NCBI GenBank assembly: GCA_036005065.1
Contig: DASYQW010000123.1
Location: 1-38,070 of the forward strand
DNA: 38,070 bases
Reading direction: 5' to 3'
From: Candidatus Methylomirabilota bacterium
GTDB lineage: Bacteria > Methylomirabilota > Methylomirabilia > Rokubacteriales > DASRDR01
Below the pieces are notes generated by a model. That model had not been told where the DNA came from. It searched no databases and saw only the letters and a program-made list of their open reading frames with translations. The number at the start of each line of letters is the position of its first letter. Position 1 is the first letter of the stretch. Shown piece after piece: positions 1 through 38,070 of this stretch. The translations under genes and the position numbers were made by a program.

Positions 1-181
1 CCTCGCAACCCAGCATCGCCCTCGACCCGTTCTTCCCCAATTGGCCCTGGCGGATTAACCGCGGCGCAGTGTCGCCGCACCGCCGGGCTCATGGTGGTCC
101 GCTCCGAGCGGCGGCTTCGCCGCCGCAACCTTCCCCGGGGGAGGGTGTGGGAGGGGGCCGTCGAGGCCCCGTCCCAAGAGG
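1..181. other. Non-coding or gene-end stretch with GC-rich inverted repeats
   Basis: I recognise no gene here. One plus-strand frame is open from the window edge to about 184 and reads in part ALDPFFPNWPWRINRG, so the first 60 bases could be the tail of an upstream plus-strand gene, but the rest turns into low-complexity Arg/Gly/Pro text typical of non-coding GC-rich DNA. Bases 108-126 form a perfect 8 bp inverted repeat (GCGGCGGC / GCCGCCGC) around a TTC loop. Purine-rich runs of G follow at 137-157. The block could be a dispersed intergenic repeat, which the window alone cannot show. Confidence 0.35.
154..170 (-). terminator. Possible terminator hairpin after the TPR gene
   Basis: GGGGCC and GGCCCC form a 6 bp all-GC stem with a 5-base loop, starting 11 bases after the stop codon of the leftward TPR gene. 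There is no T-tract after it, so it is at best a weak intrinsic terminator or a 3' end stabiliser. Confidence 0.3.
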
Positions 182-3100
182 TTAGGGGCGCGCGGCCCCT
201 TTCCGGAGGGCCTGGGCGGGATCCTCCCCCGTGATCGGGCCCAGCTTGGCCAGGGCCTGCCGCGCCCACTGGGCCAGGGTCGGCTCGACACCGGGCCGGC
301 TCGCGAGCTTCCGGAGCAGGATCGAGGCCTCGCGCGGCATCTGGCGCGCGAGGTAGCTCTGCGCCGCGCCCTGAAGCCCTCGCGCCGCCCATGAGGTGTC
401 GGGATAGAGGTACGTCGCGCCCAGGTAGGCCGCGATCGCGGTCTCGTGCGCCCCGCGAGCTCGATGGAGCTCGCCGAGCCAGACGTGGGCGGCGGCCGCC
501 ACCGCCGGCTCTCCGGTGTCGCGCGCCGACTCGAGCGCCTGCTGGGCGGCCGACCACTGGCGCTCGGCGAGCAGGAGATGACCGCGCGTGAGCTGGACGG
601 CGGGGGCGAGCGGGTGACCGGGGAAGCGCGCGAGGAACGCCTCGGTGGCGGTGAGGGTCTGATCCCGCCGCCCCTGCAGATCGAAGGCCCGCACCAGCAG
701 CGCCAGGGCTTCCGGGGACCGCGCGTCGCTCGGCGAGGCCTCCCGGAGGAAGCCCTCCATCGCGCGCTGGGCCTCGGCGCCGTCGCCGAGCGCGAGCGCA
801 GCCCCCCCGAGCCCGAGCCACGCATCCTTCCGCGCCTCGCCGTCCTTCGTGCGCGCCAGGATCTCCCGGAAGGCCTGGCGCGCGAGGGCTGGCCGCTCCT
901 GGGTGGCGGCGGCGGCCAGGAGGCTCAGGGCGTCGCCGACGAACTCGCTGCTCGGTTGGTCCTTCAGGAGCCGCTTGACCAAGCTGTCGGCCTGGTCGAG
1001 CTGGCCCTGCTCCAGAGCGACGCGGATGAGCCCATAGAGGAGAAGGCCTGCGTAGGGATGGCTCGGGTAGCGGTCGACGAAGAGGGTCGCGCGCTCGCGG
1101 AAGAGCGGCTCGTCCTTCCGCTTGGCCGCCGCCAGGATCAGGCCGTAGGCCGCGGGAATGGCGACGTCGGGGCTCGCCGCGAACCGCGCCGCGCCGAGGG
1201 CCTTCTCGGCCTCGCTGAGCCGGTTCTGGGCCAGCGCGGCCAGGCCGAGCCCCAGCGAGTTGGACGGCTCGGCGGGTGCCCAGTAGGCGGCCCACGCGAA
1301 GTGCTGCTCGGCGGCGTCGAACTGGCCCAGGTCGTAGCGGGCAAGCCCCAGCGCGCGGCGCACGAGCGCCTGCAGGGCCGGGGCCTTGATCTGGGGGACG
1401 AGCGGCTCGAGGACCTGCACCGCGCCATCGTAATCTTTGGTCCGGACGAGGAGGATCCCGCGGTTGATGGCGAGCGTCTCGCTGAGCGGATGCGACGGGG
1501 CCAGCCGGCCGAGCTCGCGAAGCGCTTCGACGGCCCGCGCCTCGTGCCCCTGTCGCAGCGAGATGTCGGCGATGGCGAGGTTGGCGAGCACGGCGACCTC
1601 GAGGTCGGGGGCGAGCCGGGCCTGATCCCATTCGCGCAGGGCCGCCTCCGGCTCGCCGTCCTTCAGGAGCGCCCAGCCCAGGGCGAGCCGGGCCGCCGCG
1701 GCCCGCGGCGAAGTCGGGACGTCGCGGAGCAGCAGACGGAAGAGTCCGGCCGCGCGGTTCGGGTCGTCGGCGCGGGCGGCGCCCTCGCCGGTCAGGAGGA
1801 GCACGGCCTCCCGGAGCTCCGGGATCACGCTGGCCCGCAGGAGGGCCTCGCCCTCCGCCCGGGCATCGGCCGGCCGCTGGGTCCGGAGCGCAATCAGCCC
1901 GAGCCGGTACGCCGCCCGCTGGGCGATCGCCTCGACGCGCCCGGTCTCGCGCAAGGTTCGGAAGGATCGCTCGGCCTCGGCCACGTTCCCATGCCGCTCG
2001 AGGGCCTCGGCGACGCGGTAGGTCACGTACTCGGCGAGCCGCGGCTCCAGCGGGAGGGTGAGCAGATGGCGATAGCTGTCGAGGGCCTCGGCCGTCGCGT
2101 TGCGCCGCGCGGCGTCCTCGGCGATGAGCATCAGCACCGACGGCAGCAGCGGGTCGCGCGCCGATTCCAGCGCCAGCCGGCGCGCCTCGTCGCGGGCCCG
2201 GCCCGCATCGCCGAGGGCGAGATAGGCGCGCACCAGGCCGGCTCGGAGCTGCGGGATCAGCTCGGCGCGGGGGCTCGAGCCCGCCGCCCACAGAAAGCGG
2301 CGGAGGGCGTCGTCGGCCGCGCCTCGGCCGAGGGCCACCCACCCGCTCTGCGCGATCGCATCGGCCCGCAACGGATGGGTCGCCGGCACCGCGGCCAGGA
2401 AGCTGTCCAGGGCGCCCCGGGCCAGCTCGGGCTCTCCCAGCCGAGCCAGGGCGACACCGCGCCAGAAGAGGAGCTCCTCGGCGAGCTGCGGTGGTGGGCC
2501 GCTGCCCGCCACCACGTCCCAGAGCGCGACGGCGTCCCGGGGACGCTCGGCCAGGAGCCGCGCCACCCCGTCGAGGAACTGGAGCACGAACGCGAGGGGT
2601 CGCGGCGGCCGGCTGGCGAGCCCCTGGGCGAAGGCGCGCGGCGCCTCGGCCAGGTCGCCACGGCGGAGCGCGAGCCAGCCCACCCCCAACGCCGCGTAGG
2701 GTCCGAGCTCCGCTGGCGGACCCAGCGTGAGCGCCGTCCGGTAATGCCGCTCGGCCTCCTCGTAGCGCGCCTCGCGAAAAGCGACCTCGCCGAGCCAGAC
2801 GTACGCCATGGGCGCGGACGGCCCGCGACGCTCGCGGGTCAGGCTGTCCTCGAGTGTCTGCCGCGCCCCGCTCAGGTCGCCCTGCAGCAGCCGGTGCACC
2901 CCGCACTCGGCCAGCGCGGCCGCGCGCCCGAAGCTGAACGTACAGGCGGTGCCGCCAGGATCGCCGGTCGGCGGGAGCGGCTTCGGCACCACCGTGAGGA
3001 AGCGCGGCAGCGGAGGCAGCCCGGGGTCCGCCGCCGGCGACGGGAGGGCGGGCGGGGGAGGCGGCTCGAGGGGCGGTCGCGCGAGCCCGAGCGGGATCGG

Positions 3101-3226
3101 CACCACGGTCACCGCGAGCTCCGGCGGGGGCAGCTCGACCGGGCGCGGGGTCGCCCCCTCCCCGGTCGCGGGAACGGCGCCCACGAGGAGCCCGAGGCCG
3201 AGGACGGCCCACCGAGCGCGTCTCAC
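182..3226 (-). CDS. Exported multi-TPR protein (1014 aa)
   Basis: A large exported tetratricopeptide-repeat scaffold. The GTG start at 3226 overlaps the TGA of the preceding gene as GTGA and gives an Arg-rich n-region followed by a hydrophobic stretch (WAVLGLGLLVGAVPA), a good signal peptide. Residues about 30-75 are proline-rich, with a repeated VVP[IK]PL pattern, probably a flexible linker. From about residue 85 to the end, degenerate TPR helices follow one another (for example EEAERHYRTALTLGP and DAAEQHFAWAAYWAP). I see no catalytic domain. By family, such proteins hold periplasmic or envelope complexes together; the partner here is unknown. It is co-transcribed with, and translationally coupled to, a second exported TPR protein, so the two probably act together. 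The function cannot be named from sequence alone. Confidence 0.85.
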   Translation of the reverse strand: MRRARWAVLGLGLLVGAVPATGEGATPRPVELPPPELAVTVVPIPLGLARPPLEPPPPPALPSPAADPGLPPLPRFLTVVPKPLPPTGDPGGTACTFSFGRAAALAECGVHRLLQGDLSGARQTLEDSLTRERRGPSAPMAYVWLGEVAFREARYEEAERHYRTALTLGPPAELGPYAALGVGWLALRRGDLAEAPRAFAQGLASRPPRPLAFVLQFLDGVARLLAERPRDAVALWDVVAGSGPPPQLAEELLFWRGVALARLGEPELARGALDSFLAAVPATHPLRADAIAQSGWVALGRGAADDALRRFLWAAGSSPRAELIPQLRAGLVRAYLALGDAGRARDEARRLALESARDPLLPSVLMLIAEDAARRNATAEALDSYRHLLTLPLEPRLAEYVTYRVAEALERHGNVAEAERSFRTLRETGRVEAIAQRAAYRLGLIALRTQRPADARAEGEALLRASVIPELREAVLLLTGEGAARADDPNRAAGLFRLLLRDVPTSPRAAAARLALGWALLKDGEPEAALREWDQARLAPDLEVAVLANLAIADISLRQGHEARAVEALRELGRLAPSHPLSETLAINRGILLVRTKDYDGAVQVLEPLVPQIKAPALQALVRRALGLARYDLGQFDAAEQHFAWAAYWAPAEPSNSLGLGLAALAQNRLSEAEKALGAARFAASPDVAIPAAYGLILAAAKRKDEPLFRERATLFVDRYPSHPYAGLLLYGLIRVALEQGQLDQADSLVKRLLKDQPSSEFVGDALSLLAAAATQERPALARQAFREILARTKDGEARKDAWLGLGGAALALGDGAEAQRAMEGFLREASPSDARSPEALALLVRAFDLQGRRDQTLTATEAFLARFPGHPLAPAVQLTRGHLLLAERQWSAAQQALESARDTGEPAVAAAAHVWLGELHRARGAHETAIAAYLGATYLYPDTSWAARGLQGAAQSYLARQMPREASILLRKLASRPGVEPTLAQWARQALAKLGPITGEDPAQALRKGAARP

Positions 3227-4662
3227 GACTTCCCCTCCAGCTTCGATCGAGGCTTCCCCTTTGGGGCGGGACGGGGCGGCGGCTTCTCGCGCGCTTCGAG
3301 GCCCTGGACACGGCCCTTCGCCCACTGAACCAGCTCGGCGTCCTCCGCCTTGTCGATGATCTCCTGGTAGGCGCGTCTGGCCGCTCCAGCCTCCCGCTGG
3401 GATTCGGCGACGAGGCCGACGCCGGCCAGCGCCCGGAGCCGCTCGGGCGAGTCGGGGGGGGCCTCGGCGAGCGCCCGGGCGTAGGCCGTCTCGGCGTCGC
3501 CGAGCTTGCCCGCCTTCAGGGCGCTCTCCCCGAGCAGCAACAAGGCCTGGAAGCGCTGGGCGCCGCCACTGTCGGCCACCTCGCGGGCGACGTCCATCGC
3601 CTGATCGAACTGGCGGCGCTTGAGGTAGCCCTGGGCCAGCTCGAGCCCGGCCAGCGCGGCCAGCGCGTCGCCCGGGTGATCGCGACGCAGCGTCTTCCAC
3701 GCGCTCTCGGCATCGGCGGCGCGGCCGAGCCGCTGGGAGAGCTCGCCGATCTGGTACAGGGCCTGGGGGACGAACGGATGGGTCGGCGCTTGCTTGACGA
3801 GCGCCCGATACTGCTCGATCGCCTCCCGGCCCCGGCCGGCTTTGGCGTGGGTCTCACCCAGCACGATTCGGGCCGAGGGCGCCAGCTCCTGACTCGGGTT
3901 CGCGGCGAGGAACTGCTCGAGCGTGCGCACGCCTTCCGGCGTCCGGCCGGTCTCGAGCTGCGTGACTCCCAGAAGGTAGCGAACCTCCGGAAGAAAGCGG
4001 CTCAGGACGTAGCGGTTCTGGTAGGTGGACAGGAGCGGCAGCGCGTCCTCCCAGCGCTTGGCCCGCACCAGCTCGCGCGCCGCCGCGTACGCCGCCGAGG
4101 CCGCCAGCTCGCTCTTCGGGAACTCGGTCAGGAGCTGATTGAAGCTCGCCAGCGCTTCATCCGGATGTCCCAGCTCCAGCTCGCTGAAGGCCCGGGCGTA
4201 GAGGGCGTCCGCAGCATACGGCGCGCCGGGGTGGTTCCGCAGGAAGAGCGAGTAGCGGTCGCGAGCGTCCTCGAAGCGCCGCAGCCGGAAGAGGGCCTCC
4301 GCCTCCCAGAAGAGCGGCTCGCCGGCGGCGATGACCTGCAGGGGCACGGTCTGGGCGCCCTGGAAGTCGCGCAGGGCCTCGGTGTAGCGGCCCAGCGCGA
4401 AGGCGGCCTTGCCGCGCAGGAAGATGGCGTCTCCGCGCCGAGGGTCGGCGGCCGGCACCATCTCGACAAAGCGCCCGAGCTCCCGGTACGTCAGGTCGTA
4501 GAGCCCGTCCTCGAAGGCCTGGACCCCGACCACCCACAGGCGATCGGCCTCCGAGACGGCGCCCCCGGCCGTCCGGCCGGCCCCGACGACCAGCCCCAGC
4601 GCGAGGAGCGCCCCGAGGATCCCCGGCACCCCTGCGTGCATCCGTGTCCGCATCCTCGTCAC
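3223..4662 (-). CDS. Exported TPR protein, YbgF/BamD-like repeats (479 aa)
   Basis: First gene of a two-gene leftward unit. A GTG start at 4662 is preceded by AGGAG six bases upstream, which is a better start than the internal ATGs 9 and 21 bases later. The N-terminus has basic residues then a hydrophobic segment (ILGALLALGLVVGAG), a signal peptide. Residues 38-440 are TPR repeats with the spacing seen in YbgF/CpoB and BamD-like proteins (YAADALYARAFSELELGHPD; QALYQIGELSQRLGRAADAE). The tail is Lys/Pro-rich. It overlaps the next gene by four bases. It is divergent from the HAD gene at 4719, so the 56-base gap should hold its promoter. The role is probably envelope assembly or protein-protein scaffolding; the exact partner is unknown. 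Confidence 0.85.
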   Translation of the reverse strand: MTRMRTRMHAGVPGILGALLALGLVVGAGRTAGGAVSEADRLWVVGVQAFEDGLYDLTYRELGRFVEMVPAADPRRGDAIFLRGKAAFALGRYTEALRDFQGAQTVPLQVIAAGEPLFWEAEALFRLRRFEDARDRYSLFLRNHPGAPYAADALYARAFSELELGHPDEALASFNQLLTEFPKSELAASAAYAAARELVRAKRWEDALPLLSTYQNRYVLSRFLPEVRYLLGVTQLETGRTPEGVRTLEQFLAANPSQELAPSARIVLGETHAKAGRGREAIEQYRALVKQAPTHPFVPQALYQIGELSQRLGRAADAESAWKTLRRDHPGDALAALAGLELAQGYLKRRQFDQAMDVAREVADSGGAQRFQALLLLGESALKAGKLGDAETAYARALAEAPPDSPERLRALAGVGLVAESQREAGAARRAYQEIIDKAEDAELVQWAKGRVQGLEAREKPPPRPAPKGKPRSKLEGKS

Positions 4663-4703
4663 GAGCCGCTCCTACCCTACCAGATTTTCTCGGCAAAGAC
4701 CGC

Positions 4704-4709
4704 TATACT
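4704..4709 (+). promoter_or_regulatory. -10 box (TATACT) 9 nt before the HAD start codon
   Basis: TATACT sits exactly 9 bases upstream of the ATG at 4719. A transcript starting the usual 6-8 bases after the box would begin within three bases of the start codon, and there is no Shine-Dalgarno sequence in the gap. I see no convincing -35 box. The same 9-base spacing recurs before alaS and rimO. Confidence 0.5.
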
Positions 4710-4718
4710 CGCACCGGG

Positions 4719-5372
4719 ATGGAGCCACTCTGCGCGTTCGATCTCGACCACACCCTCGTCCGCTCGGCGCTCGATCTCGCCGCCATGCGCGCGGACCTCC
4801 GCGTCCTGGCGCTCGAGCGGCGACTCCGCCTGCCCGAGGCGGTCCGTGGCTTCACGGTGGCGCAGACGATCGCCGTCATCGCAACCCAGGCGCCCGAGCT
4901 GGAGCCTCACTGCTGGGGGATCGTCCTCGACCATGAGACGCGCGCGCTCACGTCGGCTCAGTGCGAGCCGGGAGCCCGCGAGACGCTCGAAGCCCTGGCG
5001 GCGGCCGGCTATCCGCTCGCGGTCTGGACCAACAACGCCCGGCCCGCGACGGAGCACGCCCTCGAGCGCTGCGGCTTGCGAGGGTTCCTCGCCACGGTGG
5101 TGACGCGGGACGAGGCGGCGCTGAAGCCCGATCCGGCCGGCCTCACGCTCCTCCGGGCCGCCCATCCCGCGCGGCCGGTCTGGGTGGTGGGGGACTCGTG
5201 GATCGACGGCGCCGCCGCCCAGGCCGGCGGGGCGGCCTTCATCGCCTACGGCGCCGATCCGGCCGAGCTGCGCCGGCGGGACGTGGCCGCGCGACTGATC
5301 ATCCACGATCTCCGGACGCTGCCCGCGTCCCTGGCGGCGCTCGGCGCGCCGGCACCGCCCCGCCGCGTATAA
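4719..5372 (+). CDS. HAD-superfamily phosphatase (217 aa)
   Basis: A soluble haloacid-dehalogenase-type hydrolase, probably a small-molecule phosphatase of the phosphoglycolate phosphatase group. All four HAD motifs are visible: FDLDHTLV with nucleophile Asp8 and acid/base Asp10; VWTNN with Thr104; ALKPDP with Lys136; and VGDSWID with Asp159 and Asp163. A cap insertion lies between residues about 14 and 85. The ATG at 4719 places the nucleophile near the N-terminus, as is usual; upstream in-frame codons give no family-like sequence. It is the first gene of a five-gene plus-strand run (HAD, rarA, ddl, murG-like, LOG). The substrate cannot be told from the sequence. Confidence 0.85.
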   Translation: MEPLCAFDLDHTLVRSALDLAAMRADLRVLALERRLRLPEAVRGFTVAQTIAVIATQAPELEPHCWGIVLDHETRALTSAQCEPGARETLEALAAAGYPLAVWTNNARPATEHALERCGLRGFLATVVTRDEAALKPDPAGLTLLRAAHPARPVWVVGDSWIDGAAAQAGGAAFIAYGADPAELRRRDVAARLIIHDLRTLPASLAALGAPAPPRRV

Positions 5373-5373
5373 T
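5368..5373 (+). promoter_or_regulatory. Possible internal -10 box (TATAAT) for rarA
   Basis: A perfect TATAAT spans the stop codon of the HAD gene and lies 19 bases before the preferred rarA GTG start, leaving room for a short leader holding GAGGCGGA. No clear -35 box is visible, and the match may be chance. Confidence 0.3.
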
Positions 5374-5392
5374 GGGACTCCGAGGCGGAAGC

Positions 5393-6724
5393 GTGGAGCT
5401 GTTCGAGCACGCGACCCAGGAGGCCCGCCGGGGCCGAGCGCCGCTGGCGGAGCGGATGCGCCCGCAGAGCCTGGACGAGTTCGTGGGCCAGGCGCACCTC
5501 CTGGGGCCCGGCCGGCTCCTCCGGACGGCGATCGAGTCGGGCGACCTTCACTCGATGATCCTCTGGGGGCCGCCGGGCACCGGCAAGACCACGCTCGCCG
5601 CGCTCCTCGCCGCCCAGGCCCGCGCCCACTTCGTGAGCTTCTCCGCGGTCCTGTCCGGGGTGAAGGAGATCCGCGCGGTCATCGCCGAGGCCGAGTTGCG
5701 CCTCGCCCGCCTGGGTCAGCGCACCATCCTCTTCGTCGACGAGATCCACCGGTTCAACAAGGCGCAGCAGGACGCCTTCCTGCCTCACGTCGAGCGCGGG
5801 ATCATCATCCTCATCGGGGCCACCACCGAGAACCCCTCCTTCGAGGTGATCGCGGCGCTCCTCTCCCGCTGCCGCGTCTACGTCCTCTACCGCCTGACCG
5901 AGGACGAGATCCTGGCGATCCTGCGACGCGCGCTCGACGACCGCGAGCGCGGCCTGGGCGCGCTCCCGCTCGAGGCGGAGCCGGAAGCGCTCGCCGCCAT
6001 CGCCCGGCTGGCCGACGGGGACGCCCGGAGCGCCTTGAACATCCTCGAGGTGGCCGCGACGCTGGTGACGCCGAGCGAGGGGGTTGGCCGGCTCACGCCC
6101 GGGATCATCCAGGAGGCCGCGCAGCGCAAGGCCCTCCTCTACGACAAGGGCGGCGAGGAGCACTACAACCTCATCAGCGCGCTCCACAAGTCGCTCCGCG
6201 ACTCCGATCCCGACGGGACGCTCTACTGGCTCGCGCGGATGCTGGAGGCGGGCGAGGACCCGCTCTTCATCGCCCGGCGGCTCGTCCGGGCCGCCGCCGA
6301 GGACGTCGGTCTGGCCGACCCGCAGGCGCTCGCCGTCGCGCTGGCGGCCAAGGACGCCTACCACTTCCTGGGAACTCCCGAGGGGGAGCTCGCCCTGGCG
6401 GAAGCCGCGGTCTATCTCGCCTGCGCACCGAAGTCCAACGCGGTCTACACCGCCTTCGACGCCGCCCGCGCGGACGTCCAGGCCCGCCCCGCCGAGCCCG
6501 TCCCGCTTCACCTCCGGAACGCGCCGACCCGCCTCATGAGAGAGCTCGGCTATGGCCGGGAGTACCAGTACGCCCACGACGCGCCGGACGCCGAGGTCGA
6601 CCAGGAGCATCTCCCGCCGGCGCTTCGCGGCCGGAGGTATTACGATCCCGTGGCGCGGGGCTTCGAGGCGGCGATCCGCGAGCGGCTCGCGCGCCGGCGG
6701 GGCGGCGGCGAGGGGACGCCATGA
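5393..6724 (+). CDS. rarA: Replication-associated recombination protein RarA/MgsA (443 aa)
   Basis: AAA+ ATPase of the clamp-loader/RuvB group that acts at stalled replication forks. Walker [10 protein letters not shown] is at 59-67, Walker [10 protein letters not shown] at 113-121 and the sensor-1 region ATTENPSF at 143-150. The C-terminal half has the RarA tetramerisation region, with [19 protein letters not shown] as a family signature. I prefer the GTG at 5393: it gives VELFEH, matching the usual short RarA N-terminus, and has GAGGCGGA upstream. An ATG at 5372 that overlaps the HAD stop codon would add 7 residues. The TGA overlaps the ddl ATG (ATGA), so the two are translationally coupled. 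Length and motifs are normal; identification is secure. Confidence 0.95.
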
Positions 6725-7836
6725 CCACGGAAGGCCGCGGGCGGGTTCGGATCGGAGTCATCTTCGGGGGCCGCTCGGGCGAGCACGAGGTCTCTCTCGC
6801 CTCGGCGGCGTCGGTGCTGGGGGCCATCGACCGGTCCCGGTACGAGATCGTCCCGATGGGGATCACCAAGGACGGGCACTGGCTCGTCGGCGGCGACCCC
6901 CTCCGCGCGCTGGCCGAGGCGGCCGGCATCCCGCTGGCTCTCCCGGCCCCGCCGGTCGGCGGGAAGTCGCGCCCCCTGGCCGGCACCGCGCTCGCGCGGG
7001 TCGCGACGGCCGGAGGGTTGCCGGCCGACGTGGCCTCGGGGCTGGACGTCGTGCTTCCGCTGATCCATGGCCCCTACGGCGAGGACGGGACTCTCCAGGG
7101 CCTCCTCGAGCTGGCCGATCTGCCATACGTCGGGGCCGGGGTGCTCGCCTCCGCCGTCGGGATGGACAAGGCGACGATGAAGGCGGTGTTCAGCGCCCAC
7201 GGCCTGCCCGTCGTGCCGCACCTGGTCGTGCTCCGCCACGAATGGGCGGGAGATCGGAACGGCATCGCCAGCCGGGTGGTCGAGCGGGTCGCCTATCCGT
7301 GTTTCGTCAAGCCGTCCAATCTCGGGTCCAGCGTCGGGATCAGCAAGGTCCGGAGCGCTGCGGAGCTCGATGCGGCCGTCCAGGCGGCGTTCGCCCACGA
7401 CCGGAAGATCCTGATCGAGCGCGGGATCGCCGGGCGCGAGATCGAGGTGAGCGTGCTCGGCAACGACAATCCCGAGGCATCGGTCCCCGGCGAGGTGCTG
7501 CCCGGCAAGGAGTGGTACGACTACGAGGCGAAGTACACCGAGGGGCTCGCGAAGTTGCTCATTCCCGCACCGCTGCCGGACACGCTGGCCGCCGAGTTCC
7601 GGCGGCTCGCCGTCCTGGCCTTCCGCGCGATCGACGCCGCGGGGTTGGCCCGGGTGGACTTCTTTCTCGAGGGCGACACGCGAATCTGGTTGAACGAGAT
7701 CAATACCATCCCCGGCTTCACCCGCACCTCCGCCTATCCCCGGCTGTGGGAGGCCTCGGGCCTCCCCTATCCGCGCCTGCTCGATCGGCTGATCGAGCTG
7801 GCCCTGGAGCGCCACGGCCACAAAGCGGGGCGGTAG
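6721..7836 (+). CDS. ddl: D-alanine--D-alanine ligase (371 aa)
   Basis: Cytoplasmic ATP-grasp ligase making the D-Ala-D-Ala end of the peptidoglycan precursor. [10 protein letters not shown] is at 16-25 and [12 protein letters not shown] at about 116-127. The ATP-grasp loop is [11 protein letters not shown] at 197-207. Mg-binding residues lie in ARVDFF (310-315) and [10 protein letters not shown] (325-334). The omega-loop segment WYDYEAKY (265-272) has the Tyr-rich form usual for ligases that prefer D-Ala over D-lactate. The ATG overlaps the rarA stop codon. It is followed closely by a murG-like gene, so the pair belongs to wall synthesis, but no other mur/fts (dcw) genes are in view. Confidence 0.95.
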
Positions 7837-7841
7837 CATGC

Positions 7842-8972
7842 GTGGCTGAGCGCCTGCGGGTCGTCATCGCCGGGGGCGGCACCGGCGGGCACACCTCGGC
7901 CGGGCTCGCGATGGCGGCGGCGCTGCGATCGCGGCTGGGCCCGGGCGTCGAGCTCGGCTGGGTCGGGAGCCATGGGGGCCTCGAGGCCACGCGCGTCCCG
8001 GCAGCCGGCATCCCGTACCACGCGATCCCGACCGGGAAGCTCCGCCGGAGCCTGGCCCTCCGGAACCTGACCGACCTCGGCCTGCGCGTGCCCGCCGGAT
8101 TCGTCCAGGCCTGGCGACTCCTCGGGCGCCTCCACCCCGACGTGGTGGTCGCCACCGGCGGGTTCGTCGCGGTCCCGACCGCCCTGGCCGCAGCCGCCCG
8201 GCGCCGCCCGCTCCTCGTCCACGAGCAGGTCGTCGTCCCCGGGCTCGCCAACCGGCTGACGGCCCGACTCGCGGATCGCGTGGCCGTGACGTTCGCCGCG
8301 TCGGCCGCCGCCTTTCCCGCCGGCAAGGTGGTCGTGACCGGCAATCCCGTCCGCCCCGAGCTCCTGGCCGGCGACCGGACACGGGCCTTCCAGCGCTTCG
8401 GCCTGGACTCCGCGGCGCCGGTCGTCTATGTCACCGGCGGCGCCCAGGGCGCTCACCGGATCAACCGCGTGATCGGCGCCGCCCTGGCGCCGCTCCTCGC
8501 CGTCGGCCAGCTCGTCCACCAGTGCGGAGACAACGTCTACGACGACGCCGGCTGGCTGCGCGGCCAGGCCGCGCGCCTGCCGGCGGCCCTGGCCGCCCGC
8601 TATCGCGTCGTGCCGTTCATCACCGAAGGACTGGCCGACCTCTACGCGGCGGCGGCGCTGTGCGTGAGCCGCGCCGGCGCCGGCACCGTCACCGAGCTGT
8701 GCGCCCTCGGCGTGCCGGCCATCTTCATTCCGCTCCCCGGCGCGCGGGGCGACGAGCAGACGGCCAACGCCCGGGTCCTGGCCGAGGCCGGCGGGGCCGT
8801 GCTTCTCCCCGAGGCCGAGCTGACGCCGGGCGGGCTGGCGGAGCTCGTGGGCGCCCTGCTCGGCGATCCGGGGCGGCTCAAGGCGATGAGCGAGCGCGCG
8901 CGCACCCTGGCCCGGCCGGACGCGGGCGAGCGGCTGGTCGACCTGATCCTCCAGCTGGCCCGCCGGCGCTGA
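7842..8972 (+). CDS. murG: MurG-like UDP-GlcNAc transferase (376 aa)
   Basis: GT-B glycosyltransferase of the MurG family, which adds GlcNAc to lipid I at the inner membrane face to give lipid II. GGGTGGHT at 11-18 is the first glycine-rich loop; ATGGFVAVPT (104-113), VTGGAQGA and SRAGAGTVTEL follow. The GTG start at 7842 is five bases after the ddl stop; the ATG at 7838 is out of frame and stops at once. One oddity: the family's HEQN motif reads HEQV here (Val130), replacing an Asn that I recall as near-invariant. The gene lies outside any visible dcw cluster, so a MurG paralog with a changed substrate is possible. The family assignment is firm; the exact activity is less so. Confidence 0.85.
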   Translation: MAERLRVVIAGGGTGGHTSAGLAMAAALRSRLGPGVELGWVGSHGGLEATRVPAAGIPYHAIPTGKLRRSLALRNLTDLGLRVPAGFVQAWRLLGRLHPDVVVATGGFVAVPTALAAAARRRPLLVHEQVVVPGLANRLTARLADRVAVTFAASAAAFPAGKVVVTGNPVRPELLAGDRTRAFQRFGLDSAAPVVYVTGGAQGAHRINRVIGAALAPLLAVGQLVHQCGDNVYDDAGWLRGQAARLPAALAARYRVVPFITEGLADLYAAAALCVSRAGAGTVTELCALGVPAIFIPLPGARGDEQTANARVLAEAGGAVLLPEAELTPGGLAELVGALLGDPGRLKAMSERARTLARPDAGERLVDLILQLARRR

Positions 8973-8979
8973 TGCTCGC

Positions 8980-9564
8980 GTGAAGCGGATCTGCGTCTTC
9001 TGCGGCTCCCTGGCCGGCGCCCGGCCTGATTACGCCGAGGCGGCCCGCGGCTTCGCGGCCGAGCTCGTCCGGCGCCAGCTCGGCCTCGTCTACGGCGGCG
9101 GCTCCATCGGGCTGATGGGAGTCATCGCCGACGCCGTGCTGGCGGGCGGCGGCGAGGTCACCGGCGTGATTCCCCGCGGGCTGGCCTCACGGGAGTTCAT
9201 GCACACCGGCGTCACGGACCTCCGGGTGGTGGGCAGCATGCACGAGCGCAAGGCCACCATGGCGTCGCTGGCCGACGGTTTCGTGGCGCTGCCCGGCGGA
9301 CTCGGGACGCTCGAGGAGACGCTCGAAGCCCTCACGTGGTCTCAGCTCGGCATCCACCCCAAGCCGATCGGCCTCTTGAACGTGCGCGGGTACTGGGACC
9401 CCCTCCTCGCGCTCTTCACCCACGCGACCCGCGAGGGGTTCATCCGCTCGCCAGACGTCGCACTGGTGCTCACCGGCGAGACGCCGGCCGAGCTGCTCGA
9501 TGCCCTCGCCGCCTGGCGGCCATCGGCGGTCCGCCGGGCCTGGCTCGATCCCACCCAGACCTAG
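8980..9564 (+). CDS. LOG-family protein, cytokinin riboside phosphoribohydrolase-like (194 aa)
   Basis: Rossmann-fold protein of the LOG/TIGR00730 family, which cleaves ribose 5-phosphate from nucleoside monophosphates; in bacteria it is often a general purine monophosphate hydrolase. CFCGS near the N-terminus, YGGGSIGLMG at about 38-47, MHERK at 87-91 and PGGLGTLEE at 105-113 are the family signatures, and both acidic residues of the last motif are present. The GTG start at 8980 lies seven bases after the murG-like stop. Its TAG shares the palindrome CTAG with the stop codon of the convergent glycosylase-like gene. The substrate is not predictable. Confidence 0.88.
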   Translation: MKRICVFCGSLAGARPDYAEAARGFAAELVRRQLGLVYGGGSIGLMGVIADAVLAGGGEVTGVIPRGLASREFMHTGVTDLRVVGSMHERKATMASLADGFVALPGGLGTLEETLEALTWSQLGIHPKPIGLLNVRGYWDPLLALFTHATREGFIRSPDVALVLTGETPAELLDALAAWRPSAVRRAWLDPTQT

Positions 9565-10145
9565 TTGCTCGGGAGGGTCTCGGAAGACCCCCCCGATGCC
9601 CCCCCTCGGCCCTTCCGAGCTCTCGGAGGTGCGGGGGGGCGACCGCGGAGATCCGGGCGCAGGGGGCAGGCCGCGCAGTGCGGCGTCGCCCGGCAGTATT
9701 CCTGGGCGACCCGGACGAGGAGCGCGTGATACTCGTGGAAGAGCGCGGGGTCCCGGGGGAGGTTGTTCATCAGAAGGGCCTGGAGCTCCCCGTCGCGCGC
9801 GTTGGGCCGAAGGATTCGGTGACGCTCCAGGACGCGCCGCGTGGCGGTGTCGGCGACGAAGACCGGACGCCCCGCGGCGTGGAGGAGGACGGCGTCGGCC
9901 GTCCGGGGCCCGATGCCGGCGATCCCGACGAGCTCGGCGCGAAGGGCCGGCGCCGGCTGCCGGAGGAAGTGCCGGAGCCGCCGGCCCTGGCGGCGCTCGA
10001 GGCGCCGGCGCACGGAGCCGAGTCGGGAGACCGCCGACCCCGGGATCGGCCCCGGCGGCCCGAAGCGCCGGCGGAGGGCGTCGTAGAGACGCAGGAGCCG
10101 CCGCCGGAGTGGACTACCGCGCGGGAGCGAGGGAGGGCGCGCCAT
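9561..10145 (-). pseudogene. Shrunken HhH-GPD (endonuclease III-like) DNA glycosylase, probably decayed (194 aa)
   Basis: The middle clearly belongs to the helix-hairpin-helix GPD glycosylases: ELVGIAGIGPRTADAV at 71-86 is the HhH and FVADTATRRVLERH at 96-109 carries the catalytic Asp99. The Lys that marks AP-lyase activity (GIGKKTA in endonuclease III) is absent, as in monofunctional HP0602-type relatives. Two defects stand out. Only about 20 residues (33-53) separate the N-terminal LYDALRRRFGP from GRRLRHFLRQ, where relatives have roughly 60 including an LILSQNT-like helix. The iron-sulfur loop has Cys151, Cys157 and Cys160 but no fourth Cys. The start codon overlaps that of the divergent gene (CCATGG) and has no Shine-Dalgarno. 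It may be a pseudogene or a minimal variant. Confidence 0.6.
9575..9590 (+). terminator. Hairpin after the HAD-to-LOG gene run
   Basis: GGGTCT and AGACCC pair around a CGGA tetraloop, 10 bases after the LOG stop codon and followed by a run of C rather than T. A second perfect inverted repeat, TCCGAG / CTCGGA, lies at 9614-9627. Both fall in the low-complexity tail of the convergent gene. They may slow transcription from either side, but neither is a classic intrinsic terminator. Confidence 0.3.
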
Positions 10146-10653
10146 GGGTCAGTCGCCGCTCAGCCGAGAGCTTCAAGCGCTGCTCAGCCGGCACCTGATG
10201 GTCCTGGTCATGCTGATCCTCGCTGGCACCGGATGGCTCGTCGAGTCCCAGCTGAACGTCTTCGAGTGGTTCTACGAGGTCTCGCGCCCCTACGAGACCC
10301 TGGAGCTCGACGGTCTGGTGCCGGGCATCGTCCTCGTCCTGCTCGGAGCATTCCTCGACACCTACCGGGCCCACCAGCAGGCCCTCCGCGAGCGCGAGCG
10401 GCTGCGGGTCATGATGGAGATGGCCGCCACCGTGGCCCACGAGATGAACGATCCCTTGACCACGATCATCGCGCATCTCGAGGTGGCGGTCGAGGAGATG
10501 GACCCCGACGACCCTCAGCGCGACCGCCTCGCCTCGCTCCGGGAAGCGGCCTGGCGCATGGCGAGCCGCATCAAGCAGCTCACGGAGCTCCGCGAATACC
10601 GGCCGCGCGACGTCGGGGTGCATCCGCGCTTGCTGGATCTCCCGCGCGGATGA
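10144..10653 (+). CDS. Two-helix membrane protein with a HisKA domain and no ATPase domain (169 aa)
   Basis: Residues 17-34 and 58-74 are hydrophobic segments, so the protein is anchored in the inner membrane with a short outside loop of about 23 residues. A charged helix (76-90) leads into a histidine-kinase dimerisation domain whose H-box reads VAHEMNDPLTT, with His99 as the likely phosphoacceptor. After the second DHp helix (SLREAAWRMASRIKQLTELR) the protein ends; there are no N, G1 or G2 boxes in this or the other frames, because the next gene begins at once. It cannot be a complete kinase. AGGGAGGG six bases before the ATG supports the start. The stop overlaps the ATG of the substrate-binding protein (ATGA), so the two are coupled. 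It may be a phosphotransfer partner or a sensor remnant. Confidence 0.75.
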   Translation: MGQSPLSRELQALLSRHLMVLVMLILAGTGWLVESQLNVFEWFYEVSRPYETLELDGLVPGIVLVLLGAFLDTYRAHQQALRERERLRVMMEMAATVAHEMNDPLTTIIAHLEVAVEEMDPDDPQRDRLASLREAAWRMASRIKQLTELREYRPRDVGVHPRLLDLPRG

Positions 10654-11741
10654 CCGGTTTCGGCTCGGTGTGGAGCGCGGTCTGGGTGGTGGCCGTCCTC
10701 GCGGCGCAGCTCGCCACGGCGCCCCCCGAGCCGCGGGAGGTCGTGGTGAGCGTCGGTGGGCCGCCGACGGACCCGGCGTATCTGCCGGTCCACGCCGCGG
10801 CGGCCCTCGGCACCTTCGAGGCCGAGGGCCTCCGGGTGACGCTTCGCCGCGTCAGGCACCCCACGGCCGCCCTGGAGGCGCTGCGCGACGCCGAGGTCGA
10901 CGTCGCCGTCACCAGCGCCGATCAGGCCGTGCGCGGGGGCTGGGGCCGCGGACTGCCGGTGCAGGTCCTCCTCGCCCACACCGGCGCGCCGGCCGCCATG
11001 TTCCTCGTCTCGACCCGCCACGTCGGGCGGGTCGGGCGCATCGAGGACCTCCCCGGCAAGCGGGTCGGCATCCCGGGTCCCGGAACGACGGGGCATCTCT
11101 TCCTGTCGGCGCTCCTCGCCGAGCGCCGCATCGAAGCGTGGCGGGTCGAGCTCCTGAGCTTCGGCGGCGCGACGCTGGTCGCCCGGCTCGACTCCGGAAA
11201 CCTGGCGGCCGCCATCGTGGAGGAGCCGTGGGCGACCCGGGCACTCGCCCAGGGCGCCGCCGAGATCCTCTTCGACTTCCGGCAACCCGAAGTGGTCGCC
11301 CGGTACCTCGGGGGGCCGTTCTACGAGGTGGTGAGCGTCGCGCGCGCGCCCGAGACGGCGGAGAAGGGAAAGAAGGAGGCGAAAGCGGAGCCCCCGGCGA
11401 AGGACCGCGCGATCCTCGAGCCCGCGCTCACCGCCTTCGCGCGCGCCGTGATCCGCGTCCAGCACTGGCTCGCCGCCACGCCGGCGGCCGAGGTCGTGGC
11501 GCGGCTTCCCGCGGATCTGGTGGGGGACCCGGAGCGCTTCGTGACCCGGCTCCAGAGCGCGCAGCGCGCCTACGTGCCGGGCGGCGACGCCACCGCCCAG
11601 GGGCTCGCGACCACCCTCCGGGTGCTCCGGGCCGGAAGCCCCTGGCCCGCGACGCTCAAGGTCACGCCCGAGGCGCTCCGTGAGCCCGCGTTCATCACGG
11701 CGGCCCGGGCGGCCCTGGGTCCGAGTCCGGCGCCACCCTAA
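10650..11741 (+). CDS. NMT1/THI5-like (NitT/TauT-type) substrate-binding protein (363 aa)
   Basis: Periplasmic-type binding protein fold of the NitT/TauT/SsuA/THI5 group. Residues 6-24 form a hydrophobic export signal. Lobe motifs include DPAYLPVHAAAALGTFEAEGL (in part) at 41-61, EVDVAVTSADQAVRGG at 82-97, LPGKRVGIPGPGTTGHLF at 134-151 and AAIVEEPWATRAL. A Lys/Glu/Ala-rich insert at about 235-253 looks like a surface loop. No permease or ABC ATPase gene is next to it. Instead it is coupled by a 4-base overlap to the HisKA-only membrane protein, so it may sense rather than import its ligand; that is inference. The ligand is unknown (taurine, nitrate, aliphatic sulfonates and pyrimidine precursors are known for relatives). 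Confidence 0.82.
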   Translation: MTGFGSVWSAVWVVAVLAAQLATAPPEPREVVVSVGGPPTDPAYLPVHAAAALGTFEAEGLRVTLRRVRHPTAALEALRDAEVDVAVTSADQAVRGGWGRGLPVQVLLAHTGAPAAMFLVSTRHVGRVGRIEDLPGKRVGIPGPGTTGHLFLSALLAERRIEAWRVELLSFGGATLVARLDSGNLAAAIVEEPWATRALAQGAAEILFDFRQPEVVARYLGGPFYEVVSVARAPETAEKGKKEAKAEPPAKDRAILEPALTAFARAVIRVQHWLAATPAAEVVARLPADLVGDPERFVTRLQSAQRAYVPGGDATAQGLATTLRVLRAGSPWPATLKVTPEALREPAFITAARAALGPSPAPP

Positions 11742-11781
11742 CCCCCGGGACCGCGCCGCGGTGGGCGGCATGCGGTGAGCG

Positions 11782-12426
11782 TCAGCCCAGCCGGTCCGTG
11801 GCCGCCTCCGGCGTGCCGGCCGGGAGCCCGAACGCCCGCAACAGCCGCGCCGTCGTCGTCAGCGGCAGTCCCACCACGTTCGTGTAGCACCCTTCGACCC
11901 GGAGCACGAACTGCCCGCCCGCGCCCTGGACGGCGTAGGCCCCGGCCTTGTCGTAGGGCTCGGGCGTTGCCAGGTAGGCCTCGATCTCGCCCGCGGAGTA
12001 GGGGCGCATGATCACCCGGCTCACCACGGTCTCGGTCGCCTCACGGTCCGGCGACCCGAAGGCCCGTGGCCGTTCGACGCCCGACTCGACGAGCCCGACG
12101 GCCGTCACGACCGCGTGGGTGCGGCCCGCCAGCGCGGTGAGCATCCGCCGGGCATCGGCCGGTGAGGCCGGCTTGCCGAAGGGCCATCCGTCGAGGACGA
12201 CGAGGGTGTCCGCCCCGAGGACGACCGCCGGCCCGCCTTGCTCCCGCTGGATCCGGGCGGCGACGTCGCGCGCTTTCCGGAGGGCGAGGTCAGCCACCCC
12301 CGTCAGGATGGGCAAGCCGGGGAGCAGGGCCTCGCTCGCCCCGCTGGGGACGACGTCGAAGGGGAGCCCGAGCCGCGCGAGCAATTCACGGCGACGGGGG
12401 GAGGCCGACGCGAGGACGAGTCGCAT
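11782..12426 (-). CDS. maf: Maf-family nucleoside triphosphate pyrophosphatase (214 aa)
   Basis: House-cleaning enzyme that hydrolyses non-canonical or specific NTPs (dTTP/UTP or modified pyrimidines in characterised members) to NMP and pyrophosphate. The N-terminal SASPRR (7-12) is the family signature, ADTLV gives the metal-binding Asp, and GKP, YDKAGAYAVQG and GCYTNVVGLPL complete the pattern. The usual length is about 190-210 residues, and the extra C-terminal residues are not conserved. It starts with ATG at 12426, 41 bases after the speE stop, and is probably the last gene of the speD-speE-maf unit. It ends convergent to the binding-protein gene with a 40-base gap. Confidence 0.93.
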   Translation of the reverse strand: MRLVLASASPRRRELLARLGLPFDVVPSGASEALLPGLPILTGVADLALRKARDVAARIQREQGGPAVVLGADTLVVLDGWPFGKPASPADARRMLTALAGRTHAVVTAVGLVESGVERPRAFGSPDREATETVVSRVIMRPYSAGEIEAYLATPEPYDKAGAYAVQGAGGQFVLRVEGCYTNVVGLPLTTTARLLRAFGLPAGTPEAATDRLG

Positions 12427-12467
12427 CTTCGCCCGCTGCTTCGCGTCCGGCTGGAGAGGGCGGCGGG

Positions 12468-13385
12468 CTATCGGACGAGCAGAGGCTCGGCGTCGGTCAC
12501 CACGCGGTCACAGGTCGCCAGCGCCTGCCGGAGGAACTTCGGGAGACTGAACAGGTGCTGGTGGGCCAGGCCGTCGTAGAAGTGGAGGTCCCCCTGGACC
12601 CGTTCCGCCAAGCGTTGATCGACGGCCTCGCGGGAGAGGGCACGCGGATCCCCGGTCTTGCCGGCCACGATGAACCCCCACGGAGTGCCGAAGCACGGGA
12701 TGAACGACTGGTAGGGCGCCACGATGGGGAAGACCGGGGCGAGCGTCCGCGCCATTGCCGCGTAGAAATGCAGCTCCCCGATCTTGGTCATGCCCGCCTG
12801 CATCACCAGCACCCCCTGGGGCGTCAGCCGGTCGGCGAGCAGTTGGTAGAACTCGCGCGTGAAGAGCAGACACGCCGGCCCCTCCTCCAGGGGCTCGGTC
12901 AGATCCACGATGGCCACGTCGAAGCGCTCGCGGGTCGTCTCGAGGTACCCCCGGGCGTCTTCGTGGCGGAGCTCGGTGCGGGGGTCGTCGAAGGCATTCC
13001 GGTGCATCTCGGGGAGGTACTGGCGGCACGCCTCGACGACGGCCTGATCGATGTCGACCATGACCGCCTTCCGCACGGAGGCGTAGCGCAAGACCTCGCG
13101 GAGCGTCGCCCCCTCCCCGCCCCCGATGACGAGCGCCGTCTCGGGCCGCGGGGGGAGGATCATCGCGGGATGGACGAGGCTCTCGTGATAGATGAAGTCG
13201 TCGGCGACGCTCGACTGGATCCGGCCATCGAGGATGAGGCACTTGCCGTAGCTGGCGGTCTCCAGGATCTCCATCTGCTGGAACTTCGTCCGGAGGGAGT
13301 AGATCGTGCGGGCGATGGCGTGGAAGTGCCCCTCGACGGGGGTCGTCGTCTCAAAAAACCACTTGTAAACGCTGGCTTGGGTCAT
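12468..13385 (-). CDS. speE: Spermidine synthase-family aminopropyltransferase (305 aa)
   Basis: Transfers the aminopropyl group of decarboxylated SAM to an amine acceptor. YHESLVHPAM (66-75), IGGGEGATLREVL (87-99), the acidic pair in VDID (Asp111, Asp113), EDAR (142-145) and the catalytic Asp161 are all present. The active-site segment reads VDLTEPLEEGPACLLFT, where classical SpeE has a DS[TS]DP form. From memory, the E-x-G-P-x-x-x-L-[FY]-T form resembles thermospermine or other long-chain or agmatine aminopropyltransferases, so putrescine may not be the acceptor. The ATG at 13385 lies inside the 3' end of speD (35-base overlap), with AAGGTG upstream, which implies translational coupling. 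The enzyme family is certain, the acceptor is not. Confidence 0.9.
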   Translation of the reverse strand: MTQASVYKWFFETTTPVEGHFHAIARTIYSLRTKFQQMEILETASYGKCLILDGRIQSSVADDFIYHESLVHPAMILPPRPETALVIGGGEGATLREVLRYASVRKAVMVDIDQAVVEACRQYLPEMHRNAFDDPRTELRHEDARGYLETTRERFDVAIVDLTEPLEEGPACLLFTREFYQLLADRLTPQGVLVMQAGMTKIGELHFYAAMARTLAPVFPIVAPYQSFIPCFGTPWGFIVAGKTGDPRALSREAVDQRLAERVQGDLHFYDGLAHQHLFSLPKFLRQALATCDRVVTDAEPLLVR

Positions 13386-13782
13386 GCGACGCGGCACCTT
13401 CCTCTTCGATCTTGTTGAGCGGCCCTGCACTGCCCGGGAACACGCCTCGCTTGACCTCCACGCACGAGGCCCGACTGGCCCCGAACTGCTCGACCAGGTA
13501 CTGGGCGGCCGCGGCCGGCTTCAAGGTCTCACCGCACGAGAAGATGTCGACGGCGGCGTACCGGTATTCCGGCCACGTGTGGATGGAGAGGTGCGACTCG
13601 GCGATCACCACCACGCCGGAGATCCCGAACGGGTTGAACTCGTGAAACACCACGTCCACGATGGTGGCTTCCGCGCGCTTGGCGGCTTCCACCAGCGTCG
13701 TCTTCACGGTTTCAAGGTTGGTGAGGATCTCGGAGCTGCAGTCGTACAGCTCCAACAGCAGGTGACGACCCAGGCTGTGCAA
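13351..13782 (-). CDS. speD: S-adenosylmethionine decarboxylase proenzyme, bacterial class 1B type (143 aa)
   Basis: Supplies decarboxylated SAM for the aminopropyltransferase encoded next to it. The small pyruvoyl enzyme cleaves itself at Glu-Ser in VIAESHLSIHTWPE; with the TTG start used here the pyruvoyl-forming Ser is residue 63, the position known for the Thermotoga enzyme. SLGRHLLLELYDC near the N-terminus and DIFSCG at 79-84 are also signatures. There is no ATG or GTG near the conserved start; TTG at 13782 gives LHSLGRH and has AAAGGGGG about nine bases upstream. The C-terminus runs about 15 residues past the usual end and overlaps speE. It is transcribed from a promoter at 13880-13907 with a roughly 90-base leader. 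Confidence 0.92.
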   Translation of the reverse strand: MHSLGRHLLLELYDCSSEILTNLETVKTTLVEAAKRAEATIVDVVFHEFNPFGISGVVVIAESHLSIHTWPEYRYAAVDIFSCGETLKPAAAAQYLVEQFGASRASCVEVKRGVFPGSAGPLNKIEEEGAASHDPSQRLQVVF

Positions 13783-13820
13783 TCCGATCGACCCCCTTTC
13801 CCCGCCCGAGATCCCGACGA

Positions 13821-13872
13821 CTCGCGTCGCGCGAGATCTCTTCACCGCAAAATTTCGCTCAGGGCGAATTTT
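13821..13872 (-). promoter_or_regulatory. Structured leader or operator region of speD
   Basis: Two inverted repeats lie between the speD promoter and its start codon. CTCGCG-TCG-CGCGAG spans 13821-13835. AAAATTTCGC / GCGAATTTT spans 13849-13872, pairs apart from one bulged base and sits right at the expected transcription start. This AT-rich block is unlike the surrounding DNA. It could be a repressor site or an mRNA hairpin; no known riboswitch is recognised. Confidence 0.4.
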
Positions 13873-13879
13873 CGCCTGA

Positions 13880-13907
13880 ATTATAGAGCACGAAGGGGTC
13901 AATGCAA
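13880..13907 (-). promoter_or_regulatory. Sigma-70-type promoter for speD-speE-maf
   Basis: Read leftward, TTGCAT (13907-13902), a 16-base spacer and a perfect TATAAT (13885-13880). The expected start site is near 13873. This is one of the best consensus promoters in the window and sits in its most AT-rich intergenic region. Confidence 0.65.
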
Positions 13908-13918
13908 GGAAAAAATGC

Positions 13919-13946
13919 TTGCGTTTTACTTTCGGGCCAGTATCAT
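13919..13946 (+). promoter_or_regulatory. Sigma-70-type promoter for pdaD-speB
   Basis: TTGCGT (13919-13924), a 16-base spacer and TATCAT (13941-13946), divergent from the speD promoter about 80 bases away. The leader begins with an inverted repeat, CGGTTT / AAACCG (13952-13970), and carries a strong AGGAGGTG Shine-Dalgarno at 13979-13986. Confidence 0.6.
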
Positions 13947-13989
13947 CAGACCGGTTTCGGCCCCAAACCGACTCGGACAGGAGGTGGCG

Positions 13990-14472
13990 ATGATCTGGAA
14001 GAAGGTGACGAAGGTGGCGGCGACGGCCGGCTGCGCCGAGGGCGGCTCCACGCTCAACGCGTTCGACAACGCGCTCCTCGCGGCAGGGATCGGGAACGTC
14101 AACCTCGTCAAGGTCTCCAGCATCGTGCCCCCGGACGTGGACGTCGTCCCCCTTCCCCAGATCAGGCCAGGGGTCCTGGTGCCCACGGCCTTCGCGGCCA
14201 TCACCAGCGAGACACCGGGCGAGACCATCGCCGCGGCGGTGGGCTACGCCCTCCCCGAGGACCGGACCAAGGCCGGGGTCATCATGGAGTTCCACGATCG
14301 GACCGATCGCGCCGGTGCCGAGGCGGCGGTTCGGGGAATGCTCGCCGAGGCCTTCGCGGTGCGCGGGGAGCGGATTCGCGAGCTTCGGGTGGTCGCGGTC
14401 GAGCACCGCGTGGGCCGGCTCGGCTGCGCCGTGGCGGCAGTGGCGCTCCTGTCCGAAGACGACCTGCTCTAG
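13990..14472 (+). CDS. pdaD: Pyruvoyl-dependent arginine decarboxylase (160 aa)
   Basis: Converts arginine to agmatine and CO2, the first step of polyamine synthesis. The proenzyme cleaves itself between two serines in NLVKVSSIVPPD; Ser44 would become the pyruvoyl group (Ser43-Ser44 here). ATAGCAEGGSTLNAFDNAL at 11-29 and VIMEFHD, with the catalytic-type Glu100, are further signatures. Length matches the roughly 160-residue family. AGGAGGTG just before the ATG fixes the start. The enzyme is best known from archaea and chlamydiae but occurs in several bacterial phyla. The next gene encodes an agmatinase-family enzyme, and speD lies across the divergent promoter, so the locus is a complete polyamine unit. 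Confidence 0.93.
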   Translation: MIWKKVTKVAATAGCAEGGSTLNAFDNALLAAGIGNVNLVKVSSIVPPDVDVVPLPQIRPGVLVPTAFAAITSETPGETIAAAVGYALPEDRTKAGVIMEFHDRTDRAGAEAAVRGMLAEAFAVRGERIRELRVVAVEHRVGRLGCAVAAVALLSEDDLL

Positions 14473-14502
14473 CCCCGCGGCGGCGGGTCACGAGGCGTCG
14501 AT

Positions 14503-15384
14503 TTGGCGTTGAACCCCGCCCGCCCCTCCTTCATCGCCTGTCGGCCCGACGCGCGCGGCGCCGACGTCGTCCTCTATGGCATCCCCTTCGAAGGCCGGGT
14601 GAACCAGCGGAAGGGTGCCGCGCTGGGGCCGGCCGCGATCCGCCGCGCCTCGGACCTCCTCGAGACCTACGCGCCGGCGCTCGGCCTCAGCCTCACCGAC
14701 CTCGCGCTGGCCGACGCCGGCGACGTCCCGGTCCCGGATACGGCGCCCCGGGCAGCGCTGGCGGCGGTGACGGCCGAGCTGGCCTCCGTCCTCGACCCGC
14801 GCCAGCGCTGGGTCTTTCTCGGCGGCGACCACACGGTGACCGCTGCCATCGTCCCCGTCGCCCTCCGACACTACCCCGACCTCCGCGTCGTGCAGTTCGA
14901 CGCCCACCCGGATCTCCGGCGGGAGTACCTGGGGGAGGCATGGAGCTACGCCTCGGCCATGACCCGGGTGCTCGATCACGTGCCGGCCGACCGGCTCTAC
15001 CAGATCGGGCTCCGGACGGGCGACCGCGAGGAGTGGATGCCGGCGCGGGGCACCCGCGTCTTTCCCGGCTGGTCGGTCCCGGCGGCCGAGGCCGCGGCCC
15101 AGGTGGCGGCCGAGGTCGGCGAAAGGCCGCTCTACGTCACGATCGACATCGATGTGCTCGATCCCACCGTCGCGCCCGGCACCGGCGCTCCCGAGCCGGG
15201 CGGCCTCGGCGTCCCGGAGCTCCTGGCGGCGCTCCGGCACCTCCACCAGGGGGGCAGCGCCGCCATCGTCGGCGTCGACCTCGTGGAGGTCTCGCCCATC
15301 TGGGATCCGACGGGTCGGACCGCCATCACGGCGGCCGGGATCGTTCGGGAGGCGATCCTCACATGGTGGGCGAAGCAGACGTAA
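14503..15384 (+). CDS. speB: Agmatinase / ureohydrolase family protein (293 aa)
   Basis: Binuclear manganese ureohydrolase that removes urea from agmatine (to putrescine) or, in Thermus-type pathways, from N1-aminopropylagmatine (to spermidine). All six metal ligands are present: His110 in GGDHT; Asp133, His135 and Asp137 in FDAHPD; Asp215 and Asp217 in DIDVLDP. The segment after the second motif reads WSYASAMTR, with Tyr149 where agmatinases usually have a catalytic His (SHA). That may alter substrate choice. It starts at TTG 14503 (a second TTG follows at 14509), 30 bases after pdaD. Its 3' end overlaps the next gene by 22 bases. Confidence 0.88.
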   Translation: MALNPARPSFIACRPDARGADVVLYGIPFEGRVNQRKGAALGPAAIRRASDLLETYAPALGLSLTDLALADAGDVPVPDTAPRAALAAVTAELASVLDPRQRWVFLGGDHTVTAAIVPVALRHYPDLRVVQFDAHPDLRREYLGEAWSYASAMTRVLDHVPADRLYQIGLRTGDREEWMPARGTRVFPGWSVPAAEAAAQVAAEVGERPLYVTIDIDVLDPTVAPGTGAPEPGGLGVPELLAALRHLHQGGSAAIVGVDLVEVSPIWDPTGRTAITAAGIVREAILTWWAKQT

Positions 15385-16166
15385 GGCGCGACCGGCGGGG
15401 GCGGGGCCTGTACACCTCGCCGTCGTACTACCACATCGCCTTCGAGGTCAACCGCAAGGCGGAGACCGATTTCCTCGAAGCCTGCTTCGGCCGGTATGCT
15501 CGGGGTCCGGTGCGCCACGTGATGGACCTGGCCTGCGGCACCGGGCATCACGCCCTCCGGCTCGCCCGACGAGGCTACCGCGTGAGCGCCCTCGACCTGT
15601 CGGCCGAGAGCATCGCCTTCCTCGAGCGCCAGGCCGCCGCCGCCGGCGTCGCCGTGGAGGCGACGGTCGCCGACATGACGGCCTTCCGCCTCCCCGCGCC
15701 GGCCGACGCCGCCATCTGCATGCAGGACTCCCAGGGGCATCTCTTGACCAACGAGGCGCTCGTCGCGCACCTGCGGGCGGTGGGGGCCAATCTGCGAGCC
15801 GGCGGCGTCTACATCTTCGACCGCCTGATCCCGACGCGCTGGGCAGGCCCGGCGCTCCGCTGGGCCTGGACCCGCCGCCGCCGCGGCATCACGGTGCGCA
15901 CCACGTTCCGCACCCTCCAGGCCTACGACCCGGTCCAGCAGATCTGTGACGAGGTGATGCGGTTCGAGATCACCGAGAACGGCACCCGGCGCGTGGTGAC
16001 GCAGCGCCACAAGACACGCATCGTCTTTCCGCAAGAGCTGCGGGCCCTGGTCGAGCTCGCCGGTGGCTTCGAGTTCGCCGGCTGGTTCTCGAACTTCAGC
16101 CTCCGGCGCCCGCTCGAGCGCGCGCGGGGCGCGCTCATGATGATCCCCGTGCTCCGCCGCGTCTAG
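15363..16166 (+). CDS. Class I SAM-dependent methyltransferase (267 aa)
   Basis: Small-molecule-type methyltransferase. Motif I reads VMDLACGTGHHALRLA (53-68), followed by the acidic motif II region VSALDLS (74-80) and the motif III area ATVADMTAFRLP. The C-terminal half (MRFEITENGTRRVVTQRHKT in part) resembles the beta-sheet cap seen in glycine/sarcosine N-methyltransferase-like and similar enzymes. Its ATG lies inside the end of speB, so it is co-translated with the polyamine genes. N-methylation of a polyamine is an attractive idea from context only; a generic methyltransferase is equally possible. Confidence 0.8.
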   Translation: MVGEADVRRDRRGRGLYTSPSYYHIAFEVNRKAETDFLEACFGRYARGPVRHVMDLACGTGHHALRLARRGYRVSALDLSAESIAFLERQAAAAGVAVEATVADMTAFRLPAPADAAICMQDSQGHLLTNEALVAHLRAVGANLRAGGVYIFDRLIPTRWAGPALRWAWTRRRRGITVRTTFRTLQAYDPVQQICDEVMRFEITENGTRRVVTQRHKTRIVFPQELRALVELAGGFEFAGWFSNFSLRRPLERARGALMMIPVLRRV

Positions 16167-16187
16167 CGCGACGCCGAGCCCGTCGCG

Positions 16188-17375
16188 GTGGCGAAGCTGG
16201 TCCTACGCTCCGGGCGGGAGCTCCGCCTCCTGGCCGGTCACCCCTGGGTCTATCGGAGCGACGTCGGGCGGCTCGACGGCGCCTGGGCGCCGGCCGAGGC
16301 CGTCTCCGTCTGCGACGCCGCCGGGCACGTCCTCGGACGGGGCTTTTACAACCCGCGGCCCCAGATCGTCTGCCGCCTCCTGACGCCGCACGACGAGCCG
16401 GTCGATCGCGCCTTCCTCCGGCGGCGCCTGCTGACCGCCTGGGCCTTCCGTCAGGCGCTCGGCTACGACGGGGACGCCGGGCGCGTCGTCGGGAGCGAGG
16501 GCGACGCGCTTCCCGGCCTCGTCCTCGATCGCTACGGCGACGTCCTCGTGCTCCAGGCCCTGACGCTGGGGATCGAGCAGTGGGCGCGCGCCCTCGCGGA
16601 GCTCGCCCTCGAGATCGTCGGCGCCCGGGCCGTGTACCGGCGCGCCGACGCCGCGGCCGCCACGGTCGAGGGACTGGCGGGGGACTCGGGCTGGCTGGTC
16701 GGAGGCGTCGAGGGCTCGCCGGCGCTCGAGGTCGACATCCGTGAAGGCCCCTGCCGCTTCCGCGTCGCCCTCGAGACGGGCCACAAGACGGGCTTTTACC
16801 TCGACCAGCGCGAGAACCGGGAGGCGGTGGCCTCCCACGCCGCGGGACGCGAGGTGCTCGATGCCTTCTGTTACACCGGGGCGTTCGGCTGCTGGGCGCT
16901 CCGGCACGGCGCGACCCACGTCCTCGGCGTGGAGGCCTCGGCCGAAGCCGCCGCCCGGGCCCGGACCCACGCCGACGCCCAGGACGGAGGTGACCGGTTC
17001 GACGTGGTGGAAGCGAACGCCTTCGACGCGCTGCGCGAGCTCGAGCGGACCGGCCGGCGATTCGACCTGGTCATCCTCGACCCCCCGTCCTTCACGCGCC
17101 GGAAGACGGCCGTCACGGCCGCCCTCCGAGGGTACAAGGAAATCAACCTCCGGGCGCTCGCCTGTCTCCGGCCGGGCGGACTCCTGGCCACGTTCTCGTG
17201 CTCGCATCACGTGGGCCCGCCCCTGTTCGAGGAGGTCTGCCGGGCGGCCGCGGGCGACGCCCGCCGCCCGGTCCGGCTCCGCACGGCGTACGGGCAGGCG
17301 CAGGACCACCCGGTCCTGCTGACCGTGCCCGAGACCCGCTACCTGAAGGGCCTTCTGCTGGAGGCAGTCGGCTGA
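16188..17375 (+). CDS. rlmI: RlmI-like 23S rRNA (cytosine-5) methyltransferase (395 aa)
   Basis: PUA domain (residues about 1-70) followed by an EEHEE-type linker and a Rossmann methyltransferase domain, as in RlmI/YccW, which makes m5C1962 in 23S rRNA. GHKTGFYLDQRENR (from about 198), DAFCYTGAFGCWAL (from about 225), LDPPSF (from about 298) and ATFSCSHH (C-terminal catalytic Cys region) are the signatures. Length matches the family's roughly 390-400 residues. It begins with GTG 21 bases after the methyltransferase. The 3' end overlaps the convergent dedA gene by 37 bases. Confidence 0.9.
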   Translation: MAKLVLRSGRELRLLAGHPWVYRSDVGRLDGAWAPAEAVSVCDAAGHVLGRGFYNPRPQIVCRLLTPHDEPVDRAFLRRRLLTAWAFRQALGYDGDAGRVVGSEGDALPGLVLDRYGDVLVLQALTLGIEQWARALAELALEIVGARAVYRRADAAAATVEGLAGDSGWLVGGVEGSPALEVDIREGPCRFRVALETGHKTGFYLDQRENREAVASHAAGREVLDAFCYTGAFGCWALRHGATHVLGVEASAEAAARARTHADAQDGGDRFDVVEANAFDALRELERTGRRFDLVILDPPSFTRRKTAVTAALRGYKEINLRALACLRPGGLLATFSCSHHVGPPLFEEVCRAAAGDARRPVRLRTAYGQAQDHPVLLTVPETRYLKGLLLEAVG

Positions 17376-17986
17376 CGCGTCCGGAGGCGACGGATGGCGT
17401 AGCGGGCGGCCCAGCCAGCCAGGACGATCCCGAGGATGGCGAGGGCGACGGTGTTGTAGTGAAGGAGGACCTGCTTGGCCCAGTCCAGGTGCGTCCCGGC
17501 CAACAACCCGATCCCCACGACGAAGACGTTCCACACCACGACCGACGCGCCGGCAAAGATCCACACCTTCCAGGCCGCGAAGTCCGCCAGCCCCGCAGCC
17601 GGCATCACGAGCGCGCGGATCCCGGGAAAGAAGCGCGAGATGGCGATGGCCGGCGTCCCGTATCGCGCGAACCAGATCTCGAGGCTGGTCAGCCGGTCCG
17701 CCGGGACGTACCGGCCCATGGGCCCGGCCAGGAGCGCTCGCCCCCATCGCCGGCTCATCCAGAAGACCGCCATGACGCCGATCTGGGTTCCCAGGATGGC
17801 GGCCAGGAAGACGCCGGGCCCGGAGACGGCCCCGCGCCCGGCGAGGAACCCGGCGTAGACCGCGATCACGTCGGTCGGCCAGGGGGGGAAAAAGCTCTCC
17901 AGGATGCAGCTCAGGAAGACGACCGTGTAGACGAGAAGGGGTGAGATGCCGGGATCGAGGACGACGGCGGCGATCCGGTCGAGCAC
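17339..17986 (-). CDS. DedA-family inner-membrane protein (215 aa)
   Basis: Polytopic membrane protein of the DedA/SNARE-associated family; characterised members are undecaprenyl phosphate or other phospholipid translocases and need the proton gradient. The re-entrant signatures are ESFFPPWPTDVIAVYAGFLAG (in part, 30-50) and SRFFPGIRALVMPAAG (117-132). About five hydrophobic stretches are visible. The GTG start at 17986 follows the lipoprotein stop by two bases, so the pair is coupled. Its last residues are antisense to the end of the rRNA methyltransferase gene. Confidence 0.9.
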   Translation of the reverse strand: MLDRIAAVVLDPGISPLLVYTVVFLSCILESFFPPWPTDVIAVYAGFLAGRGAVSGPGVFLAAILGTQIGVMAVFWMSRRWGRALLAGPMGRYVPADRLTSLEIWFARYGTPAIAISRFFPGIRALVMPAAGLADFAAWKVWIFAGASVVVWNVFVVGIGLLAGTHLDWAKQVLLHYNTVALAILGIVLAGWAARYAIRRLRTRQPTASSRRPFR

Positions 17987-17988
17987 CC

Positions 17989-18696
17989 TTACGAGGCGCC
18001 TGGGCGGCCGCCGAGATCCGTCCGCTCCACCGCGAAGGGCAGCGTGAGCACGCGCGGCGCATCCCCGAGGGCATAGTGAAACTCGAACGTGAGCCGCTCG
18101 GCCTCCGGCCGGAGCCGGGGAAAGTAGACGAATCCCTGGGTGCGCGCGCCCGGCTGCAGCGTGCCCACCGGGAGCGCCTCCCGCAGGACCTCGTCGACGG
18201 ACGGCGGCAGGGGATAGGGGTAGTAGGGCGGATACCACCAGGGCGGTCCCCATTCCCATGGGTCCCACCCGAATCGCCGGCGGTGGAGTGCCCCCAGAGA
18301 CGCCCCGGCCGCCGCGACGACGGTGGGTCCGGGAACCGCACCGGGCGTGCGGCCCCACCCCGCGCGGAGGATCCGGGCGACCTCGATGGGTGGCAGCGCC
18401 GTGTACTGGAACCGGTCCGTGTCGAAGAGCCGAAGATCCCCGTAGTCGTAGCGGAGGGGGACCGGGCTGTCGTTGGCGATCAGCAGATGGAAGGGCGTGA
18501 CGTACTGGGGGAGATACGTCGGGTTCCCTTTCCAGGCCGACGAGCGGACCACCACGCGCACGCCCTCGGCTTCGCGCCGGGCGCTATGCGTCGCGGCGTC
18601 GAGCGCGACCCCGGCCTCCGGCACCGGGACGACCCGCGTGGCGGCACAGCCCGCCGCCAGCAGGCCCGCGAGCCCAAGCCCCAGGAGGGCCCGCAC
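17989..18696 (-). CDS. Predicted lipoprotein of unknown function (235 aa)
   Basis: Not recognised as a named family. GTG start, then a hydrophobic segment ending in the lipobox LAAGC with Cys17, so it is probably lipid-anchored. The mature part has a central immunoglobulin-like pattern (HLLIANDSPVPLRYDYGDL, FDTDRFQYTALPP) and a striking aromatic/proline-rich patch at 144-165, rich in Trp, Tyr and Pro. TLQPGARTQGFVYFPRL near the end resembles beta-sandwich modules in other envelope lipoproteins. It lies between alaS (4 bases upstream) and dedA (2 bases downstream). Confidence 0.75.
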   Translation of the reverse strand: MRALLGLGLAGLLAAGCAATRVVPVPEAGVALDAATHSARREAEGVRVVVRSSAWKGNPTYLPQYVTPFHLLIANDSPVPLRYDYGDLRLFDTDRFQYTALPPIEVARILRAGWGRTPGAVPGPTVVAAAGASLGALHRRRFGWDPWEWGPPWWYPPYYPYPLPPSVDEVLREALPVGTLQPGARTQGFVYFPRLRPEAERLTFEFHYALGDAPRVLTLPFAVERTDLGGRPGAS

Positions 18697-18700
18697 AGGC

Positions 18701-21373
<2,673 letters not shown>

Positions 21374-21382
21374 GGGACTTTT

Positions 21383-21388
21383 ATCATA
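21383..21388 (-). promoter_or_regulatory. Extended -10 promoter directly before alaS
   Basis: Read leftward, TGGTATGAT (TG-n-TATGAT, an extended -10) ends 9 bases before the alaS ATG. There is no room for a normal leader or Shine-Dalgarno. No -35 box is evident, as expected for extended -10 promoters. The 59-base gap also serves the divergent gene at 21433, which has its own GGGAGG before its ATG. Confidence 0.5.
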
Positions 21389-21432
21389 CCATCTGATAGA
21401 CTGCGCGCGATCGCCCACGCTCGGGAGGCGCG

Positions 21433-22188
21433 ATGCGTCAGGTCCTGGGGGTCGTGCTCGTCCTCGCCTCCTGCTCCGTCGCGGTGGCCCAGGAAGACCG
21501 GCGCGATTCCGGGGGGCGCGGGCTCATCACGTTCGAAGGCCCGGCCGGGCTGTTCATCAACCCCACCTCGGGGACGCTCCCCCGAGGGCAGTTCACCCCC
21601 CAGTACTGCGTGGCCCTGTTCGAGCAGGAGGACGTCGTCGTGGCGTGGCACCAGGCGATGATCGCCTACGGTGTCACCGACTGGCTCGAGGTGGGAGCGA
21701 TCGGCGTCATCGAGCACTTCGACTCCGATCACTCCCTCGCGGCCGGCGGGCCTCTGCTCCGGATCCGCCTGCTCGAGGACGAGGGCTGGCAGCCCGAGGT
21801 GGGGCTGGGCGGCGTGCTCCGCGAGGGCGCGGATGTCCTGACGCGACGCACCGTCTTCGCGGCCGCCTCCAAGCGCTTCCCGATCGACGAGCTGGGTATC
21901 CTGCGCGCGGTGCGCCTCCACACCGGCATCCGCCGATACTGGCAGGACGCCGACGTGAACGCGGCGAACGGCACGGTTGCCTTCCTGGGCGGTGAGCTCG
22001 AGCTGCCCCGGGGTCTCTTCCTGGTGGCGGAGATCTCGACCAGGAGCGAGACGCTGCGGCACACGCCCTTCGCCTTCGGGGTTCAGGTCCGCCGGCCGGA
22101 CGGCTTTGCCTTCACGCTGGCCGTCCTCCAGACCGGCAACCAGGACGGCCTCGGCGCCTACGTCGGCATCGGCATCAACTTCCAGTGA
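21433..22188 (+). CDS. Exported, probably outer-membrane beta-barrel protein (251 aa)
   Basis: No named family is recognised with certainty. The first 20 residues are a signal peptide with an AVAQ-type cleavage site. The mature protein starts with LITFEGPAGLFINPTSG, which resembles the N-terminus of YjbH/GfcD-like exopolysaccharide-associated barrels. It continues with alternating hydrophobic/polar strands (ITYGVTDWLEVGAIG-like, FAFGVQVRRPDGFAFTLAVL) and ends in GIGINFQ, close to the aromatic C-terminus expected for a barrel. GGGAGG upstream of the ATG supports the start. The 3' end overlaps the convergent cyclase gene by 14 bases. Confidence 0.7.
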   Translation: MRQVLGVVLVLASCSVAVAQEDRRDSGGRGLITFEGPAGLFINPTSGTLPRGQFTPQYCVALFEQEDVVVAWHQAMIAYGVTDWLEVGAIGVIEHFDSDHSLAAGGPLLRIRLLEDEGWQPEVGLGGVLREGADVLTRRTVFAAASKRFPIDELGILRAVRLHTGIRRYWQDADVNAANGTVAFLGGELELPRGLFLVAEISTRSETLRHTPFAFGVQVRRPDGFAFTLAVLQTGNQDGLGAYVGIGINFQ

Positions 22189-25100
22189 GGTCCCGGAGGA
22201 GGCGCTCGACGCGCTCGGCGTCACGCTCGGCCCGCATCGCCGCGAAGCGCTCGTGGGCCCGGCCGAGCTCGACCCGGGCCCGCTCGCGATCGCCCGCCTG
22301 CCACAGCGCCTCGGCGCGATAGACCGCCGTCCGGGCGGCCTCCTGGGCGCGCTGGAGGCCCTCGAACGCCTCGAGCGCACGGTCGAGAAGGGCGAGGGCC
22401 TCGCCGGCCGCGCCCGTGGACAGGGCGAGCCGGCCGAGGCCCCGCCAGGCGCCGGCGACCGCCAGCGGATGGCGTGCCTCGTCGTGGGCGGCCACCACGT
22501 CGTCGAAGGCGACGCGGGCCCCGGGGAGATCGCCGGTGAGGAGCCGCGCCTCGCCGAGGACCACCAGCACGAGCCCGCGGAGGAGCACGTTGCCGGAGCC
22601 GCTCAGCGTGTCGAGGGCCCCCTCGGCCAGGACCACGGCCCGCGCGCCCTCCCCCTGCTCCGTCGCCAGGATCGCCAGGTTCCCCTGGGCGAGGGCGGCC
22701 CCGTGGACATTGCCGATGGCGCGGCACGCCGCGAGCGACTGCTCGTGGTGCTCGCGCGCGGTGGCGAAGTCGCCCTCGCTCATCGCCAGGTTGCCGAGGT
22801 TGTTGCGGGCCCCGGCGATGCATTCGGTGTCGCCGGTGCGCTCCCAGATCGTGAGCGCCTGCTCGAAGTAGCCCCGGGCCGCCGGGTAGTCGCCGAGGTC
22901 GCGCGCCGCGTTCCCCAGGTTGTTCGCCGCCCGGGCGCGCTCGGAGAGGCTCCCGACCCGCTCGGCCGCCTCGTAGGCGCGCGCGTAGAGCTCGGCCGCG
23001 TCGGCGAACCGCCCCTGGGTGTGGGCGATCCGGCCCTCCAGCATGTCGGCGCGGATGGAGCTCCCATCGTCCTCCGTTCCGGCCGCCGCCCGTCCCTCGC
23101 CCAGGCGGGCCAGCGCGTCCGCGGCCCGGTCCGCGCGATGGTAGAGATCGGCCAGGTCGTAGAGCGCCTGAACCCGGGTGCCGGCCGCCGTGTCGTCCTC
23201 GCGGGCCAGCACGACGGCGCCGAGCAGGAGGCCTTCGGCCTCCGCCGTCCGTCCGGTGGAGAGGCAGGCGGCCGCCACCAGCCGGTCGCCCTCGGCCCGG
23301 TCACCCGCGCGCGCGGCGAGCGATCGCATCCTCTGGGCATGCTCCTCGGCCAGCCCGTAGGCCCCGACCCGGAGGTGCACGCGGGCGGCCCCGCCGTGCG
23401 CCAGCACGGCCAGGCGGCCCTCGGCCTCCGTGGGGGTGGCGAGCCGCCCGATCATCTCCAGGGCCCGCGCGTAGCGCCGGATCGCCTCGGGGTTGACGAA
23501 GAGCTCGGCGGCCCGATCCCCCGCGCGCAGGTTCGCCAGGGCGGCCTCCGCCCACGATTCAGCGCGCTCGAAGTGGTGGGCGAGGAGCTCGGGGGCCACG
23601 CCGTCGAGCCCGCCCCCCCGCTCGCAGAGGGCCGCCGCGGTCTCGGCGTGGAGGGCCCGGCGCTCCCGGAGCAGCAGGGTCTCGTAGCATGCTTCCTGAA
23701 AGAGCGGCTGGCGGAAGCCCCACCGGCCGGCCCCGAGGTCCGTGATCAGGTCACGGCGACGGAGCCCGGGCAGAAGCTCGGCGACCGGCGGCCCGCGACG
23801 GGCGGGCGCCTGCCGCACCAGCTCGGTCACACCCGGATCGAACTCGACGCCCTGAACGGCACACTGGCCGAGCAGGTCGGCCTCCGCCCGTGGGAGGCGA
23901 TCGAGGCGGGCGACCATCGCCGCCCGGATCGACGCCGGCAGACTCACCGAGGCCGGCTCGGCCTGAGCGCTCCAGCGCCAGCGACCGTCGCCGGTCTGCG
24001 CCAGGATCTTCTGGTCGACGAGCGACCGCATCATCTCCTCGATGAACAGCGGGACACCGGCGGCCCGATCGAGGATGTCCCGCCGCAGCCCGGCGGGCAG
24101 GGTGACATCGCCCACGAGCCGATCGAGCAGCACGCCGGCCGCCTCGTCGCCGAGGCGACCGAGCTGGATCACGACCGAGAGCTCGTGGGGTGGCCGGGCC
24201 TCGTCGCGGGCCGTCACGATCACCGGCATCGGCCAGCCGGTGGGCTCGGCGCCCATCGACTCCAGGAGCTCCACCGAGGCCTCGTCGGCCAGCTCGTAGG
24301 AATCGAGGCCCACCGCGACATCCGGGGCGTGGGTCGCCAGCTCGCGGAGGAGCGTGGCCACGCCGCGCTCGACCATCCGGCGCAACGTCTGTGGATCCGG
24401 ATCGGGGGCCGGCACCCCGAGCCGGCTCGGAGCCGCCAGGTGCCACAGCGCGTCCAGGAACGGGCTCAGGGCCGGACCCAGGGGGGCCAGGGCGCCCGCG
24501 AACGCCGGCCGCGTGGCGGGCGGGGCGGCGTCGCCGGTGAGGTCGCGGACGACGGCCAGGACCAGTCGCCGCGCCAGGCCGAACGGCCGGCGGCGGGCCT
24601 CCGGCGTCGCGACGACGGCGACGAGACGCACATCGGTCAGCCGGCGGGTCGCCTCCTCGACGAGCCGCGTCTTCCCGATGCCCATCTCGCCGCGGATCTC
24701 GATCCAGCGCGCCGATGCCCCCTCGCGGCCGGCGGCGGCGCGCCAGCGGGCCGTGAGCGCCGCCAGCTCGGCCTCCCGCCCGGCGAGCGCGACCGACAGC
24801 CCATCGCGGCCGCGGGGATCGACCTCCGCGACCTCCCGCACGAGCTCGTAGGCCTCGACCGGCTCCGCCTTGCCCTTCACCGTGAGCTGGCGGGGCGGCC
24901 CGAACTCGAACTGCCCGCGCGTCCGCCGGACCACTTCCCGGGAGACGAGCACCCCGCCCGGCGGCGCCGCCGACTCCAGGCGCGAGGCCAGGTTGACGGT
25001 GTCTCCCATGACGGAGTAGTCCATGCGCACGTCCGAGCCGACGCCCCCGGCCAGCACGAGGCCGCAGTGGAGGCCGATCCGCATGCGGAGGGGGACCCCG

Positions 25101-25531
25101 GTGCGCGCTTCGCACCGCTCGGCGAAGCCCGCCAGGAAGACCTGCATCGCCAGCGCCGCCCGGCAGGCCCGCGCCGGGTCGTCCTCGTGGGCGACCGGCG
25201 CGCCGAAGAGGGCCATGACGCTGTCCCCGATGTACTTGTCGACGTAGCCCTCCTCCTCGGAGATCGCCGCACCGAGTCCGGCGAAGCAGTCGTTCATCAC
25301 CGCGTGAACGTCCTCCGGGTCGAGCCGCTCGCTCATCCGGGTGAAGCCGCTGACGTCGGCGAAGAGGACGGCCACCTCGCGCCGCTCGCCGCCCAGCGCG
25401 CCGGCCGGTTCCGGTCTCGGGGCCGGCGGCACCGCCGGCGCGGGCGCGGGAGCGTCGGCGAGCCGCTGGCCGCAGTTCCCGCAGAACTTGAAGCCAGCGG
25501 GGATCTCGGTCGCGCAGGCCGGGCAGATCAT
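22175..25531 (-). CDS. Zinc ribbon - class III cyclase - AAA ATPase - TPR regulator (1118 aa)
   Basis: Domains in order: zinc ribbon with Cys3, Cys6, Cys17 and Cys20 (1-24); Pro/Ala linker (25-48); class III nucleotide cyclase (51-230); STAND/AAA-type ATPase (from about 245); TPR repeats (about 600-1100). The cyclase looks competent: metal-binding Asp59 (LFADVSG) and Asp103, substrate Lys99 (YVDKYIGD), Asp177, and Asn180 with Arg184 (NLASRLES). Walker A is GEMGIGKTRL (281-290); the presumed Walker B segment GLDSYELADEAS departs from the usual EDLHWAD. This architecture is common in mycobacteria, proteobacteria and several soil phyla. Ligand binding by the ATPase-TPR part presumably controls cyclic nucleotide output. 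It lies 28 bases after pmbA. Confidence 0.88.
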   Translation of the reverse strand: MICPACATEIPAGFKFCGNCGQRLADAPAPAPAVPPAPRPEPAGALGGERREVAVLFADVSGFTRMSERLDPEDVHAVMNDCFAGLGAAISEEEGYVDKYIGDSVMALFGAPVAHEDDPARACRAALAMQVFLAGFAERCEARTGVPLRMRIGLHCGLVLAGGVGSDVRMDYSVMGDTVNLASRLESAAPPGGVLVSREVVRRTRGQFEFGPPRQLTVKGKAEPVEAYELVREVAEVDPRGRDGLSVALAGREAELAALTARWRAAAGREGASARWIEIRGEMGIGKTRLVEEATRRLTDVRLVAVVATPEARRRPFGLARRLVLAVVRDLTGDAAPPATRPAFAGALAPLGPALSPFLDALWHLAAPSRLGVPAPDPDPQTLRRMVERGVATLLRELATHAPDVAVGLDSYELADEASVELLESMGAEPTGWPMPVIVTARDEARPPHELSVVIQLGRLGDEAAGVLLDRLVGDVTLPAGLRRDILDRAAGVPLFIEEMMRSLVDQKILAQTGDGRWRWSAQAEPASVSLPASIRAAMVARLDRLPRAEADLLGQCAVQGVEFDPGVTELVRQAPARRGPPVAELLPGLRRRDLITDLGAGRWGFRQPLFQEACYETLLLRERRALHAETAAALCERGGGLDGVAPELLAHHFERAESWAEAALANLRAGDRAAELFVNPEAIRRYARALEMIGRLATPTEAEGRLAVLAHGGAARVHLRVGAYGLAEEHAQRMRSLAARAGDRAEGDRLVAAACLSTGRTAEAEGLLLGAVVLAREDDTAAGTRVQALYDLADLYHRADRAADALARLGEGRAAAGTEDDGSSIRADMLEGRIAHTQGRFADAAELYARAYEAAERVGSLSERARAANNLGNAARDLGDYPAARGYFEQALTIWERTGDTECIAGARNNLGNLAMSEGDFATAREHHEQSLAACRAIGNVHGAALAQGNLAILATEQGEGARAVVLAEGALDTLSGSGNVLLRGLVLVVLGEARLLTGDLPGARVAFDDVVAAHDEARHPLAVAGAWRGLGRLALSTGAAGEALALLDRALEAFEGLQRAQEAARTAVYRAEALWQAGDRERARVELGRAHERFAAMRAERDAERVERLLRDLTGS

Positions 25532-25559
25532 CGGCGGGACAACGACACCGAGGGCGCAG

Positions 25560-26933
25560 TCAGTAGTGGGTCGTCCCCGTGAACGTGAACGCCGCCAGGT
25601 GCACAGCCGGGACGCGGATCGAGCCGGCCTCGAAGTCCCAGAGGTCGAGCCGCTGGAGCTTGAGGACGTGCTCCATCGCGACCACCCCGGCCAGCGCCTC
25701 GTGATAGGACTGGGTGAAGCGGAAGTTCTGCACCGGGGACGCGACCTCGCCGTTCTCGATGAGGAACGTGCCGTCCCGGGTCATGCCGGTCACGATCGTC
25801 CTGAGTGGATGGACCCAGCGGGTATACCAGAAGCGCGAGACCAGGATCCCCCGCTTCACGCCCGCGATCAGCGCCTCCCGGGTCTTGGTCCCGGGCTCGA
25901 GCCGGAGGTGCATCGGGAGGGGCGCGGCCGGCCCGGTGGGGAGCGCGTGGCCCGTGTTCCGGGCGCCGTTCCGCGCGGCCGTCTGCGAGTCGTAGACGAT
26001 CGAGCGGGCGTGCCCGCGCTCGATCAGGACCAGCCGCTCCGAGGGGACCCCCTCGAAGTCGAACGGCCGGGGCAGCCCCTCCGGGTCGACCGGGTCCTCG
26101 ACCAGCGTGACGGTCTCGCCCGTGACACGCTCGCCGAGCCGCCCGCCGACGAAGGAGCGGCCTTCCTCGACGGCAAGCCCGGTGAGCTGGGAGCCCAGGA
26201 ACTCCACCACGTCGGCCACGGCGTAGGGCTCGAGGACCACCTCGTAGGTTCCGGCCGGCACCTCCCGCGGCCGCTGGGCCCGCTGCGCCGTGTGGATCGC
26301 CTCCGCCGCCACCGCGCCGACATCGAGGCGGTCGAGGTCCGCGTGGACCCGGTCGGCATACCCCGAGCCCGCCTCGCCCAGCGCCACGGCCTGCGCCTCG
26401 GCCACGGTCCCGGCGTGATAGGCCCAGGTCCCGTGCGAGTTCGCGACAGCGACCTCGTTCACGGTCGTCGACACGAAGCCGGCCGCGCGGAGCCCGGCGA
26501 CCCGGCTGGGCCCGCAGATGGTGGCCGCCAGGCGCGCGCGCCGCTCGGGCGAGGCGGCGGCGGTGGCCTCGCGGAATGCCGGGGCGTGCGGCGCCGCCCC
26601 GGCCGCCGGGAGCCCGGCCCACTGCGGATTCTCCGGCGCCAGCCGGACCAGCGTGCCGGCTTGCCGGGCGGCCGCGCGGATGCCATCGGGATCGAGGCGG
26701 TTCGTCCAGACCGCGGCCACGCGCTTGCCGGCGACGACCCGAATCCGGAGGTCAGCGCCGGCTGCCGCCACGTTCTGGTGGACCGCGTTGTTCGCGAAGC
26801 GCGTGAGCGCCTGGGTCTGGCCGAGGACCAGCGCCTCCGCCTCGTCGCCCTCCGTCTCCTGGAGCGCCCGCTCGGCCGCCTCGCGGAGCGCCTGCTCGCC
26901 GAAGGCGCCGGGGTGCTCGGGCGGCGCCGTCAC
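25560..26933 (-). CDS. pmbA: PmbA/TldE-like subunit of a TldD-TldE protease (457 aa)
   Basis: Partner of the upstream TldD; known TldD/TldE pairs form a heterodimer that cleaves unfolded peptides, matures microcin B17 and degrades CcdA. This protein has the family fold (FANNAVHQNVAAAGADLRIR near residue 45; GILVSRFWYTRWVHPL and IVTGMTRDGTFLIENGE near the C-terminus) but lacks the HExxxH metal motif, as expected for the TldE side. The GTG start at 26933 overlaps the tldD TGA (GTGA), so the two are made together. No obvious peptide substrate gene lies beside them. Confidence 0.92.
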   Translation of the reverse strand: MTAPPEHPGAFGEQALREAAERALQETEGDEAEALVLGQTQALTRFANNAVHQNVAAAGADLRIRVVAGKRVAAVWTNRLDPDGIRAAARQAGTLVRLAPENPQWAGLPAAGAAPHAPAFREATAAASPERRARLAATICGPSRVAGLRAAGFVSTTVNEVAVANSHGTWAYHAGTVAEAQAVALGEAGSGYADRVHADLDRLDVGAVAAEAIHTAQRAQRPREVPAGTYEVVLEPYAVADVVEFLGSQLTGLAVEEGRSFVGGRLGERVTGETVTLVEDPVDPEGLPRPFDFEGVPSERLVLIERGHARSIVYDSQTAARNGARNTGHALPTGPAAPLPMHLRLEPGTKTREALIAGVKRGILVSRFWYTRWVHPLRTIVTGMTRDGTFLIENGEVASPVQNFRFTQSYHEALAGVVAMEHVLKLQRLDLWDFEAGSIRVPAVHLAAFTFTGTTHY

Positions 26934-28387
26934 CGGAGGACACCCACCCGGACGTTTCGGAAGCGCGCGGGCGCGGCGCCGTGGCCGGTGTGGGCCGACT
27001 GTCCCGGCTGCCCCTTGCCACAGTTCGGCGTGCCCCACATCACCCAGTCGCGCTCCCCGCAGACGGCGTCGCACGAGCCCCAGAACTCGGGCGTGATCCC
27101 GGTGTAGGTGGCGTTCCGGAGCATGGTCCCCGGCTTTCCCCCTCGGATCTCCCAGGCGATCTCGGTGCCGAACTGGAAATTGAGCCGCCGGTCGTCGATC
27201 GACCATGAGCGGTTGGTGTCCATCAGGATGCCCTCGTCCGTGTCCGCGATGAGATTTTCCAGCGTCCACGTCCCGGGCATGACCGACACGTTGGTCATCC
27301 GGATCAGCGGGAGCCTGGCCCAGCCGTCGGCCCGCATGGTCCCGTTCGGCGCCAGGCCGAGGGCGGCGGCCGTCTCACGGCTCGTGAGGTAGCCGACGAA
27401 GCGACCCTCCCGTACGGCCCAGCCCCGGCTGGCCGGCACGCCCTCGTCGTCGAAGCCGAAGGTGCCCAGGCCGCCCGGGAGCACGGCGTCGATCTGGATG
27501 TTGACGTGCTCGCTGCCGTAGCGGAAGCGGCCGAGCCGGTCCGGCGTGAGGAAGGACGTCCCGGCGAAGGCCGCCTCGGTCCCCAGGACGCGGTCGAGCT
27601 CGATCGGGTGGCCGCACGACTCGTGGGTCTGGAGGGCGAGCTGGTTCCCCGAGAGGATGATCGTCGTCCGGATGTCCTGCGGGCACGGCCGGGCCGACAG
27701 GAGGGCGACCGCCTCCTCGGCGATCCGGGGCGCGTGCCCGACCAGGTCCTGCCGGAGGACGAACTCCCAGCCGCCCGTGTTCTGGTGGCGCCCTCCCGAG
27801 TTCGGGTACGAGCGACGCTGCATCTCGCCGGCCCCCACCGCCTCGGCCTCGATGCCGCACCCCGTTTCGTAGAGGACTTGCTCGATGGCGGCCCCTTCGG
27901 CCGAGGCGAAGAGCTTCGTCTCGCGCCAGATCTCGGCCGAAGCCCGGGTCGTCCGGAGCCCCTTGACCGCCCGCATGGCGGCGTCGGCCCGGAGCAAGAG
28001 GTCGACCCGCTCGCCGAGTGGTACGTCGAAGGGGTCGATCACGATGGGCGTCCGGTAGGTCGCCCGGACCGGCGTCACCTCGGCCAGCCGGACGTCGGCC
28101 GCCTTCACGAGCGCGGAAGCCCGCGCGAGCGAGACGGCGAGCGCGGCCACGCGGTCAGCCTCGGTCGCGGTGAGCACCTGGGACGCCGCGAATCCCCAGG
28201 CGCCGTCGGCAATCACGCGGAGGCTGAAGCCGGCGGTATCCTGGCGGGTGAGGGCGTCGAGGTGCCCGTTTCGAACGAGCATGTCCTCGACCTCGCGGTG
28301 GACGAAGCGGGCATCGGCGTAGGTCGCCCCCCGCACCCGGGCGGTGTCGAGCGCGCGGGCGGCGAGGTCCCGGGCCACGGCGATCAC
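26930..28387 (-). CDS. tldD: TldD-family metalloprotease subunit (485 aa)
   Basis: Catalytic partner of PmbA. The zinc site is HESCGH (His255, Glu256, His260), followed by PIELDRVLG; the third ligand region is WGTPNCGKGQPG with Cys456. MLRNATYTGITPEFWGSCDA is also typical. Length matches the family. It starts with ATG at 28387, 42 bases after the stop of the DinB-like gene. By family, the substrate peptide is threaded between TldD and TldE and cut with little sequence specificity. Nothing unusual is seen in the key residues. Confidence 0.93.
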   Translation of the reverse strand: MIAVARDLAARALDTARVRGATYADARFVHREVEDMLVRNGHLDALTRQDTAGFSLRVIADGAWGFAASQVLTATEADRVAALAVSLARASALVKAADVRLAEVTPVRATYRTPIVIDPFDVPLGERVDLLLRADAAMRAVKGLRTTRASAEIWRETKLFASAEGAAIEQVLYETGCGIEAEAVGAGEMQRRSYPNSGGRHQNTGGWEFVLRQDLVGHAPRIAEEAVALLSARPCPQDIRTTIILSGNQLALQTHESCGHPIELDRVLGTEAAFAGTSFLTPDRLGRFRYGSEHVNIQIDAVLPGGLGTFGFDDEGVPASRGWAVREGRFVGYLTSRETAAALGLAPNGTMRADGWARLPLIRMTNVSVMPGTWTLENLIADTDEGILMDTNRSWSIDDRRLNFQFGTEIAWEIRGGKPGTMLRNATYTGITPEFWGSCDAVCGERDWVMWGTPNCGKGQPGQSAHTGHGAAPARFRNVRVGVLR

Positions 28388-28429
28388 GGCGGGGTCACCC
28401 CACCTCGGGATTCCGTGGCGGCGGGCGTC

Positions 28430-28915
28430 TCAGGGACGGCGGGCCGTCCAGCCGTCCCGGTTTTGCCGGATCTGGGCCGCGTGATCGTGGGCGTGGACCG
28501 CGTTGATCTCGAGCCAGCGCTCCACGGAATAGGGGCCCATCTCGCTGTGAGTCCCGACCCGGCGCCAGTCGGCCTCGCCGAGCTGCTCCAGGATCTGGGC
28601 CGTCGTGGCGCGCGCCGCCTCGATGGCCTGGAGAGCCGGCTCGATGGGCCGGGCCGCGTAGGCGAATCGCCGGGCGTAGATGCCCTCGTCGAACGCCTCG
28701 ATGCGGGGCGCGTCCTCGGTCAGGAGGCGCCGGAGGCGGGCCGCGGCGATGAGGTCGCCGTCCGCGAGGTGGTGGACGATCTCGCGGGCGCTCCACTCGT
28801 CCCCTCCCGGACGCCAGTCGAGCTCGGACGGCGTGATGCCTCGGAGGGCGTCGGTGACCTCGGCAGGGCCGGCCTTGTAGCGCGCGATCAGCGACTTCCG
28901 CTCGTCTGCCGTCAT
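28430..28915 (-). CDS. DinB-like metal-binding four-helix protein (161 aa)
   Basis: Belongs to the DinB/YfiT-like four-helix bundle superfamily (not DNA polymerase IV). Three histidines that would bind a divalent metal are in place: His49 (WSAREIVHHLADGD), His141 and His145 (NAVHAHDHAAQI). Superfamily members include thiol-dependent S-transferases that use bacillithiol, mycothiol or maleylpyruvate; the substrate here is unknown. The ATG at 28915 has GGAGGA seven bases upstream. That ribosome-binding site lies at the edge of a relic copy of the recX 3' end (28928-28959). Confidence 0.82.
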   Translation of the reverse strand: MTADERKSLIARYKAGPAEVTDALRGITPSELDWRPGGDEWSAREIVHHLADGDLIAAARLRRLLTEDAPRIEAFDEGIYARRFAYAARPIEPALQAIEAARATTAQILEQLGEADWRRVGTHSEMGPYSVERWLEINAVHAHDHAAQIRQNRDGWTARRP

Positions 28916-28927
28916 GTCGGGTCCTCC

Positions 28928-29087
28928 TCGTCGGGAATCGCCACGCCGCACGCGTCGCGGATCGTTCAGCAGGAGGGGGAGTCCCAACCACTCCCCCTCC
29001 TGGACCTCCCCCACCTGGGAGTCGCGGGCACGCGCGACCCCCCGCCCACTGCTATTCGTCCGGGATCGCCACGCCGCACGCGTCGCG
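28928..29087 (-). repeat. Relic duplicate of the recX 3' end
   Basis: Bases 28928-28959 repeat bases 29056-29087 (32 bases, two mismatches). The second set is the true end of recX (RDACGVAIPDE, stop). In the same frame the upstream-of-dinB copy also reads RDACGVAIPDE, then EDPT and a stop that overlaps the DinB-like ATG. The mismatches fall on third codon positions (ATC/ATT for Ile, CCG/CCC for Pro), so the protein text is unchanged. The copies are separated by about 95 bases that include a perfect hairpin. Confidence 0.8.
28970..29002 (-). terminator. Strong hairpin downstream of recX
   Basis: CAGGAGGGGGAGT and ACTCCCCCTCCTG form a perfect 13 bp stem around a 7-base loop, about 50 bases after the recX stop. 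No T-run follows, so it may act through Rho, as a processing or stability element, or as part of a mobile intergenic repeat. Confidence 0.55.
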
Positions 29088-29573
29088 TACGACGCGGCGG
29101 ACGATGTCACCGGGAAAGCCGCGGCGGAGCAGCCAGGCCTGCAGGCGCCGCCCGGCCCGCTCGGGTGTCGCGCGCCGGAGGAGTGGCAGTCGCCGGGCGG
29201 CCGCCTCGCGCGCTCGTGTCTCCTCGTCGTCGGCGGCGAAGGCCTCGCGGACGGCGGCGTCGACGAGGGGCCGGGCCACGCCCCGGGCGGTCAGCTCCTG
29301 CCGGAGGCGGCGGCTGCCGAGCGCGCGGCCCCGGGCCCGGGACTCCGCCCAGCCGAGGGCGAAGGCCCGGTCGTCCACGTACCCGCGAGCCTCGAGGTCG
29401 GCCACGACGGCCTCGGCGACCTCGGCGGGGGCACCGCGGCGCCGGAGCCGCGCCCGGAGATCGCGCCGGGTCCAGCCCCGGCGGCTCAGAAGGTCCAGCG
29501 CGACGGCCCGGGCCCGCGGCGCGTCAAGGAGGCGCGGTCGCCCGGTCTCGGCCCCGGCGCGACGGGCGGTCAC
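29052..29573 (-). CDS. recX: Regulatory protein RecX (173 aa)
   Basis: Modulator that binds RecA filaments and limits recombinase activity. It consists of three-helix repeats; typical elements are ARAVALDLLSRRGWTRRDLRARL (in part), YVDDRAFALGWAESRA and SRRLRQELTARGV. It starts 15 bases after recA ends, the usual recA-recX arrangement, so expression depends on the recA promoter. The C-terminal RRGFPGDIVRRVV is family-like. It is rich in Arg, as the high GC content favours. The last 11 codons are duplicated further downstream. Confidence 0.9.
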   Translation of the reverse strand: MTARRAGAETGRPRLLDAPRARAVALDLLSRRGWTRRDLRARLRRRGAPAEVAEAVVADLEARGYVDDRAFALGWAESRARGRALGSRRLRQELTARGVARPLVDAAVREAFAADDEETRAREAAARRLPLLRRATPERAGRRLQAWLLRRGFPGDIVRRVVRDACGVAIPDE

Positions 29574-29588
29574 GGCCGGGAATCCGGC

Positions 29589-31727
29589 TCACGCCCCGTC
29601 GCCGCGGGCCTTCAGGCCGACCGCCGAGCGGACCGCCGTCTCGATCTCGGCGGTGACCTTGGGATTCTCGCGGAGGTACTTCCGGGCGTTGTCGCGCCCC
29701 TGCCCGATGCGCTGGTCCCGGTACGAGAACCAGGTTCCGCTCTTCTCGACGATCCCGTGCTCGACGGCGAGGTCCAGGACGTTCCCCTCGCGGGAGATTC
29801 CCTCGCCGTACATCATGTCGAACTCGGCCTCGCGGAACGGGGGCGCCAGCTTGTTCTTGACCACCTTGACCTTGGTCCGGACGCCGATGGACTCGGTGCC
29901 TTGCTTGAGCGCGTCCATGCGGCGGATGTCCAGGCGCACCGAGGCGTAGAACTTGAGCGCGCGGCCGCCGGGGGTGGTCTCGGGAGAGTTGTGGACCACC
30001 ACGCCGTCGACCAGATACGTGTGCTGGCCTTCGATCTCCAGATCGAACCGGTGCATCCCGCGCGTGGCGGGCTTGACGTAGCGATTGAGGATCCGGGCCG
30101 GCACCGCGCGCAAGACCCGGCGCTCGGCCAGGGACTCGGTCTCGGCCACGGGATGCCAGGCGAAGCGGCCACGGAGGCTCGGATGAAGCTTATAGTCCAC
30201 GCTGGGATGGAGATAGGGCGTGATCAGCGCGTGCAGTCGCGCCGTCTGCCGCGAGTCGAACCGGAAGCCGCGGCCGTCATCGCGAGGCCGGCCCACGCCG
30301 AGGCGTTCCAGTGAGGCCATGACTCGTTCCCGCGCCTCGGGCGGCAGCGACTTGTTGTACAGCACGGCCTTTCCCTTGCCCCACCGCGCATATGAGCCGG
30401 CAAACGACCCGTCGTCCCCGTACCAGACCGCCAGCCCTCGGGCATCGAGACGATCGAGCGCTGAACCGGCGGCGGTGCGTCGACCATCCCGATCGTACAG
30501 CTCGGCGCGCAGATCGGCCAGGGCCGGCATCGAGAGCGTGTCGAAGCCGTAGCCGTTCCCCACGGGACCGATCGCCCGAGCGAAGGGGACCAGCATCTCG
30601 TGCTTCCAGCGCAGGTAGTCCTTCTGCGCCGGACCGTGTCCGACCCGGAAGTGTGCCGTATGCGCCCCGGTGCTCCGCAAGGAGCCGTCGCCGAGGCCGC
30701 TGCCGAGCAGGAGCTGGAGCTGGTCCTCGCTCAATCGGTAGTCCGGGACACTGACCAGCACCTCGTGCCCCACCTGGAGAGCGCCCGCCCGCACGCGCCC
30801 ATGCGGCGTGAAGATGATGTGGTTCTCGGTGGCCGCAAAGCAGCGCCGTCCGGAGCGTCCGCCCTCGACCTCGAACTGCAGGAAGTGGTCGGCCCGGCCG
30901 TTGTCGAACCAGTTGACCACCCGGCGCGGCACGATGCGCCCGGTCTTCGGGTCGTAGGACAGGACCTCCACGGGCATGCGCTGGTTGACAATCTTCCCGA
31001 TCTTCGCGCTCGTCCCGTCCGCGAGGGTCACGCGCGTCGAATAATGCATGCACCCGAACATCACCCCGATCTTCTCGCGGATCTGGTTGATGAAGACCAC
31101 CGCCGTCCCCGAGCGCGAGATGGCCGCGGTGAGCTTCCGGAGCGCCTGCGACATGAGGCGGGCCTGGAGGCCGGGGAGGGAATCGCCCATCTCCCCTTCC
31201 AGCTCCGCCTTGGGGACGAGGGCGGCCACCGAGTCCACGACGATGACGTCGATCGCGGCCGAGCGGACCAGGTGCTCGGCGATCTCCAGCGCCTGCTCCC
31301 CCGTGTCGGGCTGCGAGATGAGGAGGTCGTCGATGTTGACCCCGAGCGCCTTCGCGTACTGGGCGTCGAGCGCGTGCTCGGCGTCGATGAAGGCCGCATA
31401 CCCGCCCTGCCGCTGGGCCTCGGCGATCACGTGGAGGGCGAGCGTCGTCTTGCCCGAGGACTCCGGCCCGTAGATCTCGGTGACGCGCCCGCGGGGGACG
31501 CCGCCCACGCCGAGGGCGAGATCGAGCGCGAGGGATCCCGTGGGGATGACGGCGATCTCCTCGAGGGCGCCCGTCGACCCGAGCTTCATGACCGCGCCCT
31601 TGCCGAACTGCCGCTCGATCTGGCTCAGGGCCAGATCCAGCGCTTGCCGGCGGTCTCGATCGGCCTTGGACTCGGCCTTGGACTCGGCCTTGGACTCGGC
31701 CTTCGACTCCCCCTTCGCGTCCGCCAT
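29589..31727 (-). CDS. recA: Recombinase RecA interrupted by an intein (712 aa precursor, about 357 aa mature)
   Basis: Central recombinase and SOS co-protease. With the numbering from the GTG one codon upstream, the N-extein is residues 1-226 and has Walker [10 protein letters not shown] (88-96) and [10 protein letters not shown] (162-171). The C-extein (582-713) resumes at [20 protein letters not shown]. Joined, [11 protein letters not shown] is the normal L2 DNA-binding loop. GGAGG lies six bases before the ATG at 31727, which I prefer to the GTG at 31730. The N-terminus carries four ESKA units. A consensus promoter lies at 31803-31831. recX follows directly. Since RecA is normally needed for repair, the intein must splice efficiently. 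Confidence 0.97.
29988..31052 (-). mobile_element. RecA intein with LAGLIDADG homing endonuclease (355 aa)
   Basis: Residues 227-581 of the precursor, 355 aa. Block A starts at Cys227 ([13 protein letters not shown]); block B has Thr301-x-x-His304 in AATENHII; blocks F and G read [17 protein letters not shown] and VVVHN, with His580 and Asn581 before the first extein residue Ser582. Two LAGLIDADG motifs are present, [10 protein letters not shown] (Asp348) and LAVWYGDDG (Asp440), so the endonuclease may still be active. It sits between Gly and Ser of the L2 loop (Gly204/Asn205 in E. coli numbering). From memory the start resembles the Mycobacterium leprae RecA intein, inserted at the same site; the M. 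tuberculosis intein sits elsewhere. Its DNA looks somewhat less GC-rich than the exteins. Confidence 0.95.
31661..31708 (-). repeat. Tandem 12-bp repeat in the recA 5' end
   Basis: Four head-to-tail 12-base units (CGGCCTTGGACT on the plus strand, one mismatch in the last), encoding repeated Glu-Ser-Lys-Ala in the N-terminal tail of RecA before the conserved core. Such a tract can gain or lose units by slippage without a frameshift. Confidence 0.85.
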
Positions 31728-31802
31728 CACGTCCCTCCGTCGTTCTCCCGCGTCGCGTCCATGCGCGCGGGCCTCGGCCCTCCACCGCGTCGAATCGCCG
31801 CC

Positions 31803-31831
31803 ATTCTACGAACCGCCCCCGGCGAAGTCAA
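31803..31831 (-). promoter_or_regulatory. Sigma-70-type promoter for recA
   Basis: Read leftward, TTGACT (31831-31826), a 17-base spacer and TAGAAT (31808-31803). The start site should fall near 31796, giving a leader of about 70 bases ending in GGAGG. I see no E. coli-type (CTGT-N8-ACAG) or Bacillus-type (GAAC-N4-GTTC) LexA box in or near it. Confidence 0.7.
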
Positions 31832-31847
31832 CGCGCGGCGCGCGGAA

Positions 31848-32408
31848 TCACCGCGCCGCGAGCGCCTCCTTCGCCAGCACGCTGTGCCGCGCGCCCGCCG
31901 GATGGAGATCCGAGCGCATCAGGTACACCGCGTCGACCGGCGCCTCGCCGTAGCGCTCGGCCGGGGCCGCCAGCGCCTCGACCAGCTCGACCGCCCCGCG
32001 GGGCTGGCGGGCCCGGCCGAGTGTGACGTGGGCATGGAACGGCCGCCCCTCGGGCGGGATCCTCTGCTTCGCCAGCGCGGCCTCCACCCGCGCGTGCAGC
32101 GCCGCCAGCGGCTCGGCGCCCGCCGTCACGCCCACCCACATCACCCGCGGCGCCCGCGCGGTCGGAAAGCCGCCGAACCCCCCCAGCGTCACCGCGAAGG
32201 GGGCTGTCGCCGCGCCGGCCTCGGCCAGGGCCTCGCGGACCCGGCCGAGCGTCGCCTCGTCCACCGACCCGAGGAAGCGGAGCGTGAGGTGGAGGTTGTC
32301 GGCCGCCACCCATGACACGGCTGCCCCGCGCTGGCGCAGGACCCCCGCCGCCTCGTGGATCCGCGCCCGCAGCGCGTCGGGGAGCAGCACCGCGATGAAG
32401 CTTCGCAC
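31848..32408 (-). CDS. thpR: RNA 2',3'-cyclic phosphodiesterase / 2'-5' RNA ligase family (186 aa)
   Basis: Member of the 2H phosphoesterase superfamily; ThpR/LigT opens 2',3'-cyclic phosphates on RNA. The two catalytic HxTL motifs are HLTLRFLG (His40, Thr42) and HVTLGR (His127, Thr129). I place the start at GTG 32408 (RSFIAVLLP), matching the usual N-terminus. A GTG at 32468 would add 20 low-complexity Arg/Pro/Gly residues. Neither has a good Shine-Dalgarno. The gene lies between cinA and recA, and its end is only 16 bases from the recA -35 box, so recA transcription is at least partly separate. Confidence 0.88.
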   Translation of the reverse strand: MRSFIAVLLPDALRARIHEAAGVLRQRGAAVSWVAADNLHLTLRFLGSVDEATLGRVREALAEAGAATAPFAVTLGGFGGFPTARAPRVMWVGVTAGAEPLAALHARVEAALAKQRIPPEGRPFHAHVTLGRARQPRGAVELVEALAAPAERYGEAPVDAVYLMRSDLHPAGARHSVLAKEALAAR

Positions 32409-32582
32409 CCCGCGAGGCGCCGGCTCCCGCGGCGCCGGGGACCCGCGACGTCCGCCCGGTCGTCTCACCGCGGAGCAACCACCGTGCCTACCCCGCGGGT
32501 GTCGGCCGAACCGCCCGACGACGCGCGCCGGACGCGCCGCCGGCGTCGCCGCGTGGATACACGTCGAATCGTGCCGAAGACG

Positions 32583-33812
32583 TCACGGCTCCTGGAGACA
32601 GTAGCGACGGAGGAGGTCCAGCGCCCGCACCGCCGAGAACGCCTTGTTCCTCTCGCGGTCGCTCGCGAACCGGTGGTGCTCCACCGTGACCGCCCCCGGG
32701 TCCGCCAGCGCGATGAACACCGTGCCGACCGGCTTCGTCGGCGTCCCGCCGTCCGGCCCCGCGATGCCTGTGACCGACAGCCCGAGGTCGGTGCCCGCGT
32801 GGACCCGCACGCCGCGGGCCATCGCCGCCGCGCACTCCGCCGAGACCGCCCCGTAGCGCGCCAGCACGGCCTCCGGCACCCCGAGGAGCGCCTGCTTCGC
32901 CGCGTTCGAGTAGACGACGAGGCCGCGCTCGAAGTAGGCCGAGCTCCCGGCCACCTCGGTGAGCCGGTGGCCCACGAGCCCGCCCGTGCACGACTCGGCC
33001 AGGGCCAGCGTGAGGCGCCGGGCCCGCAGGAGCCGCCCGACCACCACCTCGAGCGGCTCGTCGTCCGCTCCGTACCACGCCGGCCCGAGCTCTGCGCGGA
33101 GGGCCGGCTCGACGTCCGCGAGCCGCCCCGCGGCCGCCGCGGCGGTCGGCCCCCGCAGCCGGAGGCGCACCCACACCTCGCCGGCGGCCTCGAAGGCGCG
33201 GCCGCTCACGCCGTCGACGTCGCGGAGGGCCGTCGCCAGGCGGGTTTCCGTCTCGGCGAGGTCGAGCCCGACGAGCCGAAGCGTGTGGACGACGGTGACC
33301 GGCTCGCCGCCGGGCCGCGCGAGGCGCGAGAGCAGGTGCTCCCGCGCCAGCCCGAGCGCCTGCCGCGTCTCGTTCGGAAGGATGGCCACGAGCCCCCCCG
33401 GCACCTCGGCGAGCAGTCCCGGCTCGTCACCGACCGCGGAGACCAGCACCGCGGTGCCCTGGGGGACGAGCGCGAGCCCCTCCGCCCGGCGCGGCATGGC
33501 CTGCCCGCGCCGCGCGAACGCGCTCGACACGGCATCGAGCGCCCGGTCGCTCAGGACGAGCCGCGTCCCCAGAAGCCGCGCGAGGGCCTGGCGGGCGACC
33601 GCGGCGCCCTCGCCCTCGCCGAGGCAGACGACCAGCCCGCCCGCCGCCACCGCCTCCCGGAGGGCCCGCTCGGCCTCGGCTTCGTCGGCCGGGACGACGC
33701 GGCGCCCCCGCACCGGCACGCCGTGGCGCTGGAGCCAGCGGGCGAGCGCTGGGGCCGCGTCGGCCGCGAGGGCCGGATCAGGGGCGACGGTGAGAAGCTC
33801 GGCGGTCGTCAC
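32583..33812 (-). CDS. cinA: CinA-family protein with a degenerate N-terminal domain (409 aa)
   Basis: The C-terminal domain is a clear PncC nicotinamide-nucleotide amidohydrolase: AESCTGGLVGHRLTEVAGSS with catalytic-type Ser274, SNAAK with Lys306, and SVTGIAGPDGGTPTKPVGTV (345-364 region). The N-terminal COG1058 (ADP-ribose pyrophosphatase-like) domain keeps the length and outline (ARWLQRHGVPV, then REAVAAGGLVVCLG) but the signature GGLGPTxDD is replaced by LGEGEGA at 64-70. NMN recycling is thus likely retained while pyrophosphatase activity is doubtful. It starts with GTG at 33812, ten bases after pgpA. Linkage to recA is common in bacteria. The 174 bases up to thpR hold no recognised gene. 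Confidence 0.9.
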   Translation of the reverse strand: MTTAELLTVAPDPALAADAAPALARWLQRHGVPVRGRRVVPADEAEAERALREAVAAGGLVVCLGEGEGAAVARQALARLLGTRLVLSDRALDAVSSAFARRGQAMPRRAEGLALVPQGTAVLVSAVGDEPGLLAEVPGGLVAILPNETRQALGLAREHLLSRLARPGGEPVTVVHTLRLVGLDLAETETRLATALRDVDGVSGRAFEAAGEVWVRLRLRGPTAAAAAGRLADVEPALRAELGPAWYGADDEPLEVVVGRLLRARRLTLALAESCTGGLVGHRLTEVAGSSAYFERGLVVYSNAAKQALLGVPEAVLARYGAVSAECAAAMARGVRVHAGTDLGLSVTGIAGPDGGTPTKPVGTVFIALADPGAVTVEHHRFASDRERNKAFSAVRALDLLRRYCLQEP

Positions 33813-33821
33813 CGGCGGCGG

Positions 33822-34268
33822 CTACACCCAGGCGGCGACGCGGCCGAGCAGGTTCGCGTACACGCCGGCCAGGAGATCATCCGTGACGATGCCCCAGCCG
33901 CCGGGCAGATCCTGGAGGCGGCGGATGGGGAAGGGCTTCCAGACGTCCATGACGCGGAAGAGGAGGAACAGGCCGAGGACCCAGCCGAGGCTCCGCGGGT
34001 GGCCGAGGAGGCTTATCAGCATGCCAGCGGCCTCATCGACGACGATCGACCCGGGATCGCGCCGGCCCACGCGCGCCTCCTCGCGGCCCGCCGCCCAGAT
34101 GCCGACGACCGTGACGAGGACGGCCGCGCCGAGGAGCCCGGGATCGGCCGGGCGCAGGCCCCACACGAGGAGCGCGACGGGCAGGCTGGCGACGGTGCCG
34201 GGCGCCACCGGCGCGTAGCCGATCCCGGCGCAGGTGGCGATCCACCGGGCCGCCCGGTCGAGGGCCGT
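33822..34268 (-). CDS. pgpA: Phosphatidylglycerophosphatase A, start codon unclear (about 148 aa)
   Basis: Inner-membrane enzyme that dephosphorylates phosphatidylglycerophosphate to phosphatidylglycerol. Signatures are GIGYAPVAPGTVASLPVALLVW near the N-terminus (in part), GSIVVDEAAGML and FRVMDVWKPFPIRRL. Several hydrophobic helices are visible. The problem is the 5' end: in this frame no ATG, GTG or TTG occurs between the family's usual start and a codon deep inside rimO (34568). The only later GTG falls inside the conserved YAPVAPGT. The coordinate given (an ACG at 34268) is nominal. A 14-base inverted repeat, GGCCGT-GG-ACGGCC, lies at 34263-34276. Options are a rare start codon, a sequence error, or coupling to rimO. 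Confidence 0.82.
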   Translation of the reverse strand, partial: TALDRAARWIATCAGIGYAPVAPGTVASLPVALLVWGLRPADPGLLGAAVLVTVVGIWAAGREEARVGRRDPGSIVVDEAAGMLISLLGHPRSLGWVLGLFLLFRVMDVWKPFPIRRLQDLPGGWGIVTDDLLAGVYANLLGRVAAWV

Positions 34269-34284
34269 GGACGGCCGCTCGGGC

Positions 34285-35634
34285 TCAGCCGCGAGTGGTG
34301 GCGACGCCGACCAGGTCGTACCCGTCGACCTCGACGATCTCGACCGGGATCCGCTGGCCAGGGCGCAGGCCGGCGTCGCGGAGATACACGACGCCGTCGA
34401 TCTCGGGCGCCTGCGCGGCGGTCCGCCCCTCCCAGGGAAACGCGGGGTCCTCGCTTCTGCCGTCGACCAGCACCTCCTGCACCGTGCCGAGGAGCGCCCG
34501 CTGGCGCTCCCAGGCGAGCGCGTCCTGGCGCTCCTGGACGCGGCGGGCGCGCTCGGCGGCGACATCATGCGGCACCGGGGGCGACTCGGCCGCGGGCATC
34601 GCGGCGGCCTGCGTCCCCTCCTCGGCCGAGTACGTGAAGACGCCGACCCGATCGAACCGGACTTCCTCGAGGAAGTCGAGGAGGCGCCCGAACGCCGCCT
34701 CCGTCTCGCCCGGGAATCCGACCAGCACCGTCGTCCGGAGGGTGGCCCCGGGGATCGCGTCGCGGAGGGCCGCCACGATCTCGGCCATGCGCCGCCGCGT
34801 GACGCCCCGCCGCATGGCGCGGAGCACGCCGTCGTCGGCGTGCTGGATCGGCAGGTCGAGGTACGGCAGCGCGCGGGCGCGCGCGAGCTTCGCGATGAGC
34901 CGGTCCGTCACGTGGGCGGGGTGGAGGTAATGGACGCGGATCCACGGGACCGGCGTGCCGCCGAGGGCGAGGAGGAGGTCCCCGAAGTCCGGGCGGCCCG
35001 GTCCGGCCAGGTCCTTCCCGTAGGCCAGCGTATCCTGGGAGACGAGGACCACCTCGGCGACGGCCGCCCGGCCGAGCGCGTCGACCTCGGCGACGATGTC
35101 GCCGACCGGGCGGCTCCGGTGGCGTCCGCGCATGAGCGGGATCGCGCAGAAGGTACAGGCCATGTCGCAGCCTTCCGCGACCTTGACGTAGGCGTAGGGC
35201 ACGCGCCCCAGGCGGACCCGCGGCGCCGCCGCGTCGTAGAGGTAGCCCGGCGGGGCGCCGGTCACCCACTCCCGGCGGGCGTCGAGGCGGTGGACGACGT
35301 CGACGATCCGGGGGAGGTCGCCCGTCCCCAGGATCGCGTCGACCTCCGGCAGCTCGGCGAGGAGCTCCGCGCCGTAGCGCTGAGAGAGGCAGCCGGTGAC
35401 GATCAGCCGGGGGCGGCGGGCGCTCCGCGCCTTCCACTCGGCGAGCTCGAGGATCGTCTCGATCGACTCGGCCTTGGCGCGTTCGATGAAGGCGCAGGTG
35501 TTGACGACGAGGCAGTCGGCGGCCTCCGGATGGTCGACGGGGGTGGCGCCGGCGTGCGCGAGAGCGCCCAGCATGAGCTCGGCGTCGACCTGGTTCTTGG
35601 GGCACCCGAGGCTGACGAGGTGGACCTTCATCAC
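34285..35634 (-). CDS. rimO: Ribosomal protein uS12 methylthiotransferase RimO (449 aa)
   Basis: Radical-SAM enzyme that methylthiolates a conserved Asp of ribosomal protein S12. The UPF0004 domain binds the second Fe-S cluster through Cys11 (SLGCPKNQVDAE), Cys47 and Cys82; the radical-SAM motif is CDMACTFC (Cys156, Cys160, Cys163); a TRAM domain closes the protein (IPVEIVEVDGYDLVGVA). CPKNQVD and LPGLRGRHRS-like MRGRHRSRP distinguish RimO from MiaB. Start: GTG at 35634 or ATG at 35631; the -10 box lies 9 bases before the GTG. Length is normal. The first gene of the long leftward run. Confidence 0.95.
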   Translation of the reverse strand: MMKVHLVSLGCPKNQVDAELMLGALAHAGATPVDHPEAADCLVVNTCAFIERAKAESIETILELAEWKARSARRPRLIVTGCLSQRYGAELLAELPEVDAILGTGDLPRIVDVVHRLDARREWVTGAPPGYLYDAAAPRVRLGRVPYAYVKVAEGCDMACTFCAIPLMRGRHRSRPVGDIVAEVDALGRAAVAEVVLVSQDTLAYGKDLAGPGRPDFGDLLLALGGTPVPWIRVHYLHPAHVTDRLIAKLARARALPYLDLPIQHADDGVLRAMRRGVTRRRMAEIVAALRDAIPGATLRTTVLVGFPGETEAAFGRLLDFLEEVRFDRVGVFTYSAEEGTQAAAMPAAESPPVPHDVAAERARRVQERQDALAWERQRALLGTVQEVLVDGRSEDPAFPWEGRTAAQAPEIDGVVYLRDAGLRPGQRIPVEIVEVDGYDLVGVATTRG

Positions 35635-35643
35635 CGACGGCTC

Positions 35644-35649
35644 AGTATA
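35644..35649 (-). promoter_or_regulatory. Extended -10 promoter directly before rimO
   Basis: Read leftward, TGCTATACT (TG-n-TATACT) ends 9 bases before the GTG at 35634 and 12 before the ATG at 35631. No Shine-Dalgarno fits in the gap. It matches the alaS and HAD upstream sequences in form and spacing. Confidence 0.5.
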
Positions 35650-35664
35650 GCATCTGGCCGCGTC

Positions 35665-36801
35665 TCACCTCCGGAGCCTCACCACGTTGAAGGCGGCGAT
35701 CGCCTTGAGGAACCCCTTGAGCGACAGCGGGCCGACCGGCTCCGCCTCGACCAGCGCCTCGACCATTCCCAGCACGCGCTGGGACACGAGCACCTGGCCC
35801 GGGCGGGCCTCCCCGCACAGGCGGGCCGCCAGGTTGGTCACGGTGCCCACCGCCCCGTAGTCCCACCGGCCCTCGAAGCCGATGGCGCCGATCGTCGCGT
35901 AGCCCTGGGCGATGCCGACGCCGAAATCCAGCTCGTAGCCGCGCCTCCGCCACTGCCCGGTCAGCTCCCGCACGCGCTCCCGCATCGCGAGCGCCATCCG
36001 GATGGCCCGCTCCGCGGCGTTCGGCACGGGTACCGGATCGTTGAAGAAGACCATCATCCCGTCCCCGGCGAACCGCTCGAGCGTGCCCTCGTGGGCCAGG
36101 ATCAGGGCGCCCATCTCGGCGTGGTACTCGCGGAGGACCCCCATGACCTCCTCCGGCTCGGCGGTCTCGGCGAAGGCGGTGAAGCCCCGGAGGTCCACGA
36201 AGACCACCGTCACGTCGCGCCGGTGGGTCTGGAGGGGATCGTCGGCGCCACCGGCGACGATCAGCTCGGCGAGCTGCGGCGAGAAGAAGCGCTTGAGCCG
36301 CGACAGGCGCTCGAGCTGGCCCAGCTGCTCCGCGACCCGCTTCTCCAGCATCTGGTTCCACTCGCCGAGCTGGGCCGCCTGCGCCTCGAGCCGCGCGGCC
36401 TGCGCCTGGACCGTGTCGTGGAGCGCCTTGATCCGCAGCATCGACTTGACCCGGGCCACCAGCGCCGCCTGGTCGACGGGCTTGGTCAGGTACTCGTCGG
36501 CGCCGGCCTCCAGGCCGGCCACGACGTCCTTCGAGTCGCCTTTGGCGGTGACGAGGATGACCGGCATGAAGGGGAGTGCGGGATCGGCCCGGAGCTGGCG
36601 GCAGACGTCGAGCCCGTCAAGCTTCGGCATCATGATGTCCAGCAGCACCAGGTCAGGCTGCGCCGCGCGAGCCAGGGCCAGCGCCGCCTCGCCGTCGGCG
36701 GCGGTGATCACCTCGTAGCCGTGGGCGGCCAGGCGGGTCTGGAGGATGTCCAGGTTCATCGGGTTGTCGTCGGCGACGAGGATGCGGGGCGGCGTCCTCA
36801 C
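35665..36801 (-). CDS. Response regulator with class III nucleotide cyclase output (378 aa)
   Basis: An N-terminal receiver domain (ILVADDNPMN with Asp11/Asp12, phosphoacceptor Asp55 in LLDIMMPKLDG, Lys107) is joined by a coiled coil (about 125-170) to a class III cyclase domain. The cyclase has both metal Asp residues (Asp203 in VFVDLRGF, Asp247 in AGDG) and the Asn323/Arg327 pair (NLAARL). The substrate-binding Lys is Arg243 (LERFAGD), and the second base-recognition residue is Thr320, as in class IIIb enzymes. cAMP is the likely product, but activity or specificity may differ. The GTG start overlaps the receiver gene's TGA. Phosphorylation by the upstream kinase probably tunes the output. 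Confidence 0.9.
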   Translation of the reverse strand: MRTPPRILVADDNPMNLDILQTRLAAHGYEVITAADGEAALALARAAQPDLVLLDIMMPKLDGLDVCRQLRADPALPFMPVILVTAKGDSKDVVAGLEAGADEYLTKPVDQAALVARVKSMLRIKALHDTVQAQAARLEAQAAQLGEWNQMLEKRVAEQLGQLERLSRLKRFFSPQLAELIVAGGADDPLQTHRRDVTVVFVDLRGFTAFAETAEPEEVMGVLREYHAEMGALILAHEGTLERFAGDGMMVFFNDPVPVPNAAERAIRMALAMRERVRELTGQWRRRGYELDFGVGIAQGYATIGAIGFEGRWDYGAVGTVTNLAARLCGEARPGQVLVSQRVLGMVEALVEAEPVGPLSLKGFLKAIAAFNVVRLRR

Positions 36802-37163
36802 GGCACGTACTCGCGGATCTTGGCCAGGAGCGCCCGCGGGCTGAACGGCTTGGTGACGTAGGCGTCGCAGCCGGCCTCGAGGGCCTTGACGTCGTCGCCG
36901 CTGAGCGCGTAGGAGGTGACCGCGATGATCGGGATCGCGCGGAGCGCGGGATGGCCCTTGATCCGCCGCGTGGCCTCGTAGCCGTCGAGGCCCGGGAGCT
37001 GGATGTCCATGAGGATCAGATCCGGGCGCTCGGTCTCGGCGAGTCGCACGCCCTCCTCGCCGGTCAGGGCCTCGAGCATCTCGTAGCCGGCGCTCTGGAG
37101 GAGATCGTGCATGATGCGCCGGTTCTCCTCGTGGTCCTCCACGACCAGGATGCGGCGGCTCAC
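36798..37163 (-). CDS. Single-domain response regulator, CheY/DivK-like (121 aa)
   Basis: Stand-alone receiver domain. ILVVEDHEENR gives the acidic pocket (Glu9, Asp10), phosphoacceptor Asp53 lies in LILMDIQLPGLDG, Thr83 in AVTSYA and Lys105 in VTKPF. There is no output domain; MDIQLPGLDGYE and SYALSGDD are typical of DivK-like receivers that relay phosphate or bind partners. It lies between the histidine kinase (ATGA overlap) and the receiver-cyclase (GTGA overlap), so it probably shuttles phosphate within, or competes in, this three-gene system. Confidence 0.92.
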   Translation of the reverse strand: MSRRILVVEDHEENRRIMHDLLQSAGYEMLEALTGEEGVRLAETERPDLILMDIQLPGLDGYEATRRIKGHPALRAIPIIAVTSYALSGDDVKALEAGCDAYVTKPFSPRALLAKIREYVP

Positions 37164-38070
37164 GACGCGGGCGCCTGCCGCTCGACGCGGATCGGGAGCG
37201 TGAAGGTGAAGGCGGAGCCCTCGCCCGGGCGCGACTCGACCCGGAGACGGCCGCCGTGCAGCGCGACGATCCGCCGGGCGATCGAGAGCCCAAGCCCGGT
37301 GCCGCCCTTCTTCCGGGTGCTGGAGCTGTCGGCCTGCTGGAACTCCTCGAAGATCCGCTGCTGGTCGGTCTCGGCGATCCCGGGACCGGTGTCCGAGACC
37401 GAGACGACGAACACGCCATCGGCCGCCCGGGCCTCGATCCGCACCTCGCCGGCCTCGGTGAACTTGAGGGCGTTCCCGACCAGGTTCAGCAGGACCTGGG
37501 TGAGGCGCCGCTCGTCGCCGCGGCCGGGCGGCAGGTCCGGGGCTACGGTGACCTTCAGGGCAAGCGCTTTCTCGGCCGCCAGCGACTCGACGGCGGTGAA
37601 GACCGTGTGCACGACCTCCTTCATGGAATAGTCGGTGAGGGCCAGGGTGAGCTGCCCCGCCTCGATCTTGGAGAGGTCGAGGACGTCGTTGATCAGGCCG
37701 AGCAGATGGCGCCCGCTCTTGTCCACCCGCTCCATGACGTCCCGGAGCTTCGGGGACACCTCGCCGTAGATCCCGTCGAGGATCAGCTCGGTGTAGCCCA
37801 GGATGGCGTTCATGGGGGTCCGCAGCTCGTGACTCATGTTGGCGAGGAACTGGGACTTGTGCCGGCTGGCGACCTCGAGCTGGCGGCCCTTCTCCTCGAT
37901 CTCGCGGAAGAGCCGCGCGTTCTGGATCGCCAGGACGGACTGGGTGGCGAAGGCCTCGAGGAGGTTCACCGTCTCGACCGGAAACTGCCCGGGAACCCGG
38001 CGACGGACCACCAGCGCGCCGACGATCCGATCCTCACGCAGGAGGGGGACGGCGAGCAGCGCGCGGTAGC
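37160..38070 (-). CDS. GAF-domain hybrid-type histidine kinase, 5' end outside the window
   Basis: Partial: the reading frame stays open to the window edge and the edge region reads YRALLAVPLLREDRIVGAL, the end of a GAF sensor domain, so the gene starts beyond 38070. After a coiled coil (LFREIEEKGRQLEVASRHKS) come HisKA (NMSHELRTPMNAILGY, phospho-His) and HATPase: N box LVGNALKFTEAGE, G1 VSDTGPGI, G2 KGGTGLGLSIARRIV. All catalytic boxes are intact. It ends by overlapping the receiver gene (ATGA). It is likely soluble or anchored by missing N-terminal parts; the signal sensed is unknown. The downstream receiver and receiver-cyclase are its obvious targets. Confidence 0.93.
   Translation of the reverse strand, partial: YRALLAVPLLREDRIVGALVVRRRVPGQFPVETVNLLEAFATQSVLAIQNARLFREIEEKGRQLEVASRHKSQFLANMSHELRTPMNAILGYTELILDGIYGEVSPKLRDVMERVDKSGRHLLGLINDVLDLSKIEAGQLTLALTDYSMKEVVHTVFTAVESLAAEKALALKVTVAPDLPPGRGDERRLTQVLLNLVGNALKFTEAGEVRIEARAADGVFVVSVSDTGPGIAETDQQRIFEEFQQADSSSTRKKGGTGLGLSIARRIVALHGGRLRVESRPGEGSAFTFTLPIRVERQAPAS

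What the first reader, a model, noticed from the sequence alone, without database searches (positions are those of the whole stretch)
29988..31052. Full-length homing intein splits the DNA-binding loop L2 of RecA
The precursor has every splicing block (Cys227, TxxH, HN then Ser582) and two LAGLIDADG motifs with their acidic residues. The insertion falls in [11 protein letters not shown], the most conserved DNA-contact loop, so unspliced RecA should be inactive. recX and the downstream genes share the transcript. A splicing step sensitive to redox or DNA damage could gate recombination, as proposed for other RecA inteins.
Basis: partly seen in the sequence, partly recalled or inferred. Interest (0 to 1): 0.75.

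Follow-up and report, generated by a model that had tools for sequence, protein, structure and literature searches.

The report
Self-splicing homing intein interrupting RecA
The recA gene of this Rokubacteria genome is interrupted by an apparently intact self-splicing, self-spreading protein insert (an intein) of a kind already known from leprosy bacilli, and the same element turns up patchily in at least five other bacterial groups, which makes it an ordinary member of a known kind with an unusually clear record of jumping between phyla.

Summary
recA (window 29589-31730, minus strand) encodes a 713-residue precursor whose residues 227-581 (29988-31052) are a full-length class 1 intein. It has Cys1, a block-B TxxH, F-block Asp, C-terminal His-Asn and Ser+1, plus a two-motif LAGLIDADG endonuclease with its acids intact. 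It sits one residue past the DNA-contacting Phe of RecA loop L2. It is not an assembly join: 27 of 58 other genomes of the order carry the same element at the same site (two of them as endonuclease-less mini-inteins), and 23 carry intein-free RecA. The same site is occupied in Armatimonadota, Acidobacteriota, Eisenbacteria, Gammaproteobacteria and Actinomycetota.

Intein and host divergences disagree in both directions, the endonuclease is under purifying selection, and presence/absence needs at least 10 changes on the RecA tree. The best reading is a mobile homing intein that splices constitutively. The proposed redox gate finds no support: only Cys1 is conserved and +1 is Ser. DNA-damage gating is untested. 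M. leprae RecA has a similar endonuclease-bearing intein, so this is a new member of a known kind. The breadth of transfer and the Ser/Asn difference at the empty site are the interesting parts.

The parts
29589..31730 (-). recA precursor gene, 713 aa (GTG start at 31730; an ATG follows directly)
   Evidence: one open frame; Pfam RecA in two stretches, RecA_C
31053..31730 (-). N-extein: RecA residues 1-226, ending ...KIGVMFG
   Evidence: aligns to solved RecA structures up to the Gly after the L2 Phe
29988..31052 (-). intein, 355 aa (precursor residues 227-581)
   Evidence: intein N- and C-terminal models; 27 other genomes of the order with the same insert; AF2 model mean pLDDT 93
31014..31052 (-). 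splicing block [14 protein letters not shown], nucleophile Cys1
   Evidence: Cys1 invariant in 35 inteins
30819..30830 (-). splicing block B, TENH (TxxH)
   Evidence: T75 and H78 invariant in 35 inteins
30117..30740 (-). LAGLIDADG homing endonuclease domain (intein residues 105-312, approximate)
   Evidence: Pfam LAGLIDADG_2; Foldseek to I-SceI and PI-PfuI; missing in three natural mini-inteins
30684..30713 (-). first LAGLIDADG-type motif, [10 protein letters not shown]
   Evidence: D122 nearly invariant
30408..30437 (-). second LAGLIDADG-type motif, [10 protein letters not shown]
   Evidence: D213 nearly invariant
29988..30053 (-). splicing blocks F and [23 protein letters not shown]
   Evidence: D337, H344, H354, N355 invariant
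29985..29987 (-). +1 residue Ser582, codon TCT
   Evidence: Ser in 37 of 37 same-site carriers
29589..29987 (-). C-extein: RecA residues 582-713 (SPETTPGG...) and stop
29052..29573 (-). recX, 15 bp downstream of recA
   Evidence: RecX_HTH1, HTH2, HTH3
31848..32468 (-). 2'-5' RNA ligase / LigT-type gene upstream of recA
   Evidence: Pfam LigT_PEase E 3e-27
32583..33812 (-). cinA, further upstream
   Evidence: Pfam CinA E 7e-58

Best explanation
This is a full-length, class 1, homing-competent intein. Inferred splicing: Cys1 makes an N-S acyl shift, Ser+1 takes over the N-extein as an ester, Asn355 cyclises, and an O-N shift leaves native RecA with ...MFG-SPETT.... Inferred homing: the LAGLIDADG_2 endonuclease cuts intein-less recA at the L2 codons, and repair from the intein-bearing copy inserts the element together with flanking DNA. 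Shown here by sequence: complete catalytic residues, endonuclease under purifying selection, patchy presence and absence, and intein ages that differ from host ages. The element persists mainly as a selfish gene in a site too conserved to mutate away; splicing is probably constitutive under normal growth.
For: All class 1 splicing residues are present, and 28 columns are invariant in 35 same-site inteins. AlphaFold gives a confident Hint plus LAGLIDADG fold (pLDDT 93), matching PI-PfuI, I-SceI and the Mtu RecA splicing domain. 28 of 59 genomes of the order, own included, carry it; 23 have empty RecA. At least 10 gain/loss changes are forced by well-supported branches of the RecA tree. Discordant ages: in the gammaproteobacterial pair L094/L104 RecA dS is 0.8-0.9 but intein dS is 0.24-0.33; in the Rokubacteria pair L071/L076 RecA dS is 0.28-0.36 but intein dS is 0.83-1.15. 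dN/dS of the endonuclease is 0.09-0.23 in every pair where it could be computed. The window intein is 72% identical to an Armatimonadetes one whose RecA is only 69% identical, and only 67% identical to that of the Rokubacterium L083 whose RecA is 83% identical.
Against: No splicing or cleavage was measured. The intein tree does not reject all Rokubacteria inteins being one group (AU p 0.335), so transfer into or out of the phylum rests on divergence comparisons rather than on that test. No phage or plasmid RecA carrying it was found as a vehicle.
Confidence: 0.9

Rival explanations
1. Regulated intein: splicing is held back until a signal (ssDNA, DNA damage or a host factor) releases it, so that RecA activity is gated after translation.
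For: A review reports that M. leprae RecA, whose intein sits at a different site from the Mtu one, splices in mycobacteria but not in E. coli, suggesting a host-specific requirement (PMC5874633). Archaeal RadA intein splicing is enhanced by ssDNA (PMC6195587). The insertion point is in the DNA-binding loop.
Against: Only Cys1 is a conserved cysteine and +1 is Ser, so no conserved disulfide switch. Near-identical RecAs (97-99%) lack the intein, and 23 of 59 genomes of the order do without it, so any regulation is dispensable.
Confidence: 0.12
2. Domesticated or degenerate intein that splices but no longer moves.
For: Three relatives have lost the endonuclease domain: two Rokubacteria of 147 and 141 aa and one Eisenbacterium of 179 aa.
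Against: The window copy keeps both endonuclease motifs with their acids, a complete domain and a confident fold. Endonuclease dN/dS across the family is low.
Confidence: 0.08
3. Assembly or binning artefact: the intein-bearing recA does not belong to this genome, and the intein-less recA on contig C66 does.
For: The genome has a second, intein-less RecA at the end of a 5.9 kb contig, and estimated contamination is 4.4%.
Against: The RecA tree puts C66 inside a supported actinobacterial clade and the window RecA with Rokubacteria. Window tetranucleotide make-up correlates 0.995 with another contig of the bin; C66 correlates 0.97, a small difference on a short contig. Many independent assemblies carry the same insert.
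Confidence: 0.02

Closest known systems
Mycobacterium leprae RecA intein (PI-MleI; 365 aa, endonuclease present)
   Same: A RecA intein of similar length with a LAGLIDADG endonuclease, at a site different from the M. tuberculosis one (PMC5874633, PMC8861304). From my own knowledge it occupies this same MFG/SPET site (RecA-b in InBase terms). Actinomycete inteins of about 364 aa at this site were found here.
   Different: Actinomycete relatives are only 42-50% identical to the window intein. The M. leprae sequence itself was not available for a direct comparison.
Mycobacterium tuberculosis RecA intein (PI-MtuI)
   Same: Class 1 intein in RecA; splicing domain matches in sequence (E 7e-11) and fold (rmsd mostly 1.2-1.5).
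   Different: 440 aa, +1 Cys, and inserted further on at VVKNK (site from my own knowledge); about 30% identity over the splicing domain.
Pyrococcus horikoshii RadA intein
   Same: Intein in a RecA-family recombinase; a precedent for ssDNA-responsive splicing (PMC6195587).
   Different: Inserted in the P-loop, not in L2. The P-loop site is used by a second intein in some Nitriliruptoraceae RecAs (L098, L100, L101), not here.
I-SceI and other LAGLIDADG endonucleases
   Same: Endonuclease domain fold (TMt up to 0.71).
   Different: I-SceI is an intron-encoded enzyme, not part of an intein, with a different target (own knowledge).

Membership tests
Class 1 intein | Cys/Ser/Thr at position 1, block B TxxH, C-terminal Asn/Gln preceded by His, +1 Cys/Ser/Thr, in frame within a host protein | tested here: met
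   C1, T75/H78, H354-N355, S+1, one open frame
Class 1 intein | Hint fold | tested here: met
   AF2 model pLDDT 93; Foldseek to Mtu RecA, DnaB and DnaE inteins
Class 1 intein | autocatalytic splicing | not testable with these tools
   needs an expression test
LAGLIDADG homing endonuclease (LAGLIDADG_2) | two LAGLIDADG-type motifs with acidic residues in the expected fold | tested here: met
   PF03161 E 1e-14; D122 and D213; I-SceI and PI-PfuI fold matches
LAGLIDADG homing endonuclease (LAGLIDADG_2) | cuts the intein-less allele | not testable with these tools
   needs purified protein; indirect support from purifying selection and distribution
RecA L2-site (RecA-b, M. leprae type) intein | inserted between MFG and SPET of loop L2, homologous to the actinobacterial inteins at that site | tested here: met
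   same junction in 37 carriers of several phyla; actinomycete copies 42-50% identical end to end
RecA L2-site (RecA-b, M. leprae type) intein | direct homology to the M. leprae sequence | not tested
   M. leprae recA was not among the records reached and the primary papers are not held
Redox-gated intein | conserved second cysteine able to pair with a catalytic cysteine | tested here: not met
   only Cys1 conserved; window exteins have no Cys; the window's Cys71 is not conserved

The most novel reading that the evidence does not exclude
A cross-phylum RecA-L2 homing intein whose splicing needs a signal or host factor tied to DNA binding, and whose spread leaves a mark: carriers always have Ser (codon TCN in Rokubacteria) at +1, while many intein-less relatives have Asn (AAY), which would be splice-incompatible unless flanking DNA is co-converted. 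Ser(TCN) empty alleles could then be former carriers and Asn alleles resistant ones.
Probability: 0.12. Interest if true: 0.6.

Novelty: new member of a known kind. Interest (0 to 1): 0.35.

Why it matters
RecA inteins are best known from mycobacteria. This family extends the L2-site intein to Rokubacteria and several other phyla, with full, mini and empty alleles inside one genus (g12: G020, G015, G055). That gives a natural series for testing the homing cycle, intein loss, and whether inteins in recombinases ever regulate. The 141-147 aa mini-inteins, predicted to splice, may also be useful protein tools.

Tried and rejected
Redox switch: rejected as a family trait for lack of a conserved second cysteine. 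Phage or plasmid carriage: only distant inteins (24-36% identity) were found; the annotated hits and L040 are ligase-like hosts or unnamed, not RecA. Rokubacteria inteins as one exclusive clade: the best tree splits them, but the AU test does not decide (p 0.335). The second RecA (C66): taken as actinobacterial contamination, not an in-genome empty allele. The RecA-like hit on C161 is read as an ImuA-like protein next to a Y-family polymerase-like gene, judged from the translation only. Fisher test of Ser against Asn at +1 (p 6e-6, run on 22 empty alleles) is inflated by relatedness; independent pairs all point the same way but give p 0.06. The precursor AF2 model has low confidence at the junctions and L2 (pTM 0.52), so it was not used for docking arguments. 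Papers combining intein with Rokubacteria: none in the library.

Full report
What is there. The minus strand of 29589-31730 is a single open frame of 713 codons. Residues 1-226 and 582-713 are RecA (Pfam RecA E 2e-133, RecA_C E 1e-25); residues 227-581 are not. NCBIfam recognises intein N- and C-terminal splicing regions at these limits and Pfam a LAGLIDADG_2 endonuclease at 339-475. Aligned to E. coli RecA, the insertion follows the Gly of MFG, chain position 204 in the classic 352-residue E. coli entries. That is directly after the Phe which, from general knowledge of RecA, is Phe203 of DNA-binding loop L2. recX follows 15 bp downstream; a LigT-type gene and cinA lie upstream.

It is real and not a join. 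28 of the 59 genomes of the order that were searched, this one included, have a match, most of them full-length at 65-75% identity, in RecA at the same site; some are cut by contig ends. 23 have RecA without it. A scan of named genomes returned 41 loci: Rokubacteria, Armatimonadetes, Acidobacteria including Pyrinomonadaceae, Eisenbacteria, Competibacteraceae and Contendobacter, and Actinobacteria (Euzebyaceae, Nitriliruptoraceae, Acidimicrobiales, Fodinicola). Almost all have the MFG/C...HN/SPET junctions; two are cut at one end and Fodinicola is broken into frames. In the class of Fodinicola about 24 of 395 genomes carry intact or nearly intact copies; the ten best, which were read, are at the same site, some reading FFG for MFG.

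Anatomy. In 35 same-site inteins the invariant residues include C1, T75, H78, D337, H344, H354 and N355, i.e. the class 1 splicing set; the acids of both LAGLIDADG motifs, D122 and D213, are nearly invariant. AlphaFold models the intein with mean pLDDT 93, and Foldseek finds PI-PfuI and TliVMA overall, I-SceI for the endonuclease part and the Mtu RecA splicing domain, mostly at 1.2-1.5 A rmsd. Three natural mini-inteins, 147, 141 and 179 residues, have lost the endonuclease domain while keeping the splicing residues. In the two Rokubacteria among them no second intact RecA was found, so their RecA presumably depends on splicing; this is indirect evidence that splicing works in the family, an inference and not proof.

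Mobility. Presence against absence needs 12 changes on the RecA tree, at least 10 of them forced by well-supported branches. Carrier and empty RecAs can be 97-99% identical (L077/L045 98.7%, L108/L051 98.7%, L072/L048 97.2%). Intein and RecA divergences disagree both ways: L094/L104 have RecA dS 0.8-0.9 but intein dS 0.24-0.33, so the intein is younger than the host split; L071/L076 have RecA dS 0.28-0.36 but intein dS 0.83-1.15, so those two acquired or kept different intein lineages. The window intein is 72% identical to one in Armatimonadetes with 69% identical RecA, and 67% identical to L083 with 83% identical RecA. Within Rokubacteria the correlation of intein and RecA distances is only 0.25. 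The intein tree splits the Rokubacteria inteins, one group lying beside the Armatimonadetes-Acidobacteria-Eisenbacteria set, but the AU test does not reject a single group. Endonuclease dN/dS is 0.09-0.23 where it could be computed. No carrier phage or plasmid was found.

The +1 residue. All 37 carriers examined have Ser at +1; in Rokubacteria the codon is always TCN. Of 23 empty alleles 14 have Asn (AAY) and 9 Ser. Asn cannot act as the +1 nucleophile, and AAY to TCN needs at least two changes, so either Ser is ancestral and some empty lineages moved to Asn, or homing brings the Ser codon by co-conversion. Relatedness-corrected support is weak (4-5 of 10 pairs in one direction, none in the other, p 0.06).

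Regulation. The window exteins have none, the window's second intein cysteine (71) is not conserved, and +1 is Ser. A DNA-linked gate remains possible: a review notes M. leprae RecA splices in mycobacteria and not in E. coli (PMC5874633), and RadA splicing is enhanced by ssDNA (PMC6195587). But close relatives do without the intein, so any such role is optional.

Known or new. Inteins in RecA have been known since the early 1990s, and M. leprae carries a 365-residue endonuclease-bearing one at a site different from M. tuberculosis (PMC5874633, PMC8861304). I recall, without being able to test it here, that this is the same L2 site. The window element is therefore a new member of a known kind. 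I found no paper in the library joining inteins with Rokubacteria.

Noticed in passing
L098, L100, L101 (Nitriliruptoraceae); L120, L125 (actinomycetes): RecA with two inteins: one in the P-loop (GPESSGK/C...SHN/TTVALH) and one at the L2 site in the same precursor (for L120 and L125 the P-loop N-junction was not read).
   Followed up: partly
L033/L107, L034/L108, L106: Natural mini-inteins of 147, 141 and 179 aa at the same RecA site, each with full-length or empty relatives nearby in the RecA tree.
   Followed up: partly
G000 contig C66 (L036) 5145-5900: A second, intein-less RecA at a contig end, with cinA-like and LigT-like genes before it; groups with actinobacteria, so probably bin contamination.
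   Followed up: yes
window 31660-31709: In-frame 12-bp tandem repeat (4.2 copies, 97% matches) encoding ESKA repeats at the RecA N-terminus, not seen in the relatives read.
   Followed up: no
L109 / G059:C87:14221-15314: Fodinicola feengrottensis RecA intein is split over different frames: a decaying intein or sequencing errors.
   Followed up: no
L040 (viral contig IMGVR_UViG_3300006037_000624): Distant intein (24% identity) inside a ligase-like protein; a phage and a plasmid hit are annotated as RNA ligases (H1, H3), suggesting a related intein lineage in phage-type ligases.
   Followed up: no
window 22175-25531 (-): 1118-aa protein with zinc ribbon, guanylate cyclase, AAA and TPR domains; a PmbA/TldD-like gene lies at 26930-28387 on the same strand.
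   Followed up: no
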